A stretch of DNA of 64,000 nt from Luteibacter rhizovicinus (GTDB lineage Bacteria > Pseudomonadota > Gammaproteobacteria > Xanthomonadales > Rhodanobacteraceae): NCBI RefSeq assembly GCF_004342265.1, contig NZ_SMCS01000007.1, positions 1-64,000 on the forward strand. The letters run 5' to 3'. Shown piece after piece: positions 1 through 64,000 of this stretch; position 1 is the stretch's first letter, and every line of letters begins with the position of its first letter. Position numbers and translations under genes: made by a program. The notes beneath the pieces are model-generated. The model saw only the letters and a list, made by a program, of their open reading frames with translations, ran no database searches and was not told the origin of the DNA.

Positions 1-236
1 GCCAGCAGCGGCAAAGCCAGCAGCTCGGACCAGGCATCGGCCAGGTCCCGCTCCGAGACCAGACCCAACCGCGCCATCAGCGCGGTCAACGTGCCTTCGG
101 GCGATTCGTCGTGCAGACGGCGGGCGCGGGTCAGGTCGCTGTCTTTAAGACGGCCACGCGCTACCAGATAGGCGCAGATCTCGACCTCGCCCGGTTCGCC
201 AGTCAGCATGTCCTTATGCGCGGTCGTCGCCGACAT
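1..236 (-). CDS. gspE: Type II secretion ATPase GspE, N-terminal part (runs off left edge)
   Basis: The first 78 codons of a minus-strand gene are present and the rest lies outside the window. The protein begins MSATTAHKDMLTGEPGE and continues with a small helical domain containing ARGRLKDSDLTRARRLHDES and VSERDLADAWSELLALPLL. That pattern is typical of the N-terminal T2SSE/MshEN-type domain of GspE (XpsE), the cytoplasmic hexameric ATPase that powers type II secretion. The Walker motifs are not in view, so a type IV pilus PilB-like or other GspE-family ATPase cannot be ruled out. The ATG at 236 follows a GGAG about seven bases upstream. A type II system would be a plausible export route for the proteases encoded at 8-10 kb and 37-40 kb, but that link is inference. 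Confidence 0.75.
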   Translation of the reverse strand, partial: MSATTAHKDMLTGEPGEVEICAYLVARGRLKDSDLTRARRLHDESPEGTLTALMARLGLVSERDLADAWSELLALPLL

Positions 237-434
237 GCGTTCTCCAGATCCAGTGCGATCGTTGGGGTTGCGTCCGCACAATCCTGTACGTACGGGCCCA
301 CATTGTTATCACATACCGGGCACGCTCGGCGACCACCGTTCCGGGTAATGCGACGCAACTCAAACAACGAGGGCCGGCGCACAGCGCCGGCCCTGCGTGA
401 TTTCCCGAAATTCCCCAGCGGAATTCCGGCCTGT
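237..434. other. Intergenic region between gspE and the adhesin 3' end
   Basis: This 198-bp gap should hold the gspE promoter (reading leftward) and the adhesin terminator. No clear sigma-70 promoter stands out. The only strong structure is the hairpin at 370-394. Confidence 0.5.
370..394 (-). terminator. Hairpin downstream of the trimeric autotransporter gene
   Basis: A perfect 11-bp GC-rich stem (370-380 with 384-394) and a 3-nt loop lie 40 bp after the adhesin stop codon. On the minus strand it is followed by a moderately T-rich tract (CGTTGTTTGAG). It probably terminates the 7.3-kb adhesin transcript. Confidence 0.6.
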
Positions 435-3400
435 TTACCAGCCGATACCTACACCCACGCCACCGGAACTCTCACTTCCACTGACGGCGGCACCGAAGGT
501 GACGTTGGCGTTGGGAGCAAGGGAACGCGAGTACCCAACGGACAACGCCGCCTGGCCCCGATAACCGCCCACGCCCACGCCGATACGATTATCCGTATTA
601 ATGCCCTGGGTACTGAATGCCATCTGCGACATCGCCGCACCCATCGCCCCCACCTTGTTCAGCTTGTCGTCCAGACGCGTGAACCGGTTATCCGTATCGC
701 GCTTGAACTGGTCGAACGACGAACCGCTGACCATCGAGCCGACCTTCTGATCGGTATATGCCTTGGCACTATTGAGCGTCTGCACATCGCCGTTGTCCGC
801 GTACTGCTTCGCCGTCGTCAGCGCCTGATCGACCTGCCCCACATTGGCGGCATCGGTAGGCGCCGTGCCCGCCGCGACGTTGACCACACGACGCTGCGCC
901 GTGGACGTGCCCACGGACACGGTGTTTGCCTGATCCGCGACCGAGCCCGCACCGAGCGCGACGGCGTTCGTCGCATTAGCTGTGACGGTCGCATTCGTGC
1001 CTATGGCGGTGCTGTTATCCGCGCCGATCGTGGCGTTGTTGCCGATAGCGAGATCGCCCGGATCCTTGGCATGGCTACCGGTACCGATCGCGATGCCGTT
1101 GCCGGTGCCTTCGGCAATGGCTGCGGGCGTCACGGCAGCGGGTGCCGCCACCGCGGGCGGTGCGACTTCGGCTTCGACACGAGGCGTGATGATTCCGCCG
1201 CCACCACCACCGGACCTGCCACTTTCGAGCGAGTTCACGCGACCGTTCAGGCTGGTCAACGCGCCGTCCAGTGCACCCAGCGCGTCGCCAATGCTGTGAT
1301 ACGACGATCCCTGGGCCCGATAAACCGGCCCGATGAAACCCGTCGCCCCCATGGTCGCGCCGCCGCCCAGAGCCTGGGCCACCGCGTCGCCATAGCTCGC
1401 CGCACCGGCGGCAACGGCATCCATGGCGGATACCGCCTCGCCCAGCTGCTTCACGTTCACGGCATCGGTCGCACGCGTACCGGCCGCCACGTTCGTAATC
1501 TGCCGCTCGTTGCCGGTGCTGCCTACGGAGACCGTATTCGCACGATTGGCGGTCGAGTTGGCGCCGAGCGCCACGGAATTGGCCCCGTTCGCGGTAGCGC
1601 TATATCCGATCGCGGTACTGTTTGCCGCCGACGCCGTGGAATGGCCGCCGATCGCCACCGTGTGATTCGCGGAAGCGGCAGCCAGATAGCCGTTGGCAAC
1701 CGATTCCTTTCCGCTGGCCAGACTCTCCGCACCGGTAGCCGTCGCACTTTCTCCCGACGCGGTGGCGTAGTAGCCGCTCGCCGTTGCCTCGACACCCGAT
1801 GCTTCGCTCAATGCACCCGTCGCCAGCGCGCCGTCGCCACTCGCCACGCTTACCGCGCCGACCGCGGTCGACTGCTCGCCGCTGGCCAGGCTCTCGGCAC
1901 CGTTTGCCGTACCGTATTCCTTCGTCGCCTGCGCTTTCGCACCGGTAGCGGTCGAACTCGCTCCCAACGCCGCCGCGTTGAAACCGCTGGCAGTCGCATT
2001 CTTCGCCGCCGCCGTCGCACCGCTACCCAGGGCCGTCGTGCCATCTCCGAGACCGAAGGACGATGAGCCGACCGCCGTCGCGTACTTGCCCTTGACCTCC
2101 GCATCGTCGTTACCGTCGCCGGTCGCGGCGACGTAGCGGCTGGCGGCGCCGACATGGTCCGCAAGATGGTTCAACTGATCGACGTTCACCGCGTCGGTAC
2201 CCGTGGTACCGGCGGCGACATTGGTCACCTGGCGTTCCTTGCCGACGTCGCCGACCGACACCGTATTGGCTCGCGTGGTCACTGAGTTCGCACCCAACGC
2301 CACCGAGTTGGCCGCATTCGCCGCCGCCTGGTATCCGAGGGACGTGCTGTTCGCGCCCGATGCCACGGCGAGGCCGCCGACCGCGGTTGCATTCGCGGTA
2401 GCCGCATAGCTGCCGCTGCCGATGGCGGTCGCGAAATCGCCGTCCGTCGCCGCACCCGCGCCGACCGCCGTCGACTGGACGCCACCCGCGCTCGACTGCG
2501 CGCCGATAGCACTGGCGCCGAGATCGCTTGCCGACGCCGTTTCGCCGAAGGCCACGCTGGAGGCACCGCGAGCGGTACTGTTCCAGCCGATCGCCGAAGC
2601 GTACTCACCCGTAGCCCACGAACCCGCGCCCAGTGCCACCGCACCGGCTCCGCTGGCCATGGCCGGGAAGAGCCCGAAGGACGACCCACCGATCGCAATG
2701 CTTTCCACGCCCGTCGCCTGCGCGCTTTCACCCACCGCGACGCTGCTCGCACCGGCCGCGGTACTCTGCGTGCCGACCGCCGTCGAGAAATCGCCAGTCG
2801 CGTTGGCTACCGCACCCAGCGCCAGCGACTGACCACCCGCCGCGTTCGCACCCACACCGAACGACGACGCCGCGAAACCTTCCGCCTGCGCACTCGCGCC
2901 GACCGCCGTACCGCCGACACCCGCACTTGTCGCCCCGGTTTCCACCGGCACGCCGCCGCTGGTGATCAGCGGATTGCCCTTCTCGTCAACCGCCACGCTA
3001 CCGACCGCGACACTGCCCGGGCCGTGCGCCTGCGCGCTCGCGCCATACGCCGAGCTGTTGATGCCGTCCGCGACACTGTTGGTACCCGTCGCCGTGGAAT
3101 TCACGCCCAGCGCAATCGCGCCGCTGCCCAGTGCCGTCGCACCCTGCGCCGCCGCGAACGCCGCCGAACCCACCGCCGTTGCGTACTGACCCAACGCCTG
3201 CGCATCGTCGGTGCCATCGCTCAGACCGTTGGCCTTGAAGTAATGGCTCGCGTCCGCAACGCTGCCCGACACCGCATCGAGCTGCCCCTTGTTCACCGCG
3301 TCGGTCGCTTCCGTACCGGCCGCGACATTCGTGATCTGCCGCTCGCTGCCGACATCGCCAACCGATACCGTGTTCGCCCGGTTGTTGACCGAGTTCGCAC

Positions 3401-6400
3401 CAAGGGCGACCGAGTCGACGGCACTGGCCGTCGCATTCGCGCCAAGCGCCGTGCTGTTATCCGCCTTGGCATATGACGCCGCACCGACCGCCGTGCTGTT
3501 CACACCTCTGGCATAGCTATTCCAGCCGAGACCCGTCGCATAGTCCGCCGTCGCCCAGGCACCGGCACCGAAGGCCGATGCACCCAGCCCCGTCGCTTGC
3601 GCGGGAATAAAGCCGAAGAAGGTCGAGCCGCCGACGGCCACGCTTTCATCGCCGGTCGCTTGTGCACTCTCGCCCACCGCGACGCTGCTCGCGCCGGCCG
3701 CCGTGCTTTGCGTACCGACGGCCGTCGACAGGCTGCCTGTCGCGTTCGCGACCGCACCCAGCGCCAGCGACTGACTGCCCGCCGCGTTCGCACCCACACC
3801 GAACGACGACGCCGCGAAACCTTCCGCCTGCGCACTCGCGCCGACCGCCGTACCGCCAACACCCGCACTCGTCGCACCGGTTTCCACCGGCACACCGCCA
3901 CTGGTGATCAGCGGATTACCGTTCTCGTCGACCGCGACGCTACCGACCGCGACACTGCCCGGACCATGCGCCTGCGCACTCGCACCGTAGGCCGAACTAT
4001 TGATCCCGTCCGCGACACTGTTGGTACCCGTCGCCGTGGCATTCACGCCCAGCGCAACCGCGCCGCTACCGAGCGCTGTCGCACCCTGCGCCGCCGCGAA
4101 CGCCGCCGAACCCACCGCCGTTGCGTACTGACCCAACGCCTGCGCATCGTCGCTGCCATCGCCCAGACCGTTGGCCTTGAAGTAATGGCTGGCGTCGGCA
4201 ACGCTGCCCGATACCGCGTCGAGCTGGGTCTTGTTCACCGCGTCGGTACCTTCCGTACCGGCCGCGACATTCGTGACCTGCCGCTCGTTACCCACATCGC
4301 CGACCGATACCGTGTTGTCGCGACTGGTAAACGAATTCGCGCCGATCGCGACGGCGTTATTCGATGCCACCAGCGAACCCGCACCCAGTGCCGTGCTGTT
4401 GTCGCCGAACGCCCAGGCTCCCGAGCCAAGCGCCACCGAGTTCGCACTCTCGATACCGAGTCCGGCGAAACCCGTTTCCGCACCATTGCCGATAGCGACG
4501 CTATTGGTACCCGAAGCACTCGAACCCGTACCCAGCGCCACCGCTCCGCCGCTATACGCCGCCGACCGATAGCCCGCGGCAAGCGACACAGCGCCGGCCG
4601 CGTAGGACTGACCGCCAAGTGCCGTCGCGCCCGCGCCGGATGCCTCGGAAAGATAACCGGCCGATGTCGACTGCTCGCCAGCGGCGAATGCCGCCGTGCC
4701 AAGCGCCGTGCCGAACTTTCCCGCCGCCTGCGCGCTTGCGCCGACCGCCGTCGACGACAGCCCGGACGCATTGGCGGGACCGACCGCCTCACCCGTCGAG
4801 CTGTACGTAATCAGTGGCTTGCCGTTTTCATCGACTGCCTGACCGCCGATGGCCGTCGCACCGTTCGCCGATGCACTGGCACCCGCGCCATATGCCGAAC
4901 TCTGCACACCTTGCGCCGTGCTGTTGAAGCCGGTGGCCGTGGACTGATTGCCTAATGCCGTTGCGCCGCTGCCGTACGCCGTCGCACCGGTGCCATGCGC
5001 GAATGCACTTGAGCCCGCCGCCGTTGCGAGATCGCCATCGGCCTGCGCATTGTCGGTCCCATCGCTCAGACCGTTGGCCTTGAAGTAATGGCTGGCGTCC
5101 GCGACGCTACTCGACACCGCGTCGAGCTGATTTTTGTTCACGGCATCGGTGCCTTCCGTACCGGCCGCGACATTCGTGATCTGCCGCTCGCTGCCGGCAT
5201 CGCCAACCGATACCGTGTTCGCCCGGTTGTTGACCGAATTCGCACCGATGGCGACCGAGTCGACGGCATTGGCGGTGGAGTTCGCGCCAAGCGCCGTACT
5301 GTTATCCGCCAGCGCAAACGCCGACGCACCCACCGCCGTACTGTTCACACCTTTGGCGTAACTGTTCCAGCCGAGACCCGTCGCATAGTCCGCCGTCGCC
5401 CAGGCACCGGCACCGAAGGCCGATGCACCCAGCCCCGTCGCTTGCGCGGGAATAAAGCCGAAGAAGGTCGAGCCGCCGACGGCCACGCTTTCATCGCCGG
5501 TCGCCTGCGCACTCTCGCCCACCGCGACGCTGCTCGCACCGGCCGCCGTGCTTTGCGTACCGACGGCCGTCGACAGGCTGCCCGTCGCATTGGCGACCGC
5601 ACCCAGCGCCAGCGACTGACTGCCCGCCGCGTTCGCACCCACACCGAACGACGACGCCGCGAAACCTTCCGCCTGCGCACTCGCACCGACCGCCGTACCG
5701 CCGACACCCGCACTCGTCGCACCGGTTTCCACCGGCACACCGCCACTGGTGATCAGCGGATTACCGTTCTCGTCGACCGCGACGCTACCGACCGCGACAC
5801 TGCCCGGACCATGCGCCTGCGCGCTCGCGCCATACGCCGAGCTGTTGATGCCGTCCGCGACACTGTTGGTACCCGTCGCCGTGGAATTCACGCCCAGCGC
5901 AATCGCGCCGCTGCCGAGCGCTGTCGCACCCTGCGCCGCCGCAAATGCTGCCGAACCCACCGCCGTTGCATACTGACCCAACGCCTGCGCATCGTCGCTG
6001 CCATCGCTCAGGCCATTGGCCTTGAAGTAATGGCTGGCGTCGGCAACGCTGCCCGACACCGCATCGAGCTGGGTCTTGTTCACCGCATCGGTACCTTCCG
6101 TACCGGCCGCGACATTCGTAATCTGCCGCTCTTTCCCGACATCGCCAACCGACACCGTGTTGTCACGGGTGTTGTACGAATCCGCACCGATCGCGACCGA
6201 GTTATTGGCAATCGTCCATGCGTTCGCACCGATCGACGTACTGTTATCACCCAGTACCCAACTGCCCGCACCGACCGCGACCGCGTTCGCGCTTTCCAGA
6301 CCGAACAAACTGAAGCCCGTTTCGGCAAGATTGCCGATGGCGATGCTGTTCGCACCCGCCGCGCTCGCACCGCCGCCGATGGCGACCGCACCCGCGCTGT

Positions 6401-7757
6401 ACGCCGCTGCCTGATAACCCGATGCCAGCGACAGATCGCCCGCCGCATAAGCCTGGCTACCCGTCGCGGTCGCACCCGCGCCAGAGGCCTCGGCGAGGAA
6501 ACCCGCCGCCGTCGACTGCTCGCCAGCGGCAAAGGCTGCCGTACCGAGCGCCGTACCGAACTGCCCTGCCGCCTGCGCACTTGCGCCCACCGCCGTCGAA
6601 GACAGGCCGGATGCGCTGGCCGGACCGACCGCTTCGCCCGTCGCGTTATACGTAATCAGTGGTTTGCCATTCGCGTCCACCGCCTGGCCGCCGATGGCCG
6701 TCGCGCCATTCGCCGACGCACTCGCACCCGCGCCATACGCCGAACTCTGCACGCCTTGCGCCGTGCTGTTGAAACCGGAGGCCGTCGATTGATTGCCGAA
6801 TGCCGTCGCGCCACTGCCGTACGCCGTCGCACCGGTGCCATGCGCGAACGCGCTCGATCCCGCCGCGGTGGCCAGGTTGCCATCGGCCTGCGCGTTGTCG
6901 CTGCCGTCGCCCAGGCCATTGGCTTTGAAGTAATGACTGGCATCGGCAACGCTGCCAGCCAGCTTGTCGAGCTGCGCCTTGTTCACCGCATCGGTAGCGG
7001 TCGTACCGGCAGCAACGTTCGTGATCTGCCGTTCCGCGCCCGCCTTGCCGACGGAAACGCTGTCCGCCCGATTCGCCACGGAGCCCGCGCCGATCGCTAC
7101 GGCGTTATCCGCCGTCGCTTTGGCGTTCTGCCCGAGGGCCGTGCTGTCGTCGCCCGTCGCACGACTGCCCTGACCCACGGCCGTACTGGCATTGCCGGTC
7201 GCGCGGCTGCTGTCGCCAACCGCCGTCGACGTCGCGCCGGTCGCGCGTGCGCCGGTACCCAATGCGCTGCTCTGAACACCGCTCGCGCGGCTGCCCTGAC
7301 CGATCGCGATTGCCGATGTCTGGCTTGCCACGGCGTCCTGACCCAGCGCCGTCGCCTGCAGGCCCGTCGCGCGACTGCTCTGACCCACGGCAGTCGCATA
7401 GTCCTTCGTCGCCGCCGCGTCCTGACCGAATGCCGCGCTCGCGCTACCCGTCGAGCGGCTCATGGTCCCCACGGCCGTGCTGTACGCGCCGGAGGCTCGC
7501 GCCGATACACCGCACGCAAATGCCGAATCGCCCTTCGCCACGGGCGCCAGGCCGGAAAAATCGCCCGCGCAGATCGTGCCCGCCTGTGCGGGTACGCTGC
7601 CCAGCGCCAGCAGTGCGCCGGCTGCCAGCGGCAGCACCATCATCGATGCACGAACGCGCCGGGCACTCCCGCCCTTGCCGTTCGCGCGAGCTAGCTCCGA
7701 GGCAACGACCAGCATGCCGAGCGACTTGTTCCAAACCTTGCTGTAAATGGTGTTCAC
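435..7757 (-). CDS. Giant trimeric autotransporter adhesin (YadA-like, type Vc)
   Basis: This is a 2440-residue surface adhesin. The start is set at GTG 7757, because the protein then opens with an ESPR-type extended signal (MNTIYSKVWNKSLGMLVVASELAR) and a strong GGGAGGAAAG lies 4-13 bases upstream; the longer reading frame from 7868 lacks this logic. A hydrophobic signal ending near PAQA follows. The passenger is built from hundreds of YadA-head 14-residue repeats (AxAxGxxSTAxG type), broken by neck motifs such as NTVSVG..GxERQITNVAAGT and DAVNKxQLDAVSGSVADASHYF. It has five large modules of two alternating types. A Gly-rich hinge and coiled coil precede the C-terminal YadA anchor (about residues 2370-2440), ending GVGVGIGW. 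Family knowledge: the anchor trimerises into a 12-strand barrel and displays the stalk for adhesion, autoaggregation or biofilm formation. No partner gene is needed. Confidence 0.93.
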   Translation of the reverse strand: MNTIYSKVWNKSLGMLVVASELARANGKGGSARRVRASMMVLPLAAGALLALGSVPAQAGTICAGDFSGLAPVAKGDSAFACGVSARASGAYSTAVGTMSRSTGSASAAFGQDAAATKDYATAVGQSSRATGLQATALGQDAVASQTSAIAIGQGSRASGVQSSALGTGARATGATSTAVGDSSRATGNASTAVGQGSRATGDDSTALGQNAKATADNAVAIGAGSVANRADSVSVGKAGAERQITNVAAGTTATDAVNKAQLDKLAGSVADASHYFKANGLGDGSDNAQADGNLATAAGSSAFAHGTGATAYGSGATAFGNQSTASGFNSTAQGVQSSAYGAGASASANGATAIGGQAVDANGKPLITYNATGEAVGPASASGLSSTAVGASAQAAGQFGTALGTAAFAAGEQSTAAGFLAEASGAGATATGSQAYAAGDLSLASGYQAAAYSAGAVAIGGGASAAGANSIAIGNLAETGFSLFGLESANAVAVGAGSWVLGDNSTSIGANAWTIANNSVAIGADSYNTRDNTVSVGDVGKERQITNVAAGTEGTDAVNKTQLDAVSGSVADASHYFKANGLSDGSDDAQALGQYATAVGSAAFAAAQGATALGSGAIALGVNSTATGTNSVADGINSSAYGASAQAHGPGSVAVGSVAVDENGNPLITSGGVPVETGATSAGVGGTAVGASAQAEGFAASSFGVGANAAGSQSLALGAVANATGSLSTAVGTQSTAAGASSVAVGESAQATGDESVAVGGSTFFGFIPAQATGLGASAFGAGAWATADYATGLGWNSYAKGVNSTAVGASAFALADNSTALGANSTANAVDSVAIGANSVNNRANTVSVGDAGSERQITNVAAGTEGTDAVNKNQLDAVSSSVADASHYFKANGLSDGTDNAQADGDLATAAGSSAFAHGTGATAYGSGATALGNQSTATGFNSTAQGVQSSAYGAGASASANGATAIGGQAVDENGKPLITYSSTGEAVGPANASGLSSTAVGASAQAAGKFGTALGTAAFAAGEQSTSAGYLSEASGAGATALGGQSYAAGAVSLAAGYRSAAYSGGAVALGTGSSASGTNSVAIGNGAETGFAGLGIESANSVALGSGAWAFGDNSTALGAGSLVASNNAVAIGANSFTSRDNTVSVGDVGNERQVTNVAAGTEGTDAVNKTQLDAVSGSVADASHYFKANGLGDGSDDAQALGQYATAVGSAAFAAAQGATALGSGAVALGVNATATGTNSVADGINSSAYGASAQAHGPGSVAVGSVAVDENGNPLITSGGVPVETGATSAGVGGTAVGASAQAEGFAASSFGVGANAAGSQSLALGAVANATGSLSTAVGTQSTAAGASSVAVGESAQATGDESVAVGGSTFFGFIPAQATGLGASAFGAGAWATADYATGLGWNSYARGVNSTAVGAASYAKADNSTALGANATASAVDSVALGANSVNNRANTVSVGDVGSERQITNVAAGTEATDAVNKGQLDAVSGSVADASHYFKANGLSDGTDDAQALGQYATAVGSAAFAAAQGATALGSGAIALGVNSTATGTNSVADGINSSAYGASAQAHGPGSVAVGSVAVDEKGNPLITSGGVPVETGATSAGVGGTAVGASAQAEGFAASSFGVGANAAGGQSLALGAVANATGDFSTAVGTQSTAAGASSVAVGESAQATGVESIAIGGSSFGLFPAMASGAGAVALGAGSWATGEYASAIGWNSTARGASSVAFGETASASDLGASAIGAQSSAGGVQSTAVGAGAATDGDFATAIGSGSYAATANATAVGGLAVASGANSTSLGYQAAANAANSVALGANSVTTRANTVSVGDVGKERQVTNVAAGTTGTDAVNVDQLNHLADHVGAASRYVAATGDGNDDAEVKGKYATAVGSSSFGLGDGTTALGSGATAAAKNATASGFNAAALGASSTATGAKAQATKEYGTANGAESLASGEQSTAVGAVSVASGDGALATGALSEASGVEATASGYYATASGESATATGAESLASGKESVANGYLAAASANHTVAIGGHSTASAANSTAIGYSATANGANSVALGANSTANRANTVSVGSTGNERQITNVAAGTRATDAVNVKQLGEAVSAMDAVAAGAASYGDAVAQALGGGATMGATGFIGPVYRAQGSSYHSIGDALGALDGALTSLNGRVNSLESGRSGGGGGGIITPRVEAEVAPPAVAAPAAVTPAAIAEGTGNGIAIGTGSHAKDPGDLAIGNNATIGADNSTAIGTNATVTANATNAVALGAGSVADQANTVSVGTSTAQRRVVNVAAGTAPTDAANVGQVDQALTTAKQYADNGDVQTLNSAKAYTDQKVGSMVSGSSFDQFKRDTDNRFTRLDDKLNKVGAMGAAMSQMAFSTQGINTDNRIGVGVGGYRGQAALSVGYSRSLAPNANVTFGAAVSGSESSGGVGVGIGW
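2090..6931 (-). repeat. Five long tandem modules inside the adhesin gene (A-B-A-B-B' order)
   Basis: The neck signature SVADASHYFKANGL recurs at about 6914-6931, 6013-6030, 5073-5090, 4171-4187 and 3223-3246. This marks modules of about 900 bp (type A, containing KPLITY and HGTGATAYGSGATA) and about 945 bp (type B, containing NPLITSGGVPVETGATSAG and FFGFIPAQATGLGASAFG). In translation order they read A, B, A, B and a divergent B'. Long stretches of the B copies are almost identical at DNA level, for example around 3600-4100 and 5450-5990. Confidence 0.85.
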
Positions 7758-7949
7758 AGACTTTCCTCCCACGGAAACCGCGTCTGAGCGAATGAGTGAC
7801 GGCGCCTGAGGCGCCACCGGACTGCGTGCTGTACGTACGTCGCCCATACGCGGCGTACCGGAATTCACGCGGCCGCCGGGTATTGACCCGTTCGGCCGTC
7901 CATACGTCGATATCTGTCTTCCCCTGCCCGCGCTGCGCGGGCCCCTTGA
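7758..7949 (-). promoter_or_regulatory. Upstream region of the trimeric adhesin
   Basis: This is the leader and promoter region of the adhesin. The Shine-Dalgarno (rc of 7761-7770, GGGAGGAAAG) decides the GTG start at 7757. A GGCGCC-based hairpin (around 7801-7818) lies in the leader. No convincing -35/-10 pair was identified. Confidence 0.4.
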
Positions 7950-7977
7950 AAGAAGTCCCGGCGAACCGGGACTTCTT
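7950..7977 (-). terminator. Terminator after the metalloprotease operon
   Basis: A 12-bp perfect stem (7950-7961 with 7966-7977) lies 11 bp past the metalloprotease stop. On the minus strand the loop is a stable TTCG tetraloop, and the 3' arm ends in TTCTT followed by TC. It fits a rho-independent terminator with a short U tail. Confidence 0.7.
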
Positions 7978-7988
7978 CTTTCAGCCAG

Positions 7989-10007
7989 TTACTGCGTATA
8001 ACCCGCGTACACGGAGACACCCGAGAACGCCTTCGTTCCCGCGCTTACCTTCAGGTAATACGTGGCTGCCGCCCTCGGCGCGGCGATCGTCACCGCTTCG
8101 GTATTGCCCGGCCGCTGCGACACGAAGTCGTAAGCGGTCGTGGTCGGCTCGGCATCCGCCTTGACGTACAGGGTCACGTCGCCGGTCGAACCGCCGAATG
8201 TGCGGAACGAAAGGTTCTTCGCACCCGCCGGAACGGTGATCTTGTAGAGCACCGAACTACCCGCCGCACCGTTCTGGCCGCCGAGCGCTACGCCGTTGGC
8301 AAGCACGATCGCGGGCGTACCCGGATTGCTGCCACCGGAGCCCCACGCATCGAACTGCTTCTGCGTTTCGGCGCTGGAAAGGCAAGCGTTGAGGCTGGTG
8401 GCCTGTGCCGCGGTGATGAGACCATCGGCCGCAAGCTGCGAGGCATAGCTGGCGATAGCCGTGCGGTAGTCGCCCACGGAGGCCGCGGCACCCGCGAGCA
8501 CCTTCGCGTTCGAGATCACATTGGCACCGACGATCACGCCACCCGGCACCAGGGTCGGAATACCCGTGTCGCAGGTAAGCAACTTCTGCGTCGTGGTGTT
8601 GAGGCTCCAGCCGATGTCCTTGAACAGTGCCGGTGTCAGGTCGACGTCGACCTGGCCTTCGAGATTCTGGCTGATCGCGTATTCCATGATCGCGTTCGGC
8701 GTCAGACGCGTGTCGTAATGCGAGAACGACGAACCCTGTGCGAGTACGGTCGGGGCATAGATCAGCACGTTGCCGGCCGCATCGGCGCCGGCAAGACCGG
8801 AACCCAGTGCAACCGCGCCGGTCAGACCGGTCAGGTTCGCCTTCAGCGTATTGCCGTCCACCTGGCTTACCGCGATGACCGGAATGGTCACCGGCGATGC
8901 GGGCGTTCCGCCCGGGGTGATGGCACCCGCCTGGTTGTTCGCGATGATTACGCCGCTGGCGCCAGCGGACTGTGCGTTGAGCGTCTTCACCGTGAAGTCG
9001 CAGGTACCGCGATCGATAATGGCGATCTTGCCCGCCACGTCGGCCGCATTGGTAAGCGCGACGCAACCGAGCGAATCGGCGCCGCTCTGCGCCCTGACGA
9101 CGCTACCGGTGAGATTCGACGACGTCGCGGTCGGCCCGAAAGCCGCCTGCGAGAAGCCGTAATCGCCCGCGGCGCCAGCCGGTGCGGAAACGCGGAACAC
9201 CTGGGGCGTGGTCAGTGCCAGCGGTGCTTCGGCTTTTACCGTCGCGCCGCTGAATACGAGTTTGCCGTCGTCCAGCGCGGCGGTAACGCGCTGCGCATCG
9301 GTCAGGTCGTACCACTTCTTCTGCTGCGTGTCGGAGTAAACGAAGGTCGAATAGATATCCGGATGCGGAACGCCGTTGCTGTCCGGATAACCCTGACCCG
9401 TCGTCAGGCTGCCGAAGCCGGAGAAGCCCAGGCCATGCGCCATTTCGTGGAGCACGACATTGAGGAAGTTGATCGAGCCCGCGGGCGTCTTGCCGTCGAG
9501 ACCGAAGTACCACGACGAACCCTCGAGACAACCCGGCGTACCAAGAGCGCCGTTGAACTGGCTCTGGATATCGGCGGTGCCGGGCGCGCCGTCTTCGTGC
9601 GCGAGTGCGTCGGTCAGAGCGGAGTGATACCAGGTATTGGCCACCGCGCCTGCCGGCAGATTGGCCGCGTCGAAGGTGAAGATGCTGACCGTGCCCGACG
9701 AACCGAGCACACCCGAGGTCGCGTCGCAGGACAGCTTTTTGAACGTCGCGTTGTTGATGATCGGCACGTCGCTTTGCAGGACGGCACCCCAGATATCGGC
9801 GGCGAACTGATAAACGATCAACGCCTGCTTGCCGCGCGTCGTCCCCGGATTGCCGCCTACCGGCACCGCGGGAGTCGGATCGTCGAGACCCTTGCCTGTG
9901 CCGGTGTCCTGGTTGACGATCTTGATTTCGGCAGCCGACGCGGTAGCGATGGTGCCGAACATTCCTACCGCGGCAAGCGCGGTAAACAGCAGCGTACGGC
10001 GGATCAT
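7989..10007 (-). CDS. Exported HExxH metalloprotease with PA insert and PPC domain
   Basis: This 672-residue protein has a Sec signal peptide (MIRRTLLFTALAAVGMFGTI to ASA). A catalytic zone carries HEMAHGLGF near residue 188, a zinc HExxH motif. A protease-associated (PA) domain follows at about 290-420 (CDFTVKTLNAQSAGASGVII, then IPVIAVSQVDGN). A conserved SSFSHYDTRLTPNAIMEY segment probably closes the active site. A C-terminal bacterial pre-peptidase (PPC) domain ends near GVSVYAGYTQ. The metzincin pattern would need a third His at position 11 of the motif, but that residue is Gly here, so the third zinc ligand must come from elsewhere. It is probably secreted, plausibly by type II secretion, and degrades extracellular protein. 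The start overlaps the stop of the upstream gene (ATGA), with GGAGGTG just before it. The exact peptidase family was not identified. Confidence 0.8.
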   Translation of the reverse strand: MIRRTLLFTALAAVGMFGTIATASAAEIKIVNQDTGTGKGLDDPTPAVPVGGNPGTTRGKQALIVYQFAADIWGAVLQSDVPIINNATFKKLSCDATSGVLGSSGTVSIFTFDAANLPAGAVANTWYHSALTDALAHEDGAPGTADIQSQFNGALGTPGCLEGSSWYFGLDGKTPAGSINFLNVVLHEMAHGLGFSGFGSLTTGQGYPDSNGVPHPDIYSTFVYSDTQQKKWYDLTDAQRVTAALDDGKLVFSGATVKAEAPLALTTPQVFRVSAPAGAAGDYGFSQAAFGPTATSSNLTGSVVRAQSGADSLGCVALTNAADVAGKIAIIDRGTCDFTVKTLNAQSAGASGVIIANNQAGAITPGGTPASPVTIPVIAVSQVDGNTLKANLTGLTGAVALGSGLAGADAAGNVLIYAPTVLAQGSSFSHYDTRLTPNAIMEYAISQNLEGQVDVDLTPALFKDIGWSLNTTTQKLLTCDTGIPTLVPGGVIVGANVISNAKVLAGAAASVGDYRTAIASYASQLAADGLITAAQATSLNACLSSAETQKQFDAWGSGGSNPGTPAIVLANGVALGGQNGAAGSSVLYKITVPAGAKNLSFRTFGGSTGDVTLYVKADAEPTTTAYDFVSQRPGNTEAVTIAAPRAAATYYLKVSAGTKAFSGVSVYAGYTQ

Positions 10008-10444
10008 CGCGTCACCTCCGGTGCCTTCGAGCTCGACGGCGTCTGGCCGTCGTCGTGATGGATGGCGAGGCTGCCGTCCGGCAAACGCTCGGCCACGACA
10101 CTGCTCATCAGGCTCGCCGGCACTTTCACCGACGTAGCCGTCGCACCGTTGCGGAACTGAACCTTCTTGAAGGTGGAACGCGCCTCGACTTCGTTGAGCG
10201 GCTGACCGACGAAGGCACTTTGCTGCAATGCCTTGGCGCCGATGGCCTGAGAAAGTGCCGCACGCTCGGCGGCGGTCGGCTCACGCAAACGGCCCGTTGC
10301 CGGATCGATGGCCACCTGGACGCCCTGCAAGGTGACTGTTTGCTGGGCGGCCTGCGGCGTATCGGCCGCGTATGCACTGCCAGCTACGGTGAAGATGCCC
10401 GTCAGCACGAGGCCTGCGGCCTGTGCCAGTGATCGTGAAGTCAT
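10004..10444 (-). CDS. Small exported protein coupled to the metalloprotease
   Basis: A 146-residue protein of unrecognised family. The ATG at 10444 is chosen over upstream starts because GGGAGAAAG lies seven bases before it and the product then begins with a clean signal peptide (MTSRSLAQAAGLVLTGIFTV to AYA). The mature part contains TLQGVQVAIDPATGRLREPT and a stretch around residues 60-110 predicted to be mixed alpha/beta. There are no cysteines and no catalytic motif I can name. It overlaps the metalloprotease by 4 bp, so the two are co-translated. A role as inhibitor, pro-region acting in trans or folding aid is the obvious guess from context, without sequence proof. Confidence 0.75.
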   Translation of the reverse strand: MTSRSLAQAAGLVLTGIFTVAGSAYAADTPQAAQQTVTLQGVQVAIDPATGRLREPTAAERAALSQAIGAKALQQSAFVGQPLNEVEARSTFKKVQFRNGATATSVKVPASLMSSVVAERLPDGSLAIHHDDGQTPSSSKAPEVTR

Positions 10445-11094
10445 GAAGCTTTCTCCCATGATGTGGCGCCGGGACCCCTCCCTGCGCGCCGGCCGGCGAA
10501 GGCCCCCCTTCACCGACGAAAACTCGTGGCGTTGCCGAATTACGAGTGCCCTGATTCCGGAGCGGGTGGCTGCACTGGTCGTAAAACCGTGCGGACCTCG
10601 CTCTTTCTTACGGTCTCAGCTAGCGGCGACAGCGGGTATCCGCCATCGGATGTAGACCGGGTGGGCGCGTAGCCCGACATGGCCTGGCGCAATCGGACGC
10701 GCCCGCGACGGGCAAGGACATGCCCGGCATGAGGAAGGAACGGCACTTCCCCGGATAAAGACGATCTACCATTCGCACTACTCCTTCAGTGGCATCGCTG
10801 CGGCGACCGGAGACCGGTCGGTACCCCTTGCATCCTTCCTGGACGTCATCGATGGAAGCGCTCCCCCCGGAGCTCCCGTTCCCCTGCTTGCGACGTCAAT
10901 AAATTGACGTCGTCATGGAACCTAACAGCGCACGAACTTGCGAGTCAATCGTTTGACGCATGAATTTTCGACACATCGAAACGGGTCCCAATGGAATGCA
11001 ATACGAGAGATAATTTCCCGTATTTTCAAACAGATGCAGACCTGGTCAACATGCTCCATTCCATTCAAACCATCGTTACAAAGCGAAAGAAAAC
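10445..11094. other. 650-bp intergenic region between divergent transcription units
   Basis: This region separates the protease operon (leftward) from tatD (rightward). It holds the two GTCAA/TTGAC dyads at 10891-10957 and several GC-rich hairpin-forming stretches in 10480-10760 that would lie in the protease leader. A known riboswitch class was looked for in this leader and none could be matched with confidence. No plausible gene was seen. Confidence 0.6.
10891..10957. promoter_or_regulatory. Two GTCAA-N4-TTGAC dyads (probable operators)
   Basis: A perfect palindrome with 10-bp arms and a 2-bp spacer spans 10891-10912 (CGACGTCAAT aa ATTGACGTCG). A shorter dyad GTCAA-TCGT-TTGAC lies at 10944-10957, its centre about 49 bp away. 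On the minus strand the second dyad supplies a TTGACT that could act as a -35 for the protease operon, but the matching -10 is weak. The binding protein is unknown. Confidence 0.55.
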
Positions 11095-11880
11095 ATGGAC
11101 TTGATCGACATCGGCGCCAACCTCACCCACGAATCTTTTCGTCACGATTTTGACGACGTACTCGCCCGCGCCACCGCGCACGGCGTTGGCAAAATGGTGA
11201 TTACGGGCGCATCGAAGGAAGGCAGCGAGCACGCGCTGACGCTCGCCCGTGCATCGGGAGGACGCCTGTTCGCGACGGCGGGCATACATCCGCACCACGC
11301 CATCGACTACGACGACGATGTCGATGCCCTGCTACGGACACTGGCCAGCGAACCGGAGGTACGCGCGGTCGGCGAAACGGGACTGGATTACCACCGCAAC
11401 TACTCGCCACCCGACGTCCAGCGCGCCGTCTTCGAGCGGCAATTACAAATTGCCGTCGACCTCGGCATGCCGGTCTTCCTGCACCAGCGCGATGCGCATG
11501 ACGATTTCATCGCGTTGCTCGCGCGCTATCGCGACCGCCTTCCCGCAGCGGTAGTGCATTGCTTCACGGACACACGCGAGGCCATGCTCGACTACCTCGC
11601 ACTGGACTGCCATATCGGCATCACCGGCTGGATCTGCGACGAACGTCGCGGCAACCATCTGCGCGAATTCGTGCGCGACATTCCGGCGAACCGGCTGATG
11701 CTGGAAACGGACGCACCCTACCTGCTGCCACGCACGGTGCGGCCACAACCGAAGCATCGCAGGAACGAGCCCATGTACCTGGCGCACATCCGCGACGAGG
11801 TAGCGAAAGACCGCGGCGAATCGGTCGAGGCGCTGAGCGAGGCAACGACGCGCACGGCGGAGGCATTTTTCGGTATCTGA
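11095..11880 (+). CDS. tatD: TatD family metal-dependent deoxyribonuclease
   Basis: The 261-residue protein has the normal length for TatD. It opens with the metal-binding IDIGANLTHESF and has the family signatures TAGIHPHHA, VGETGLDYHRN, PVFLHQRDAHDDF, VVHCFTDTREAM and LMLETDAPYLLPR. These supply the His, Glu and Asp residues of the TIM-barrel two-metal site. Family knowledge: TatD is a cytosolic 3'-5' exonuclease/DNase linked to oxidative DNA damage repair and has no role in Tat export. The start at 11095 gives the conserved N-terminus directly. The gene stands alone, convergent with rluE across a REP pair. Confidence 0.93.
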   Translation: MDLIDIGANLTHESFRHDFDDVLARATAHGVGKMVITGASKEGSEHALTLARASGGRLFATAGIHPHHAIDYDDDVDALLRTLASEPEVRAVGETGLDYHRNYSPPDVQRAVFERQLQIAVDLGMPVFLHQRDAHDDFIALLARYRDRLPAAVVHCFTDTREAMLDYLALDCHIGITGWICDERRGNHLREFVRDIPANRLMLETDAPYLLPRTVRPQPKHRRNEPMYLAHIRDEVAKDRGESVEALSEATTRTAEAFFGI

Positions 11881-11893
11881 ACCACCCGCTCCG

Positions 11894-12032
11894 TGTAGGA
11901 GCCCGCTTGCGGGCGAAAGCCAACAAGGCGAGGAAGACGGATGCTTACCTCCGCGAGCCCGGTCTGTGGGCTGCGGATGTCACGCATGGCATCGCCACTC
12001 CGTTGGCTTTCGCCCGCAAGCGGGCTCTTACA
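11894..12032. repeat. REP pair (BIME) no. 1 between tatD and rluE
   Basis: Two inverted REP-like hairpins, the left one starting TGTAGGAGCCCGCTTGCGGG and the right one ending in its complement, flank a conserved interior containing GCATGGCATCGCC. It fills the whole gap between the convergent tatD and rluE stop codons and may serve as a bidirectional terminator. Related copies lie at 25745-25886 and 26541-26682. Confidence 0.85.
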
Positions 12033-12036
12033 GAAA

Positions 12037-12597
12037 TCAGGGGCGTCTCGGTGTCACCTTCGCATCCAGTACACGCGTCTCGCCCGGCGCCAGACCATCC
12101 AGCGCATAGCCCCCAACCTCTTCGCGCACCAATCGCAGCGTCGGCAATCCTACCGCCGCCGTCATACGCCGGACCTGCCGGTTACGTCCCTCGCGCAACG
12201 TCATGCGCAGCCACGACGTGGGAACCGTTTTGCGAAACCGCACAGGCGGATCGCGCGGCCACAGCCAGTCCGGCTCGGACGATAACGCCTCGACACCCAC
12301 GGGCAGCGTCATGCCGTCGTTCAACATGACGCCACGCCGGAGCCGCTCCAGCGCGTCGTCATCGGGCATGCCCTCGACTTGCACGACATAGGTTTTCGGC
12401 TGCTTGTGCTTCGGGTCCGTGAGGCGATGCGCCAGTCCACCATCGTCGGTGAGAAGCAGCATACCTTCGCTGTCGTAATCCAGCCGTCCGGCCGGATAGA
12501 CGTCTTTCTGCCGTACGAATTCAGCCAGCGTGCGACGCCCATCGGCGCCGCTGAACTGACAGAGTACGCCGAAGGGTTTGTTGAATGCGATCAGCAC
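12037..12597 (-). CDS. rluE: RluE-like 23S rRNA pseudouridine synthase
   Basis: A 186-residue RsuA-family pseudouridine synthase without an S4 domain, matching the RluE subgroup. The catalytic Asp sits in [16 protein letters not shown], and the second family motif is [17 protein letters not shown] near the C-terminus. Family knowledge: RluE modifies U2457 (E. coli numbering) in 23S rRNA. Translation starts at GTG 12597, three bases after the stop of the upstream methyltransferase-like gene, so the pair should be one operon. The N-terminus ([15 protein letters not shown]) matches the family well, which supports the GTG. Confidence 0.88.
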
Positions 12598-12600
12598 GGA

Positions 12601-13473
12601 TCAAGGCGTCGTGGCGGGCTTCACGAAGCGCAGCGTCATGCGATCGGATTCGCCGATTTCGCGATATTTAGCCTTGTCCTGGTCGCCCAGCTGATAGGTT
12701 GGCGGCAGGGTCCATACACCCTTCGGATAATCCTTGGTGTCCTTCGGATTGGCGTTGATCTCGCTCTTGTCGTCGAACTTGAAGCCAGCGTCGGTCGCAA
12801 GGCCGATCACGTAATCCATGGGGAGATAACCCGACTCCTTGACGCTGGCCAGCGTCGCGTCGGCGGCGGACCGATGATCCACCACGCCAAGCACGCCACC
12901 GGGCTTCAGGGCCGCGAAAAAGCCCTTGAACATGACGCTGGCCGTATCGGCTTCCACCCAGTTATGCACGTTGCGGAACGTCAGCACCATATCGGCCGAA
13001 CCCGCCGGACCGAACGTCGGCGACTTCGGATCGAAAGCGATGATTTCGGCCTTCGAGTACTCCGCCGGATCGCCGTCGAACTTCGCCTTCAGCGACGTTT
13101 CCACCTTGCTCGATGCCTGCACCGCGGCAATATAGCGACCGTTTTCCTTGAGGAACGGCGCAAGCACTTCCGAGTACCAGCCGCCACCCGGCGCAATCTC
13201 GATCACCGTCATGTCGGGACGCAAACCGAAGAATTGCAGCGTCTCGCGCGGATGGCGATACACATCGCGCGCGCTGTTCTCCGGTGAGCGCCACTTGCCG
13301 GCCAGCACGCGATCGAGCTCGCCACCCGCCAACTGTCCCGCCGTGGTCGGCGGTACGGCGGCGGCCGGCTGGTCGGCGGCGGCATTGGCCTGGCCATCCG
13401 TCGACGCCGTCTTGGCGCATGCGGAAAGGGAGAGCAGACAAGCGAGTGCGAGGGCGGTCTTGTACATGAGCAT
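12601..13473 (-). CDS. Exported lipoprotein with SAM-methyltransferase fold
   Basis: A 290-residue protein beginning with a lipoprotein signal; the lipobox LSLSAC places the acylated Cys near residue 19. A low-complexity linker (to about residue 45) is followed by a class I methyltransferase-like domain with motif I VIEIAPGGGWYSEVLAPFL and a post-motif LKPGGVLGVVDH. It resembles the 'predicted methyltransferase' family (COG4798-type). The paradox is location: SAM is cytosolic, yet the signal implies the periplasmic side of a membrane. It may therefore be a non-enzymatic fold, or use another cofactor. It precedes rluE by 3 bp. Two starts, 13473 and 13467, are possible. Confidence 0.82.
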   Translation of the reverse strand: MLMYKTALALACLLSLSACAKTASTDGQANAAADQPAAAVPPTTAGQLAGGELDRVLAGKWRSPENSARDVYRHPRETLQFFGLRPDMTVIEIAPGGGWYSEVLAPFLKENGRYIAAVQASSKVETSLKAKFDGDPAEYSKAEIIAFDPKSPTFGPAGSADMVLTFRNVHNWVEADTASVMFKGFFAALKPGGVLGVVDHRSAADATLASVKESGYLPMDYVIGLATDAGFKFDDKSEINANPKDTKDYPKGVWTLPPTYQLGDQDKAKYREIGESDRMTLRFVKPATTP

Positions 13474-13588
13474 CGATGCGTAGGGAAGGTAGGGCGAAAG
13501 GCTAGCATGGTGAAGCGCTCTTCACTGGCCGCACCCGCCCCGACCGGCGACACTATGCGCATTGAGCTCAAGCGCTACTGGATTTCGC

Positions 13589-15718
13589 ATGTCCCACTCC
13601 CCCGTCCGACCGCTGGTCGCCTGCGGCATGGCCGCCTTCGCCGCATCGGTTTTCGCCCAGGACGCCCGGCCGGCACGCACGAACCTCGCGCCCGTCGTCG
13701 TTACCGCGACGCGTACCGCGCAGGAGCCCTTCGACGTCGCCGCAGCGATCGATGTCGTGGCGACGCCGCCGGATGGCACGCTCGACGTCAACCTGTCCGA
13801 ACGGCTCCAGTCGATTCCGGGTGTCGTGGCGCGCGACCGGCAGAACTACGCGCAGGACACCCAGATATCCATTCGCGGTTTCGGCGCGCGCAGCACGTTC
13901 GGCATACGCGGCGTGCGCCTGTATACCGACGGCATACCGGCGAGCATGCCCGACGGACAGGGCCAGGTATCGCATTTCAATCTCGATTCGGCCGACCGCG
14001 TCGAAGTGCTGCGTGGGCCGTTCTCCGCGTTGTATGGCAACGCATCCGGTGGCGTGATCCAGTTGTTCACCGCCGACGGGACCGAACCGCCCGAGGTGCG
14101 CCTGGGCGTCGCCGGCGGAAGCAACGGCAACTTCCGCGTCTCGGCGAATGCGCGCGGCGTGGAAGGCCCCATCGATTACAACGTCGATGTCAGCCACTTC
14201 CGCACCAGTGGCTACCGCGACCACAGTGCCGCGCGCCGCGAGTCGGGCAACGCCAAACTCGGCTGGCAGATCGACGACGATCGCAAGCTGACCCTCGTAC
14301 TCAATGCCCTCGACGTACCCGATGCGCAGGATCCGCTCGGCCTGACGCGCGCGCAGTACCAGGCCAATCCGCGTCAGGTGGCCAGCGTCGCGGATACCTA
14401 CAACACGCGCAAATCCGTCGACCAGCAACAAGCCGGCCTGATCTACGAGCAGCGGGTGAACGACGCCAACAGCTTCCGTGTCATGGGTTATTACGGGCAA
14501 CGCAGCGTCACGCAGTATCTGTCGATCCCGAAAGCCACGCAGCTTTCGCAACCCGGCAATTCCGGCGGCGTGGTAGACCTTGGCAACGAATACGGCGGTG
14601 GCGATGCGCGCTGGGTGTATAGCGATCAGCTCGCCGGCCGGCCGTTCGAACTGGCGGCTGGTGTTGCCTATGACAACCAGAATCAGCATCGTCAGGGCTA
14701 TAACAACTTCGTAGGCGACACGCTGGGCGTACGCGGCCTGCTTCGCCGCGACGAAATCGACCGCGTCTACGACTTCGACCAGTACGCTCAGGCCACGTGG
14801 CGCGTGGCGGACGACTGGACGCTGATGGGCGGCGTGCGCCATAGCACGGTGAAATTCGGCTCGAAGGATCGCTTCATCGCCAAGGGCAATCCCGACGATA
14901 GCGGCCGCGTCGATTACAGCGCGACCAGCCCGGTACTCGGTGTGCTCTATCGCATCGCCCCGATCGCACACCTGTATGCCAACTGGGGCAAAGGCTTCGA
15001 AACGCCGACATTCTCGGAACTGGGCTATCGTGCCGACCGTGGCGCTGGCCTGGCGTTCGACCTGCGCCCGTCGCACAGCCGGAACGCGGAAGTGGGACTT
15101 AAGCTCCAGCCGCGCGATGGCACGCATGCCGAGATCGCGCTGTTCCGCGCCGATAGTCGCGACGAACTGGCCGTCGCCACCAATCTCGGTGGTCGTACGA
15201 CGTACCAGAACATCGCTCGCTCGCGGCGGCAAGGCGTCGAAGCCTCGCTGGATACGACACTCGCGAGCAACCTGAAACTCGTGCTTGCCTATACGCATCT
15301 GCAAGCCACCTTCCGCAGCCCCTTCCTCACCTGCGTATCGGCCGGCTGCGCCGCGCCGGATACACCGGTGGCCGCGGGAACGCGCATTCCCGGCGTTCCG
15401 CGCTCGAATGGCTACGCCGCGCTTCGTTACGGCGCCGAGCGCGGCTGGCAGGCAGGCATCGATGCCAACGCCATGGGCGCCACGTCGGTCAACGACCTGG
15501 GTACCGAATCGGCGCCTGGCTATGTGGTGTTCGGACTGTCCGGCGGCTACGTTACGGAACGCGACCACTGGCGTATCAACACCTTCGCACGCGTCGACAA
15601 CATCGCCGACCGGCACACGATCGGCTCGGTCATCGTCAACGATGGCAATGGCCGGTATTACGAGCCGGCGCCGGGGAGGACGTTCTTGGTTGGGGTGGAT
15701 TTGCGCTGGAAGGAATAA
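13589..15718 (+). CDS. TonB-dependent outer-membrane receptor
   Basis: A 709-residue receptor. The ATG at 13589 is chosen over the TTG at 13562, since the protein then begins MSHSPVRPLVACGMAAF with a normal signal ending at FAQ. The TonB box is probably APVVVTATRT near residue 40. The plug domain runs to about residue 170 with SIRGFGARSTFGIRGVRLY and VEVLRGPFSALYGNASGGVI. The 22-strand barrel ends in the expected aromatic-rich strand FLVGVDLRWKE. The substrate cannot be told from sequence; the general layout is that of siderophore or metal-chelate receptors. It stands alone, divergent from the lipoprotein gene, and is followed by a 42-bp palindrome. Confidence 0.9.
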   Translation: MSHSPVRPLVACGMAAFAASVFAQDARPARTNLAPVVVTATRTAQEPFDVAAAIDVVATPPDGTLDVNLSERLQSIPGVVARDRQNYAQDTQISIRGFGARSTFGIRGVRLYTDGIPASMPDGQGQVSHFNLDSADRVEVLRGPFSALYGNASGGVIQLFTADGTEPPEVRLGVAGGSNGNFRVSANARGVEGPIDYNVDVSHFRTSGYRDHSAARRESGNAKLGWQIDDDRKLTLVLNALDVPDAQDPLGLTRAQYQANPRQVASVADTYNTRKSVDQQQAGLIYEQRVNDANSFRVMGYYGQRSVTQYLSIPKATQLSQPGNSGGVVDLGNEYGGGDARWVYSDQLAGRPFELAAGVAYDNQNQHRQGYNNFVGDTLGVRGLLRRDEIDRVYDFDQYAQATWRVADDWTLMGGVRHSTVKFGSKDRFIAKGNPDDSGRVDYSATSPVLGVLYRIAPIAHLYANWGKGFETPTFSELGYRADRGAGLAFDLRPSHSRNAEVGLKLQPRDGTHAEIALFRADSRDELAVATNLGGRTTYQNIARSRRQGVEASLDTTLASNLKLVLAYTHLQATFRSPFLTCVSAGCAAPDTPVAAGTRIPGVPRSNGYAALRYGAERGWQAGIDANAMGATSVNDLGTESAPGYVVFGLSGGYVTERDHWRINTFARVDNIADRHTIGSVIVNDGNGRYYEPAPGRTFLVGVDLRWKE

Positions 15719-15752
15719 GGGTATGCAGTTCTGACCCGACCAGCCTCCACAC

Positions 15753-15794
15753 CCCTCACCGTCATTCCGGCGCACGCCGGAATGACGGTGAGGG
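15753..15794. terminator. 42-bp near-continuous palindrome, bidirectional terminator or repeat
   Basis: Two perfect 20-bp arms (15753-15772 and 15775-15794) are separated by only CA. The core is CGTCATTCCGGCG. It sits between the convergent stops of the TonB receptor and the ABC permease, so it probably terminates both. It also resembles the CGTCATTCC-type dispersed repeats seen in many proteobacteria. Confidence 0.75.
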
Positions 15795-15824
15795 AACCCA
15801 TGACAATGAGGGTATGCGGATCGC

Positions 15825-17000
15825 CTACCCCGAAATCGCCAACCGCTCCGACCGATACAGATACGCCGTCGCCACCACCGCAATCGCCGCAGCCGCGAAA
15901 CCGCCCGCAAGACACAGCATCACCTGCTCGCCGGTCACCCCATCGCCCCGCAGCAATTGCACGATGCCAAGGTTCTGCCCGAGCAACGGCACCGCGTACA
16001 TCCACGACTCGGCCTTCACCGGTATCACCGAAAGCAGCGCACTGGGCAGCACAGGGATAATCATCAGGATCGACTGATACGTCTGCGCTTCCCGATAGCT
16101 CTTCGCGAACGCCGCCACCAGCGACTGCAACGCGGCCAGCAACACGATCAACGGCAGCATCAACAGGACGACATGCGCGGCGAAGCGGAACCCGAGATCG
16201 AGCGCGATGCCAAGCTTCTCGGTGGGGATAAACAGCGGTGCCGTAGCGAACGCCGCGACACTGAGCAGCAGGCTCACCGTCGAGAACGAACAGATCGCGG
16301 CGAGCTTGCCGGCCAGTATCTTCCAGCGCGCGACGGGATTGACGAACAGCGGCTCCAGCGACTGCCGCTCGCGCTCGCCGGCGGTGAGGTCGATCGCCAG
16401 ATACATGCCGCCAAGGAACACCGTAAGCACGAAAAAGTACGGCAGGAACGAGAACATAAGCGCCGAGCGCGACTGCGATGTCGCCTGATCGCGGTCGGCG
16501 ACCTGCACGGGCCATGCGGTAATCGGTGCCAGCCCACGTGCGATCAGGCGCATCGCGCCTTCGCGCCGACCGTAACTCTCCACCACCGAACGCACACGCT
16601 GCACGGGTGTCGATGCGTCCCGGCGCGAGGAATCGTAGATCAACTCCACCTGCACCGCCTGCCCTTTATTCCAGGCTTCGGCGTAGTCGGGTGCGATGCG
16701 GATGACGATATCGGTACGCTGGTCGTGCACGGCGGCTTCCGGGTCCGGCAGCGCCGGCAATGCGTCGATACCCGCCGACTTCAGCGCACCGATCAGATTC
16801 GGCGCCAGCTCCGCGCCGATCACGGGAACCGCAATGGGCTTGTCGGCCTTGGCCAGCTCGCGATTGACCATCACGTTCATCAGCATGATGAACATCACTG
16901 GCCCAAGTAGCGGCCCGGTAATCAGCGCGTTGATCAACGTGCGCCGATCGCGCAGATTTTCGCGGACTTCCTTGAGGAAAACGACGAATGCGGGGCTCAT
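15825..17000 (-). CDS. natB: ABC transporter permease, NatB family
   Basis: A 391-residue membrane protein starting [20 protein letters not shown], the usual opening of NatB/ABC-2-type permeases. One N-terminal membrane helix (LITGPLLGPVMFIMLMNVMV) is followed by a large extracytoplasmic domain (about residues 55-180) and five to six C-terminal helices. These carry GGMYLAIDLTAGERERQSLE, the family motif. The ATG at 17000 overlaps the stop of the ATPase gene by 4 bp, which fixes the start. Together they should form an exporter. Family knowledge links NatAB to Na+ extrusion in Bacillus, but the substrate here is not established. It is the last gene of the operon. Confidence 0.85.
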   Translation of the reverse strand: MSPAFVVFLKEVRENLRDRRTLINALITGPLLGPVMFIMLMNVMVNRELAKADKPIAVPVIGAELAPNLIGALKSAGIDALPALPDPEAAVHDQRTDIVIRIAPDYAEAWNKGQAVQVELIYDSSRRDASTPVQRVRSVVESYGRREGAMRLIARGLAPITAWPVQVADRDQATSQSRSALMFSFLPYFFVLTVFLGGMYLAIDLTAGERERQSLEPLFVNPVARWKILAGKLAAICSFSTVSLLLSVAAFATAPLFIPTEKLGIALDLGFRFAAHVVLLMLPLIVLLAALQSLVAAFAKSYREAQTYQSILMIIPVLPSALLSVIPVKAESWMYAVPLLGQNLGIVQLLRGDGVTGEQVMLCLAGGFAAAAIAVVATAYLYRSERLAISG

Positions 17001-17731
17001 GCGGCAAGGCCTTCGTCGGTACCGATGATTTTCACAAAGGCATCTTCGAGGTTCGCCTCTCCCGTCTGCTCGCGCAGCGCGTCGGGCGTTTCGTCGGCCA
17101 CGACGCGACCGTGCGCTATAACGACGATGCGATCGCACAGCGCCGCAACCTCTTGCATGATGTGGCTTGAGAACAGCACGCAACGCCCCTCGTCTTTCAG
17201 TTGCCGCATGAAGCGGCGCATCGCGCGCGTCGCCATGACGTCCAGACCGTTGGTCGGCTCGTCCAGCAATACATTGCGCGGATCGTGGACCAGTGCGCGG
17301 GCAATCGCGGTTTTCACGCGCTGCCCCTGAGAGAAACCCTCCGTACGCCGGTCGGCGATATCGTCCATCTCCAGCGCGGCGATCAGTGCTTTACGGCGGG
17401 TCGCCAGCAATGCCTCGGGCATCCCGTGAAGACGCGCGAAGTAGTCGATGTTCTCGCTGGCGGTCAACCGCTTGTAAAGGCCACGCGCATCGGGAAGCAC
17501 GCCAAGCTGGCGACGCACCGCTAACGGATCGACCGACGCGTCGATGCCGTCGACCAGTACCTGGCCGCTGTCGGGCTGCATCAGCGTATAGAGCATGCGC
17601 AACGTCGTGGTCTTGCCGGCGCCGTTCGGTCCGAGAAGGCCGGTGATCTCGCCGTCGCGAGCCTGGAAGCTGACGCCGTTGACGGCGCGCACGTCGCCGA
17701 ATGCCTTGTGCAGATCTTTTACTTCGATCAT
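16997..17731 (-). CDS. natA: ABC transporter ATP-binding protein, NatA family
   Basis: A 244-residue ATPase. Walker A is [13 protein letters not shown], the signature is [13 protein letters not shown] (a variant of LSGGQ) and Walker B is [12 protein letters not shown], with a switch His in SSHIMQEV. It starts [17 protein letters not shown] at ATG 17731, overlapping the upstream hydrolase stop (ATGA). It energises the permease encoded directly after it. The variant Gln in the signature is common in the NatA/CcmA branch. Confidence 0.9.
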
Positions 17732-19293
17732 GGCGTCGCTCCGTTGAATCCGACGAAGACAGGGATCGGTCCCATCCGCTCCAGGCACGAGGTGTCCAGG
17801 CTCGCTGGCTGCGCCTTGTCGACGAAGTTGTCGAGCACACGCGGCATGCAGCCGCGAGCGATCACGTTATGCCCCTGCCCTTTCAGGACGACGTGCTTTG
17901 CATTGGCGAGTCCTTTGGCCACCTGGTCGCCATAACGCGGCGGCGTCACCGGATCGAACTCGCCCGACATCAGCAGCGTCGGCACGTCGCTTCGCAGCGG
18001 CTCATGGAAATCGGCGGGCCGCCGACCGTGCGGCCAGATGGAACATGCGGCCCGGAACGCTTCGATCATCGTGTCGCCGAGAATCGTGTCGGCATCCTGC
18101 GGACGTGGCTTCAGCAGATCCGCGTCCTCGGAGCAGATCACCGAATACTGCATGCCGCCGTCCATCGTATCGCCCAGATCGCCGGTAAGCAGCTTGGCCT
18201 GCCCCAGCAGCGGTCCCACGTCGCCGCGAGCGGCGGCATCGATCGACAGCGGTAACAGCGCAGCCGTTTCCGGCGAATAGGCGAACATGCGCACGACGGT
18301 AGCCAGCGAGTGTTCGCTCAGCACCCGCTGAACCGACGAATAGTTCTGCGGATCGCGGAAGGTCACCTTGTGCGGATTGGCGCGCAGCGCGTCGCGCAAC
18401 TGGTACAGCGTCTGGTACGGATCGGTAAAGCGTTCGCTGCACGCCTTGTCGGCGGCGCAGCGGGCGAACTGCGCTTTCAGTGCCGCATCGAGGTTCACGG
18501 CAAAGTCCTCGCCAAGGATCAGCTCGTTCGGCGCCACGCCATCGAGCACCATGGTGCGCACGGCATCGCGGTGACGGTGCGCGTACTGCTGGGCGACTCG
18601 CGTACCGTAAGACACGCCGATCACATCGAACGCCGGCGATCCCAGCGCTTTGCGCACGTCTTCCAGATCGGCCACCGCATCGGTAGTCGTATAGAAACGT
18701 ACGTCCGCATCCTTCGACAATTCCTTAAGACATGTTTCGGTTTCGCGACGCAGACGGCCGACATCGAAGGCGGTGCTGTCGTCGGGGCCACCGTGTGCGC
18801 CGGTATCGCCATCGTCGCGGCAACTGAGCGGATGCGAACCACCCGTTCCGCGCTGATCGACGAGCAGCACATTCCTGTGTGCGAGCAGCGGCGCCATGGC
18901 CGGCGCGATGGCCGGATAACTCTCCGTCGCCGCCTGCCCCGGACCGCCCGCGAGGAAGACGATCATGTCCTTAGCCGGAACCTGTGCGCTGCTGCGGATG
19001 ACGGCAAGTCGCAAACCGATCTTGCGGCCGCCCGGTTCCTCACGGTTTTCCGGCACCTCGAACGGTGCGCACCATGCCGCGGTACTGAGGCCGCTGTGCG
19101 GCTGCTCCAGTTCGCAAGGGCGCAGCGTCAGCGAGCCGAGCTGCCATGTACGCGGCTTCGCCGGTTCCCTCGCTGCCGGTACCGCCGTCGCCACCGCGTC
19201 GGCCGGACGCTCCGGCGACTGGGAATAGTGGCGTCCTGCCAGTACGGCGACGACGATCGCGACGGCAATCGCCATGCGGGCGGATCGTTGCAT
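17728..19293 (-). CDS. Exported S33-type alpha/beta hydrolase (TAP-like peptidase)
   Basis: A 521-residue protein with an N-terminal hydrophobic signal/anchor ([14 protein letters not shown]). The alpha/beta hydrolase core has the oxyanion segment [16 protein letters not shown], a [11 protein letters not shown] motif, the nucleophile Ser in [13 protein letters not shown], the Asp in [10 protein letters not shown] and the His in [13 protein letters not shown]. The cap and C-terminal part match the TAP-like/SCO7095 branch of S33 peptidases, exported tri- or tetrapeptidyl aminopeptidases. The start lies 3 bp past the XRE gene stop, and GAGG is embedded in that gene's end. It probably acts on peptides outside the cytoplasm; the link to the downstream exporter is inference. 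Confidence 0.85.
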
Positions 19294-19296
19294 TCC

Positions 19297-19491
19297 TTAC
19301 TCCTCGGGTTCGAAGATCGTTTCGATGGATAGAGCAAAAAGATGGGCGATCTTGAAAGCCAACGGCAAGCTCGGATCGTATTTTCCGGTCTCGACGGCGT
19401 TCACCGTCTGCCGGGACACGTCGAGCCGTTCGCCCAGATCGGCCTGGGACCATCCTCGCTCCGTGCGTAATTCGCGGACACGGTTTTTCAT
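19297..19491 (-). CDS. Small XRE-family transcription regulator
   Basis: A 64-residue Cro/CI-type helix-turn-helix protein (MKNRVRELRTERGWSQADLG, then LDVSRQTVNAVETGKYDPSL and a LALSIETIF-like tail). It is essentially just the DNA-binding domain, as in YozG-like regulators. The ATG at 19491 overlaps the stop of the membrane-protein gene by 4 bp, which fixes the start; a longer in-frame extension to 20004 is a shadow of that gene. It probably regulates its own operon, and the dyads at 20885-20949 are candidate operators. Direct proof is lacking. Confidence 0.88.
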   Translation of the reverse strand: MKNRVRELRTERGWSQADLGERLDVSRQTVNAVETGKYDPSLPLAFKIAHLFALSIETIFEPEE

Positions 19492-19889
19492 CGGCGACGG
19501 TAGTACTGGCTCATGCCGCACTTCACGATACCGAACGTCCCCATAAGCACCGGCATCACCCAGATGGCCACGGCCTCGGCTGGCGGCGCCGGCAACGTGC
19601 CTGCATTCAGCAGCAGGCCGTAACTGAAAAATCCGAAGCCGGACAGCGCACCCGCGATGGCGATCGCTTCGAGATCGATGCGCCGTTCCAGCTCGTCCTG
19701 ATCGCGGATAACCCGCACCATGGCCCGGATCACGAAGGCAATGGGAATGATCGGCAGCAGCGTGATCGCCGCCCTGAGCCAGCCGGTATCGACTCTTTTC
19801 AGCATCCATACCGATCCGAAGATAAGGACGACATAGCCGACCATCGCGGGGATGAACTCGCGCAAGTAGCGTTTGTGCACGGCTCGCAT
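19488..19889 (-). CDS. Small four-helix membrane protein next to the XRE regulator
   Basis: A 133-residue protein with four predicted membrane helices (around VGYVVLIFGSVWML, ITLLPIIPIAFVI, AIAGALSGFGFFSYGLLL and AVAIWVMPVLMGTFGIV). A charged cytoplasmic loop, RVIRDQDELERRIDLEA, lies between the second and third. I do not recognise a named function. Small membrane proteins of this layout are often encoded directly before a compact XRE regulator, as here with a 4-bp overlap, and may modulate it. AAGGGGAC before the ATG is a good ribosome site. Confidence 0.8.
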   Translation of the reverse strand: MRAVHKRYLREFIPAMVGYVVLIFGSVWMLKRVDTGWLRAAITLLPIIPIAFVIRAMVRVIRDQDELERRIDLEAIAIAGALSGFGFFSYGLLLNAGTLPAPPAEAVAIWVMPVLMGTFGIVKCGMSQYYRRR

Positions 19890-19903
19890 AAAGTCCCCTT
19901 GAG

Positions 19904-20857
19904 TCAGAGCGTGCCGATGAAACCGGCAAGCGTCTTCTGGAAAGCTTCCGGCTGATCGAGCATGACGAAGTGGCGCGACGGACCGATCGAAACCACCTTC
20001 GCATGCGGCGCGTCGACCAGCAGCGACCGGTAATACGCGATCTTCTGTGCTTCGGTCATCCCCGTCTTGCTAGCGCTGGAATCCGCCGCGTTGTATGGCG
20101 CAATTTCCAGAATAGGCATCGTCGCGCTCTTCAGCACGGGACGGAAATCGCCGCCGGCATCTTCGGCCATGTAACGTGCGACCGCCTTTACGTCGCTGCG
20201 AGCACTGAGCGGCGCGTAGTGCGCGGCGACAGCCGGATCGACAGTGCCGATCTTCTGCATATAGGCCAGCGACTGCGCCTGATATTCCTCCTGGGTCGCG
20301 GCTTCGGCCTTGGTCTTCAGATTGGCGGCAATCGCCGCACGCTGTTCGGCCGGGACACGATCCATGCCGGGGAAGATCGGCAACCCGTCGACAGCCACGA
20401 TGCCCGCGACCGCGTCGGGATGCTGGCCAGCGAAGCGCAGCGCGATCGTGCCGCCGATGCTGTGTCCGACGATCACGGCATGCTTGAGGTCGCGCTCCTT
20501 GATCAGCTTGAGCAACGACGCATCGGCGCGATCCATATAGCTCTCGTCGCCGGCCGGCGCTGGCGTGCCGTCGAACCCGGCAAGCGTGACCGCGTACACG
20601 GTGTCGGTCTTCGACAGCGATTCGATCGTGGACTTCCAGACCCATGCGCCACTGGAAAGGCCGGGAATCAGGATGATCGGGCGGCCGCCATGCCCATAAC
20701 GCTGGACCTTCAGCGTGCCGACCTGAAACGAATCCGTGACGCCCGCGGCGTACTCGCCGGAAGGCGCTGCCGGCGTGCTGATAGCGGCATGCAGGGTCGA
20801 CGCGGCCCAGCAGGCCATGGCGAAAGCGACGAGACGGAGCGCGATGCGGTGGGACAT
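19904..20857 (-). CDS. Exported alpha/beta hydrolase
   Basis: A 317-residue secreted hydrolase and the first gene of a six-gene minus-strand run. A signal peptide (MSHRIALRLVAFAMACWAAS to LHA) precedes a classic fold: oxyanion region IILIPGLSSGAWVW, nucleophile Ser in VIVGHSIGGTIALRFA, Asp region PILEIAPYNA and His in SRHFVMLDQPEAF. It is of the esterase/haloperoxidase type and the substrate is unknown. The ribosome site AAGGAGGTG six bases before the ATG is near perfect. The next gene starts 14 bp after its stop. Confidence 0.87.
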   Translation of the reverse strand: MSHRIALRLVAFAMACWAASTLHAAISTPAAPSGEYAAGVTDSFQVGTLKVQRYGHGGRPIILIPGLSSGAWVWKSTIESLSKTDTVYAVTLAGFDGTPAPAGDESYMDRADASLLKLIKERDLKHAVIVGHSIGGTIALRFAGQHPDAVAGIVAVDGLPIFPGMDRVPAEQRAAIAANLKTKAEAATQEEYQAQSLAYMQKIGTVDPAVAAHYAPLSARSDVKAVARYMAEDAGGDFRPVLKSATMPILEIAPYNAADSSASKTGMTEAQKIAYYRSLLVDAPHAKVVSIGPSRHFVMLDQPEAFQKTLAGFIGTL

Positions 20858-21155
20858 GGTGCACCTCCTTGGTTGTCGGAAAGCGTGTCAAGCACGCTTG
20901 ACACGGATAGTCCGCTGACCGACAGGAGATGTCAAGCACCCTTTACATCACCGTAGCTACCACCGATTGGCAGCCGTAATTCGCTATCGCTACGCAAAAA
21001 TGGCACAACTTCCGATTTTTCATACAAGTACCCCCCGCATCGCGTGCAAGCTGCAATCGCATTCATTCACACGGGAACGCGCACGCTATACCAGCACCTA
21101 ACGAAACACTGCATTTACGGCGCGCAGAACGCGTCGGACAACAGGGGGTAACGTT
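20858..21155. other. Divergent intergenic region: hydrolase operon and Csu pilus operon
   Basis: A 298-bp region with no gene. The left third holds the leftward promoter and two operators (20885-20949). The right part is the pilus leader, with AGGGGGT seven bases before the ATG at 21156. Confidence 0.6.
20885..20949 (-). promoter_or_regulatory. Promoter with two dyad operators for the hydrolase/ABC operon
   Basis: On the minus strand a perfect -35 TTGACA (rc of 20929-20934) is followed after 17 bp by GACTAT as a modest -10. One dyad (gatgtcaag cacc ctttacatc, 20928-20949, one mismatch) overlaps the -35. A second, perfect dyad (GTGTCAAGC ac GCTTGACAC, 20885-20904) lies just downstream of the -10 in the leader. 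Centres are 44 bp apart. This is the classic geometry of repression, perhaps by the XRE protein of the same operon. Confidence 0.6.
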
Positions 21156-21671
21156 ATGAGTCGCCGTATCGTCGTATCTGTCATTGCATCGCTCAGCGCA
21201 GTCGCATTGTTCGGGGTCGCGGAATACACCCACGCTGCCACCGCCACGACCACCTTCAACGTACGCATCCAGATCACCGCCGCGTGCGATATCAGCACTA
21301 CGGCACCTACCGACGTCAATTTCGGATCGCATCCGTCGACGGCTACCAATGTCGACAATCAGGGAGCGCTCAACGTGAATTGCACGCCCAGCTCGCCTTA
21401 CACCATCGCGCTGGATAACGGGCAGAACGGCATCGACGCCAATTCCCGCAAGATGAGCAATGGCACGGTACTCGTGCCCTACCAGCTCTACCGTGCCGCA
21501 ACGCGGACTGCCGCCGACATATGGGGAAGTACGACAGGAACGGGCGGCAATGTCTTCGCCGGCAGCGGCACCGGCGCGTCGGTGCCGCTGCCGGTGTACG
21601 GCCGCGTGCCAAGCACCAATTTCGCGGTCGGCAGCTATGCCGATGTGATCACCGCTACGATCACGTATTGA
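21156..21671 (+). CDS. Csu-type pilus major subunit (spore coat U domain)
   Basis: A 171-residue exported protein with a signal ending near YTHA, followed by a single SCPU domain. Its marks are NVRIQITAACDIS, DVNFGS, LNVNCTPSSPYTIALDNGQN, then VPYQLYRAA, WGSTTGTGG and PVYGRVP, ending GSYADVITATITY. The two Cys would form the conserved disulphide. Family knowledge: SCPU proteins polymerise through donor-strand exchange into archaic chaperone-usher pili that mediate attachment and biofilm formation (CsuA/B in Acinetobacter). It is the first gene of a four-gene operon with chaperone, usher and tip protein. Confidence 0.9.
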   Translation: MSRRIVVSVIASLSAVALFGVAEYTHAATATTTFNVRIQITAACDISTTAPTDVNFGSHPSTATNVDNQGALNVNCTPSSPYTIALDNGQNGIDANSRKMSNGTVLVPYQLYRAATRTAADIWGSTTGTGGNVFAGSGTGASVPLPVYGRVPSTNFAVGSYADVITATITY

Positions 21672-21673
21672 CG

Positions 21674-22408
21674 GTGTTTCCATGGCTTTCGCGAGCGTGG
21701 ATAGCCGCCTTGCTGGCGGCATGGTTGGCGTGCGTGCAGGTCACGGCGATGGCGAGCGGACTGCAGGTTTCGCCCATCGGCCTGCAACTTGCAGCCAATG
21801 CGCAGGCCGACGCGCTGTGGCTTACCAATACCGGGACCAACACGATTCAGGCCCAGGTCCGCGTGTTCCGCTGGACGCAGGTGGATGGAAAGGATCGACT
21901 GGAGCCCACGCGCGATCTGATCGTCAGTCCGCCGATGATATCGGTAGCGCCCGGCGACCGGCAGCTGATACGCGTGATCCGCAGCGTGGATGCGCCAGTG
22001 GGTACGGAGCTTGCATACCGCGTCCTGGTGGACGAGCTTCCCCTCGATCAGGAGGCGAAACCCGGCCTTCGCTTCGTACTGCGGTATTCCATTCCCATAT
22101 TCCTCGTTCCTTCCGATGGAGCGAAGACCGCGACGTTACGCGCGACATGGCGCGACGGGCCGGATGGAACCGCCCTGGAAGTACGCAATTCGGGCAGCGG
22201 CCACGCGCAGATAGCGGATCTCGCGATCGTCGGCGCCCAGAACAATCGCACGGTGCTGCTACCCGGGCTGGTGGGTTACGCATTGCCCGGCAGCACGATG
22301 AGCTGGCGCGTGCCGCCGCAAAGCAATCCCCGTGGTGGCGCCGTGCGCGCAAGGATCAACGGTGAGGTGTCCGAATCCACACTTACCGTGGACGCGGACG
22401 GCCGCTAG
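21674..22408 (+). CDS. Periplasmic pilus chaperone (CsuC/PapD-like)
   Basis: A 244-residue PapD-like chaperone. No ATG fits; the GTG at 21674 (or a TTG at 21668 overlapping the pilin stop) gives a signal peptide MFPWLSRAWIAALLAAWLAC ending near AMA. The mature protein has two Ig-like domains with GLQVSPIGLQLAANAQADAL, the conserved PPMISVAPGDRQLIRVIR strand and ELAYRVLVDELP. Its role is to cap and fold pilus subunits in the periplasm and deliver them to the usher. Its end overlaps the usher start. Confidence 0.88.
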   Translation: MFPWLSRAWIAALLAAWLACVQVTAMASGLQVSPIGLQLAANAQADALWLTNTGTNTIQAQVRVFRWTQVDGKDRLEPTRDLIVSPPMISVAPGDRQLIRVIRSVDAPVGTELAYRVLVDELPLDQEAKPGLRFVLRYSIPIFLVPSDGAKTATLRATWRDGPDGTALEVRNSGSGHAQIADLAIVGAQNNRTVLLPGLVGYALPGSTMSWRVPPQSNPRGGAVRARINGEVSESTLTVDADGR

Positions 22409-24719
22409 CCTTCTGATGCTCAACGCCATGGCCCTTCACGCGACATCGCGCGACGCGGCGGAACCGGCGCCCCCACCGCCTACCGTTACGCCGCGCACGC
22501 GTACGGCCGGCGAAGACCTTTATCTCGAAGTGATACTCAACGGTACGAGCACCAGCCGTCTCATCCACTTCGTACGCCATGGCGAAGCGCTATGCGCATC
22601 CACCTCCGATCTGCGTTCGCTGGGCTTCGTGGCGCTATCTGGCGACGACGAGCAATGCCTCGGCGACATGAAGGGAGTGCACTACTCCTACGACGTAGCA
22701 CTCCAGCGCGTTTCCGTCGACGCGAGCATCGACCGCCTTTCGCTGCCTCGCCAGGTACTGAATCGCAACGAACGAACATCGATACCCGCGACCAGCTCAA
22801 CCGGCATCCTGCTCAACTACGACATCTATGCATCGAGCGGCGAGGGACAGGGCAATATCAGCGCGCTGGCGGAAGCGCGGGCATTCACGTCGCAGTACGG
22901 CGTACTCAGCAACACGTCGCTGACCCGGCGCTACGAAACGAATAACGATGGCTGGAAAAGCGATTCCGTAAGACTGGATACGCAGTGGCGCCTGGCACTT
23001 CCCGACCGCGCGCAGGCGCTTACGATAGGCGACACCTTCACGGGATATCTGTCCTGGACGCGACCCACGCGTATCGGCGGCATCGCATTCGGTACCGACT
23101 TCGCCTTGCAGCCGTATCGCGTCACCACGCCGCTGCCGCAGTTTTTCGGCGAGGCAACCGCACCGTCGGCGGTGGAGCTTTATGTCGACGGTATCAAGCA
23201 ATACAACGGCAAGGTTCCCGCCGGCCCCTTCCAGCTGACCGCCGTGCCGGGCATGGACACCGCCGGCCAGGCCCAGGTCGTTCTCACCGATGCGCTGGGA
23301 CGCAGCAGCACGGTGACTTTCCCCATCTATTCCGCACGGCAGTTGCTGGGCGCCGGCGTGAACGACTGGTCGGTGGAACTGGGCGCCGTGCGCGAGGACT
23401 ACGGCATCACGTCGTTCAAATACGGCCACGAACCCATCGTCAGCGCGACGTGGCGTCGCGGCATCACCAACCAGTTCACCTTCGAAAGTCACGCCGAAGC
23501 AGGCGACGGTCGCGGCACGGCCGGCGCCGGCGCGGTCTGGACGCCCGGCGGCGCCAGCGTGGTCAACAGCTCGGTTTCGATGGCATACGGCGGCGGTATG
23601 CAGTTCGGCGCCGGCTACACGTGGACAGGCAAGTTCATGAACCTGTCGCTGGATACGTTACGCAGCCGTGGCAATTACCGCGACGTTGCCAGCGGCTACG
23701 GATCGGCGCCGCCCCGCGTAAGCGATCGTGCGCTGATCGGCTTCAACGTACGGCGCGCCAGCTTCGGAGCCAACCTCGTGCGCCTGCGATACGCGAACCA
23801 GCCGATGACGCGCTACGCCGGCCTGTTCGTCTTCGGCAATATCGGCCGCGGCACATCGATCAATCTCAGCATCAACCAGAACCTGGACAAGTCCAGCGAC
23901 CGGAGCATTTTCGTCGGCTTCACGATGGCCCTCGATACGCAGAGGACGTTGAGCTTCTCGGCCCAGCGCGATCGCGACCGAACGTCGTTCATTGCCGATG
24001 CCAGTCAGCCGATCCCCGGCGATGGCGGCTTCGGCTGGCATGTGCAGGGACGCAGCGGCGCCAACGGAGGCGGCCTGGGCGAAGTGGGCTGGCTTGGCAA
24101 CAACGGCCAGGCCACGCTGGGTGCGAGCACGATGGGAGCAGGCTCGTACAGTTACGCGGATATCAACGGTTCCGTGGTGTTCCTCGGCGGCCATGTGTTC
24201 GCGGCGCGGCGCGTCGACGATGCCTTCGCTGTGGTAACGACCGATGGCGTACCGGACGTTCCGGTGCAGTTGGAGAACCGCCGCACCGGCGTCACCGACA
24301 GTCATGGAACGTTGCTGGTTACCCGACTGAACGCCTATCAGGACAACCGTATCGCCATCGATCCCCTCGACCTTCCTGCCGATTCGCGCGTGCAGCGTGT
24401 CGAAGCGATCGTCGCCCCGGCCGACCGTTCCGGTGTCGTGGTGCGCTTCCCGATCAGCCAGGTACGCGCGGCATCCGTGGTGCTGGTCGACGAAGCCGGC
24501 GTCGATCTGCCATTGGGCAGTCGCGTCGATACGGGCGACGGGAAGCCGGGGATCGTGGGATACGACGGCCTGGCCTATCTCGACACGCTGAAAGGTTCGA
24601 CGGAACTGCGCGTGACGCGAACGGATGGCCGCACCTGCACCGCCACGCTCATCTACCCGGAACAGGCGCACGATCTTCCGCAGCTGGGACCGCTGACCTG
24701 CCGCGAGGTACGCCCGTGA
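22362..24719 (+). CDS. Outer-membrane usher (CsuD/FimD-like)
   Basis: A fimbrial usher of about 785 residues. The GTG at 22362 is preferred to the ATG at 22416 because AAGGA lies six bases before it and the product then has a signal peptide (TRTAASLLMLNAMALHA). The GTG lies inside the chaperone gene with a 47-bp overlap. Visible parts are the N-terminal domain (EDLYLEVILNG), the barrel with LQPYRVTTPLPQFFGEATAPSAVELYVDG at the plug, and YGGGMQFGAGYTW. The C-terminal domains end CTATLIYPEQAHDLPQLGPLTC. It forms the pore through which the pilus is assembled. Confidence 0.88.
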   Translation: MRCPNPHLPWTRTAASLLMLNAMALHATSRDAAEPAPPPPTVTPRTRTAGEDLYLEVILNGTSTSRLIHFVRHGEALCASTSDLRSLGFVALSGDDEQCLGDMKGVHYSYDVALQRVSVDASIDRLSLPRQVLNRNERTSIPATSSTGILLNYDIYASSGEGQGNISALAEARAFTSQYGVLSNTSLTRRYETNNDGWKSDSVRLDTQWRLALPDRAQALTIGDTFTGYLSWTRPTRIGGIAFGTDFALQPYRVTTPLPQFFGEATAPSAVELYVDGIKQYNGKVPAGPFQLTAVPGMDTAGQAQVVLTDALGRSSTVTFPIYSARQLLGAGVNDWSVELGAVREDYGITSFKYGHEPIVSATWRRGITNQFTFESHAEAGDGRGTAGAGAVWTPGGASVVNSSVSMAYGGGMQFGAGYTWTGKFMNLSLDTLRSRGNYRDVASGYGSAPPRVSDRALIGFNVRRASFGANLVRLRYANQPMTRYAGLFVFGNIGRGTSINLSINQNLDKSSDRSIFVGFTMALDTQRTLSFSAQRDRDRTSFIADASQPIPGDGGFGWHVQGRSGANGGGLGEVGWLGNNGQATLGASTMGAGSYSYADINGSVVFLGGHVFAARRVDDAFAVVTTDGVPDVPVQLENRRTGVTDSHGTLLVTRLNAYQDNRIAIDPLDLPADSRVQRVEAIVAPADRSGVVVRFPISQVRAASVVLVDEAGVDLPLGSRVDTGDGKPGIVGYDGLAYLDTLKGSTELRVTRTDGRTCTATLIYPEQAHDLPQLGPLTCREVRP

Positions 24720-25717
24720 AACGCCTCGCCGGACTGCTCCTGTTCCTGCTTCTGGCCCTGTCCGCCGCCGGGGCGCATGCCGCGACCGAATGCCATGTGA
24801 CCAGTCTGGGACCGGTAGCCTTCGGCCAGGTGCAGCCGAACTCCACAGCCGTCACAACCACCTCGACGCTCAACTATTCGTGTTCATATAACGGCGGTCT
24901 GCTCGGTGGATTGTTCGGCACGTACGTCACGATATGCGTGAGCCTCGGGCCCGATCCGCAATCCAGCTATAACCCGCGCACCCTGGTCAATGCCACCTCC
25001 GACACGATGAACTACAACATCTACAAGGACACCAACCATACCCAGGTCTGGGGCTCGCTTACCGTTTCGCCGACATCGCCACTCACTATCACAGATAGCT
25101 TCACCATTCTCGCCAACGGGACGACCAAGACCGGCTCGGTCGTCATCTACGGACAGGTGCCCGCCTCCCAGGCGAACCTGGCGTTCGGCAGCTATACCGG
25201 TTCGCTCACGGCCTCGATGAACTACCGGTACAACGAAGTTCTCCTGTCGTTGGGCGGCTATCCGGCGAGCTGTACCACGGGCGGGACCGGAGGGGGAACC
25301 AGCACATCGACCAATCTCGCCGTCACCGCTAGCGTTCCTCCGTTTTGCGCTGTCGGCACCGCGGACGACCTGAATTTCGGCAACATACCGGGGTTCATCA
25401 ACACGAATCACGACAATAATTCGCTGGTTCGCCTGACCTGCACCCTGCGTTCGCCGTGGCAGATCGGCCTCGACAACGGCCAGCACGCCACCGGTTCGAC
25501 ACGACGCATGCTGGGTACAACCACGACGGTTATCTACGAGCTATACAAAGAGGCGACCTACGCCACGCGCTGGGGCAATACGCTCAACACGGACACCCTC
25601 AGCGGCACGGGAACAGGCGCGGAGCAAGCCATAAGCGTCTACGGTCGCGTCCCCGTACAGACACCGGTTCCCGCCGGTTCGTACAGCGACGTGATCCAGG
25701 TGACGGTGACGTACTGA
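24716..25717 (+). CDS. Csu-type tip protein with two spore coat U domains
   Basis: A 333-residue exported protein. The GTG at 24716 overlaps the usher stop (GTGA) and gives the signal MKRLAGLLLFLLLALSAAGA-HA. Two SCPU domains are visible: the first from ATECHVTSLGPVAFGQVQ to GSYTGSLTASMNYRYNE, the second from VTASVPPFCAVGTADDLNFG to GSYSDVIQVTVTY, joined by a Gly/Thr-rich linker (GGTGGGTSTST). Two-domain SCPU proteins at the end of such operons (CsuE) are tip adhesins. No terminator hairpin was seen before the REP pair that begins 27 bp later. Confidence 0.87.
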   Translation: MKRLAGLLLFLLLALSAAGAHAATECHVTSLGPVAFGQVQPNSTAVTTTSTLNYSCSYNGGLLGGLFGTYVTICVSLGPDPQSSYNPRTLVNATSDTMNYNIYKDTNHTQVWGSLTVSPTSPLTITDSFTILANGTTKTGSVVIYGQVPASQANLAFGSYTGSLTASMNYRYNEVLLSLGGYPASCTTGGTGGGTSTSTNLAVTASVPPFCAVGTADDLNFGNIPGFINTNHDNNSLVRLTCTLRSPWQIGLDNGQHATGSTRRMLGTTTTVIYELYKEATYATRWGNTLNTDTLSGTGTGAEQAISVYGRVPVQTPVPAGSYSDVIQVTVTY

Positions 25718-25744
25718 GCTTGGCCCCCAATTTCGCGAACCTCC

Positions 25745-25886
25745 CTGTAGGAGCGCTCTCGAGCGCGAAAGCCAACGGAGCGTAGAAACGGATACTCACA
25801 TTCGCCAGCCCCGATCCACGGGCTGGCGTTGCAACGCAGGGCGTCTTCGCTTCGTCGGCTTTCGCGCTCGAGAGCGCTCCTACAAC
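25745..25886. repeat. REP pair (BIME) no. 2 after the pilus operon
   Basis: Inverted hairpins built on GTAGGAGCGCTCTCGAGCGC at each end flank a conserved interior with CACATTCGCCAGCCCCGATC. The interior is close to that of the pair at 26541-26682, while the stems differ. It begins 27 bp after the tip-protein stop and may terminate the pilus operon. Confidence 0.85.
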
Positions 25887-26206
25887 ATAGTCGGTGCCCA
25901 CTCAGACTAATCTGAAAATTCGGTCTCTTTTATCCAAACGGGTTGACGCTTCATGCCGTCGCCGCGATCCTCACCGGGTCGCCGCACATCGGCGATCGGG
26001 TGTGGAAACCCGTGTTCCGCAGTAGGCGCTGAAGACGCCGTCTCAAACGACGTCTTCATGCGTTGCGATACGTTGTGCCTGCCTTACGGCGGGCGTGCCG
26101 GGAGGACTTCGGTCCTGCCGGGTTCCTACTGCACCGGTTTTTCCACCCTGGCACGCCCGCCACCCGCATCCTGCGGGTGGCGGACATCCACGGAGAGGAT
26201 GCCGCC
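25887..26206 (+). ncRNA. Strongly structured 5' leader of a small orphan gene
   Basis: This non-coding stretch contains several inverted repeats. A 7-bp stem pairs 26031-26037 with 26051-26057. A long-range perfect 12-bp stem pairs 26088-26099 with 26150-26161, enclosing an AGGAC-TTCG-GTCCT hairpin (26103-26116). Another perfect 12-bp stem pairs 26157-26168 with 26172-26183. The last two share 26157-26161, so they exclude each other, and the second ends nine bases before the ribosome site GGAGAGGA. This is the layout of a leader that switches expression, though no ligand or class is recognised. An overlapping frame of 85 codons (25953-26210) looks non-coding. Confidence 0.5.
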
Positions 26207-26521
26207 ATGAGCAGCAAGCAAAACGAACCATCCGCGTCGTACGTCCTGAAGTCCGGCCACGACCTGTCCATTCCCTGCCCGCTTTGCAAAGGCAGTCGGG
26301 CCCTGAAGCTGGGCGATATCGACGAAGCGATCACCGAGCGTTTGTCGGGCATGCGTGGCGTGACCGATCTGCTTATCGACGTACCGATGATCGATGCCGA
26401 GCAAGGCTCGGTCGCGCAGGCTGCGTACGTGCTGCGCGGTCTGATCGATGAGGTCGTCGAGATGTATCGGGTGATGAGTCCGGGGGGCGATGAGAAGAGG
26501 CGCGGGATGCCGGTGCAGTAG
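26207..26521 (+). CDS. Small orphan protein with CPLC motif
   Basis: A 104-residue protein of unrecognised family. The ATG at 26207 is chosen for the GGAGAGGA seven bases upstream. It contains one CPLC pair near residue 24 (SIPCPLCKGSRALKLGD), which might bind metal or form a disulphide. A helical region follows (DEAITERLSGMRGVTDLLID, then AAYVLRGLIDEVVEMYRVM) and the tail is charged. There is no signal peptide or membrane helix. It is isolated: the pilus operon precedes it and the convergent cytochrome operon follows, with a REP pair on each side. No function is proposed. Confidence 0.7.
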   Translation: MSSKQNEPSASYVLKSGHDLSIPCPLCKGSRALKLGDIDEAITERLSGMRGVTDLLIDVPMIDAEQGSVAQAAYVLRGLIDEVVEMYRVMSPGGDEKRRGMPVQ

Positions 26522-26540
26522 TCCAGCGATGCCCCGATGT

Positions 26541-26682
26541 CTGTGGGAGCGCGCCTGCGCGCGAAAGCCGACGAAGCGTAGAAGCGGATGCTCACATTCG
26601 CCAGCCCCGATCCGCGAGCTGACGTTGCAACGCATGGCATCGCCGCTCCGTCGGCTTTCGCGCGCAGGCGCGCTCCTACAAC
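26541..26682. repeat. REP pair (BIME) no. 3 before the cytochrome operon
   Basis: Inverted GGGAGCGCGCCTGCGCGCG-type hairpins flank an interior that closely matches BIME 2 and shares GCATGGCATCGCC with BIME 1. It fills the gap between the orphan gene stop (26521) and the cytochrome c4-like stop (26708), which converge. It probably acts as a bidirectional terminator. Confidence 0.85.
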
Positions 26683-26707
26683 GATCCGGTTATATCCAAC
26701 AATTCAG

Positions 26708-27388
26708 CTACAACGACTCGATGTAGCTCGACAGGGCCGCGATATCCGCATCGCTCAGGTTCTGCGTCACGCCATGCATCACGCTGGCGTTACTGCTGCC
26801 CACCCGCGTACCCGTCCGGTAGTCGCCCAACTGTTGCGTCACATATAGCGACGACTGCCCGGCCAGCGAGGGGAAGCTATGCCACGACGGCTGGGGCGAC
26901 GAAGAAAAGGCGGGCTTCGGCCCCCGGCCGGCCGTGCCATGACACCCCTGGCACGGCGGCACGCCCAGCGTTGGATCCCCCGCAAGATAAAGTACCGCGC
27001 CGCGCGACGATGCATCCGGCCGGCCGGCGGCTTTCGGCGCCAGCGCCGCGTAATGCGCGGCAAGATCGCGCATATCCGCATCGGACAACCCGGCCGCCTG
27101 GCCAGTCATGATGGGATTCGCACGCTGCCCCTCTTTGTACTCTTTCAACTGGATGTATACGTACGTTGCGGATTGCCCCGCGAGATTCGGAAACGTGGGC
27201 GCAATGGCCACGCCTGCCGGCCCGTGGCATGCCGCGCATACCGCAGCCTTCGCGGTGCCCGCCGTGGCATCGCCATGCACGGTTTCCACGCGGCGCAGGT
27301 CGAGCGGCTTTACCGGTGCATCGGCGGCCGCGCAGGGAAGCATCCATGCGAATGAGGCGGCGACGATCAGACGAACAATGGTCGACAT
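26708..27388 (-). CDS. Diheme cytochrome c4-like protein
   Basis: A 226-residue periplasmic cytochrome with a signal peptide ([19 protein letters not shown] to AADA). Two class I heme c domains carry [11 protein letters not shown] (about residue 51) and CQGCHGTAG (about residue 147), with candidate axial Met residues in NPIMTGQA and SVMHGVTQ. Length and two-domain layout match cytochrome c4. It is the third gene of an operon after the decaheme cytochrome and the barrel, so a likely role is electron transfer between the decaheme protein and inner-membrane oxidases. GGAGGGGG lies just before the ATG. Confidence 0.88.
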
Positions 27389-27398
27389 GGCCCCCTCC

Positions 27399-29984
27399 TC
27401 ACAGCTTCACGTTTAACATGGCGCCGACGAGGCTCGCGCTGTAATGCCGCTGCGGTCCCTTGTCGGTGTAAACACGATGGTCGTAGTCGAGCGTGTTGTC
27501 GAATCCCGCGTAGTGGAAATCGGTGAACGACCCCGTTTCGTAACGACCGAAGAGACGCATGCCGAGCTGATTGGTGAACCTGAAACTCAGGCCAAGGTCG
27601 ACGCTGTTGCTGCGATAGCTGTTGTCCGGAAAACTGTCGCCGGCGGCGGCCGCCGCATTGGGTCCGTGGTACGCAAGCGCGGCGAGCGAAGCGTAGTTGT
27701 AACCCACGTGACCGAACGAACCGGAGTAGTTGTAGCTCACATCCGCGCGCACCCGACCGAAGTCGTGACTGAAACTCAGACCCGCGTTGCTATTACGCTC
27801 GCGATCGAACTCCCACCATTGATTCGCGTACGGATACAGCGGACCGCCAAGACTGGGATTGGTCTGGCCGATGTTCGAACCGATCAGCGACTCGTTGTCG
27901 GCCACGTTGGATATGCCGAGCCTCGTCCCTTCGGCGCCCAGATAGACATTCATCGTCGTGGCTGGCGTCGGCTGCCAGTCCCACTGCAGGGTGGCGCCAG
28001 TCGTCGACGTATTCTGCCGGCCGATCTGCGTATCGTAACGATCGCGACTGCCGTAGAACGTGGCCGAAAGCGTGGTCGAATCACCCCATGGATACGTGAG
28101 GATGAGACGCGCTTTGTTCTCCGTGCGATCGGAAAGATCGTACTTGCGCATGTCGTCCACGGTATGTGCCGCGATACCCGTGACCGGATCGACGAAGCCC
28201 GCCAGCGATTCGGAAAAGAACTGTTTGTAGGGATCGTAGTTGTAATGATCGCCGGTACGACTGGCGTATTCGTAAGAAGCGCGAATCGTCGCGCCACCCA
28301 CACTCCGGGCGACCCATGCGAGTTTGATCCGCTGGTCGTCGACCCGCTTCCGCTCGCGATATTTCGGCTGGTTATGGTCGAAGGTATAAGTCGCGCTCAA
28401 CGACTGCTTCGGCGCCACTTCCCAGTCGCCACCCAGTTCGAACAACGTATCGGTGTAGCCGTATGGCACGTTGCGAACCGTCACATTGGCCGAATGCAGC
28501 AGCGGATTGCGTGGATCGAAGATGCCCGATTCGCCGGGCACGATGCTTCCCTGCGAGCCGTTCTCGGAGATGTAACCGTACTGCCCCGTGATCGGGTTAT
28601 AGGCGAGATAACGGGTCTTGTTGTCCTCGCGGTACCAACGCAGGTTCGCATGCCAGCCGAACGTCGGTGTCGGCCGGAAGGTCAGGCGCGTATCGATCAG
28701 TCCGGTGTCGATGCGCGCATTGGCATTCTTCTGCGACAACGCGTTCGTCGTGTTCCAGTCCGCGCAATTGAACGTGTAGTTGACCGGCGGCGCGATGAAG
28801 ATGCCGCCGGTACCCGTACAGGTGGTTGGCGGCAGCAGCGCATCGTTCTGCCTCATCGTCCCGTAAGCCGCGGCGACCGTGAACTGGCCATTCCCTTTCA
28901 GTTCGCGCGACAGGTCCAGCCGGACGTTGTGATAGTCGTTGTCCGGCTCAAGGGAGAATTGGCCGTACTTGATATCGGCAACCTGCGGCGTGCCCACGAC
29001 GTTGTAAAGACGGAACGGACTTTCGAAGTTCAGGTGATCCTGGTTGTTGCGGAAGAACGAACCGGTATAAGTCGCCATGAAGCGCCATATCCTGCCGACG
29101 TTGCGCACGCTCAGATTCACGTCGGTCGTACGGAAATCGATGGGCCGGACCGTTTCCAGCACGCCGCCGTTATCGGGAAACGGATAGTTGAAGAACATCG
29201 AGCCGCCCCACAGACGCGTACCCGATCGTTTTTCGTTCGTGACCGACGCCGATCCGATCCAGTTGCGCCACACCGTGCCTTCGATGCCGATGCCTTCGCG
29301 TGTGCGCGTCAGCCCGATCGTGCGGCGCGACGACCCTGCGTGCGCGGCGGCCACCTGGCCCGGCGTGCTCGCACCGGCGATCAGCGGAGAAGGCAGCGTC
29401 AGATCGGAGGTTCCGACGCCGTTCCACAGAGGATAGGCATTCGTCGACACGGTATGCGGCATGTCGCGGTAGAAGGCTTCCACGCGATAGCGCCCGTACT
29501 GACCGGCACGCAGGCGATAGAACTGGTCGTCGCCGCTCAGCCGGCTACCGCGCAGTTCGACGTACTGGCCGGTTTTCGCGTTCTGGAAGTCGAGCGCCAG
29601 AAGACCCAGCGCGAAGCCGGATTTCCAGTCCGCGTACTGGCGGAAGAATTCCGCGTTGCGGCCGCCGCCCACGTGGATAAATCCGAGTTCCACCACGCCG
29701 GAATAGGTCCAGTCGGTCGCTTTACCCAGCGGCTTCACATCGGCGGCGGCGGGCGGAAAGCGATACGGCAGGCCCGTCGGCGTGCGCAGCATGCCCGCGT
29801 GCAGATAGGACATGCCGTCCGGATCGGCCGGATACAGCATGGGTGTCCAGCCGCGCGGGTCGAGCGCATTCCCGAACTGCATGTCGCCGACGCGCATCGT
29901 ACCGCTGGTATCGCCGGCGAACGCGCACGAGGCGCATGCGACACCGATGCCGAAGATCAGGACTTTCGCTTCGAGCGCATGCAT
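27399..29984 (-). CDS. MtrB/PioB-family outer-membrane porin for a decaheme cytochrome
   Basis: An 861-residue beta-barrel protein. The ATG at 29984 is chosen over 30002 because GAGGAGG then sits six bases upstream and the product opens with a clean signal ([23 protein letters not shown]). A globular N-terminal plug-like part ([22 protein letters not shown]) is followed by many amphipathic strands with alternating aromatics, ending [16 protein letters not shown]. It matches the MtrB/PioB family, which sheaths an MtrA-type decaheme cytochrome across the outer membrane. The mature part has no N-terminal CxxC pair like that of Shewanella MtrB, which brings it closer to PioB/MtoB. It lies 21 bp after the decaheme gene. 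Confidence 0.88.
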
Positions 29985-30005
29985 TGTCCGCCTCCTCGTC
30001 ATCGG

Positions 30006-31124
30006 TCACTTGTGGAACTTGGAACCGGAGGGATTGTTCGAACCGTGGATGTTCGTGTGACAGCTAAGGCACGCGCGCCCCATCACGCGTTCGTCGGGCG
30101 ACGCACCGGTGCCCATACCCGCAGCCGTCTGCAGGTCGTTCGGATGGCGCGTCATGGTGTGGCACTGCTGGCACAGCATCGGGATCGGTGCGACCAGCAG
30201 GGTCTGCTGGTTCGATCCGTGCGGGTCGTGGCAGTTGAGACAGTTCTGCCGTACGGGCGCATGCTCGAACAGGAACGGTCCGCGCTTCTCCGCATGGCAG
30301 GTGTAGCAAGTCTCGTTGACCGTATCGGTCTTCAGCAGCGGCTTCGTGATCGTGCCGTGCGGGTTGTGGCAGTCCGTGCACGCCAGCTGCCCCTCGGGTA
30401 GCGGCATATGCGAGCGGCGGTTGAACTTCGCGCGGATGTCCTGATGGCAGCCGGCGCAGACTTCATTGATGGAAGGTTTCGCCAGCACGCCCTCGGGCGA
30501 CACACGCGCCATCGGGTTGTGACAGTCGGTGCACGAGAGATCGCGCAGTTCGTGGATCGAGCCGGTCCAGTGCTGGCGCGCACCGCCGGCATGGCAGCCA
30601 AGGCACACCTTCGCCTGCTCGGCGGGGGGTGTTTTCGAGTCGTGGGTGAACGCGATGATCGAGCCGGGAGCGGTCGGATTCTTCGCGTGTTCGGAACCCG
30701 GCCCGTGGCAGGTCTCGCATGCGGCCTGCGGGCCGCTGCGTTCGCTGCCCGCCCGGAACGACGCGACATGCAGCGAGTGCGACGCCTGGATGTTTTCCTG
30801 GGTATGGCACGCGATACAGGTTTTCGATCCGATCGGATCGGCTTTGGGCATCAGCGGATTCGTCGGAATGGACGCCGCGTCGAAGGATGTCGCCGTGCTG
30901 GTGTCCCCCGGATGGGTAGCGGCCGTATAGGTCGCCATGCCGTGCCCATGCCCCGCGCCCATGTCGGTCGCCGGCAGCATGCGCGCGATATCTTGCTGGG
31001 TCAGGGGTGCGCTGGAGGCAGGTGCGGCCTGCTGGGCGCCGGCTTGGCCGGGCCATGCGACGACCGCGGCCAGTGTGGCCGCCATGAGAACGCACGCCGC
31101 TAACGAGAGCGGGAAAACACGCAT
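30006..31124 (-). CDS. Decaheme c-type cytochrome, MtrA/PioA/DmsE family
   Basis: A 372-residue periplasmic protein with ten CxxCH motifs: CIACH, CETCH, CLGCH, CTDCH, CAGCH, CTDCH, CYTCH, CLNCH, CQQCH and CLSCH. That is the MtrA/DmsE pattern. The ATG at 31124 gives a signal peptide (MRVFPLSLAACVLMAATLAA to AGA); an upstream ATG at 31166 would add 14 residues. About 95 heme-free residues follow the signal, including a His/Gly-rich MGAGHGHGMATY, an extension longer than in Shewanella MtrA and reminiscent of PioA. With the MtrB-like porin it would conduct electrons across the outer membrane. No MtrC/OmcA-type surface cytochrome is in the window. Confidence 0.92.
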   Translation of the reverse strand: MRVFPLSLAACVLMAATLAAVVAWPGQAGAQQAAPASSAPLTQQDIARMLPATDMGAGHGHGMATYTAATHPGDTSTATSFDAASIPTNPLMPKADPIGSKTCIACHTQENIQASHSLHVASFRAGSERSGPQAACETCHGPGSEHAKNPTAPGSIIAFTHDSKTPPAEQAKVCLGCHAGGARQHWTGSIHELRDLSCTDCHNPMARVSPEGVLAKPSINEVCAGCHQDIRAKFNRRSHMPLPEGQLACTDCHNPHGTITKPLLKTDTVNETCYTCHAEKRGPFLFEHAPVRQNCLNCHDPHGSNQQTLLVAPIPMLCQQCHTMTRHPNDLQTAAGMGTGASPDERVMGRACLSCHTNIHGSNNPSGSKFHK

Positions 31125-31348
31125 GGCTATGGCATCCCTATGGCTTTGCGTGAGCGCGCCGGCCACCCCTCAACCCCTGATGGATGCCGGCATCGGGTTC
31201 GAGTATCGACCGGCTACCGCAACGCCGGTAAGCCTGTGGCAACGAGATTGTTTGTCCAAGATTCGCGAACAATTGCGATGCCGTGGCGCAACATGCACGT
31301 TCCTGCGAGAAGAGTAATCTCGCGGTGACCTGCTTCCGGGGAGGAGTC
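31125..31348. promoter_or_regulatory. Divergent promoter region with LysR-type dyad
   Basis: The 224-bp gap separates the decaheme operon (leftward) from a LysR gene (rightward). It contains the dyad ATTGTT-N15-AACAAT at 31247-31273, of the size and AT-rich character of LysR-regulator boxes. GGGGAGGAG just before 31349 is the LysR gene's ribosome site. Confidence 0.55.
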
Positions 31349-32290
31349 ATGCAGGATCTGAACGATATCTATTACTTCGCGCAGGTCGTGGAATTCGGGG
31401 GATTCACCGCGGCGAGCAAAGCGCTCGGCGTGGCCAAGTCGTTGCTCAGCTTTCGCGTGGCGCGGCTGGAGAAACATCTGGGTGTCCGCCTGATCCAGCG
31501 GACCACGCGCAGCGCTTCGGTCACCGATATCGGCCGCACTTACTACGACCAGTGCCGGGTGATGCTGGAAGCCGCAGCCCAGGCACAGACGCTTATCGAC
31601 ACGGCGCAGGAAGCCCCGCGCGGCTGCATCCATGTCGCCTGCCCCGTCCTTTTCGCGCAGTTGCTGCTGGCGCCCGTGCTGGTGGGTTTCCTGCAACGCT
31701 ACCCGGATGTCCAGGTCGATCTGGACATCACCCGGCATCAGGTCGATGTCGTCACGGGGGGTTACGACATCGCTTTTCGCGTTCGTCCCTCCGTGAAGGA
31801 TTCGAGTCTCGTCGTGCGTTCGTTCGGCATGGATCCGCAGATGCTGGTCGGCAGCACGCGCATGCTCCGGCAGTACGGCCTGCCGCAGGACCCGTCCGAT
31901 CTTCAACGCTTGCCGAGCGTTGGTGTGGTTGCAGCGGATAACCGGCACTTCTGGCCGCTCACCCATCGGCACGGCGAAACGCGGCAGATCGAACACCATC
32001 CCCGCATCGCCACGGACGACCTCTACGTCATGCGGCAAGCAGTGGAAGGCGGCATAGGTATTTCCCAGTTGCCGCGCTTCCTCTGTCGGGAAGGACTGGC
32101 AAGCGGCCTGCTGACGGCGTTGCTTCCGGACTGGGAGTTACCCGCCGGCAACGTGCACGCCGTCTATCCATCGCGTCATGGTCAGATCCCGGCTTTGCGC
32201 TGCTTTATCGACTACGTGGCGCAGATGCTGCCGAAGGAACTGGCGAGCCTGCATGACGACGACCAGCAGGAGCTTCGCGCCACGGCATGA
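31349..32290 (+). CDS. LysR-family transcription regulator
   Basis: A 313-residue regulator. The start at ATG 31349 gives the usual LysR N-terminus MQDLNDIYYFAQVVEFGGFT and has GGGGAGGAG upstream. The winged helix-turn-helix (about residues 5-62; AASKALGVAKSLLSFRVARL) is followed by an inducer-binding domain of the periplasmic-binding fold. Its N-terminal sequence resembles the DsdC/PA0133-type branch often annotated beside oxidoreductase operons. The divergent orientation makes it the natural candidate regulator of the decaheme/porin/c4 operon. That is inference from position; the effector is unknown. Confidence 0.9.
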   Translation: MQDLNDIYYFAQVVEFGGFTAASKALGVAKSLLSFRVARLEKHLGVRLIQRTTRSASVTDIGRTYYDQCRVMLEAAAQAQTLIDTAQEAPRGCIHVACPVLFAQLLLAPVLVGFLQRYPDVQVDLDITRHQVDVVTGGYDIAFRVRPSVKDSSLVVRSFGMDPQMLVGSTRMLRQYGLPQDPSDLQRLPSVGVVAADNRHFWPLTHRHGETRQIEHHPRIATDDLYVMRQAVEGGIGISQLPRFLCREGLASGLLTALLPDWELPAGNVHAVYPSRHGQIPALRCFIDYVAQMLPKELASLHDDDQQELRATA

Positions 32291-32306
32291 CGGGCAAAGA
32301 GCCCCG

Positions 32307-33362
32307 TTAGTACTCGTCGCGGCCGCGAAATTTCTTGTGCGACTTCACCGGCGGCTTGGAAGCTGCCTTGCGTTTGATCCGGGCTTCCAGTGTCGCAGCC
32401 TGCTCTTCGCGCTCATCGTGCAATTTAAGGAAACTACGCCAGCGTTGCGACGAAAGCTCCCCCGATTCCAGCGCGGCCTGGATCGCACACCCCGGTTCGT
32501 TGCTGTGGCCGCAATCGGCAAAACGGCACTGTGCCGCCAGCGCTTCGATATCGGCGAAGAGGTCCAGATTTTCCTCGCCCGTGAGCTTCAGCTCGCGCAT
32601 CCCCGGCGTATCGATCAGACAACCGCCCGTCGGCAGCTTCAGCAACGCGCGATGCGTGGTCGTGTGCCGGCCGCGGCTATCGTGCGACCGCACGGCCTTG
32701 GTCGCCATACGCTCTTCGCCGAGCAATGTATTAGTCAACGTCGACTTACCCGCGCCGGACGAACCCACCAGCACCGCGCTGCTGCCGGGCCCCAGATACT
32801 CGGCCAGCAACGACACGGTCGACGGATCTTTCGTATTGATCGCATGCACCGCGGTTTCCACGGCCACGCGATCGCGAACCGCCGCGATGGCACCGGGTAT
32901 GTCGTCGGCCATATCGGCCTTGCTGAGCAACACCACGGCACGCGCGCCCGAGCCTTCGATCAAGGCCAGATAACGCTCGATACGAGTGGGATTGAAGTCG
33001 CCGTCCAGGCCCATCAACACCATCACGTAGTCGATATTCGTGGCAATGACCTGGCGCTCGTAGCGCTCGCCGGCCGCGGCACGGCTTAGCACGGTGCGCC
33101 TTGGCAGCACCGCTTCGATGACCGGATGGCTTGCGTGATCGAGGAAAACGAAGTCGCCGACGGCGGGCCTGACCGAGGGATCGAGACCGCGCTTAAGGAA
33201 CTGTCCGGCCGGCTGGGCGTTGAACGTGCCGACACCATCGTCCAGCTCGTAACCGGCGCGATGCTGGGCGACGACACGCGCAAGCCGCCGGCTGTCGTCG
33301 GGCAGGCTGGGTTCGCGCCAGCCAATCTGGCGCAGGCGCGCGATATCCGGAACATCGGTCAT
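32307..33362 (-). CDS. rsgA: Ribosome small-subunit maturation GTPase RsgA
   Basis: A 351-residue circularly permuted GTPase. Order of motifs: OB-fold region with VGDFVFLDHA, then G4 (LLSKADMAD), G1 (GSSGAGKSTLTN) and G3 (DTPGMRE), and a zinc finger with CRFADCGHSNEPGC. The C-terminus is basic (KSHKKFRGRDEY). The start at 33362 (MTDVPDIARLRQIGW) gives the normal length; extending upstream would enter the alaA region. RsgA checks 30S subunit assembly at the decoding centre. Its stop is only 16 bp from the convergent LysR stop. Confidence 0.93.
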   Translation of the reverse strand: MTDVPDIARLRQIGWREPSLPDDSRRLARVVAQHRAGYELDDGVGTFNAQPAGQFLKRGLDPSVRPAVGDFVFLDHASHPVIEAVLPRRTVLSRAAAGERYERQVIATNIDYVMVLMGLDGDFNPTRIERYLALIEGSGARAVVLLSKADMADDIPGAIAAVRDRVAVETAVHAINTKDPSTVSLLAEYLGPGSSAVLVGSSGAGKSTLTNTLLGEERMATKAVRSHDSRGRHTTTHRALLKLPTGGCLIDTPGMRELKLTGEENLDLFADIEALAAQCRFADCGHSNEPGCAIQAALESGELSSQRWRSFLKLHDEREEQAATLEARIKRKAASKPPVKSHKKFRGRDEY

Positions 33363-33479
33363 GCCGGCGATTATGCCCGGTTCCGCCCCGATTTCGCCTC
33401 GCGGCGCGGAGACGACGCTGCTAGGATCGGTCGGGAACCCCCGGGACGGCCCGGCGGGCATGAACGAACTGGACTCCAA

Positions 33480-34721
33480 GTGTCTCCGATCAAACCCAGC
33501 GCGCACCTGTCGGACGTGCGTTACGAGATTCGCGGTGCGCTTACCCGTCGCGCACGCGATCTCGAGGCCGCCGGCCATCCCATCATCAAACTCAACATCG
33601 GCAATCCGGGCCGCTACGGGTTCAAGACACCCGACCATCTGCGCGAAGCCATCGCCGCGCACCTGGTGGACAGCGAAGCCTACGGCCACGAGCAGGGACT
33701 GGAAGAGGCACGCGAAGCCATCGCGGCGCAGCAGGCCGAACGCGGCGCGCGTGGCGTGGAAGTGGAGCGCATCTTCATCGGCAATGGCGTCAGCGAACTG
33801 ATCGACATCTCCCTGCGCGCCCTGCTCCAGCCCGGCGACGAAGTACTGCTGCCCAGCCCCGACTATCCGCTGTGGAGCGCCGCCACCATCCTCAACGATG
33901 GCAAGCCCCGCTACTACCGCTGCCCGGCCGAGCGCGGCCATCTGCCCGATCCGGACGAAATCGAATCGCTGATCACGCCGCAGACGCGTGCGCTGGTGCT
34001 GATCAATCCGAACAATCCCACGGGCGCCGTGTATCCGCGCGAGCTGCTCGAGCGCATCGTCGAAGTCGCCGGCCGCCACGGACTGCTGCTGCTCAGCGAC
34101 GAGATCTACGACGAAATCCTTTACGACGACACGCCGTTCCAGCCGCTGGCCGCCATCGCGGGCGACCTGCCCTGCGTCAGCTTCGGCGGCCTGAGCAAGG
34201 TCCATCGCGCCTGCGGATACCGCGTCGGCTGGATGAGCCTTTCCGGCGATCCGCGCCGCAACGCGGAATACCGCGACGCGCTGCAACTGCTGGCCGCACT
34301 GCGTCTGTGCGCCAATGTCACCGCCCAGTGGGCGGTGCGTCCCGCGCTGAAAGACAAGCCGACCATCGGCTCGCTCACGTCGCCAGGCGGCCGGTTGTAC
34401 GAAGCGCGGCGCGCGGTGCTCGACGGTGTCGCCGCCAGCCCGTATCTGGACGTGGTCGCACCGGGCGGCGCGCTTTACGCCTTCCCCCAGGTACGCGCGG
34501 ACGCGATGCCGCATTTCGACGACACCGCCTTCGCCCTGCGTCTGCTGGAAGAAGAAGCGGTACTGGTCGTACCGGGCACCAGCTTCAATCTTTCCGCAAG
34601 CCGGCACCTGCGCCTGACGTTGCTGCCCGAACCGGCGCAACTGGCCGAGGTCTTCGTTCGCATAGACCGCGTGCTCGCACGCATGGCCGACGAAGTGCAG
34701 CCCGCCAGCGCCGTCGCATGA
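33480..34721 (+). CDS. alaA: Alanine aminotransferase AlaA
   Basis: A 413-residue class I/II PLP aminotransferase. The GTG at 33480 gives MSPIKPSAHLSDVRYEIRG, matching the AlaA N-terminus (MSPIxxS..L..V.Y.IRG), and no in-frame ATG lies near. Other signatures are KLNIGNPGRYGF, IGNGVSELIDISLRALL, PSPDYPLWSAA, INPNNPTGAVY, LSDEIYDEILYDD and the PLP Lys in FGGLSKVHRACGYRVGW. Family knowledge: it makes alanine from pyruvate and glutamate. It overlaps the following hydrolase gene by 4 bp. Confidence 0.92.
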   Translation: MSPIKPSAHLSDVRYEIRGALTRRARDLEAAGHPIIKLNIGNPGRYGFKTPDHLREAIAAHLVDSEAYGHEQGLEEAREAIAAQQAERGARGVEVERIFIGNGVSELIDISLRALLQPGDEVLLPSPDYPLWSAATILNDGKPRYYRCPAERGHLPDPDEIESLITPQTRALVLINPNNPTGAVYPRELLERIVEVAGRHGLLLLSDEIYDEILYDDTPFQPLAAIAGDLPCVSFGGLSKVHRACGYRVGWMSLSGDPRRNAEYRDALQLLAALRLCANVTAQWAVRPALKDKPTIGSLTSPGGRLYEARRAVLDGVAASPYLDVVAPGGALYAFPQVRADAMPHFDDTAFALRLLEEEAVLVVPGTSFNLSASRHLRLTLLPEPAQLAEVFVRIDRVLARMADEVQPASAVA

Positions 34722-35341
34722 CCCAGGCGACGTTTCTGGCCCTCGGCGATTCGTACACGATCGGCGAGGGCGTCGCGCCGGATGGCCGCTGGCCCGGGCA
34801 ACTGGTAGCGCGACTGCGCGCGGACGGCGTCGACATCGGCGAGCCGCGCATCGTCGCCACCACGGGCTGGACGACCGACGAACTCTCGGCGGCGATCGAT
34901 GCCGCCCATCTGGCGCCACGCTATGACCTTGTCACGCTGCTGATCGGCGTCAACAACCAGTATCGCGGCCGGCCGGCCGACGAATACCGCGGTCAGTTCC
35001 TCGCCCTGCTGGAACGGGCGATCGGATTCGCCGGCGATGCGCGCCGCGTGGTGGTGGTGTCGATTCCCGACTGGGGTGTCACCGCCTTCGCGGAAGGTCG
35101 CGACCGTCATGCCATCGCGCGCGATATCGATACCTTCAATGCGATCGGCCACGACGAAACCGTGCGCGCGCATGCGCGCTGGGTGGATGTGACGCCCGCC
35201 TCGCGAGAGGCTGGCGCGAAGCCCGACATGCTGGTCGACGACGGTCTGCACCCTTCCGCGAAGCAGTACGCGCTATGGACCGACCGCATCGAACCCCAGG
35301 CCCGCGCGGCGCTGAAAGAAGCCGGCGGCGCGCTGTTGTAG
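34718..35341 (+). CDS. SGNH/GDSL hydrolase (cytoplasmic)
   Basis: A 207-residue SGNH hydrolase. Block I is ALGDSYTIGEG with the nucleophile Ser, block III is IGVNNQYRG, and the catalytic Asp and His lie in DDGLHPSAKQYALW. No signal peptide is seen, so it probably acts in the cytoplasm as an esterase or lipase-like enzyme on a small substrate. Its ATG overlaps the alaA stop (ATGA). The stop codon TAG is the TAG of a REP-type GTAGGAGCGCG repeat, so the last residues (GGALL) end at the repeat edge. Confidence 0.87.
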   Translation: MTQATFLALGDSYTIGEGVAPDGRWPGQLVARLRADGVDIGEPRIVATTGWTTDELSAAIDAAHLAPRYDLVTLLIGVNNQYRGRPADEYRGQFLALLERAIGFAGDARRVVVVSIPDWGVTAFAEGRDRHAIARDIDTFNAIGHDETVRAHARWVDVTPASREAGAKPDMLVDDGLHPSAKQYALWTDRIEPQARAALKEAGGALL

Positions 35342-35364
35342 GAGCGCGCCTGCGCGCTCCCACC
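35336..35364. repeat. Single REP-like hairpin at the SGNH hydrolase stop
   Basis: The hairpin GGAGCGCG-CCTG-CGCGCTCC (35341-35360) is preceded by TTGTA, as in the REP halves of BIMEs 2 and 3, but no second inverted half follows. It may end the alaA transcript. Its TAG is the hydrolase stop codon. Confidence 0.75.
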
Positions 35365-35498
35365 GAGCCGTCTTCGTCAGGGAATGTAGAGGGCCCCCTG
35401 CAAATAGGTCATAAAGCGGTTTGCCGCACTGCAACGCTGCTGCAACGTCTTGCGATCACCATAAGCGCCCGGGACCTCCCCCTCCCGGAGCCACGCTC

Positions 35499-36368
35499 AT
35501 GGCCAAGCTCACCTGCCGCACCGCATTCATCTCGGACGTGCATCTCGGTACGCCGGACTGCAAGGCGGACTTTCTCCTCGATTTCCTCAAACACCTCGAC
35601 TGCGAGAAGCTCTACCTCGTCGGCGATATCGTGGACATGGAAGCCATGGCGCGGCGTCGCGGCTGGCAGCGCGAACACAGCGCCGTGGTCGGGCATATCC
35701 TCGACATGGCCGCCCACGGGGTGGAAGTCATCTATATCCCCGGCAACCACGACGCCCCCATGCGCGGCATGGCCGGCCAGATGCTGGCGGGCATCCGCGT
35801 CGAACTGGACGCCGTGCACGAAGGTGCCGACGGCCGCCGCTACCGGGTCAGCCACGGCGACGAATTCGATCCCGAGCACGTCGGCCGCACCTGGATGCTT
35901 TATCTGGGCGACGCACTGCACCGCGCGATCTGCTGGGCGAACCGCCGCGTACACGCCGTGCGGCGCCGCATGGACCTGCCCTACCTGCCACTGTCGATCA
36001 TCATCAAATCGCATATCGGCAAGGCGCTGGACTATATCCACGGCTACGAGGAACGCGTTGCCCGGGATGCGCGCGAACGGGGATTCGACGGGCACATCTG
36101 CGGGCACATCCATTTCGGGCATGTCCGCACGATCGACGGCATCGTCTATCTCAACGACGGCGACTGGGTAGAACACTGCACGGCGCTGGTCGAAGACGCT
36201 ACCGGGGCCATGGAACTGCTGCACTGGACTGGCCAGGCAACCCCGCTGGGACGGGCCAGCCGCGAAATGGTCCTGCCCTCCCTGGCCGGGGCCCTGGCGT
36301 TCGCGCCACTGGCGGATTGCCGGACCGATCTCTCGGGTCTGGAGACGGGAACAGCCCGCGCGGCGTGA
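35499..36368 (+). CDS. LpxH-type metallophosphoesterase
   Basis: A 289-residue calcineurin-like phosphoesterase of the UDP-2,3-diacylglucosamine diphosphatase family. The metal ligands are in FISDVHLG, LVGDIVDM, IPGNHDAPM, VSHGDEFD and CGHIHFGHV, in the standard order. GGAG precedes the ATG. Its length and the membrane-contacting insert (HAVRRRMDLPYLPLSIIIKS) fit the longer LpxH-like branch seen beside, and distinct from, canonical LpxH. A role in lipid A synthesis is possible but not shown. It stands alone after alaA and its hydrolase. Confidence 0.85.
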   Translation: MAKLTCRTAFISDVHLGTPDCKADFLLDFLKHLDCEKLYLVGDIVDMEAMARRRGWQREHSAVVGHILDMAAHGVEVIYIPGNHDAPMRGMAGQMLAGIRVELDAVHEGADGRRYRVSHGDEFDPEHVGRTWMLYLGDALHRAICWANRRVHAVRRRMDLPYLPLSIIIKSHIGKALDYIHGYEERVARDARERGFDGHICGHIHFGHVRTIDGIVYLNDGDWVEHCTALVEDATGAMELLHWTGQATPLGRASREMVLPSLAGALAFAPLADCRTDLSGLETGTARAA

Positions 36369-36451
36369 ATAACCGTTGAAAATGAGCCTCCGGGGAACCA
36401 TGTCCGGCCCATGCCGGTAGAATGGCCCCCTCTCTTTCCCGCGGTGACCCC

Positions 36452-37375
36452 ATGGCCCTCGACACTCCCACCCGCGAACGCATCGAAACCCTGCTGAACG
36501 ACCATGAGGTCGTGCTGTTCATGAAGGGTTCGCGCGCGCAGCCGATGTGCGGCTTCTCCGCCGCCGCCACGAACACGCTCAACGAATTGCTGCCGACGTA
36601 TCACACGGTCGACGTCCTGGCCGATCCGGAAATCCGCGAAGGCATCAAGGAATACGGCCAGTGGCCGACGATTCCGCAGCTTTACGTGAAGGGCGAACTG
36701 GTCGGCGGCTCGGACATCATCCGTCAGCTGTACACCAGCGGCGAACTGCACACGCTGTTCGGCGCCACGCCGCCGGATCGCACGCCGCCGGAAATCACCA
36801 TCACCGACAAGGCCGCCGACGCCATTCGCAGTGGCATGGCCAGTGCGCAGGGTATGTCGCTGCACCTGGAAATCGGTCCTGACCACAGCGCCGGCTTCCA
36901 GCTGGCGGCGGCCGGCGATCACGACATCGTCGTTGTCGCCAACGACATCGAAGTACATTTCGATCCGGGCAGCGCGGCACGCGCCAAGGGCGTCGTCATC
37001 GACTGGGTCTCGACGGTGCAGGGCGAAGGTCTCAGCCTGAAGTTTCCGGGCGCCGTCGATATCCATTCGCTGAGCGTCGAAGAACTCAAGACACGCCTGG
37101 ACGCCAACGACATCGTCCTGGTCGACGTGCGTCCGTCGCATGCCCGTGCCATGGCGGCTCCGTTGCCGCAGGCGCGCATTCTGGAAGAGGAAGGCTACGA
37201 AGCCCTCGCTACGCTTCCGAAAGACACCGCCATCGCGTTTATCTGCCATCACGGCGTGTCCAGCCGCGCCGCCGCCGAGCGTTTCGCCGCTCACGGTTTC
37301 ACGCAGCTTTACAACGTGGAAGGCGGTATGGATGCCTGGTCGGTAAAGATCGATCCGACCGTTCCGCGGTACTGA
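36452..37375 (+). CDS. Monothiol glutaredoxin fused to A-type-like and rhodanese domains
   Basis: A 307-residue three-domain protein. Residues 1-105 form a Grx4-type monothiol glutaredoxin with active site MCGFSAAATNTL and IPQLYVKGELVGGSD. Residues 110-195 resemble the HesB/IscA A-type carrier fold (ITITDKAADAIRSGM, then DIEVHFDPGSAARAKG), but every cluster-binding Cys is missing (HSAGF where SGCSGF is usual). Residues 200-300 form a rhodanese domain with the Cys loop ICHHGVSSRAAAERF. Likely role: Fe-S cluster handling or sulphur relay in the cytoplasm. The start at 36452 (MALDTPTRERIETLL) is preferred to 36422 by domain length. A strong terminator follows 20 bp after the stop. Confidence 0.88.
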   Translation: MALDTPTRERIETLLNDHEVVLFMKGSRAQPMCGFSAAATNTLNELLPTYHTVDVLADPEIREGIKEYGQWPTIPQLYVKGELVGGSDIIRQLYTSGELHTLFGATPPDRTPPEITITDKAADAIRSGMASAQGMSLHLEIGPDHSAGFQLAAAGDHDIVVVANDIEVHFDPGSAARAKGVVIDWVSTVQGEGLSLKFPGAVDIHSLSVEELKTRLDANDIVLVDVRPSHARAMAAPLPQARILEEEGYEALATLPKDTAIAFICHHGVSSRAAAERFAAHGFTQLYNVEGGMDAWSVKIDPTVPRY

Positions 37376-37394
37376 TCCGCGCTCGCCGACACGG

Positions 37395-37427
37395 AAACGC
37401 CCCTCGTTACCGAGGGGCGTTTTTTTT
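37395..37427 (+). terminator. Rho-independent terminator (also usable from the minus strand)
   Basis: A 12-bp perfect stem (37395-37406 with 37411-37422; core CGCCCCTCG) with a TTAC loop is followed by an unbroken run of T. It ends the glutaredoxin gene. Its A-rich left flank means it can also serve the convergent protease gene. Confidence 0.93.
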
Positions 37428-37433
37428 ACGCGA

Positions 37434-39941
37434 TCAGTTCCAGGTGGCCTTCAGCGTGACACCCGAGAACGCCGCATACCCGTTGAGCATGATGTAGTAC
37501 GTGCCCGTCTGCGGGGAAGCGACCGAGCAGCTCTCGTTGTTGCCGGTGATATACGGACGGCAGCTGTAGCTGGACGTGGTCGGTGCCGAGCCGAACTTCA
37601 GATACAGGTCGGCATCGCCGCTACCGCCGGAGATCGCCACCTTGAAGTTCGTCGCTCCGGACGGGACAACGACGGTGTATTTCAGCTGCGCATTCTTCGC
37701 ACCCGAGAGTCCCGTCACGGCAACGCCGTTCTGCAACACGTTGCCGCCACCCGCGCCGGTGACCGTCACCGACGACGACTTCGCATTGGTCGCCCCGCCG
37801 TTATCCGTCACCGTTTCCGTCGCGGTATAGGTTCCAGCCGCCGCATACGTGTGGCTCGGGCTGGCCGCGGTCGACGTGCCGCCGTCGCCGAAGGTCCACG
37901 CATGCGATGCAATGCTGCCGTCGCTATCCGTGGAACTGTCGGTGAACGTAGCCGTCAGTCCGCTCGTTACCACGCTGAAATTCGCTACCGGCGGTACATT
38001 GGTGCCACCGCCGCTTACCCAGTTGGCCTGGGCGTACGTGTTGAGCTTGGAGATATCGAAGCTGCCGAAGCCGGTCGCCTGATCGAAGCCCGTCGTCGCG
38101 GTGTAGCCATGGTTCTGATAGCCGTTGTTGCCCGATGTCACGTCGTGCAACAGCGAGGTCTGCGTCGGAAACGCCTGGTAGAAATTCGACGCCGGAAAAC
38201 CGATGGCATTGTTGGCCGCCGATTCGATACGGGCGAACGCGCCGACGAACAGCGGTGAGGCCAGACTGGTACCGCCGACCTGTTCCGTCGAACCGTTGAC
38301 GATGATGTTGGCACCCGACGAAGAGGCCGCATCGAACGACAGATCGGGACCGACACGCTTGGTCACGCTGCTGCCCAGTGCGGCGGTCTGCCAGGACGGA
38401 GCGGTCTCGTAGAGGCTGGCACCGCCGCCCGTCGCCCAGAGGCGCTGATTGTTGTCGCCCTGACTCGGAGCGATCGCCGACAGGCCTTCGTTCCACACCG
38501 TCTCGCCGGACCATGTCGTGCCGCTGGTCGATAGCGTGGTGCCGCCCACCTGGATCACGTACGGCGAACTCGCCGGCTCGCTGACCGAGTAATGGGTGAG
38601 ATCGATTTGCACCGTACCGGCGGAGTTGGTCACATAGCCTGGCGAACCCGACACCGGATCGGTAGACCACTGGTAAACGCCTGCATCGCCCGAAGCGATC
38701 GAGAACGTCTGACCCTGCGCGACCGCCTGCTGGAAGATCGTATCGTCGGCCGACTGCGTACCCGATTGCTCCGCCGCCGTTTCGTCTTCGCCGAGCGACA
38801 CGTTGATGACCTTGGCGATGTTGTCGACGACGGCCTGGTTATAGGTCGCCGTGATGCCGGCGTCGGTGATCCCGCTCGAATTCGAATCGCCGTTGGGCGA
38901 CGTGTAGAAGATCAGCTGTTTGACGCCGCCCGAAATACCGACGATGTCCTGGCTGTCCAGCGACCACTCGCCGTTTGAATTCGGATCGTTGGCGAACGTA
39001 CCGCTACCGACCTTCTTGATGAGCGAGTTCACCGTGGACATGCCGGCATTCGAGGTAAACGTATTCAGATCGGTCACCGTCTGCGTGATCGAACCCCAGG
39101 TAATGATGCCCACCGCGGTATTGGTTGCAGCGGGAACCGAGCCTGCGTCGTAGATCGTGGCGAAGTCCTTCGGACTGTGCGACGTGACCGAGGCTGCCGC
39201 CAGCGTGCTGCTGGCAGGACCGGGAACCGTGACGTTTTCCGGCTTATAGACGTGATGGAGCGTGTGCTTGACCGACACGTTCTGAAGACCCAGTACCGCA
39301 CCGACCGTGTCGCCGAGTGCGGCAGGCACCATCGCCGGCGCATCGTTGGCGAAGAACTGACGACCGTTGACGCTGAACTGTTTCATCGACGTGTTGAAGC
39401 CATTGACGGCCGTGCCTGCCGTACCGTCGGCGGAGATGAGCAGATGGTTCGGCGCCACTTCGATGTTGGTGAACCCGGACTGGGTCAGGTGTGCGACAAC
39501 CGCCTGCACCTGCGCATCCGTTGGCGCGTAGGCAGCTTTGAACTGTGCCGGCGTCAGAAATTTGCCGAACTGCGCGCTCCCCGGCGTACTGATCTGTCCG
39601 AGCAACGACTGCAACTGATCCTGGTTCCGGAGCTTGAGACTGACCACCACGTGCAGCGGATGATCGACTTCCAGTGCCGTGACCACCGCGCCATCGATAC
39701 GCGGCGTACCGGTGACGTTCAACGCATAACCGGTGCCCGAGGTGGGAACCGACAGACTACTGGCGGTAGTAACGCTGCTCGCGGGTGTTGGCGCACTAAG
39801 CAACGCCGCCCGCGTATTCGTACTTACCCAGCTATCCGCGGCATGCGCGGATAAAGAGGTCATAGCCAGTGCAACCGCCAGGGAAAGCAATTTCTTGCGA
39901 TTTCCCTTAATACCGTTCTTGTGGGATCCCTCGATCTTCAT
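37434..39941 (-). CDS. Secreted S53 (sedolisin) serine-carboxyl protease with PKD and PPC domains
   Basis: An 835-residue pre-pro-protease. The ATG at 39941 gives a basic start (MKIEGSHKNGIKGNRKKLLS) and a signal ending at SAHA. An S53 pro-domain follows (about residues 70-225; VVSLKLRNQDQLQSLL, KFLTPAQFKAAYAPTDAQV). The catalytic domain shows the Glu/Asp pair in NGEWSLDSQDI, the oxyanion Asp in IASGDAGVYQW and the nucleophile Ser in GGTSLASPLFVGAF. A PKD domain (VSVVTSG..FGDGGTST..HTYAAAGTYT) and a PPC domain (to the end) are typical of proteases secreted by type II systems in this order. It would work at acidic pH on environmental protein. Confidence 0.9.
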   Translation of the reverse strand: MKIEGSHKNGIKGNRKKLLSLAVALAMTSLSAHAADSWVSTNTRAALLSAPTPASSVTTASSLSVPTSGTGYALNVTGTPRIDGAVVTALEVDHPLHVVVSLKLRNQDQLQSLLGQISTPGSAQFGKFLTPAQFKAAYAPTDAQVQAVVAHLTQSGFTNIEVAPNHLLISADGTAGTAVNGFNTSMKQFSVNGRQFFANDAPAMVPAALGDTVGAVLGLQNVSVKHTLHHVYKPENVTVPGPASSTLAAASVTSHSPKDFATIYDAGSVPAATNTAVGIITWGSITQTVTDLNTFTSNAGMSTVNSLIKKVGSGTFANDPNSNGEWSLDSQDIVGISGGVKQLIFYTSPNGDSNSSGITDAGITATYNQAVVDNIAKVINVSLGEDETAAEQSGTQSADDTIFQQAVAQGQTFSIASGDAGVYQWSTDPVSGSPGYVTNSAGTVQIDLTHYSVSEPASSPYVIQVGGTTLSTSGTTWSGETVWNEGLSAIAPSQGDNNQRLWATGGGASLYETAPSWQTAALGSSVTKRVGPDLSFDAASSSGANIIVNGSTEQVGGTSLASPLFVGAFARIESAANNAIGFPASNFYQAFPTQTSLLHDVTSGNNGYQNHGYTATTGFDQATGFGSFDISKLNTYAQANWVSGGGTNVPPVANFSVVTSGLTATFTDSSTDSDGSIASHAWTFGDGGTSTAASPSHTYAAAGTYTATETVTDNGGATNAKSSSVTVTGAGGGNVLQNGVAVTGLSGAKNAQLKYTVVVPSGATNFKVAISGGSGDADLYLKFGSAPTTSSYSCRPYITGNNESCSVASPQTGTYYIMLNGYAAFSGVTLKATWN

Positions 39942-40726
39942 GAATAGTCCTGTAGTTAAAACCACACAGATTGCCGCCGGACAATGCCGGCAGCTCCGGT
40001 ACTGCTGGCGTCCCGAATGTCAGGAGCGGCGAGCGACGGATTGATCGAAGTACGTTTTATTAATCGTCGATGCGTCGCAAGAAATTGCAGAACCATCGGT
40101 CGGAACGCCCTACTCCCCTGTTTCCAAATCAGTCTCAGCACTGAAACCTTTCTTCGTCCTTTCTTAATTCATTACGCATCGGAGCGGTAATGGCGCAGTG
40201 TGATCAAATCGACATGATTCACCGAAAAAAAGTCGATTTATTAAACTGTCTTTATTCATTCGAATAATCGCTTCTTAATCGACCTAATCGGTTATATACA
40301 AAATCCTTCGACATCGTAATTTCATGCGTAGGATTAATTCCTATTGCCTGCATCGTTACGTGAGGATTACGTTCTCTTTACGTTCGGCACTGCCAGGCGC
40401 GCTCGTTTCGCCGGGACTTCAATCGGCGCAGCAGCTTAAAAGTCCAGGGACGGCGTTTTCTTTGGGGAGAAAATGCATGCTTACGCCACCTTCTTACCTC
40501 TTTGTCGCGCGGTCCATTTCGCGCGCCGCCACGACCGTACTTACGCGTCGTCGGCCTGGTCGATCCAGCTTCGAATAACCCCACCGGATAACCATTCGCG
40601 CTGACCGCGCGACCCGGAAATCCGCGCCACCCGATGCCTGAAGCATTGGGTAGGGACTCGTTTTTGCCGCATTTCGGGCGGTAGCCACGATTGCGTTCGT
40701 TTCGTTTTTTCTGAGGAGGCGTTTTT
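39942..40726. other. 785-bp intergenic region: protease and TonB receptor promoters
   Basis: This is the most AT-rich stretch of the window (about 40190-40330), between divergent genes. It contains a TATATA at 40293-40298 as a possible -10, and an 8-bp dyad AAATCGAC/GTCGATTT (40206-40213 with 40232-40239). GAGGAGG lies before the receptor ATG. Small frames here look random. Confidence 0.5.
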
Positions 40727-43700
40727 ATGCAAGTCGCAACTCGTCTTACCCGACCAGCTCCGCGTCGCCTCGCGCTCGCGGTAGCTATCGCCTGTTGCAT
40801 CGCCGGTTCCGGCACTGCCCTGGCACAGAGCAACTCCACCGGTGTGATCTACGGTTCGGCCGCGCCCGGCGACACGGTTCACATCGAAAATGCAGGCACC
40901 GGTTTCAAGCGCGATATCACGACCGACTCGAGCGGCCGTTACCGCGCCGCGTCGCTACCCATCGGCACCTATAACGTCACGCTGATCCGCAATGGCACGA
41001 CCCTCGAATCGCACAACGGCGTGCAGACGTCCATCAGCCAGGGTACCGATGTTTCCTTCTCCGCCGGTACTGCCGGGTCGGGTGCCACGACACTCGGCAC
41101 CGTCGAAGTAAGCGGCACCACGCTTCCCAGCATCGACGTCAGCTCCGTCGACTCGCGCACCGTGCTCAACGCCGACCAGCTGCAGAAACTGCCGATCGCG
41201 CGCACATCGATCAGCTCCATCGCGCTGCTCGCACCGGGTACCACCCAGGCCGCTCGCGGTTACGGCAACGCGCTGTCGTTCGGCGGCTCGTCCGCATCCG
41301 AGAACTCGTACTACATCAACGGATTCCAGGCGACGAACCCGCTCACCGGCGTCAGCTCCCGCCAGCTTCCGTATGACGCGATCGATCAGGAACAGGTACT
41401 GATCGGCGGTTACGGCGCGGAATACGGCCGGTCGACCGGCGGCGTGATCAACGTCGTCAGCAAGCGCGGCACCAATGACTTCAAGGGCGACATTCAGGTG
41501 CTGTGGGCACCCTCGACGCTTGCCCAGCAGCCGCGCAACGTATACCTGACGAACGGTACGCTGTACCAGAAAGGTAACGCATTCGCTCTGCGCAACAACG
41601 AAACCCTGCAGTACTCCGGCTCATTCGGCGGCCCGCTGATCAAGGACAAGCTGTTCTTCTTCATAGCAGCCGACTGGTACAAGCAGACCGGCGACTTCAC
41701 CGGCTCGCGTGCCGTAAGCGACGACGAGCAGCAGACCGCGAAGACGAAACGGTGGTTGGGCAAGATCGACTGGAACATCACCGATAACCATATCCTCGAG
41801 TTCACGGGCTTCGGCGACAACGAACAGACCGACTCGACGATCTATGGATACAACTACACCACCGGCCGCGGCAAATTCCTGGGCACGCAGTACACGAAGA
41901 ACTACAACCTGACCCAGACCAACGCCACACCGGGCGGTACCACGTACATCGCCCACTACACCGGCTACATCACCGACGACTTCACGATCAATGCGATGTA
42001 TGGCCGCTCGGATGCCGATCACCAGCAGACGGTGAACGGCGCTTCCGGCACGCCTTGCCCCAGCATCACGGACTCGCGCGTCGAGTTCAGCAGCAATCGC
42101 CAGACGGGTTGCACGGTGGGCGGCACGACCACCCTGCTTCCCGGCTCCAGCGACAGCAGCCGCGGCTGGAACATCAACCTCGAGTACCGCCTGGGCGACC
42201 ACGACCTGCGCGCCGGTATGGATAACTACGTCCTTCGCGCGAAATGGGGTGCGATCCCCGTCGGCGGCACGGCATACATCTATAACGACGTGGGCAACGG
42301 CTCATCGATCAAGCAGCGCCTGATCAATCTCGGCCTCGATCCCGCAAGCTACAACCCGGCCAACTTCCCGAACGGTTATTACGTGGAATCGACGGCGCTG
42401 ACCACCGGCACGTCCGCCCGCACCAACCAGCGCTCCGAATTCATCGAAGACAACTGGCAGATCACCGACCGGTGGCATGGCTACATCGGCCTGCGCAACG
42501 AACAGTTCACCAACTACAACGGCGTCGGCGAGGTCTACGCCAAGGCCCGTCATCAGCTCGATCCACGCCTTGGCGTGTCGTGGGACGTCTACGGCGACAG
42601 CTCGCTGAAGATCTATGCGAATGCAGGCCGTTACCATCTCGGCCTGCCGACCAGCGTGGCCGTCCGCGGCGCCGGTCCGTCGACCTATCCGTCCAACTAC
42701 TACTCATTCACGAGCATCGATCCGGCAACCGGCATACCGCAGGGCCTGAGCACAGGCGCACCGTATTCGGGTACGTACTACCTGAACGGCGCGAACGGCA
42801 CGCCGCCCGACGCGAAGACCGTCTCCGCCCAGCAGCTCCACTCGTACTATCAGGACGAGTACATCCTCGGCTTCGACAAGCAGTTGCCGGATAACTGGGT
42901 GGTCGGTGCGAAAGCGATGTACCGCAAACTTCGCAGCCTGATCGACGACACCTGCGACCCGGCACCGCTGCAGGCCTGGGGCGACCGGAATGGCCTGTCC
43001 GCCGAAGTGGCGGCCGGTATCAACCGCAGCACGGGTTGCTGGCTGTTCAATCCGGGACGCGCCAATACCTTCACGCTCTCGCCGGCGGACGGTCAGTACA
43101 TCAGCGTTCCTCTGACCGCGAAGGACATCGGCGAGCCGACGCCCAAGCGCCGCTACTACATGCTCGATCTGTACGCCGAACACCAGTTCAGCGACAAGTG
43201 GTACGGCAAGATCGATTACACGTTCTCGCGTAGCTACGGCAACTCCGAAGGCCAGCTCGACTCCAACATCGTGCAGGCCGACGTATCGACCACGGAAAGC
43301 TGGGACTTCCCGGCCATCATGGAGAACACCAACGGTCCGCTGCCGAACGACCAGAAGCACCAGCTGCGCGTCTTCGGCAGCTATGCGCCGACGGACGAGT
43401 GGCAGTTCTCGACGGTGACGCGTATCGCCTCGGGCGTACCCATCAGCTGCCTCGGCATCCGTCCGCTGTCGGCCGGTGGCGACCCGTACGGTTACGGCGC
43501 CAACTACTTCTGGTGCAATGGCAATCCCGCCCCGCGCGGTTCGCGTGGCCGCACCCCCTGGACCTACAACCTCGACGTAAGCGCCGCTTGGAAGCCGGCC
43601 TACCTCGATCACAAACTGGCCCTGACGATCGACGTGTTCAACCTGCTCGGCAAACAGCGTGTGACGCAGTACTTCGAAACGGGCGAGACCTCGCAGGGCC

Positions 43701-43786
43701 TGCCCAGCCCGAACTACATGCGCGCCCGTTCGTTCCAGGACCCGCGTTACGTGCGCCTGGGCGCCCGCTACGACTTCACTCTGTGA
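40727..43786 (+). CDS. Oar-like TonB-dependent receptor with carboxypeptidase-regulatory-like domain (1)
   Basis: A 1019-residue outer-membrane protein. A signal peptide (ALAVAIACCIAGSGTALAQ) is followed by a carboxypeptidase-regulatory-like beta-sandwich (residues about 35-100; DITTDSSGRYRAASLPIGTY). Then comes a plug with TVEVSGTTLPSIDVSSVDSR, YINGFQATNPLTGVSS, GYGAEYGRSTGGVINVVSKRG, and a large barrel ending RYVRLGARYDFTL. This is the Oar/'TonB-dependent receptor with CarbopepD_reg' class that is expanded in Xanthomonadales and often linked to uptake of peptides or glycans. GAGGAGG precedes the ATG. It is divergent from the S53 protease, which makes peptide uptake a reasonable guess. A hairpin terminator follows. 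Confidence 0.9.
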   Translation: MQVATRLTRPAPRRLALAVAIACCIAGSGTALAQSNSTGVIYGSAAPGDTVHIENAGTGFKRDITTDSSGRYRAASLPIGTYNVTLIRNGTTLESHNGVQTSISQGTDVSFSAGTAGSGATTLGTVEVSGTTLPSIDVSSVDSRTVLNADQLQKLPIARTSISSIALLAPGTTQAARGYGNALSFGGSSASENSYYINGFQATNPLTGVSSRQLPYDAIDQEQVLIGGYGAEYGRSTGGVINVVSKRGTNDFKGDIQVLWAPSTLAQQPRNVYLTNGTLYQKGNAFALRNNETLQYSGSFGGPLIKDKLFFFIAADWYKQTGDFTGSRAVSDDEQQTAKTKRWLGKIDWNITDNHILEFTGFGDNEQTDSTIYGYNYTTGRGKFLGTQYTKNYNLTQTNATPGGTTYIAHYTGYITDDFTINAMYGRSDADHQQTVNGASGTPCPSITDSRVEFSSNRQTGCTVGGTTTLLPGSSDSSRGWNINLEYRLGDHDLRAGMDNYVLRAKWGAIPVGGTAYIYNDVGNGSSIKQRLINLGLDPASYNPANFPNGYYVESTALTTGTSARTNQRSEFIEDNWQITDRWHGYIGLRNEQFTNYNGVGEVYAKARHQLDPRLGVSWDVYGDSSLKIYANAGRYHLGLPTSVAVRGAGPSTYPSNYYSFTSIDPATGIPQGLSTGAPYSGTYYLNGANGTPPDAKTVSAQQLHSYYQDEYILGFDKQLPDNWVVGAKAMYRKLRSLIDDTCDPAPLQAWGDRNGLSAEVAAGINRSTGCWLFNPGRANTFTLSPADGQYISVPLTAKDIGEPTPKRRYYMLDLYAEHQFSDKWYGKIDYTFSRSYGNSEGQLDSNIVQADVSTTESWDFPAIMENTNGPLPNDQKHQLRVFGSYAPTDEWQFSTVTRIASGVPISCLGIRPLSAGGDPYGYGANYFWCNGNPAPRGSRGRTPWTYNLDVSAAWKPAYLDHKLALTIDVFNLLGKQRVTQYFETGETSQGLPSPNYMRARSFQDPRYVRLGARYDFTL

Positions 43787-43860
43787 CTATGACGGCATAA
43801 CAAGACCGGCGGGCAACGGCTTTAGTTTTAGCCGCGCGCCCTGAGCAACTCCCCAGATTC

Positions 43861-43893
43861 GGCCGCTCCCGCAAGGGTAGCGGCCGTTTTTTT
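43861..43893 (+). terminator. Rho-independent terminator of the first Oar-like receptor
   Basis: GGCCGCT-CCC-gcaa-GGG-t-AGCGGCC (43861-43885) is followed by G and a run of seven T, 74 bp after the receptor stop. Confidence 0.88.
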
Positions 43894-43937
43894 GCCTTTT
43901 TCCACGCGTCAGAAGTTTCGATCTCGCGTCAGTTCGA

Positions 43938-43951
43938 TGAAACATGTTTCA
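43938..43951. promoter_or_regulatory. Perfect palindrome TGAAACATGTTTCA (candidate LacI/other operator)
   Basis: A 14-bp perfect palindrome lies 296 bp before the second receptor start, in an AT-rich setting. TGAAAC-N2-GTTTCA is a common shape for LacI-family operators, usually with CG at the centre; here the centre is AT. Confidence 0.5.
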
Positions 43952-44246
43952 CGGAAGACGTGTCAACCAATGCGAACGAAAATTTCTTGCTGGTACGAAT
44001 GGCGCCGTTTAGCCATCCATACGAGTTATTACGATGAACTGAATTTCATCTTATGCACGAGTCGTACCAGCTTTCCCCTGGCAAGACCTTGCGTTCAGCG
44101 AAACGCGCATTGAGCGCCTGGAACCTTCCGCGTAGCGTCCGCACCGGTCGAACGTTTTAGTTTTGTTAAACGACGTCGATCGACGAGCAGCGCGGAGGAT
44201 GTTGCTCGAAACCAGAAAACGTTGGCTTCGGCCGGGGAGATCAAAC

Positions 44247-47200
44247 ATGTATTCGCGTAGTTCGATGGGGAACGCTCGCCGGCGCTCGCTTGCGTTGGCA
44301 GTGGCGACCGCGCTGGGATTGGTTGCAACGGGTGCGATGGCGCAGAGCACCGTAGGCTCGGTATATGGCACGGCGGACGCCGGTGCCCAGGTCACGATCG
44401 TCAATACAGGCAGCGGCCTTACCCGCAATGTGACCGTCGGCAACGACGGAAAGTTCTCGGTTTCTTCGCTGCAACCAGGCGACTACCGCATCAGCGCAAC
44501 GGAGAAAGGTCAGACGACCACGCGTACGGTCGAAGTCGTCGCGGGCCAGGGATTCAACCTCAATCTTGCCGCACCCGCCGCTGCCGCGGGCGGGACGGAA
44601 GACCTGAGTACCGTATCGGTTACGGCGAACGCCCTGCCCCCGATCGACATCACGTCCAGCCAGACCAATACAGTACTGACGTCCGAACAGATCAAGCAGC
44701 TCCCGCTCGCACGCAACCAGACGGCCGTAGCGCTTCTCGCGCCCGGCGCAACCAAGGGCGATAGCGCATTCGGCAACCTGGCCTCGTTCAGCGGCGCATC
44801 GGTGGCCGAGAACAGCTACTACGTCAATGGATTCAACGTCACCAACTTCTTCCAGAGCCTGACGTATTCGCAGGTTCCGTTCGAAGCCATCGATCAGGAA
44901 GAAATCCAGGACGGCGGCTACGGTGCCGAGTACGGCAACTCCACCGGCGGCGTGATTTCGGTCAATACCAAGCGCGGTACCAACGAGTGGAAGGGCGGCG
45001 TCGACGTCACCTGGAATCCGTACCAGCTTCAGGCCAGCCAGCCGGACATCTACCTGAAAAACGGATCGCTGCTTCGCACATCGAGCAGCAACAAGAACTA
45101 CCTGATCGGCAATAACAATTCGGGCAATGCGAACGATTTCGGAACGCGCTACAACGCGTGGATCGGCGGCCCGCTGATCAAGGACAAGCTGTTCATGTTC
45201 GCGTTGGTCGGCGGCACCCGTACGAACGACGAGCACTACGGCGACACCACGGGTGGCGGCAACTACAACCGCACGTCGATCTCGGATCCGCGCTACCTGG
45301 TGAAGCTCGACTGGAACATCTCCGACAGCAATATCCTTGAGTACACGGGCTTCAGCGACACCAGCAAGACGAACCAGAGCATCTACGGCTACGGTTATTC
45401 GGACAACGGCCAGCCCTACCGGACCGACTACCTCGGCAACGTCTACAACAAGACGGGCGGCCAGACGAACATCCTGAAGTACACCAGCTACATCACGGAC
45501 GACTTCACCATCTCGGCCCAGTACGGCAAAAGCGTCAACAAGCGCGTGAACACGGCGACGGCGGCCAATGGCATCGTCGAAACGTATGACGGCAATATCT
45601 TCGACGCCGCCAATTCGCCCGGCTGCCCCAGCATCACCGACAATCGCACGCCCGTGCAGAACGGTGCGCAGGGCTACAACCACTGCGATTTCGCCGGTAG
45701 CCTGAACACGCCGAACGGCGAGGATCGCCGTGGTGCCGGCCGCATCGACTTCGAGTACAAGCTTGGCGATCACGACCTGAAAGCCGGTTGGGCACGCGAC
45801 CATTTCACCTCGCAGACCGGTACCTCGTACGAAGGCGGCGCGCTCTATACCTACTCATCGATTCCGGCATCGCTCCTCGGCCACGACCCCGGCCTCGATC
45901 CGTCCGACAGCATCGTCCGGCAAACCGTATTCGCCACCGGCGCGAAGATCGGCGTCACGCAGAAGTCCTACTATCTGCAGGACAACTGGCACATCACGGA
46001 CAACTTCACCGCCCGCATCGGCGTGCGCAACGACGGCTTCGAGAATACGAACAGCGAAGGTGCCACCTACGTCAAGCAGGTGCACAGCTGGCAACCGCGT
46101 CTGGGCTTCTCGTGGGATGTACACGGCGATTCGACGCTGAAGATCTATGGCAGCGCAGGCGATTACTCGCTTCCGCTCGATGCCAACGTCGCGCTGCGCG
46201 GCGCTTCGGCATCGCTCTATCAGATCAAGTACTTCAGCTATACGGGCGTCGATCCGCTCACCGGCGCTCCGACGGGTCTCGGTGCCCTGCCCGCCGCCTA
46301 TGCCGCTGCGTTCCCCTCGCGCACCGGTACCGTTTATGCGAACGGCGAGTCGGGCACCGTTCCGGACCCCGGTGCAGTGGCAACGCAAAATCTGAAGCCA
46401 TTCAAGCAGCGTGAGTTCATCCTCGGTGCACAGCAGCAGGTCGGCGACTGGACGCTTGGCGTCAAGGGCATCTACCGCTTCATCCTGACCGGCGTCGACG
46501 ATGCATGCGATTTCCGCCCGATCGCCGCCTATGCCAACAGCACCTACGGCCTGAATCTGGATACCACCAGCCTCACGCCGGAGGCGTCGAACGTGCCCGG
46601 CTGCTATATCTTCAACCCGGGTAGCGGCGTCACGTTGAACACGCCGCTCGATGCGACGGGCAAGCTGTACTCGGTGCACCTGACCGCCGACCAGGTCGGC
46701 GAGCCGAAGTACAAGCGCTCCTACGAAGCACTCCAGCTGACCGCCGAGCGCAACTTCGACAATGTCTGGTACTTGAAGGCGTCGTACGTGTGGTCGCATA
46801 CCCGTGGCAACGCCGAAGGCGGCGTGGATTCCAGCAACGGCCAAGCCGATACCGGAACCACCGAGCTGTTCGATTACCCGGAGATCATGGCCGGCTCGAA
46901 CGGGTATCTGCCGAACGATCGCGAGCACACTGTCAAGGTCTACGGCGCGTGGCAGATCAACCCGGAATGGATGGTCGGCGCGAACGCCATCTTCCAGACG
47001 GGTCGTCCCGAAAACTGCTATGGCCTGAATCCGATCGACTCACAGGTCGTCGGTGGTTACGGCTCGGGTGCCTATCTGTACTGCAACGGTGTCGTCGTGG
47101 ATCGCGGCTCGGTTGGCCGCACGCCGAACTACTGGAACATCGATCTGAACGCCGCGTACAAGCCCGAATGGGCCAAGGGACTGACGCTATCGGCAAATGT

Positions 47201-47357
47201 ATTCAACGTGTTCAACAAGCAGAAAGCGCTTTCGGTCAATGAAGTGGGCGAAGACGCCAACGGCGTATCGCTGTCCGGCAGCACCTACCTGACGCCAACA
47301 AGCTTCCAGCAGCCGCGTTACGTCCAGGTCTCGGCCGAATACGACTTCACCCTCTGA
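44247..47357 (+). CDS. Oar-like TonB-dependent receptor with carboxypeptidase-regulatory-like domain (2)
   Basis: A 1036-residue receptor clearly paralogous to its neighbour. The ATG at 44247 is chosen (GGGGAG upstream; signal SLALAVATALGLVATGAMAQ) over a TTG-initiated extension to 44163. It shares the N-terminal beta-sandwich (VGNDGKFSVSSLQPGDYRI), plug motifs (YYVNGFNVTNFFQSL, GYGAEYGNSTGGVISVNTKR) and barrel end RYVQVSAEYDFTL. Between the two receptors the barrel loops differ, which suggests different ligands. It ends in its own terminator, so the two genes are separate units that arose by duplication. Confidence 0.9.
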   Translation: MYSRSSMGNARRRSLALAVATALGLVATGAMAQSTVGSVYGTADAGAQVTIVNTGSGLTRNVTVGNDGKFSVSSLQPGDYRISATEKGQTTTRTVEVVAGQGFNLNLAAPAAAAGGTEDLSTVSVTANALPPIDITSSQTNTVLTSEQIKQLPLARNQTAVALLAPGATKGDSAFGNLASFSGASVAENSYYVNGFNVTNFFQSLTYSQVPFEAIDQEEIQDGGYGAEYGNSTGGVISVNTKRGTNEWKGGVDVTWNPYQLQASQPDIYLKNGSLLRTSSSNKNYLIGNNNSGNANDFGTRYNAWIGGPLIKDKLFMFALVGGTRTNDEHYGDTTGGGNYNRTSISDPRYLVKLDWNISDSNILEYTGFSDTSKTNQSIYGYGYSDNGQPYRTDYLGNVYNKTGGQTNILKYTSYITDDFTISAQYGKSVNKRVNTATAANGIVETYDGNIFDAANSPGCPSITDNRTPVQNGAQGYNHCDFAGSLNTPNGEDRRGAGRIDFEYKLGDHDLKAGWARDHFTSQTGTSYEGGALYTYSSIPASLLGHDPGLDPSDSIVRQTVFATGAKIGVTQKSYYLQDNWHITDNFTARIGVRNDGFENTNSEGATYVKQVHSWQPRLGFSWDVHGDSTLKIYGSAGDYSLPLDANVALRGASASLYQIKYFSYTGVDPLTGAPTGLGALPAAYAAAFPSRTGTVYANGESGTVPDPGAVATQNLKPFKQREFILGAQQQVGDWTLGVKGIYRFILTGVDDACDFRPIAAYANSTYGLNLDTTSLTPEASNVPGCYIFNPGSGVTLNTPLDATGKLYSVHLTADQVGEPKYKRSYEALQLTAERNFDNVWYLKASYVWSHTRGNAEGGVDSSNGQADTGTTELFDYPEIMAGSNGYLPNDREHTVKVYGAWQINPEWMVGANAIFQTGRPENCYGLNPIDSQVVGGYGSGAYLYCNGVVVDRGSVGRTPNYWNIDLNAAYKPEWAKGLTLSANVFNVFNKQKALSVNEVGEDANGVSLSGSTYLTPTSFQQPRYVQVSAEYDFTL

Positions 47358-47422
47358 AACAACAACAAGATTGGGTACGCGCCGATTCCCGCGGCGCGCT
47401 ACCCGGCAGCCCTCCCCAGATT

Positions 47423-47450
47423 GCCGCCGGCCACCCCGGCGGCTTTTTTT
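47423..47450 (+). terminator. Rho-independent terminator of the second Oar-like receptor
   Basis: GCCGCCGG-ccacc-CCGGCGGC (47423-47443) is followed by seven T, 65 bp after the stop. Confidence 0.92.
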
Positions 47451-47570
47451 GCATTCTTTCCGTACTACGGGGACGATCTTGCGCGCCTAGCCGCTCTCTG
47501 GGTAAGGACAGTCGCTGGGCGGCTCGTGTTGGCAGCGGCTTCGTCGGCTCGCGCTCGTGCCTCGGGGAAG

Positions 47571-47700
47571 CCGTGGCCGGGTTGGCCCTTGGGGCCTTCG
47601 GCGCCGTCCCTGCGGGAGCGGGCCGTAGTCCCGCTTTCGCTCCGTCACTAGTCATCGCGGCCCTCGGCTAAGGCGGCCCCAAGGGCCAACCCGGCCACGG
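47571..47700. repeat. Perfect 26-bp inverted repeat pair no. 1
   Basis: Arms at 47571-47596 and 47675-47700 are exact reverse complements (core GGCCGGGTTGGCCCTTGGGG) with 78 bp between them. A transcript could form a very stable long hairpin. Confidence 0.9.
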
Positions 47701-47825
47701 CACCGTCGACTGCGGTTTGCTGTGGGCAGAGCGCGAGCCGAGCACGTGATGGGACTGGACCGGTATGCGGTCACCTATCCATGCGTCGACGCGACGCTTT
47801 CCCCTACGTGACCGCAGCGTTCGGC

Positions 47826-48066
47826 AGAGCCGTCGGCCACCACCCTCGACGCGACTTGCGCAACCGAGCGCGGCGGGCGGACAAGGCCCGCAGGGGGCGG
47901 ACCTGGACGGTCCGCCGTTTTTGCTGAGGCAAGGATGCCGAATCAAAAACCCCCGCCCGCAGCGCGGGCGCGACGGGGCGCAGCCATCAGACACAAGCCG
48001 CGCAGCGGCTCTCCTTTCCCGAGCGACGGTGAAGCCGGAGCGTCGAGGGTGGTGGCCGACGGCTCT
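47826..48066. repeat. Perfect 26-bp inverted repeat pair no. 2
   Basis: Arms at 47826-47851 and 48041-48066 are exact reverse complements (core GTCGGCCACCACCCTCGACG) with 189 bp between them. The sequence is unrelated to pair no. 1, but the arm length is the same. Confidence 0.9.
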
Positions 48067-48204
48067 CCCCGAAACGTCCCAGCGCGAAAGCGATGGCGAA
48101 GCCGAGCCGCCCCTCGAAAAGGCGTAAAGAACCTTTCTTTGTCATACGATCCGACAGATGCCTGATGAAACGCGAAACATCTCCTGCAGAAGCCGGCGCA
48201 AGGC

Positions 48205-49866
48205 TCAACCGGCGTGCAGGCCTGTCAGGGCTGCTTCCGCCAGATCGATCTCGCGTAGCAAGGTGCCCATGGTTTCGTCGTTGATGTGGTGCGTGCTGCG
48301 TAGCCTGTAAAGCTCGGTGCGTTCCGCGCGTAGCGCAGCCAGTCGCATCGCGCGTTCGGTCCCGGCTTCGGCGCGTGCCTTTTGGGGAACGTCGCCCTCC
48401 TCGCCCGCCGCTTCCAGACGCTGCTGGTAGTCGGACATCACGCGTGCGGCTACTCGCGATGCCAGGGCGATGCCGTTCTCGTCGGCTTCTCTTTCTATGC
48501 GCCGCTGTTCGTTCTCGATACCGTGAAGCGCCGCCTGCGCCGTGAAGGCGCGCGCTTCGCGCTCCTCGCGTACGCGCGGATCCTCGCCGGGAAGCTTCAG
48601 GCCCTTGACCAGCAACGGCAGGCCGATGGCGCCGAAGATAAGCGTGCACAGGATGACGCCGGAGGCGAGGAAGATCATCAGGTCTCGCGTGGGAAACGGT
48701 ACGCCCTCGCGAATCATCAGCGGCAGGGACAGCACACCGGCGAGCGTGATCGCCCCACGAACGCCCGCGAGCGCCGTGGTCCAGATCAGCCGGACGCCGG
48801 GGCGCGGACGGACTTCGTTTCGTACGAGCGCACGCAGAAGCACGAAGCGCAACGACACCCATACCCAGATAAAACGCAGGAGTACCAACGCCAGCGTGAT
48901 CGCCAGGATGTAGCCGGCCAGATACCAGAGATGGCCTCCGCCCGCCTGCGCCAGATCTACCTTCGCATTGCCCAGAACGCCCGGCAGCTGCAATCCCAGC
49001 AGAAGGAAGATCATGCCGTTGAAGGTGAATTCCACCATCGACCAGACACTGCCGCTCTGCATGCGTGTCGCGACATGCCCGCCCTTGAGCACATCGGTGT
49101 AATTCATCGTGATACCCGCCGCCACGGCGGCCAGGATGCCGGATACATCGAAGTGCTCCGCCAGCAGGTAGGCCGCGAAAGGCAGCAGGAGCAACAAGGC
49201 GACCTGACTCGAAGGGTCGACCTCGCCAGTCCAGCGAATCATCCGGCGGCGTATCTGGCCGAACAGCCAGCTGACCACGGCACCGGCGACGATACCGCCA
49301 AGCGCCTTGACGACGAACTCGATCGAGGCGTCCATCAAGGAGAAATGTCCGGTAACTGCGGCCACGATGGCGAACTGCAGGGCGACGAGGCCCGATGCGT
49401 CATTGAGCAACGCCTCTCCCTGGATGATATGCAGCAGACGCGACGGTACCGGCGTGCCGCCCGTAATCGACGTGACCGCGACGGCATCCGTCGGCGAAAG
49501 CACCGCCGCCAGCGCGAATGCCACGGCCAGCGGCACCGAAGGAATCATCCAGTGGACGAAGTAACCGATGCCCAGGATCGTGAAGAACACCAGTCCGATT
49601 GCCAGGGCGAGAATCGGACCGCGCAGCAGGAACAGTTCCCGCTTGGGAATGCGCCAGCCATCGGCGAACAGCAGCGGCGGAATGAAAAGCAGGAAGAACA
49701 GATCGGGATCAAATTGCACATGCATGCCGAACAAGGGCATGGCCAGAATCGCGCCCAGTGCGATCTGGACCAGTGGCAACGGCAATTTGAACGGCAGAAT
49801 GCGCAGCACGGCGCCTGAAAGGGCGACGACCAGCAGCAGCACCAGGACGGTCATGACAATACTCAT
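48205..49866 (-). CDS. Na+/H+ antiporter, CPA1 family
   Basis: A 553-residue cation/proton antiporter with about 12 membrane helices in the first 410 residues and a charged cytoplasmic tail. Family motifs include PPLLFADGWR, VLSPTDAVAVTSITGG, GEALLNDASGLVALQFA (the ND residues of the ion site) and TALAGVRGAITLAG. It resembles the YjcE/NhaP-type Na+/H+ antiporters. The tail (about 415-553) is coiled-coil-like and rich in Arg and Glu, perhaps regulatory. Function: Na+ or K+ efflux in exchange for protons, pH and salt homeostasis. No partner gene. Confidence 0.9.
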   Translation of the reverse strand: MSIVMTVLVLLLVVALSGAVLRILPFKLPLPLVQIALGAILAMPLFGMHVQFDPDLFFLLFIPPLLFADGWRIPKRELFLLRGPILALAIGLVFFTILGIGYFVHWMIPSVPLAVAFALAAVLSPTDAVAVTSITGGTPVPSRLLHIIQGEALLNDASGLVALQFAIVAAVTGHFSLMDASIEFVVKALGGIVAGAVVSWLFGQIRRRMIRWTGEVDPSSQVALLLLLPFAAYLLAEHFDVSGILAAVAAGITMNYTDVLKGGHVATRMQSGSVWSMVEFTFNGMIFLLLGLQLPGVLGNAKVDLAQAGGGHLWYLAGYILAITLALVLLRFIWVWVSLRFVLLRALVRNEVRPRPGVRLIWTTALAGVRGAITLAGVLSLPLMIREGVPFPTRDLMIFLASGVILCTLIFGAIGLPLLVKGLKLPGEDPRVREEREARAFTAQAALHGIENEQRRIEREADENGIALASRVAARVMSDYQQRLEAAGEEGDVPQKARAEAGTERAMRLAALRAERTELYRLRSTHHINDETMGTLLREIDLAEAALTGLHAG

Positions 49867-49896
49867 GCCGCAACGCTAACGGCCAACCGTGCCAGT

Positions 49897-49936
49897 GTCG
49901 AGCCATCGCCCGGCCGGGGCGGGGCGATGGCTCGAC
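49897..49936 (-). terminator. Hairpin after the small exported protein gene
   Basis: A perfect 15-bp stem (49897-49911 with 49922-49936) with a GC-rich loop lies 33 bp past the stop at 49970. There is no U tail, so termination strength is uncertain. Confidence 0.55.
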
Positions 49937-49969
49937 AGCGTCACCAAGAGGATGACGCCGCTACCTGTC

Positions 49970-50437
49970 TCAGAGGCAGTCCGTCAGACCTTCGTAGATC
50001 GTGGTTTGCGTACCGGGAAGCGTCTCATCGATGGGATTGCGGCCTTCCAGCGCGGCATAGAAAGCCTCGACCGGCGTATGGGGAGCCAGCGGAGCGCGGC
50101 AACTGAATATCCGGGCATACGAAACAACCTCACCCGATTTCCCATCGACATTTTCATAACCGCCTGCGAACGTCCACAGACACTCACCCATGGTCCCGCT
50201 GAGCCTGTCCACCGAGCAGGTGAAATTCATCGACCGGAGGTTGCCGTAGTCTCCTTCGCAGAACGTGTCTCCACAGATAAAGTCGAAGGACTTATCGAGC
50301 CGGTCGGCCAGATCGTAGAAGCGGTCCCACGACGCTTCGTCGCTGGGATAGTTGATGGCGTCGACATAGCGCGACTGCCCGGCAAGCGCGACGGACGACA
50401 CGGTGAAAAGCAGCGCGAACAACATGAATCGGAACAT
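49970..50437 (-). CDS. Small exported cysteine-containing protein
   Basis: A 155-residue protein of unrecognised family. The ATG at 50437 is selected by GGAGGTG five bases upstream and by the signal peptide MFRFMLFALLFTVSSVALAG; the longer frame to 50647 enters the TpsB gene. The mature part has six Cys (FICGDTFCEGDYGN, FTCSVDRLS, GECLWTF, IFSCRA, LTDCL), likely paired as disulphides in the periplasm or outside. It lies after the two-partner secretion genes on the same strand but 104 bp from TpsB, so it may or may not be co-transcribed. No function proposed. Confidence 0.75.
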   Translation of the reverse strand: MFRFMLFALLFTVSSVALAGQSRYVDAINYPSDEASWDRFYDLADRLDKSFDFICGDTFCEGDYGNLRSMNFTCSVDRLSGTMGECLWTFAGGYENVDGKSGEVVSYARIFSCRAPLAPHTPVEAFYAALEGRNPIDETLPGTQTTIYEGLTDCL

Positions 50438-50541
50438 AGGCACCTCCGTTGGAATGAACGGAGATAAGACCGCGAATACGCATGCGGCCGACAGCGGCGG
50501 CGGTCGCCCGCTCGCGTAGGTCGGCCGCGAGTTGAGGTTCC

Positions 50542-52218
50542 TCAGAAACCCTTCTGCACCTGCACCCACGCCCTCGCCGACTTCGTCGAGCCGATCAATG
50601 CCGGACGTGCGCCAACTGGATGCGATACATCCGCGCTGATGGCCCACTGATCGTCGCCCGCCCAGCGAAGACCGACACCGACGTCCTGCACATGGGCACT
50701 ATTGATCCCCGGCGCGAACGTATTTTTGTAGATCGTCACGCGTCCGCCATCGGCAAATGCCGTCGCCGTCCAGATGCCGGGCAGCGATACGGCCAGCGTG
50801 TGACGGAATTCGATGTTCAGCATCTGACCCTGGGTGCCGGCGATGGCGCCCGTGTCGTAGCCGCGTACATTGTTCGCACCGCCCAGATAGAACTGCTCGG
50901 CGGTATCGAGATTGCGATTCGCCCATTGCCCCTGGAAGCCGACGTACAAGGCATTGTTGGTCGACAGCTGCTGAAGACGCGCAATCGACAACGACCACTT
51001 CAGGTAGTGACCCTTCGTTCGCGTGCTGATCGCATCGACAAACTCCGCGAAATCGTCGTTGAAGCCGAGCTGGCCGTACGTCGCCGACAGATTGAAGTTG
51101 GTCACGCCATGCGTGTCGCGGGTATCGCCGGCAAGTACGCCAGTCCAGCTATTGGTATGGCGGTGCGTCTGGATGCCGACGACATCGATATCGTCGTTCA
51201 GACGACGATGATCGAATTCGAGCTGGCCGTAGAGGTTGCCGCGCGTGCTGCGGATGAAAGGGTGCGAAATGAACAGGCTGTCGACCTGGGCCGTGCCGTG
51301 CCCGCGCAGTGCGCGAAGGTCGCCCGAAAGCCTGTAATCCAGCGCCGATGCCGAGGCGCCTATCACCGTGCCTTCGCCGTTGACCAGGAATCGATAACCG
51401 AGCTGGCCATACTTCATGTTCGCGCCCGACGTGAGCGCGTTGGCGATAAGCATATCGCCCTGATGGAGCAGGCTGTTGACGTTCAGCGTGCCGCTCAGAC
51501 GCGTACGGCCGGTATACCGATTGCCATAGTCGTCCAGCGAGACCACGCCGGTATAGCGCGGACGATCGGCCGCGTCGACGACCAGGTCGGACGTACCCGG
51601 TTCGCTACCGGGACGTATGACCGACGTCGTAACCACGCCGGGAATGTCTCCGAGCAGCAGCAGACTGCGATCGAGGTCGCCCTGCGTTACCGGCGTCCCG
51701 CTGGCCAGCGACGCGAGCGTCGCACGAAGCGGACGGTCCGACGTCGCACTGTGGTTGTTCAGTGTCACCGCGCCATAACGCGCTTCGAGCACGGCGATGC
51801 GAACCACACCGCCATTGAGCTTCTGCGCGGGAACATAAGCGCTGGCGAGCGGATAGCCCTTCTCGCGATAAGCCTCGGTGATGCGATCCGCCAGCTCGTA
51901 CAACTGCGCCAGCGTGAGCTGCTTCCCCTCGCCTGAAGCCACCAGTGCGTGCAGCTCGTCGACAGGCAGCGAGGTCGCGCCGGTGATATCGATGCGATTG
52001 ACCTGGAACGGTGCGCTATCGCCACGCGGCCCCTTCTCGGGACGGTGCATATCCAGGCTGGGATCGTTGGCCTGCGGTGGCGTGCGTGGCGGCGGCACTT
52101 CCTGCAAAAGCTGACCTGCCTGCGGCGGACGCACCTGGGCCTGCACGGCTCCCATGCCAAGCGCGGCGAAGATGCAGGCACCGAGGGTTCTGCGCAAAGG
52201 GAATACAGAGGACTTCAT
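50542..52218 (-). CDS. Two-partner secretion transporter TpsB (ShlB/FhaC/HecB family)
   Basis: A 558-residue outer-membrane transporter. The ATG at 52218 starts MKSSVFPLRRTLGACIFAAL with a signal ending AVQA. A Pro-rich plug helix segment (PPRTPPQANDPSLDMHRPEK) is followed by a POTRA pair (FQVNRIDITGATSLPVDELH; VRIAVLEARYGAVTLNN) and a 16-strand barrel with VRGYDTGAIAGTQGQ, the VRGY-type motif of loop L6, ending SARAWVQVQKGF. It exports the TpsA protein encoded 56 bp upstream on the same strand, which recognises the POTRA domains by its N-terminal TPS domain. Confidence 0.92.
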   Translation of the reverse strand: MKSSVFPLRRTLGACIFAALGMGAVQAQVRPPQAGQLLQEVPPPRTPPQANDPSLDMHRPEKGPRGDSAPFQVNRIDITGATSLPVDELHALVASGEGKQLTLAQLYELADRITEAYREKGYPLASAYVPAQKLNGGVVRIAVLEARYGAVTLNNHSATSDRPLRATLASLASGTPVTQGDLDRSLLLLGDIPGVVTTSVIRPGSEPGTSDLVVDAADRPRYTGVVSLDDYGNRYTGRTRLSGTLNVNSLLHQGDMLIANALTSGANMKYGQLGYRFLVNGEGTVIGASASALDYRLSGDLRALRGHGTAQVDSLFISHPFIRSTRGNLYGQLEFDHRRLNDDIDVVGIQTHRHTNSWTGVLAGDTRDTHGVTNFNLSATYGQLGFNDDFAEFVDAISTRTKGHYLKWSLSIARLQQLSTNNALYVGFQGQWANRNLDTAEQFYLGGANNVRGYDTGAIAGTQGQMLNIEFRHTLAVSLPGIWTATAFADGGRVTIYKNTFAPGINSAHVQDVGVGLRWAGDDQWAISADVSHPVGARPALIGSTKSARAWVQVQKGF

Positions 52219-52274
52219 GGTCGTCACAAGGTTGGAAGAGGATTCTTGAAAACGGTGGGCCTGGCTGATTCCGG

Positions 52275-55200
52275 TCACTGGATCGCATCCGTCGCCGGGC
52301 TGACGCCGCCATTGACCACTCGCAGGGACAGGCCCGAATAGAAGTCCTTGCGACCGAGATTTTCCTCGATCGACTGACGGGTCTTCTTATGGTTGCCCGT
52401 GTACTGACCGATCGTGTTCTGCGCGGCGGCGCCGAACGGCGTTTCGATCGAGCTGGGTCCCAGAACGGAATCGATCTGCGTCAACGCGTTAGCCGACTCG
52501 CCCTGGCTGGCCAGCGGCAGGATGCTCGCCGTGGTGGCCGCGGTATCGTTGAACGCATAGTTCGCGGCATCGGCACCGGTGGCGTAGATCCCCGACACGC
52601 TGACCGCCTTGCCGTTGCCCACCGTCGCATTCGCGAACAACGCGCTGTTCGCGCCGAAGCTCACCACGTCGCCGCCGAGCACGCCCGTGCTGGCCAGTTT
52701 GGCCGGGTCTCTGGCATTGCCGTCGAAGAACTTGTCGACGCCCGTCGCATTGACCGTCACCTGGCGGCGCGTGATGTCCGCCGTGGTGGTCGGATTGACG
52801 ATCAGCACATAGTTACCCGCGTCGCCCCCACCGAGTGTCCCGGCGACGTTCACCGTCTTGCCGTTGCCTGCGTTCTTGTCCCCGAACCTGCCCGAGGTGG
52901 CCAGACTGAGGTCGTCGCCGCCGAGTACGCCGTTGAGCGAACCGCTGGTGCTGGCCGACGTGTTGCCGTCGTATACCTTGTTGCCGGCGACGATCGCGCC
53001 GTTCACCGCAAGCGGCGTGACCGTCGCGATATGCGTGCCGCCGATCAACGTGTAGTTGCTGGCCAGCGCACCGCCGTTGTCGTTGAGTGCCAGCGAACCC
53101 AGGCCTGCCAGCGGCTTGCCGGTGGCTACGTTCTTGCTCGCCAGCACGCCCTGCCCCGACAGTGTCAGCGCCTCGCCGGCGATGCCGGCGATCACACCCG
53201 AGCTTCCGAACATCGCGGCACCGCCGATAGCCGTCGCGTCGTAGACGCGCGTGCCGGCCAGGTTCAGCACGAGCCGGTTGATGTCGGCCAGCGTGGTCGC
53301 GTTGGTGGTGAGCGTGTAGTTGTTCGCATCCGTTCCGTTCAGCGCGCCGGCGACGTTGACCGTCTTGCCGGTGCCGGCGTTCTTGTCCGCGAACGCGCCA
53401 GTGGTGGCGAAGCCGATATTGTCGCCTGCCAGCACACCGGTGAGCGTCCCCGCGATTCCCGTCGACGTCGTGCCGTCATAGGTTTTGTCCGCCGCAGTGA
53501 TGGCGCCGGAGATGGCGAGTGGCGTGATGTTCGCGGTGGTCAGCGCCGTGCCGTTGTAGCTGTAGTTGCCTGCGTCGGTGCCGCTGGCCGTGATACCGGT
53601 AACCGTGACCGTCTTGCCGTTGCCGACATTCTTGTCCGAGAAGTTGGCCGGACCGCCGGCGAAGGCAACCGTGTCGCCCGCAAGCACACCGTGACCGGCG
53701 ACCGTCGCGACATCGTGCGTATTCGCGTCGTACACCTTGTCGGTACCGATCGCGGTAACGAGGATCGCCAGCGGTGTGATATCCGCCGCCGCCGTCGCGT
53801 TGGTGGTCAGCACGTAGTTGCCCGCATCCGCGCCGCTTACGCTACCCGAAACGTTGACCGTCTTGCCGTTGGCCACATTCTTGTCGCTGAAGTTGCCGGA
53901 CGTGGCGAAACTCAGCTGGTCGCCCGCAATGACACCAGCCAGTGTGCCGGAGGTGATCGCACCGATCGTCGTGTCGTACACCTTGTTGGCGGCGACGATG
54001 CTGCCGATGATGGCAAGCGGTGTGATGTCGGCGTGGGTCGTGGTCGATGTATTCCAGGTGTAGTTCCCGGCATCCGTACCCGATCCGGCGATGCCGGTGA
54101 CCGTCACCGTCTTGTTCGTGCCGACGTTCTTCGTATCGAAATCGGCGGTGCCCTGCGCGAAGTTCACCGTGTCGCCGGCGATCACGCCGGCGCTTCCGAG
54201 CGTCGCCGTGCTACCCGTCGTGCCGTCATAGACCTTGTTCGGTGCCGTCGCCGTGACATTGATCGCCAGCGGCGTGATGGCCGCCGTGGTTGTGGCGTTC
54301 GTCGTCAGGGTGTAGTTGCGGGCATCGATGCCGCTCAGGCTGCCGGCGACGTTGACGGTCTTGCCCAAGGCGACGTTCTTGTCGCCGAAGGCACCCGTGG
54401 TGTCGAAGTTCAGCACGTCGCCAGCGATCTGGCCGGTCAGCGTGCCGTGCGTGACGGCGCCGGTCAGCGCGTCGTAGACCTTGTCGTTCGCCAGGATCGC
54501 GCCGGTGATGGCGAGCGGCGTAATGTTCGCCGTGGTCGTCGTCGTCACGTTGTACAGATAGTTGCCGGCGTCGGCTCCACTAGCCGCGATGCCGGTGACC
54601 GTCACCGTCTTTCCATTGTCGACATTCTTGTCGCCGAAGGCGGAAGAACCGGCGAACGAAACGGTATCGCCTGCCAGGATGCCACCCGACGACAGGGCGC
54701 TCGTTGCACCTGTGCTGCCGTCGTAGACCTTGTCATTCGCGGCGGCGACGACCGTCACATGCAGCGGATCGACCGTGACCCAGTGAATTCCACCGACCAG
54801 TGTGTAGTTGCCACCGAGCGTGGCTCCGTCGCCGACGAGCTGGAGGGAATCCAGCGACGTCACCGGCTTCTGCGTGCCGACGTTCTTGTTGGCCAGCAGA
54901 CCCGAGCCGCTGACCGTGAGCGTTTCGCCCGCGACGCCGTTGATCGTACCGAACAGCGAACCGGCCCCGACGTTCGAGCCGTCGTAGTCGCGCTCGCCGT
55001 GCAGGTTGATCAGGTACGGCGTGATATTCGCGGAGGTCGTCGTCTGGTTATTCAGCAGCGTGTAGTTATTCGCGTCGGCGCCGGTCATGCCAATACCACT
55101 GACCGTGACGAGCTTGCCGTTACCGACGTCCTTCGTATCGAACAGGTTCGACGTATTGGTGAAGACGACATTGTCGGTAGTCACCACGTCCAGGCTTTTC

Positions 55201-58200
55201 AGTGTGGCACCCGATGCAGTAGTGGCGTCGTACACGCGGTTCACACCATCCGCCACGACCGTGATGCCGCGGGCGAAGATATCGGCTTTGACGTTCGCCG
55301 GCTGATTCAGGTGATAGTTGGTCGAATCGCTGCCGGACACCGTCATGTTCGTCGACACCGACTTGCCCGTACCGACATTCTTGCTGTCGAACGTGCCAGT
55401 GGCGAAGTTGCCGAGACCGACCGCGTCTCCGGCAAGCACACCGGTCAGCAACGCATTGGAAAGCGTCGCGATCGTGTTGCCGTCATACGTCTTGTTCGCG
55501 GCAACGGTGTTGATGATGTAAAGCTCGGCCTGTGTAACGGTGACCTTCACCGACCTGATCTGGTAGTTGCTGGCAAGGAAGGCACCGTTGTCGCCCAGCA
55601 CGAGCGAACCCACGGCCGCCGCCTTGTTGTTGCCGACGTTCTTGTCCGCGAGCGTACCGATGCCGGAAATACTGCCGGTCTCGGACCCGGCGCCGTGCAC
55701 CGTAAAGAGCGCGGCGTCCGCGTTCGTCGTCGTGTCGTATACGCGTGTTCCCAGCAGGTCGAGCAGGTACGGCGTGATGCTCGCCGTCGTTGCCGCCGCG
55801 TTGGAAGACAGGACGTAGTTGCCGGCATCCGCGCCAGCCGAGGTAATCCCCGAGACGCTGACGGCCTTGCCGTTGCCCACGTCCTTCGTATCGAAGCGCG
55901 ACGTGCCCGCGAAGGTCACCTGGTCCCCGCCGACGACACCGCCGCTGCCGAGCGTGACGGTGGCCGCGGTCGTCGTATCGTAGACCTTGTTTATACCCGT
56001 GGCATTTACCGCGATCGTTTTGGCATCGATGTTCGCCTTCACGTCCGTCGGCTGCTCGAGAATATAGTTGCCGGTGTCCACGCCAGTGACCGACAAATTT
56101 GTCGCCACCGACTTGTTCGTGCCGGCGTTCTTCGTATCGAACGTACCCGTCGTCGTACCGCCCAGGGTGAGATCGTCGCCGGCGAACCCGCCTTGCAGGA
56201 CGGAGCCATGAATCGTCGCGCCGGTATTGCCGTCGTATGTCTTGTTGTCCGCGAGCGTCCCGGTGACCGTCAGCGTCGCCGGCGTGATCGTGACCCAGTC
56301 GATACCGCCAACCAGCGTGTAGTTCGTTGCGTTGCCGGTGCCATTGCCAAGGGCCAGGCCGTTGGTGTCGACGAACGAACGCTGGGAACCCACGTTCTTC
56401 GTCGTCAAGGTACCGGTGCCGGAAAGTGTGAGGTATTCGCCGTTCACGCCGGCGATGCGATTGCTCCCATCAAGGAACAGCGCGGCGGCGGCATTCGTCG
56501 TCGCATCGTAAACGCGCGTGCCCTGCAGGTTGAGGATCGCCTGCGTGATCGTTCCGCCCGTACCCGATGCCGTCGTGGGAAGCAGGTAGTTCGACAGATT
56601 CGTACCGCTGCCGGCAACGAAGTCGGAAACCACCAGCGTCGACTCGAGGCCGATATTGCTTCCGGCGTCGACGGTCTTGTAGCTGGCGGTCGCGGACTGC
56701 GGCACTTTCGCGCTCTGGGAACCGACGAAGCCGCCGAGCTGGTAGTTGGCATCGGTCAGCGTCACGGAGTTCGAACCATCGTACGGCTTGGTCGGATCGC
56801 CGATGATGGTCGCCGTGAGCTGCTTCTTGCGGATATTGGCGGTCAGACCGGCGGCCTGGTTGATCGCGTAGTTGCCCGCGCCAGTACCGGTCAGCGAGAA
56901 ACCGGTCGTCGTGACGGCGAGACCATCGGCTGCATTCGGCGAGCGCGTCGTACCCTGTGCATTGGTCGCATCGAGGGACACCACAGCCGCATCGGAACCC
57001 AGCAGGCCGGTCAACGTGGCGCCACCCGTCGTGAGGGTGATGGCGTTGGTCGAGTCGTAGTCCTTGTCGTTTGCGGTTACGTTGCCAATATGTAGCTGAG
57101 CTTGCGTGATATTGGCCGTCAAACCCGTGATCGGCGCCAGCACGTAATTCCCGACTTCCGAGCCGGAAATCGAAAAGCCGTTCGCCGCAACGGAAAGGCC
57201 GTTGCCCACGTTGACCTGCGAGAACGTCCCCGTCGTGCCGCTTATCAGCGTCACTTTCGATTCGTCCGCCGCGACCAGACCGACAAGAGAACCCGTGCCG
57301 CTAAGCGTCGCGGCATTGGTCGTGTCGTAGACTTTGTTCTGCGCGGAGACGCCGACGATGCTAAGCGGAGCCTTGTTGATCGTGCCGGTGCCAGTCGCGT
57401 CCGTGGCAAGTGTGTAGTTGGAAAGCAGCGTTCCCGAATGCGCGATATACGAGGACGCAGCCATCGTGGCAGTGATGCCCTTACCGTTGCCTGCATTCTT
57501 ATCGTCGAACAGGCTCGAGGACGGCGGCTGGATATCGGCACCTTCGCCGCTCGCGAATCCCTGCAGCGAGAAATTGCCCGGCACGAGCGATATATAGCGG
57601 CTACCGTCGTACACCTTGGTCGGATTGCCGATGATCGATGCCGTGAGTAGCGCGGGCGTGATTTCGCCGGTGCCGTACGCTGCCGTAGGTAACGTGTAGT
57701 TACTGAGGATGGTGCTGCCGGTTGCAACGAAGTCCGATGGGGCAAGCGATGCCGATACCGCCTGCTTACCGACGTTCTTGTCGGCGAACGTGCCCGTCGT
57801 TTTCGTCACGGTCGCGCCATCGCCATTTACGAAGCCGATCAGGTTGAAGTTGCTCGCAGTGAGATTGGCAACCGTCGTACCGTCATAAGCGCGGGTGATG
57901 CCAAGGAGTTCAGCGTAAATCTCCTTAGCGGCGAGCGGTGCGGGCACGATCGTGCCCATGCCAGTCATCACCGTGGGGAAGACGTAGTTGCCAAGAACTG
58001 TTCCGCCCGTCGGGTTGAAATCGCCCGCACCGAGGTTCGCGGTCACGAGCCACTGGCCCGCATTCTGATTCGCATATGCGCCGGTCGTCTTGGTGACGGT
58101 GGCGCCTTCGCCAGCAAGGAAGCCATTGAGCTGGAAGTTCGCGTTCGTAAGATTCGCGACCGTCGTACCGTCGTAATTCCTGGTCGGATTACCGATCAAC

Positions 58201-61200
58201 GCATACGTCAAGGTAATCGGCGTGATGGTGCCGAGGCCCGTGACCGACAACGGGAAGCTGTAATCGGAAAGCTGCGTCGCTCCAGTCAGGCTGAAGACGG
58301 ACGCTTCGAGCAGTGCGGTGATCGTGTGCGAACCCGCGTCCTTGCCGTCGTAGGTGGCGCCGGCACTCTGCGTGACCGTGCCGCCGTCGCTGCCCTGGAA
58401 GCCAGTAATCGTGACATCGCCGTTGGCGATGTTGGCGTTGTTCGTGCCGTTGTACGTGCGCGACGGATTGCCCGTGATCGTGATCGCGAGCGCCGCCGGC
58501 GTGATGTTCGCGGTGAGTCCGGCCGGCTGGGTCAGCGTGTAATTGCCCGTACCCGCGCCGACGAGCGAGAAGCCCGTCGCGGTGACGCCGATGCCGTTGC
58601 CCGCATGCGTGGTAGCGAAGTTCCCTGCGGCACCCGACGTGTCGAGCGCGATATTGCCCTGGTCGGCGGCGACCAGGCCATTGAGCGACGCGCCGCCAAA
58701 AACCAGCGATGCCAGCGTCTTCGCGTCGTAAACCTTGTTCAGCGCGCTGACGTTGGCGATCGTGAGCGCCTTCGGTGTGATCGATCCGGTCAGGTCGATC
58801 GGCATGATCAGGTCGTAGTTGTGAGCCTGACTACCGGTGAGTACGAAGCCACTCGCCGTCACGGACTTGCCTGTGCCGACATTCGCATCGGCGAACGTAC
58901 CGGCACCACCGCTGGTATCGAGCGTCACATTGCTCGCGTCCGGCGCGATCACGCCATAAATGTTCACCTTGCTCTTATCGAGTGCGTCGGCCGTGCTTCC
59001 GTCGTACACCTTGTCGGTGCCGAGCAGACCGGTGAGCTGCACCTGAGCCTTGTTGATCGTGCCCATGCCGGTGGCTTGCGAAGGTAGCGTGTAGTTCGCC
59101 AGTCGCGTGCCGTTGCCCGCGACGAAGTTCGACGGCAGGAACGCCGCGCTCACGCTTTCCGCGCCCGCATCGGCAGCGGCATAGGCAACCGAACTCGGCT
59201 GGCTGAAGGTGACGTTCTCGCCCGTCACCAGCCCGACCAACAGATAGTTCGACGCACTGAGCGTCGCCGTGGTCGAACCGTCGTAGGTCTTCGTCGGATT
59301 GCCGACGATCGCAACGGTGAGCGCTTTCGGATCGATGATGCCGATGCTGGCCGATCGCGGCAGGCCGGCCACCTGATAGCCATAGACGGGAATACCGCCG
59401 GCGTTGGTGAAAGTCAGGTTCGCACCCGACGAAGGCACGGTCACGGCGATGCCCGTCGCGGCGTTGGCGCTGGCGTAGCTGCCGGTCGCGGTGGCGATCT
59501 TGTCCGAGTTGATCAGGCCGGTGCTGTTGATATTGGCGCCGGCAAGCGTCGCGACCGTGGTGCCGTCGTACGTCTTGCGCACGCTGCCGGTCAGGCCGGT
59601 CACCGTGACGGTCGGCGCGACACTGTAGAGGAAGCCGTTGCCGGAGGCAGCCGGCGTGGCGCCCGCCGCTGCGTTGTACTGAATGAAGTTCGGCGCCAGG
59701 CCGCCGGTCGTGCTGGCCGTGGGGTTGGTCGAATACACCAGCCAGCGCCCGGAAGCCGAAGTCAGCGCATTCGCGCCGGCGTTATTGATGAAATTGCCCT
59801 TCGCCGTCAGCGACACGCCGGTACCGCCCGCGATCGTGCCGCCACCGGCCAGCGAGATATTCCCGGCCCCGGCGTTCATCACGACACCACCCGCACCATT
59901 GATCGCCGCATTGACGGCGATGCCATTGAAGGCATCCAGCGTCAGTGTCGCGGCCGCATTCGACCAGTTGATCGCCGAGTTGACGATGATGTCGCCCGAA
60001 CCAGTCGGGTTCTGCACGCCCGCGCCACTGGCGCCGCTGGCGGTCGTCGTTTCGGTAACGTTGGTGCCGCCGTTGAGCGTCGTCGAAATGGTACTGGCCG
60101 CTGCCGCGTCGATGGTCAGATCGTAAGGATCGATCAGCCATGTACCCGCCTTGCCGTGCGGCGCGGCGGCGGTAATCTTCGCGCCGCCTCCGATATTGAC
60201 GTAGGCCGCCGAGGTTTCGATGGCGCCGCCGTTGCCGCCCGTCGGAGCGCTTGCGTCGAGCGTACCGCCGACGTTGGTCGTGCCCGCGGTCATGCCGCCC
60301 AGCAGCGTGATGCTGCCGTCGCGGTTCTCGACTGTCTGTGCGCGGATCACACCCGTGTTGTTGACCGTGCTGGTCAGCAGCGAGTCGGCCGCTCCCGCCG
60401 TCATGAATACGCGACCGCCGTCGGCCTGGATCAGCTGGCGATTCTCGGCGAGGTTGTCCAGCGTGCTCTTGTCGACCTGGATGGAAACGAGCTGGTTCGC
60501 GTCGAAGGTCAGCGTAACGGCGCTACCGGCGCCCATGGCCACGCTGCCCATACGTGCCGAGATCGTGCCCTGATTGGATACGCGGTTGCCGAGCAGCGCC
60601 ACATAGCCGCCCGGGGCCACGTTGATGCTGCCGAGATTGACGACGCTGCCTTTGCCGTCGCCGCTGAAGCTGCGCTTGTTCGAGGACATCGACGCATCGG
60701 CCGTGTCGAGCGTGGATGCCACCAGGCCGCCGACGTTGACCTGCGCGCCCTTGCCGAACAGCACCCCGTTCGGGTTGATGAGCCAGACCTGGCCGTTCGC
60801 GTTGAGATGGCCGTAGATCTCGCTGGCGGAGTTGCCGAGGATGCGATTCACGGCAATCGAGTTCGCGCCCGGCTGCACGAAGTTCACCGTCTCGTTGGCC
60901 GCGATGTCGAAGCTCTGCCAGTTCAGGGACAGGTGCTGGCTGGCCTGGGAAATGGTCGTGGTCGCGCCGTTGTGGACGATGCTGCCGGTGCCGGCGACGA
61001 TCTGGCCACCGGTCTGATCGGCAAGGACCTGCCCCGACGAACCCAGCGCCAGCGCGGCTGCCAACAGGGTTTTCGCCAGTCGTGGACCGCCCGAGCGATC
61101 CACGACGCGGGATGCTCCGGGGCGGGCGCCGCGAGCGAGCTCACTGGCCGCAACCCACTGATTCGTTGAAATATTCCAGCAAAGACGATAGATCCGATTC

Positions 61201-61202
61201 AT
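52275..61202 (-). CDS. Giant two-partner-secretion exoprotein TpsA (filamentous haemagglutinin type) with YDG repeats
   Basis: A 2975-residue exoprotein. The ATG at 61202 is used because the product then opens with an ESPR signal (MNRIYRLCWNISTNQWVAAS) and AGGGG lies upstream. A second hydrophobic part ends near QVLA. The TPS domain (about residues 75-310) has NFVQPGANSIAVNRILG and LINPNGVLFGKGAQVNVGG, which contains the NPNG motif. A short beta-helix region follows, then from about residue 540 to 2830 some 27 MBG/YDG-type repeats of about 80 residues (KVYDGTTxAT...GNY...AxITP). The C-terminus is short and carries no toxin domain that I can identify. TpsB secretes it; the family role is adhesion or biofilm matrix. 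Confidence 0.92.
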   Translation of the reverse strand: MNRIYRLCWNISTNQWVAASELARGARPGASRVVDRSGGPRLAKTLLAAALALGSSGQVLADQTGGQIVAGTGSIVHNGATTTISQASQHLSLNWQSFDIAANETVNFVQPGANSIAVNRILGNSASEIYGHLNANGQVWLINPNGVLFGKGAQVNVGGLVASTLDTADASMSSNKRSFSGDGKGSVVNLGSINVAPGGYVALLGNRVSNQGTISARMGSVAMGAGSAVTLTFDANQLVSIQVDKSTLDNLAENRQLIQADGGRVFMTAGAADSLLTSTVNNTGVIRAQTVENRDGSITLLGGMTAGTTNVGGTLDASAPTGGNGGAIETSAAYVNIGGGAKITAAAPHGKAGTWLIDPYDLTIDAAAASTISTTLNGGTNVTETTTASGASGAGVQNPTGSGDIIVNSAINWSNAAATLTLDAFNGIAVNAAINGAGGVVMNAGAGNISLAGGGTIAGGTGVSLTAKGNFINNAGANALTSASGRWLVYSTNPTASTTGGLAPNFIQYNAAAGATPAASGNGFLYSVAPTVTVTGLTGSVRKTYDGTTVATLAGANINSTGLINSDKIATATGSYASANAATGIAVTVPSSGANLTFTNAGGIPVYGYQVAGLPRSASIGIIDPKALTVAIVGNPTKTYDGSTTATLSASNYLLVGLVTGENVTFSQPSSVAYAAADAGAESVSAAFLPSNFVAGNGTRLANYTLPSQATGMGTINKAQVQLTGLLGTDKVYDGSTADALDKSKVNIYGVIAPDASNVTLDTSGGAGTFADANVGTGKSVTASGFVLTGSQAHNYDLIMPIDLTGSITPKALTIANVSALNKVYDAKTLASLVFGGASLNGLVAADQGNIALDTSGAAGNFATTHAGNGIGVTATGFSLVGAGTGNYTLTQPAGLTANITPAALAITITGNPSRTYNGTNNANIANGDVTITGFQGSDGGTVTQSAGATYDGKDAGSHTITALLEASVFSLTGATQLSDYSFPLSVTGLGTITPITLTYALIGNPTRNYDGTTVANLTNANFQLNGFLAGEGATVTKTTGAYANQNAGQWLVTANLGAGDFNPTGGTVLGNYVFPTVMTGMGTIVPAPLAAKEIYAELLGITRAYDGTTVANLTASNFNLIGFVNGDGATVTKTTGTFADKNVGKQAVSASLAPSDFVATGSTILSNYTLPTAAYGTGEITPALLTASIIGNPTKVYDGSRYISLVPGNFSLQGFASGEGADIQPPSSSLFDDKNAGNGKGITATMAASSYIAHSGTLLSNYTLATDATGTGTINKAPLSIVGVSAQNKVYDTTNAATLSGTGSLVGLVAADESKVTLISGTTGTFSQVNVGNGLSVAANGFSISGSEVGNYVLAPITGLTANITQAQLHIGNVTANDKDYDSTNAITLTTGGATLTGLLGSDAAVVSLDATNAQGTTRSPNAADGLAVTTTGFSLTGTGAGNYAINQAAGLTANIRKKQLTATIIGDPTKPYDGSNSVTLTDANYQLGGFVGSQSAKVPQSATASYKTVDAGSNIGLESTLVVSDFVAGSGTNLSNYLLPTTASGTGGTITQAILNLQGTRVYDATTNAAAALFLDGSNRIAGVNGEYLTLSGTGTLTTKNVGSQRSFVDTNGLALGNGTGNATNYTLVGGIDWVTITPATLTVTGTLADNKTYDGNTGATIHGSVLQGGFAGDDLTLGGTTTGTFDTKNAGTNKSVATNLSVTGVDTGNYILEQPTDVKANIDAKTIAVNATGINKVYDTTTAATVTLGSGGVVGGDQVTFAGTSRFDTKDVGNGKAVSVSGITSAGADAGNYVLSSNAAATTASITPYLLDLLGTRVYDTTTNADAALFTVHGAGSETGSISGIGTLADKNVGNNKAAAVGSLVLGDNGAFLASNYQIRSVKVTVTQAELYIINTVAANKTYDGNTIATLSNALLTGVLAGDAVGLGNFATGTFDSKNVGTGKSVSTNMTVSGSDSTNYHLNQPANVKADIFARGITVVADGVNRVYDATTASGATLKSLDVVTTDNVVFTNTSNLFDTKDVGNGKLVTVSGIGMTGADANNYTLLNNQTTTSANITPYLINLHGERDYDGSNVGAGSLFGTINGVAGETLTVSGSGLLANKNVGTQKPVTSLDSLQLVGDGATLGGNYTLVGGIHWVTVDPLHVTVVAAANDKVYDGSTGATSALSSGGILAGDTVSFAGSSAFGDKNVDNGKTVTVTGIAASGADAGNYLYNVTTTTTANITPLAITGAILANDKVYDALTGAVTHGTLTGQIAGDVLNFDTTGAFGDKNVALGKTVNVAGSLSGIDARNYTLTTNATTTAAITPLAINVTATAPNKVYDGTTGSTATLGSAGVIAGDTVNFAQGTADFDTKNVGTNKTVTVTGIAGSGTDAGNYTWNTSTTTHADITPLAIIGSIVAANKVYDTTIGAITSGTLAGVIAGDQLSFATSGNFSDKNVANGKTVNVSGSVSGADAGNYVLTTNATAAADITPLAILVTAIGTDKVYDANTHDVATVAGHGVLAGDTVAFAGGPANFSDKNVGNGKTVTVTGITASGTDAGNYSYNGTALTTANITPLAISGAITAADKTYDGTTSTGIAGTLTGVLAGDNIGFATTGAFADKNAGTGKTVNVAGALNGTDANNYTLTTNATTLADINRLVLNLAGTRVYDATAIGGAAMFGSSGVIAGIAGEALTLSGQGVLASKNVATGKPLAGLGSLALNDNGGALASNYTLIGGTHIATVTPLAVNGAIVAGNKVYDGNTSASTSGSLNGVLGGDDLSLATSGRFGDKNAGNGKTVNVAGTLGGGDAGNYVLIVNPTTTADITRRQVTVNATGVDKFFDGNARDPAKLASTGVLGGDVVSFGANSALFANATVGNGKAVSVSGIYATGADAANYAFNDTAATTASILPLASQGESANALTQIDSVLGPSSIETPFGAAAQNTIGQYTGNHKKTRQSIEENLGRKDFYSGLSLRVVNGGVSPATDAIQ
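52700..59600 (-). repeat. About 27 tandem YDG/MBG-type repeats in the TpsA gene
   Basis: Units are marked by K/R-x-YD-G/T/A-x-T (for example KTYDGTTVATLAG, KVYDTTTAATVTLG, RVYDATTNAAAALF) and each ends in a GNYxLxxxxTTxAxITP-like strand. Unit length varies around 75-95 residues, and neighbouring units differ more than those in the trimeric adhesin. Confidence 0.85.
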
Positions 61203-61427
61203 CGACAACCCCTGAGCACGATAGGCATGGGGGGTCACGTCGCCGATGCGACCGAAGTGCGCTTTGGATCCCCCTTAAGGACCGGGCGCGGTAATACAGC
61301 GCCCTGCGTAGGGGCGCATGCTCTCCGATATCGCCACGGAACGGAAGTGCCATTTTGTGAACAAGGTCACACTGAAATCCGAATCAATGTGGCAAACGAC
61401 CCGACCTCCGCTTAGGAGCCCGCTAGG
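61203..61427 (-). promoter_or_regulatory. Promoter/leader region of the TpsA gene
   Basis: A 225-bp gap between mgtA (stop 61428) and TpsA, both on the minus strand. It contains the CRP/Clp-type box at 61356-61371. GATATC (61327-61332) lies at a spacing suitable for a -10 if the box is centred near -41. Confidence 0.55.
61356..61371. promoter_or_regulatory. Perfect CRP/Clp-type site TGTGA-N6-TCACA
   Basis: TGTGAACAAGGTCACA matches both half-sites of the consensus exactly. It lies about 155 bp before the TpsA start. In Xanthomonads such sites are bound by Clp, a CRP homologue whose DNA binding is blocked by c-di-GMP; that Clp acts here is inference. Confidence 0.7.
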
Positions 61428-64000
61428 TTATAGCCAGCGGCCGAATCGGCGGATGTAGATCGTCTTCATCACCTGCGTCAGTGCGCTGTAGCACAGCAAC
61501 GTCACGGCCAGCCAGGCGAAATAGATGCCCGGAAGTGGCTGCATGCCGATCTTCGCGCCCAGCCCCGAATAGGGAACGAGCATGCCGACCACGATGATCA
61601 GGCCGGTCAGCGCCAGCACCGGCGCCGAGGCGACGCTCTGCAGGAACGGAATGCGGCGCGTGCGGATCATGTGCACGATCAGCGTCTGGGACAGCAGGCC
61701 TTCGATGAACCACCCGGACTGGAACAGCGACTGGTGGGCGACGTCGTTGGCCCCGAAGTAATGCCACAGAAGCCAGAACGTCGTGATGTCGAAGATCGAG
61801 CTGACCGGACCGATCCACACCATGAAACGGCCGATGTCGCGCGCGTCCCACTTGCGCGGCTTGCGCAGGTATTCCTCGTCCATCCGGTCGAAGGGGATGG
61901 ATAGCTGGGACAGGTCGTACAGCAGGTTCTGCACCAGGATCTGCAAGGGCAGCATGGGCAGGAAGGGCAGGAAGGCGCTCGCCACCAGCACACTGAAGAC
62001 GTTGCCGAAGTTGGAGCTGGCCGTCATCTTGATGTACTTCATGATGTTGCCGAAGGTGACGCGCCCCTCGAGCACACCTTCTTCCAGCACCATCAGATTC
62101 TTTTCGAGCAGGATGATATCGGCCGATTCCTTGGCGATATCCGTTGCCGTGTCGACGGAAATGCCGACGTCCGCCTCGCGAAGCGCGGGGGCATCGTTGA
62201 TGCCGTCGCCAAGGAAGCCCACCGTGTGGCCGCGGCGCTGCAGCGACTTGACCACGCGCGCCTTCTGGGTCGGCGACATCTTCGCGAAAACGGTCGTGCG
62301 ATCGACCAGTTCGTCCAGCGCGTCGTCGTCCAGCGCCTCGACGTCGCGACCGAGTATCGAGGCGACGACATCCAGCCCCACTTCCGAGCAGATCTTGCGG
62401 GTTACGGCCTCGTTGTCGCCGGTGATGACCTTGACCGCCACGCCGTGGTGGTGGAGCGCGCGGATGGCCGTCGCGGCCGAATCCTTCGGCGGATCGAGGA
62501 AGGCGAGGCAGCCCACCGCGGTCAGCCCGCTTTCGTCGGCGACACCGTAGGGACGGTCGTGCAGCGGCTCACGGCGAATGGCCACGACCAGTACGCGCAG
62601 ACCGTCTTCGTTGAGCCGGCGCGTCATCGAGCGAATTTCCCGGCGCTTCTCGTCGGTCATCGGCTCGACGATGTCTCCCGTCCTGGCCTCGGTGCAGATG
62701 GCCAGCATTTCCTCGACGGCGCCCTTGCAGATCAGCAGGTGTTGGCCATCGTCTCCGGTCACGACCACGGACATGCGGCGACGCTGAAAATCGAACGGGA
62801 TTTCGTCGACGATGCGGAAACGACGGGCGCTGGGCTCCAGATCGCGATGCGCTAGCACGGCCTTGTCCATCAGGTTGCGCAGGCCGGTCTGGAAACGGCT
62901 GTTGAGATAGCCGTATTCCAGAGCCTCGTCGGACTCGGCACCGGCCAGATCGAGATGACGCTCCAGCACGATCTTGTCCAGCGTGAGCGTGCCGGTCTTA
63001 TCCGTGCACAGCACGTCCATGGCGCCGAAATTCTGGATGGCGTTCAGACGCTTGACCACCACCTTGCGCTTCGACATGGCGAGCGCGCCCTTGCCGAGAT
63101 TGGCGGTCACGATCAGCGGCAGCATTTCCGGGGTGAGACCCACGGCCACCGACAGCGCGAACATGAAGGCCTCGACCCAGTCGCCCTTGTCGAAACCGTT
63201 GATCAGGAAAACGATCGGCACCATCACCGCCATGAAGCGGATCAGCAGCCAACTGACGCTGGACACGCCGCGATCGAAGCTCGTCTGGACGCGCTGACCG
63301 GAAAGCGTATGCGCCAGGGAGCCCAGATAGGTGCGCTGTCCGGTGGCGAGGACCACCGCGGTCGCGGTGCCACTGACCACGTTGGTGCCCATGTAGCAAA
63401 CGGTCGACAGGTCGAGGGGATTACCTACGTCGCCGACGTCGCGGCCGTTCGGCGCGACCTTCTCCACCGGCAGCGATTCGCCTGTGAGAATGGCCTGGCT
63501 GATGAAGAGATCCTTGGCGGCCAGCAAACGCAGGTCGGCCGGCACCATGTCGCCGGCGCCCAGGTGCACGATATCGCCGACCACCAGTTCCTCGACCGGC
63601 ACTTCGATACGCTCGGCATGATCGTCGTCCGCGCGACGCGTGACCGTCGAGGTATTCCGGACCATCGCCTTGAGTTTTTCCGCCGCGTGCGACGAGCGGA
63701 ATTCCTGGGTAAAGCTCAGTAGAACGCTGATGCCCACCATCACGCAGATGATGACCGGGCCGGTGAGGTCGTCCGGCTCGGTGACCAGCTGCACGATCGC
63801 GAGCACGACCAGCACGATGATGAACGGGTTCTTGAACGCGCGAAGCAGCTGCAGCGACCAGTGTGGCGGCTTCTCGTGACTGACTTCGTTGACGCCGTCG
63901 CGGTCGAGACGCTCCGCGATCTGCGCTTCGTTCAGGCCGTCGAGACCGCTGTCCAGCGACGCAAGCAGCTCCGGTCCGGCGCGGAAAGCGTCCCGGACGA
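61428..64000 (-). CDS. mgtA: MgtA/MgtB-type magnesium-transporting P-type ATPase (5' end outside window)
   Basis: The last 856 or so residues of a P-type ATPase are present; roughly the first 50 lie beyond the right edge, given a usual length near 900. In order: an N-terminal cytoplasmic part (SLDSGLDGLNEAQIAERL), membrane helices (NPFIIVLVVLAIVQL), the actuator loop AILTGESLPVEK, the phosphorylated Asp in LCTDKTGTLTLDK, the nucleotide domain, GDGINDAPAL, and the C-terminal helices with LPLQILVQNLLYDLSQL. This is the type IIIB Mg2+ importer layout. Its regulation (a leader with mgtL-like or M-box element) cannot be judged, because the 5' end is missing. Confidence 0.9.
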   Translation of the reverse strand, partial: VRDAFRAGPELLASLDSGLDGLNEAQIAERLDRDGVNEVSHEKPPHWSLQLLRAFKNPFIIVLVVLAIVQLVTEPDDLTGPVIICVMVGISVLLSFTQEFRSSHAAEKLKAMVRNTSTVTRRADDDHAERIEVPVEELVVGDIVHLGAGDMVPADLRLLAAKDLFISQAILTGESLPVEKVAPNGRDVGDVGNPLDLSTVCYMGTNVVSGTATAVVLATGQRTYLGSLAHTLSGQRVQTSFDRGVSSVSWLLIRFMAVMVPIVFLINGFDKGDWVEAFMFALSVAVGLTPEMLPLIVTANLGKGALAMSKRKVVVKRLNAIQNFGAMDVLCTDKTGTLTLDKIVLERHLDLAGAESDEALEYGYLNSRFQTGLRNLMDKAVLAHRDLEPSARRFRIVDEIPFDFQRRRMSVVVTGDDGQHLLICKGAVEEMLAICTEARTGDIVEPMTDEKRREIRSMTRRLNEDGLRVLVVAIRREPLHDRPYGVADESGLTAVGCLAFLDPPKDSAATAIRALHHHGVAVKVITGDNEAVTRKICSEVGLDVVASILGRDVEALDDDALDELVDRTTVFAKMSPTQKARVVKSLQRRGHTVGFLGDGINDAPALREADVGISVDTATDIAKESADIILLEKNLMVLEEGVLEGRVTFGNIMKYIKMTASSNFGNVFSVLVASAFLPFLPMLPLQILVQNLLYDLSQLSIPFDRMDEEYLRKPRKWDARDIGRFMVWIGPVSSIFDITTFWLLWHYFGANDVAHQSLFQSGWFIEGLLSQTLIVHMIRTRRIPFLQSVASAPVLALTGLIIVVGMLVPYSGLGAKIGMQPLPGIYFAWLAVTLLCYSALTQVMKTIYIRRFGRWL

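Follow-up and report, generated by a model that had tools for sequence, protein, structure and literature searches.

The C4 antisense RNA of bacteriophages P1 and P7 controls the antirepressor gene ant, which is located behind icd, and cleavage by RNase P gives an RNA of ~77 nt. According to the summary in PMC5320573, this RNA undergoes cleavage by RNase P and acts at the ribosome site, where it prevents translation. For satellite phage P4, PMC4825925 describes early transcription termination brought about by pairing of CI RNA with seqA and seqC, which are located upstream and downstream of CI. PMC5320573 furthermore describes 21 dispersed C4-like sRNAs in a single A. baumannii genome (Group 1), with variable a′ loops and apparent processing at a GG motif, while the motif table of Weinberg 2010 includes both C4 and c4-a1b1. 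In the portions of the open-access literature that were available, no report was found of self-matching C4 units within one genome or of a conserved hairpin downstream of C4.

The sequence analysed here (the window) comprises the first 64,000 nucleotides of contig NZ_SMCS01000007.1 of Luteibacter rhizovicinus, the genome of which (4.47 Mb, 22 contigs) is designated G000. A cmscan comparison with Rfam identified, in the leader of a small gene, a C4 antisense RNA (RF01695; 71.4 bits vs a gathering threshold of 45, E 6.4e-12) as well as its a1/b1 target, the c4-a1b1 element (RF03163; 47.0 bits vs 46.7), and nothing else above threshold across the 64-kb window. The leader belongs to the C4 antisense RNAs, an established class of phage immunity RNA. 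An earlier note on this DNA had been unable to match the leader to a known class and had proposed an attenuator, a thermosensor or a ligand-responsive leader; riboswitch, thermosensor and new-class readings were dropped because Rfam returned C4 and c4-a1b1 and no other family at threshold. The model of IsrK (RF01394) scored 29.6 bits against the leader, below its gathering threshold of 50. Sub-threshold Rfam microRNA matches at 25745-25885 arise from a REPIN-like inverted doublet, and we regard them as chance matches. Support for the parallel with leaders of pseudomonads drawn in the note was weak, coming from two Pseudomonas phage records which match the leader at ~76% over at most about a quarter of the query.

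The two perfect 12-bp stems from which the note had deduced a structured regulatory leader with competing stems were confirmed at their positions (Table 1), with bases 26157-26161 in common, and homologues were shown to covary. The long-range stem corresponds to closing stem P1 of C4, the nested hairpin with a TTCG loop to P2 (loop at 26107-26112) and a third hairpin to P3 with its a′ loop; the GG at the start of P1 is also present. For the region 26031-26210, the predicted folding energy is -95.4 kcal/mol (z -6.1), a value that none of 200 dinucleotide shuffles attained. Mutual exclusion, which had been claimed for the complete stems, applies to the outer five pairs of each, as full P1 is compatible with the apical 7 bp of the local hairpin, both being present in the minimum-energy fold; with all 12 bp of the hairpin formed, the energy (-75.6 kcal/mol) is only 3 kcal/mol worse than that of the best state (-78.6 kcal/mol). 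When the 12-bp hairpin was enforced, 26088-26092 was predicted to re-pair with 26202-26206 and the SD side remained paired. Eight bases were counted between the hairpin and the SD. A three-stem translation switch composed of P1, the local hairpin and the SD hairpin appeared attractive by eye, and was not borne out by SD accessibility. In a consensus scan of the leader, neither a sigma-70 promoter nor an intrinsic terminator was called; the putative promoter listed in Table 1 is kept, with variation, among group-1 copies.

Table 1. Features of the C4 unit in the window (positions are those of the window)
Feature	Position	Strand	Basis or remark
Shared upstream site CAGACTAATCTGAAAA	25903-25918	+	Putative operator or promoter element; matches pattern CAGAYTADTCTGAAAA
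Putative promoter, TTGACG (25943-25948) and GATCCT (25966-25971), 17 apart	25943-25971	+	Assigned by eye
c4-a1b1 element, two hairpins, b1 at 26001-26008	25965-26016	+	cmscan, RF03163
a1 target GCAGTAGG	26019-26026	+	Perfect complement of a′ in own C4
Hairpin located between target and C4, not followed by a U-run	26030-26058	+	Inverted repeat, fold
C4: P1 26088-26099/26150-26161, P2 26101-26116 (TTCG loop), P3 26117-26138	26082-26167	+	cmscan, RF01695
a′ specificity loop CCTACTGC (P3 loop)	26125-26132	+	Pairs with a1; cognate best of 19
b′ specificity segment TTTCCACC	26140-26147	+	Pairs with b1 region
Local hairpin: C4 3′ strand 26157-26168, arm 26172-26183	26157-26183	+	Excludes outer P1
Candidate SD hairpin, GGCGG-A-CATCC/GGATG-CCGCC around SD	26179-26206	+	Predicted, minimum-energy fold
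SD, GGAGAGG	26192-26198	+	
Small-protein gene, ATG start, 104 aa, CPLC motif	26207-26521	+	New family

The gene behind the leader, previously regarded as an orphan, has 19 further relatives in its own genome and 12 in congener G020: a profile of the downstream protein, searched against 23 genomes of the genus, returned 20 copies in G000, 12 in G020 and one weak match in G006. A C4-type leader precedes 18 of the 20 own genes, 15 being recognised by Rfam and three by pattern (C4 with a shorter P2); of the other two, C3a has an upstream remnant only and C14 has lost its leader. Rfam matches in G000 amounted to 17 for C4 (16 above the cut-off) and 15 for a1b1 (one above the cut-off), while in G020, which represents another species, each of the 12 genes is preceded by one of the 12 C4 RNAs. 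Decayed copies comprise C1c (without gene), C14 (without leader) and a truncated copy in G020 (C1:731433). In addition, a gene of G020 (L055, G020:C3:79874-80149) contains an in-frame TGA with its leader code kept. C4 has a patchy distribution, with matches in 6 of 41 relatives (G000 included) and, across the class, in 24 of 369 genomes.

The genes flanking ten of these units represent ordinary chromosomal families (transporter, LysR regulator, SAM synthetase, lyase, cation efflux etc.), among which no phage family and one T4SS coupling protein were identified. An empty-site test of insertion at the window unit yielded clear two-sided synteny in none of the congeners, which match the neighbouring fimbrial gene at just 64-70%. 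Judged by eye from the ORFs of 21521-30002, this unit lies between a chaperone-usher-like fimbrial cluster and a pair of genes, on the other strand, encoding a cytochrome c and a large beta-barrel-like protein. Two REPIN-like inverted doublets (25742-25885 and 26541-26683), elements which recur many times in the genus, flank the unit.

For comparison of each C4 with each target, a1, b1, a′ and b′ were cut out by fixed anchors in 19 of the 22 own units (C1c, decayed, C3a, without C4, and C14, without leader, were left out) and hybridised all vs all. Cognate a1 x a′ duplexes had a mean energy of -12.6 kcal/mol vs -4.5 for non-cognate ones, and the corresponding values for b1 x b′ were -19.1 and -13.1 kcal/mol (0 of 20000 permutations in both cases). 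When both energies were summed, the own C4 was the best partner in 18 of 19 units, the remaining one (C5a) ranking fourth; b1 x b′ alone was rarely decisive, as exemplified by the window unit, for which b′ alone ranks its cognate sixth of 19 and the sum with a′ ranks it first. The a′ sequence differs in each of the 19 units, b′ occurs in 14 versions, and C6a and C6c have a common a′ core. When the anchors were replaced by a generic window, the best partner was the own C4 in 14 of 19 units of G000, 10 of 12 in G020 and 8 of 9 in the set G488_b-j (0 of 20000 permutations each), in 17 of 24 diverse phage-type loci (0 of 20000) and in 4 of 6 units of G051 (29 of 20000). The a′/b′ code was thus shown to be private to each unit.

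In a comparison of five close copies, divergence per site is.26-.31 for a1, a′, b1 and b′, as against 0 for the P1 3′ strand,.022 for the local hairpin and.165 for fourfold sites; the excess of a1/a′ over fourfold sites, as would be expected of diversifying selection on the code, was not significant (p = 0.075). These units provide natural orthogonal antisense codes on one scaffold, 19 in one genome and 12 in another, which would be useful for deriving rules of RNA-RNA recognition.

In the set of 24 diverse loci, the region downstream of each C4 is likewise a match for that C4, through the a2/b2 target located at the ribosome site (-30.8 vs -24.0, 0 of 20000 permutations). Five or more consecutive T before C4, which mark the leader terminator, occur in 28 of 29 diverse loci and in 6 of 6 units of G051 (these diverse sets differ by test: 24 loci for own and downstream targets, 30 for the local hairpin and 29 for the U-run). 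The downstream fit was no better than chance in G000, G020 and G488_b-j (3576, 16557 and 12578 of 20000 permutations, respectively); the value for G051 was 10026 of 20000. The T-run was present in 1 of 19 units of G000, 0 of 12 of G020 and 0 of 9 of G488_b-j. As the downstream fit is at chance level and the T-run nearly absent, the units of G000, G020 and G488_b-j keep the upstream target only, having lost the intrinsic terminator as well as the target at the ribosome site. The second target is not part of the Rfam C4 model, so that its absence marks a variant within RF01695.

These units resemble C4 of P1/P7 (RF01695 and RF03163) in their fold, in the order of target, C4 and gene on one transcript and in the complementarity of a′/b′ to b1/a1, whereas they differ in having neither a second target at the ribosome site nor a U-run terminator before C4, in being dispersed in ordinary chromosome and in having a gene for a CPxC protein downstream. 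According to PMC4825925, P4 CI RNA and IsrK/STnc1160 of Gifsy-1 are likewise antisense RNAs processed from a leader with a matching upstream target; P4, however, also has a downstream target, and IsrK ends at a Rho-independent terminator, whereas the window unit has no terminator-like site. The A. baumannii Group 1 RNAs are similar in being dispersed and C4-like with variable a′ loops, although no self-matching upstream target or downstream gene family is described in the extracts of PMC5320573, in which trans targets are suggested. For these 21 unexplained RNAs, their own leaders are suggested as a place to find targets. G488, from another family of the same order, has nine C4 leaders with a private upstream code, no downstream target and no U-run, but a different small-protein family downstream, with AADGQPW-like motifs in several members. 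These leaders (L106-L113 and L092) possibly represent an independent expansion.

Conserved sites upstream of the units are nearly confined to C4 units. The pattern CAGAYTADTCTGAAAA has 13 exact matches in G000, 12 of which are located at C4 units, and TTTTTCGGAATAATCGGAT has seven in G000, all at group-2 units, and 12 in G020, one per unit; reversed controls gave 0 matches for both. An exact copy of the group-1 site (L145, G000:C8:37686-37701) is situated away from any C4 unit. The simplest reading of shared sites and private codes is a common input with private feedback. The C4 phage switch looks like it has given rise to a family of privately addressed bacterial switches, in ~20 scattered copies before small genes, linking the immunity RNA of P1/P7 to a dispersed bacterial gene family.

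We consider it probable that a dispersed, self-addressed variant of C4 represses its own gene via the upstream target. Such a C4-type control unit, descended from immunity regions of the P1/P7 kind, would now occur in the chromosome on its own, ahead of a small gene. On a single transcript, the target (b1, a1) would be followed by a hairpin and the C4 RNA, and these by a second hairpin and the small gene. By analogy with P1/P7, C4 would presumably be excised by RNase P, upon which its a′ and b′ segments would pair in trans with b1/a1 on transcripts of the own unit, so that expression would stop before the gene, with repression as the presumed net effect. Since the ribosome-site target is absent, early termination, as in P4, or decay of the paired leader is the more likely form of this stop; the geometry of the window unit appears compatible with termination of the CI/seqA type.

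The local hairpin, which re-pairs the 3′ strand of P1 with a downstream arm and is mostly located beyond the 3′ end of the Rfam model, was shown to be conserved along with C4. Seven or more contiguous pairs linking the C4 3′ end with the 50 nt downstream were present at 70 of 76 C4 loci compared with 13.8 expected from shuffles, a comparison biased in favour of the hairpin since it was first found in one member and the best arm is selected by the search for duplexes. This count used all 18 C4 matches of relatives and, from the class search, 39 of the 54 listed matches outside G000 (L074, L078 and L090 being cut by contig ends and 12 others left out). In 30 diverse loci, the fit of the hairpin was -18.0 for cognate, -14.8 for permuted (0 of 20000) and -11.3 for shuffled arms, and pair types change on both sides, e.g. 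C-G in 19 and U-A in six loci at one position. Covariation among homologues, which the note had named as one way to check such a leader, was therefore found both here and in the own-code tests. The corresponding test gave 76 of 20000 in G020, and no cognate preference in G000 alone (3328 of 20000), because the sequence hardly varies there.

In phage-type loci, b2 was often seen by eye within the loop of this hairpin. Computational removal of the hairpin arm changed SD accessibility little, with lower values in 6 of 19 units of G000 and 4 of 10 of G020 (10 of 12 units, two being without a recognised SD string). If P1 is not closed, the hairpin may take the 3′ strand of C4, whereby a transcript would either yield C4 or stay messenger. 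The hairpin, which accompanies almost every C4 locus studied, may account for the dual use of one transcript as antisense RNA and as mRNA. A wider proposal, which we advance tentatively as somewhat short of probable, is that the shared upstream site can turn on all units while each C4, through its private code of 8-10 nt, silences only itself, giving ~20 mutually blind RNA switches per cell, and that every C4 locus may hold a fold switch, downstream hairpin against closing stem, which chooses between antisense RNA and messenger.

The codon positions of the downstream gene diverge at.045,.036 and.125 (first, second and third) among the five close copies, as for a translated gene under purifying selection, and a CPxC motif is invariant in 22 aligned proteins. 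The window protein has no Pfam or NCBIfam match at E<=1 and a single PHROG match at E 0.31, with no match to an antirepressor such as ant of P1/P7. Relatives outside the genus were found neither among 50,697 phage records nor among 72,556 plasmid records; single-protein searches returned no relatives from genome_contigs and viral_contigs and, among 197 genomes of the family, matches in the own genome only. The single-sequence structure model was poor (pLDDT 59.7) and predicted two helices. Other two-helix small proteins behind C4 belong to DUF3077/DUF6124; a link of the window protein to proteins of this type was unsupported by Pfam or NCBIfam.

Concerning the function of this gene, type I toxin-antitoxin logic would imply that the small protein is harmful and kept off by C4, the units being addictive dispersed genes. 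Such a role, compatible with repression of the gene by its own C4, may be entertained as possible though rather unlikely. It would account for a small gene under antisense control which is multi-copy and patchy (3 of 23 genomes of the genus, one with a weak single match), and private codes would stop one copy silencing another; icd of P1, moreover, interferes with cell division. Against this, neither a toxin motif nor a transmembrane stretch was noticed by eye in the protein, and leaderless copies exist (C3a and C14).

Alternatively, b1/a1 might pair with a′/b′ within one transcript, in which case the leader would be an attenuator folding in cis and no free C4 RNA would be made. All parts are indeed on one strand within ~210 nt, the competing stems are within 3 kcal/mol of each other and complementarity within a unit is what a long-range stem would show; covariation within units is unable to tell cis from trans pairing. 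We nevertheless regard a cis-only switch as unlikely, given that the C4 fold itself reaches 71.4 bits, that C4 matches two separate targets in the 24 diverse loci, both of which one cis stem cannot use at once, and that, according to PMC5320573, levels of the C4-like RNAs in A. baumannii greatly exceed those of the part upstream of them.

Improbable to a greater degree is an action directed outwards, in which C4 mainly silences incoming phages or satellites with matching targets and the upstream target is an autoregulatory relic. C4 is the superinfection immunity RNA of P1/P7, many different codes are present in one genome, and the idea is raised for the C4-like RNAs of A. baumannii by the authors of PMC5320573. 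However, the self-match is kept in nearly every unit, as one would expect only where the own target is of importance, and each unit keeps a coding gene, with signs of purifying selection in the five close copies. That the units are functionless relics of decayed prophages is highly improbable: although C4 belongs to phages and decayed copies exist (C1c, C14 and G020 C1:731433), own-code complementarity is kept in 19 leaders despite sequence change, the codon-position bias in gene divergence is kept, and the neighbourhoods of the ten units examined are, as described above, ordinary chromosome.

Clustering of C4 RNAs was observed in a 1.5-Mb genome of the survey, which contains six C4 matches (L079, L093 and G475:C9:1700-3092), four of them in tandem within 1.4 kb.

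Follow-up and report, generated by a model that had tools for sequence, protein, structure and literature searches.

A three-gene operon on the minus strand of the window (the whole 64,000 nt stretch of Luteibacter rhizovicinus DNA analysed in the current study) probably specifies a Pio-type conduit for electron uptake across the outer membrane, in which a cytochrome c4 takes the place of PioC and feeds an aa3 oxidase and, through it, O2. The operon runs from nt 31124 to nt 26708 in the order decaheme cytochrome, MtrB/PioB barrel and diheme c4, and the genes are separated by gaps of only 3 bp (decaheme/barrel) and 10 bp (barrel/c4). Because of the protein families to which they belong and the fold modelled for the barrel, a role of the decaheme and barrel as a conduit is well supported.

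The first gene (nt 30006–31124, minus strand) encodes a 372 aa c-type cytochrome of the MtrA/PioA type. It carries exactly ten CxxCH motifs and scores 266.8 bits against TIGR03508 (cut-off 192.2), which places it in the MtrA/DmsE decaheme superfamily, and its closest solved structure is 6R2Q chain A (E 9e-65). The second (nt 27399–30002, minus strand) encodes an outer-membrane barrel of the MtrB/PioB family, 867 aa in length, that scores 320 bits against PF11854 (cut-off 23) and 241.5 bits against TIGR03509 (cut-off 240.05), with 6R2Q chain B as its closest solved structure (E 1.8e-16). The third (nt 26708–27388, minus strand) encodes a diheme cytochrome c4-like protein of 226 aa, the closest solved relatives of which are c4 cytochromes (6q2u_A, E 4.8e-38). 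Its two CxxCH motifs are flanked by the invariant residues Met94 and Met204, in agreement with the two class I heme domains and Met ligands of cytochrome c4, and it is likely to be a periplasmic partner of the decaheme, with which it co-varies (see below).

An AlphaFold2 model of the barrel, made with 18 family sequences (pLDDT 73.9, pTM 0.73), aligned best with 6r2q_B, the MtrB of the Mtr complex (VIA-align Z 24.2, 633/649 residues, rmsd 2.6 Å; runner-up Z 14.7), and is compatible with the approximately 26 strands of MtrB (PMC7198977). A model of the decaheme alone reached a pLDDT of 41 and was set aside. The sole CxxC of the barrel is a CASC at residue 23, within the signal peptide. Two other cysteines, C395 and C413, are nearly invariant and lie 18 residues apart in one loop, where they may form a disulfide. 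The sequence-only reading had described one compact operon made up of a gene with ten CxxCH motifs, an MtrB/PioB-type barrel gene and a diheme c4-like cytochrome gene, with a mature porin devoid of a CxxC pair. All of this was borne out by the profile matches, the spacing of the genes and the position of the CASC motif, and the structure prediction it had called for, run here for the barrel, returned the MtrB fold.

Phylogenetic analysis placed these proteins apart from the Shewanella homologues. In a tree of 81 decahemes that included Shewanella MtrA, MtrD and DmsE, one Gallionellaceae sequence (L156) and PioA-like alphaproteobacterial sequences, the window decaheme fell within a clade of 31 (bootstrap 100, SH-aLRT 98), together with sequences from Rhodanobacteraceae/Lysobacteraceae, Methylobacter and two alphaproteobacteria (L234 and L235). 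The latter two are decahemes of 447 aa with a long N-terminus and barrels of 842–844 aa, and are PioA-like by appearance rather than verified PioA proteins. All of the Shewanella sequences lay outside, as did L156, which is of Gallionellaceae type but is not a verified MtoA. The barrel tree recovered an identical group (support 100), so that the phylogenetic check proposed earlier finds both proteins in a single well-supported clade, distinct from Shewanella MtrA/MtrD/DmsE and from Gallionellaceae-type decahemes. An MtrC-like neighbour accompanies none of the 31 clade members but 11 of the 50 outside them; the median barrel length is 864 aa in the clade and 740 aa outside; and a mature N-terminal CxxC, lacking throughout the clade, occurs in 21 of 49 outside barrels, mainly in the MtrC/Dms-linked lineage. 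Published MtrA trees with genuine MtoA and PioA among their sequences show no function-specific clade (PMC8805035), so placement alone cannot be taken as proof of direction. The designation 'Pio-type' rests on the Met signature (see below), the barrel size and the PioA-like alphaproteobacterial sequences. Another genome of the host's family (G270, locus L062) has a decaheme that belongs instead to the Gallionellaceae-side clade.

The heme-free N-terminus of the window decaheme proved less distinctive than the sequence-only reading had supposed. It was described there as an unusual His/Gly-rich extension of about 95 residues. It spans 102 residues with the signal peptide and about 70 without it, and contains a single short Gly-His run, GHGHG, that is absent from relatives. 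Long N-termini are frequent in the clade, where the first CxxCH is preceded by a median of 81 residues (range 39–201).

All ten hemes of MtrA are bis-His-ligated. In the alignment, two of the columns that hold distal His residues in MtrA are occupied by Met in the window decaheme, which accordingly lacks the ten distal His of an MtrA-type protein, the ligands themselves being predicted from these columns. The first, Met205 (codon at nt 30510–30512, minus strand), follows the fourth CxxCH (CTDCHNPM); the second, Met240 (codon at nt 30405–30407, minus strand; RRSHMPL), corresponds to the distal His of the MtrA sequence SSHP. One or two hemes of the decaheme are probably His/Met-ligated, and hence of high potential, with H239 or H116 as possible substitute ligands in place of M205 and M240. 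His/Met ligation reportedly defines PioA homologues in many genera, according to the abstract of a PioA study; should this hold, the Met signature would not be new and the novelty of the present case would be limited to the c4-linked branch. Among all ten-heme sequences collected, the first position is Met in 70, His in 110 and Ile in 1, and the second reads SHMP in 70 of the 70 with Met at the first position and in 3 of the remainder. Of these 70, two come from a Rokubacteria MAG and a deltaproteobacterial MAG and fall just outside the 31-member clade. The Rokubacteria and deltaproteobacterial decahemes (L147, L155) have an additional Met at the position of the clade's conserved H119. The two Met positions provide a sequence marker dividing this lineage from MtrA-type decahemes. 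In one report, PioA titrates from -400 to +250 mV compared with -400 to -100 mV for MtrA, and His/Met ligation is given as the distinction of PioA (PMC12203936).

The host genome (4.47 Mb in 22 contigs; family Rhodanobacteraceae) was searched for the partners that such a conduit has in other systems. No match to NapC/NirT-type quinol dehydrogenases (CymA; PF03264) was found across the genome, nor any real match to the OmcA/MtrC surface decahemes. Two weak OmcA/MtrC hits below the cut-off were rejected, one (C9:118168) being antisense within the lpxD-fabZ-lpxA region and the other being the decaheme of the operon itself. The earlier statement that no MtrC-type surface cytochrome or CymA lies nearby can be extended genome-wide, within the limits of this search for MtrC, OmcA and CymA, which the same reading had recommended. 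No DmsA-type reductase occurs among the listed neighbours of the decaheme and barrel, and the operon carries no gene for the HiPIP PioC, its third gene being the c4. HiPIP genes are present elsewhere in the genomes of Dyella, Frateuria, Dokdonella and Thiorhodococcus. The RuBisCO large subunit was not found in the host genome. Its heme-copper oxidases, as found here, are an aa3 type (CtaD 695 bits, over the cut-off, with CoxB) and a bo3 quinol oxidase (CyoB 1136 bits), and as the former is the only cytochrome-c oxidase found, it is the candidate oxidase for the c4.

In the proposed mechanism, the decaheme would sit inside the large MtrB/PioB barrel, forming a heme wire. Electrons would enter at the cell surface from an extracellular donor, which could be Fe(II) (one candidate among others), a reduced mineral, humics or some other reduced compound, and would pass along the wire to the co-encoded periplasmic His/Met diheme c4, then to the aa3 oxidase and finally to O2. 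Given that the host has no RuBisCO, uptake would serve as an energy supplement during heterotrophic growth and would not sustain autotrophy by way of that enzyme. Precedent for the step from c4 to aa3 is found in iron oxidation by Acidithiobacillus, where the c4 cytochrome Cyc1 feeds aa3 (PMC10654088), and MtoD has been proposed as an electron supplier to a terminal oxidase (PMC13390432). The lack of MtrC and CymA, the Met residues at two positions of the wire, the Met ligands of the c4 and the aa3 oxidase downstream would together make an inward path energetically natural, and we infer the direction on this basis. The inward, Pio/Mto-like layout suggested by the sequence-only reading is upheld to the extent that the proteins are PioAB-like rather than MtrAB-like, as the clade placement of both proteins, the two His-to-Met changes, the large CxxC-free barrel and the missing MtrC and CymA all indicate, while the direction itself is consistent with these data.

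An identical conduit could run outward at low O2, taking electrons from bc1 or some other c-type donor in the respiratory chain and passing them through the c4 and the decaheme to minerals, humics or redox shuttles, although this is unlikely on the present evidence. MtrCAB can run in reverse and MtrAB-type wires are reversible (PMC8805035), the diheme shuttle PdsA works in outward electron transfer in other bacteria, and an MtrC-less PCC in Methylobacter has been proposed to act outward on an anode (PMC13322032). However, that Methylobacter PCC shares the gene order of loci L186 and L191, the first of which lies outside the clade, and the host genome carries neither NapC/CymA nor MtrC/OmcA. 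In addition, the Met residues at two ligand positions and the His/Met c4 indicate high potentials, at which export along low-potential hemes would be unfavourable.

Within the genus, a barrel over the cut-off was found in 1 of 23 genomes, representing a single species, and across the order 123 of 398 genomes gave a match over the cut-off, some of them short or weak. Carriers include Dyella marensis, Frateuria, Dokdonella fugitiva, Pseudoxanthomonas, Stenotrophomonas and Rhodanobacter. Among the Rhodanobacteraceae/Lysobacteraceae loci that were read, nearly every complete one groups the decaheme, the barrel (about 820–920 aa) and the diheme c4, whereas the other neighbours vary. Apart from a LysR gene in close relatives, the loci examined revealed no additional gene that accompanies the unit. 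Related loci of purple sulfur bacteria and Thauera kin (Thauera, Pseudothauera, Thiorhodococcus drewsii and Thiococcus; L137–L144) share the decaheme and barrel, which are followed there by two diheme cytochromes. Across 59 loci, the pairwise identities of the proteins co-vary (decaheme-barrel rho 0.96, decaheme-c4 rho 0.90), the latter value being reached in none of 500 permutations. Judged by these identities, the parallel divergence of the three proteins shows joint inheritance, a pattern that shared ancestry alone could also produce. Plasmid records gave a single distant match only. No published description of a decaheme-barrel-c4 unit in Rhodanobacteraceae was found among open papers.

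A LysR-family regulator of 313 aa (nt 31349–32290, plus strand; NCBIfam LysR family) is divergently oriented with respect to the operon and probably controls it; in the proposed mechanism it would act as the switch. In Dyella, Frateuria-type and kin loci, copies with 65–70% identity (59% or less in a few more) occupy the corresponding divergent position upstream of the decaheme. The intergenic region that separates the operon from the LysR gene holds an operator-like dyad, TTGTTC-N9-GGACAA (nt 31252–31272, minus strand), which is largely conserved in 9 aligned intergenic regions and has one match in the window where 0 are expected. A consensus scan detected no sigma-70-like promoter for the operon. 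A LysR gene with a conserved operator-like site would also suit an inward conduit that is induced by small molecules and serves detoxification or local redox chemistry (of reactive metals, phenolics or quinols) rather than energy, and both the absence of RuBisCO and the patchy presence within the genus are compatible with such a role. Against it, a c4 that is conserved along with the unit suggests a connection to the respiratory chain and the loci examined hold no additional co-travelling gene, so we regard a non-energetic role as distinctly improbable.

The operon and LysR gene, together with a repeat element, make up a segment (nt 25718–32348) that is absent from three congeners (G016, G001 and G003), as seen by blastn of the window against the corresponding loci (L199, L200 and L201). 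Both flanks are kept in the congeners, with 47 to 84 bp between them where the window has 6.6 kb; one flanking gene ends at nt 25717 and the conserved part of the other starts at nt 32349 or 32380. Most simply, the 6.6 kb segment is a gain in this lineage, with loss in the others also possible. The G+C content does not mark it (0.63, against 0.63 and 0.66 in the flanks). This empty site, the divergent LysR gene and the conserved operator-like site beside it, and the family-wide unit that includes the c4 are additions to the sequence-only reading, which had omitted them. The occurrence of the segment in one species of the genus, next to repeat elements, and the lack of a sigma-70-like promoter in the consensus scan might suggest that it was acquired in passing and is expressed weakly or not at all. 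This is very improbable, as no reading frame is disrupted, the operator-like site and all heme motifs are retained, and the unit is conserved across families with parallel divergence.

Several other features were observed in and near the segment. An element of about 780 bp (nt 25900–26680) has further copies, 70–89% identical, on several other contigs, and includes a 104 aa ORF (nt 26207–26521) with a CPLC motif and no NCBIfam or PADLOC match. Also inside the segment missing from congeners are two REP-like copies of 142 nt (nt 25745–25886 and 26541–26682), 85% alike, each of which can fold into a long hairpin (arms of 41–53 nt, 83–93% complementary). The region adjoining the insertion point (nt 21156–25717) carries fimbrial-type genes (usher, chaperone and subunit-like ORFs), as judged from ORF translations alone.

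Conduits of this kind have been investigated in phototrophs, in iron oxidisers and in metal reducers, and the Rhodanobacteraceae are not known for phototrophs. The type of wire is known, but a Pio-type conduit paired with a c4 in ordinary aerobes is not well described in open papers. It is possible, though we put this forward tentatively and as something short of likely, that many aerobic, heterotrophic Rhodanobacteraceae/Lysobacteraceae import outside electrons by means of a mobile, LysR-switched PioAB-c4-aa3 chain. If true, bacteria common in soil would be supplementing their respiration with electron uptake in a way that has gone unrecognised. Dyella, Frateuria and similar aerobes can be cultured, and a compact, transferable conduit in them, equipped with a c4 of its own and linked to a regulator gene, would extend the range of organisms in which electron uptake is expected, and the unit offers a small genetic system for asking what determines direction in a porin-cytochrome wire.

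Compared with known systems, the operon shares its decaheme and barrel families with MtrCAB, MtrDEF and DmsEFAB of Shewanella, and its barrel has the fold of 6R2Q chain B. The window proteins belong to a separate clade, however, and the Shewanella systems have ten bis-His hemes, an N-terminal CxxC in the barrel, a surface MtrC/MtrF or DmsA and an inner-membrane CymA, all of which differ from or are missing in the present case. The Cyc2-Cyc1-aa3 chain of Acidithiobacillus offers a possible functional parallel, leading from an outer-membrane oxidase to a diheme c4 and then to aa3, but Cyc2 is an unrelated fused monoheme barrel, and the operon described here includes no rusticyanin gene. MtoAB(CD) of Sideroxydans and Gallionella is likewise an uptake-type pairing of decaheme and barrel, occurs in isolates without MtrC, and has related barrels that lack CxxC; unlike the window decaheme, those of Gallionellaceae type lie in the other clade and have His at both of the positions discussed above, and their clusters use MtoD and CymA/MtoC-type partners that are absent here. 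The closest resemblance is to PioABC of Rhodopseudomonas palustris TIE-1, which similarly combines a decaheme with a large MtrB/PioB barrel (PioB is about 87 kDa; PMC6831781) and has no MtrC or CymA. In both, a heme-free N-terminus precedes the wire, although in PioA it is about 200 residues long and is cleaved off, compared with about 70 residues here, and the Met residues found here at distal-ligand positions are in keeping with the His/Met ligation reported for PioA. The present system differs from PioABC in that its host is without RuBisCO, a divergent LysR gene accompanies the operon, and a cytochrome c4 stands in the place of the HiPIP PioC.
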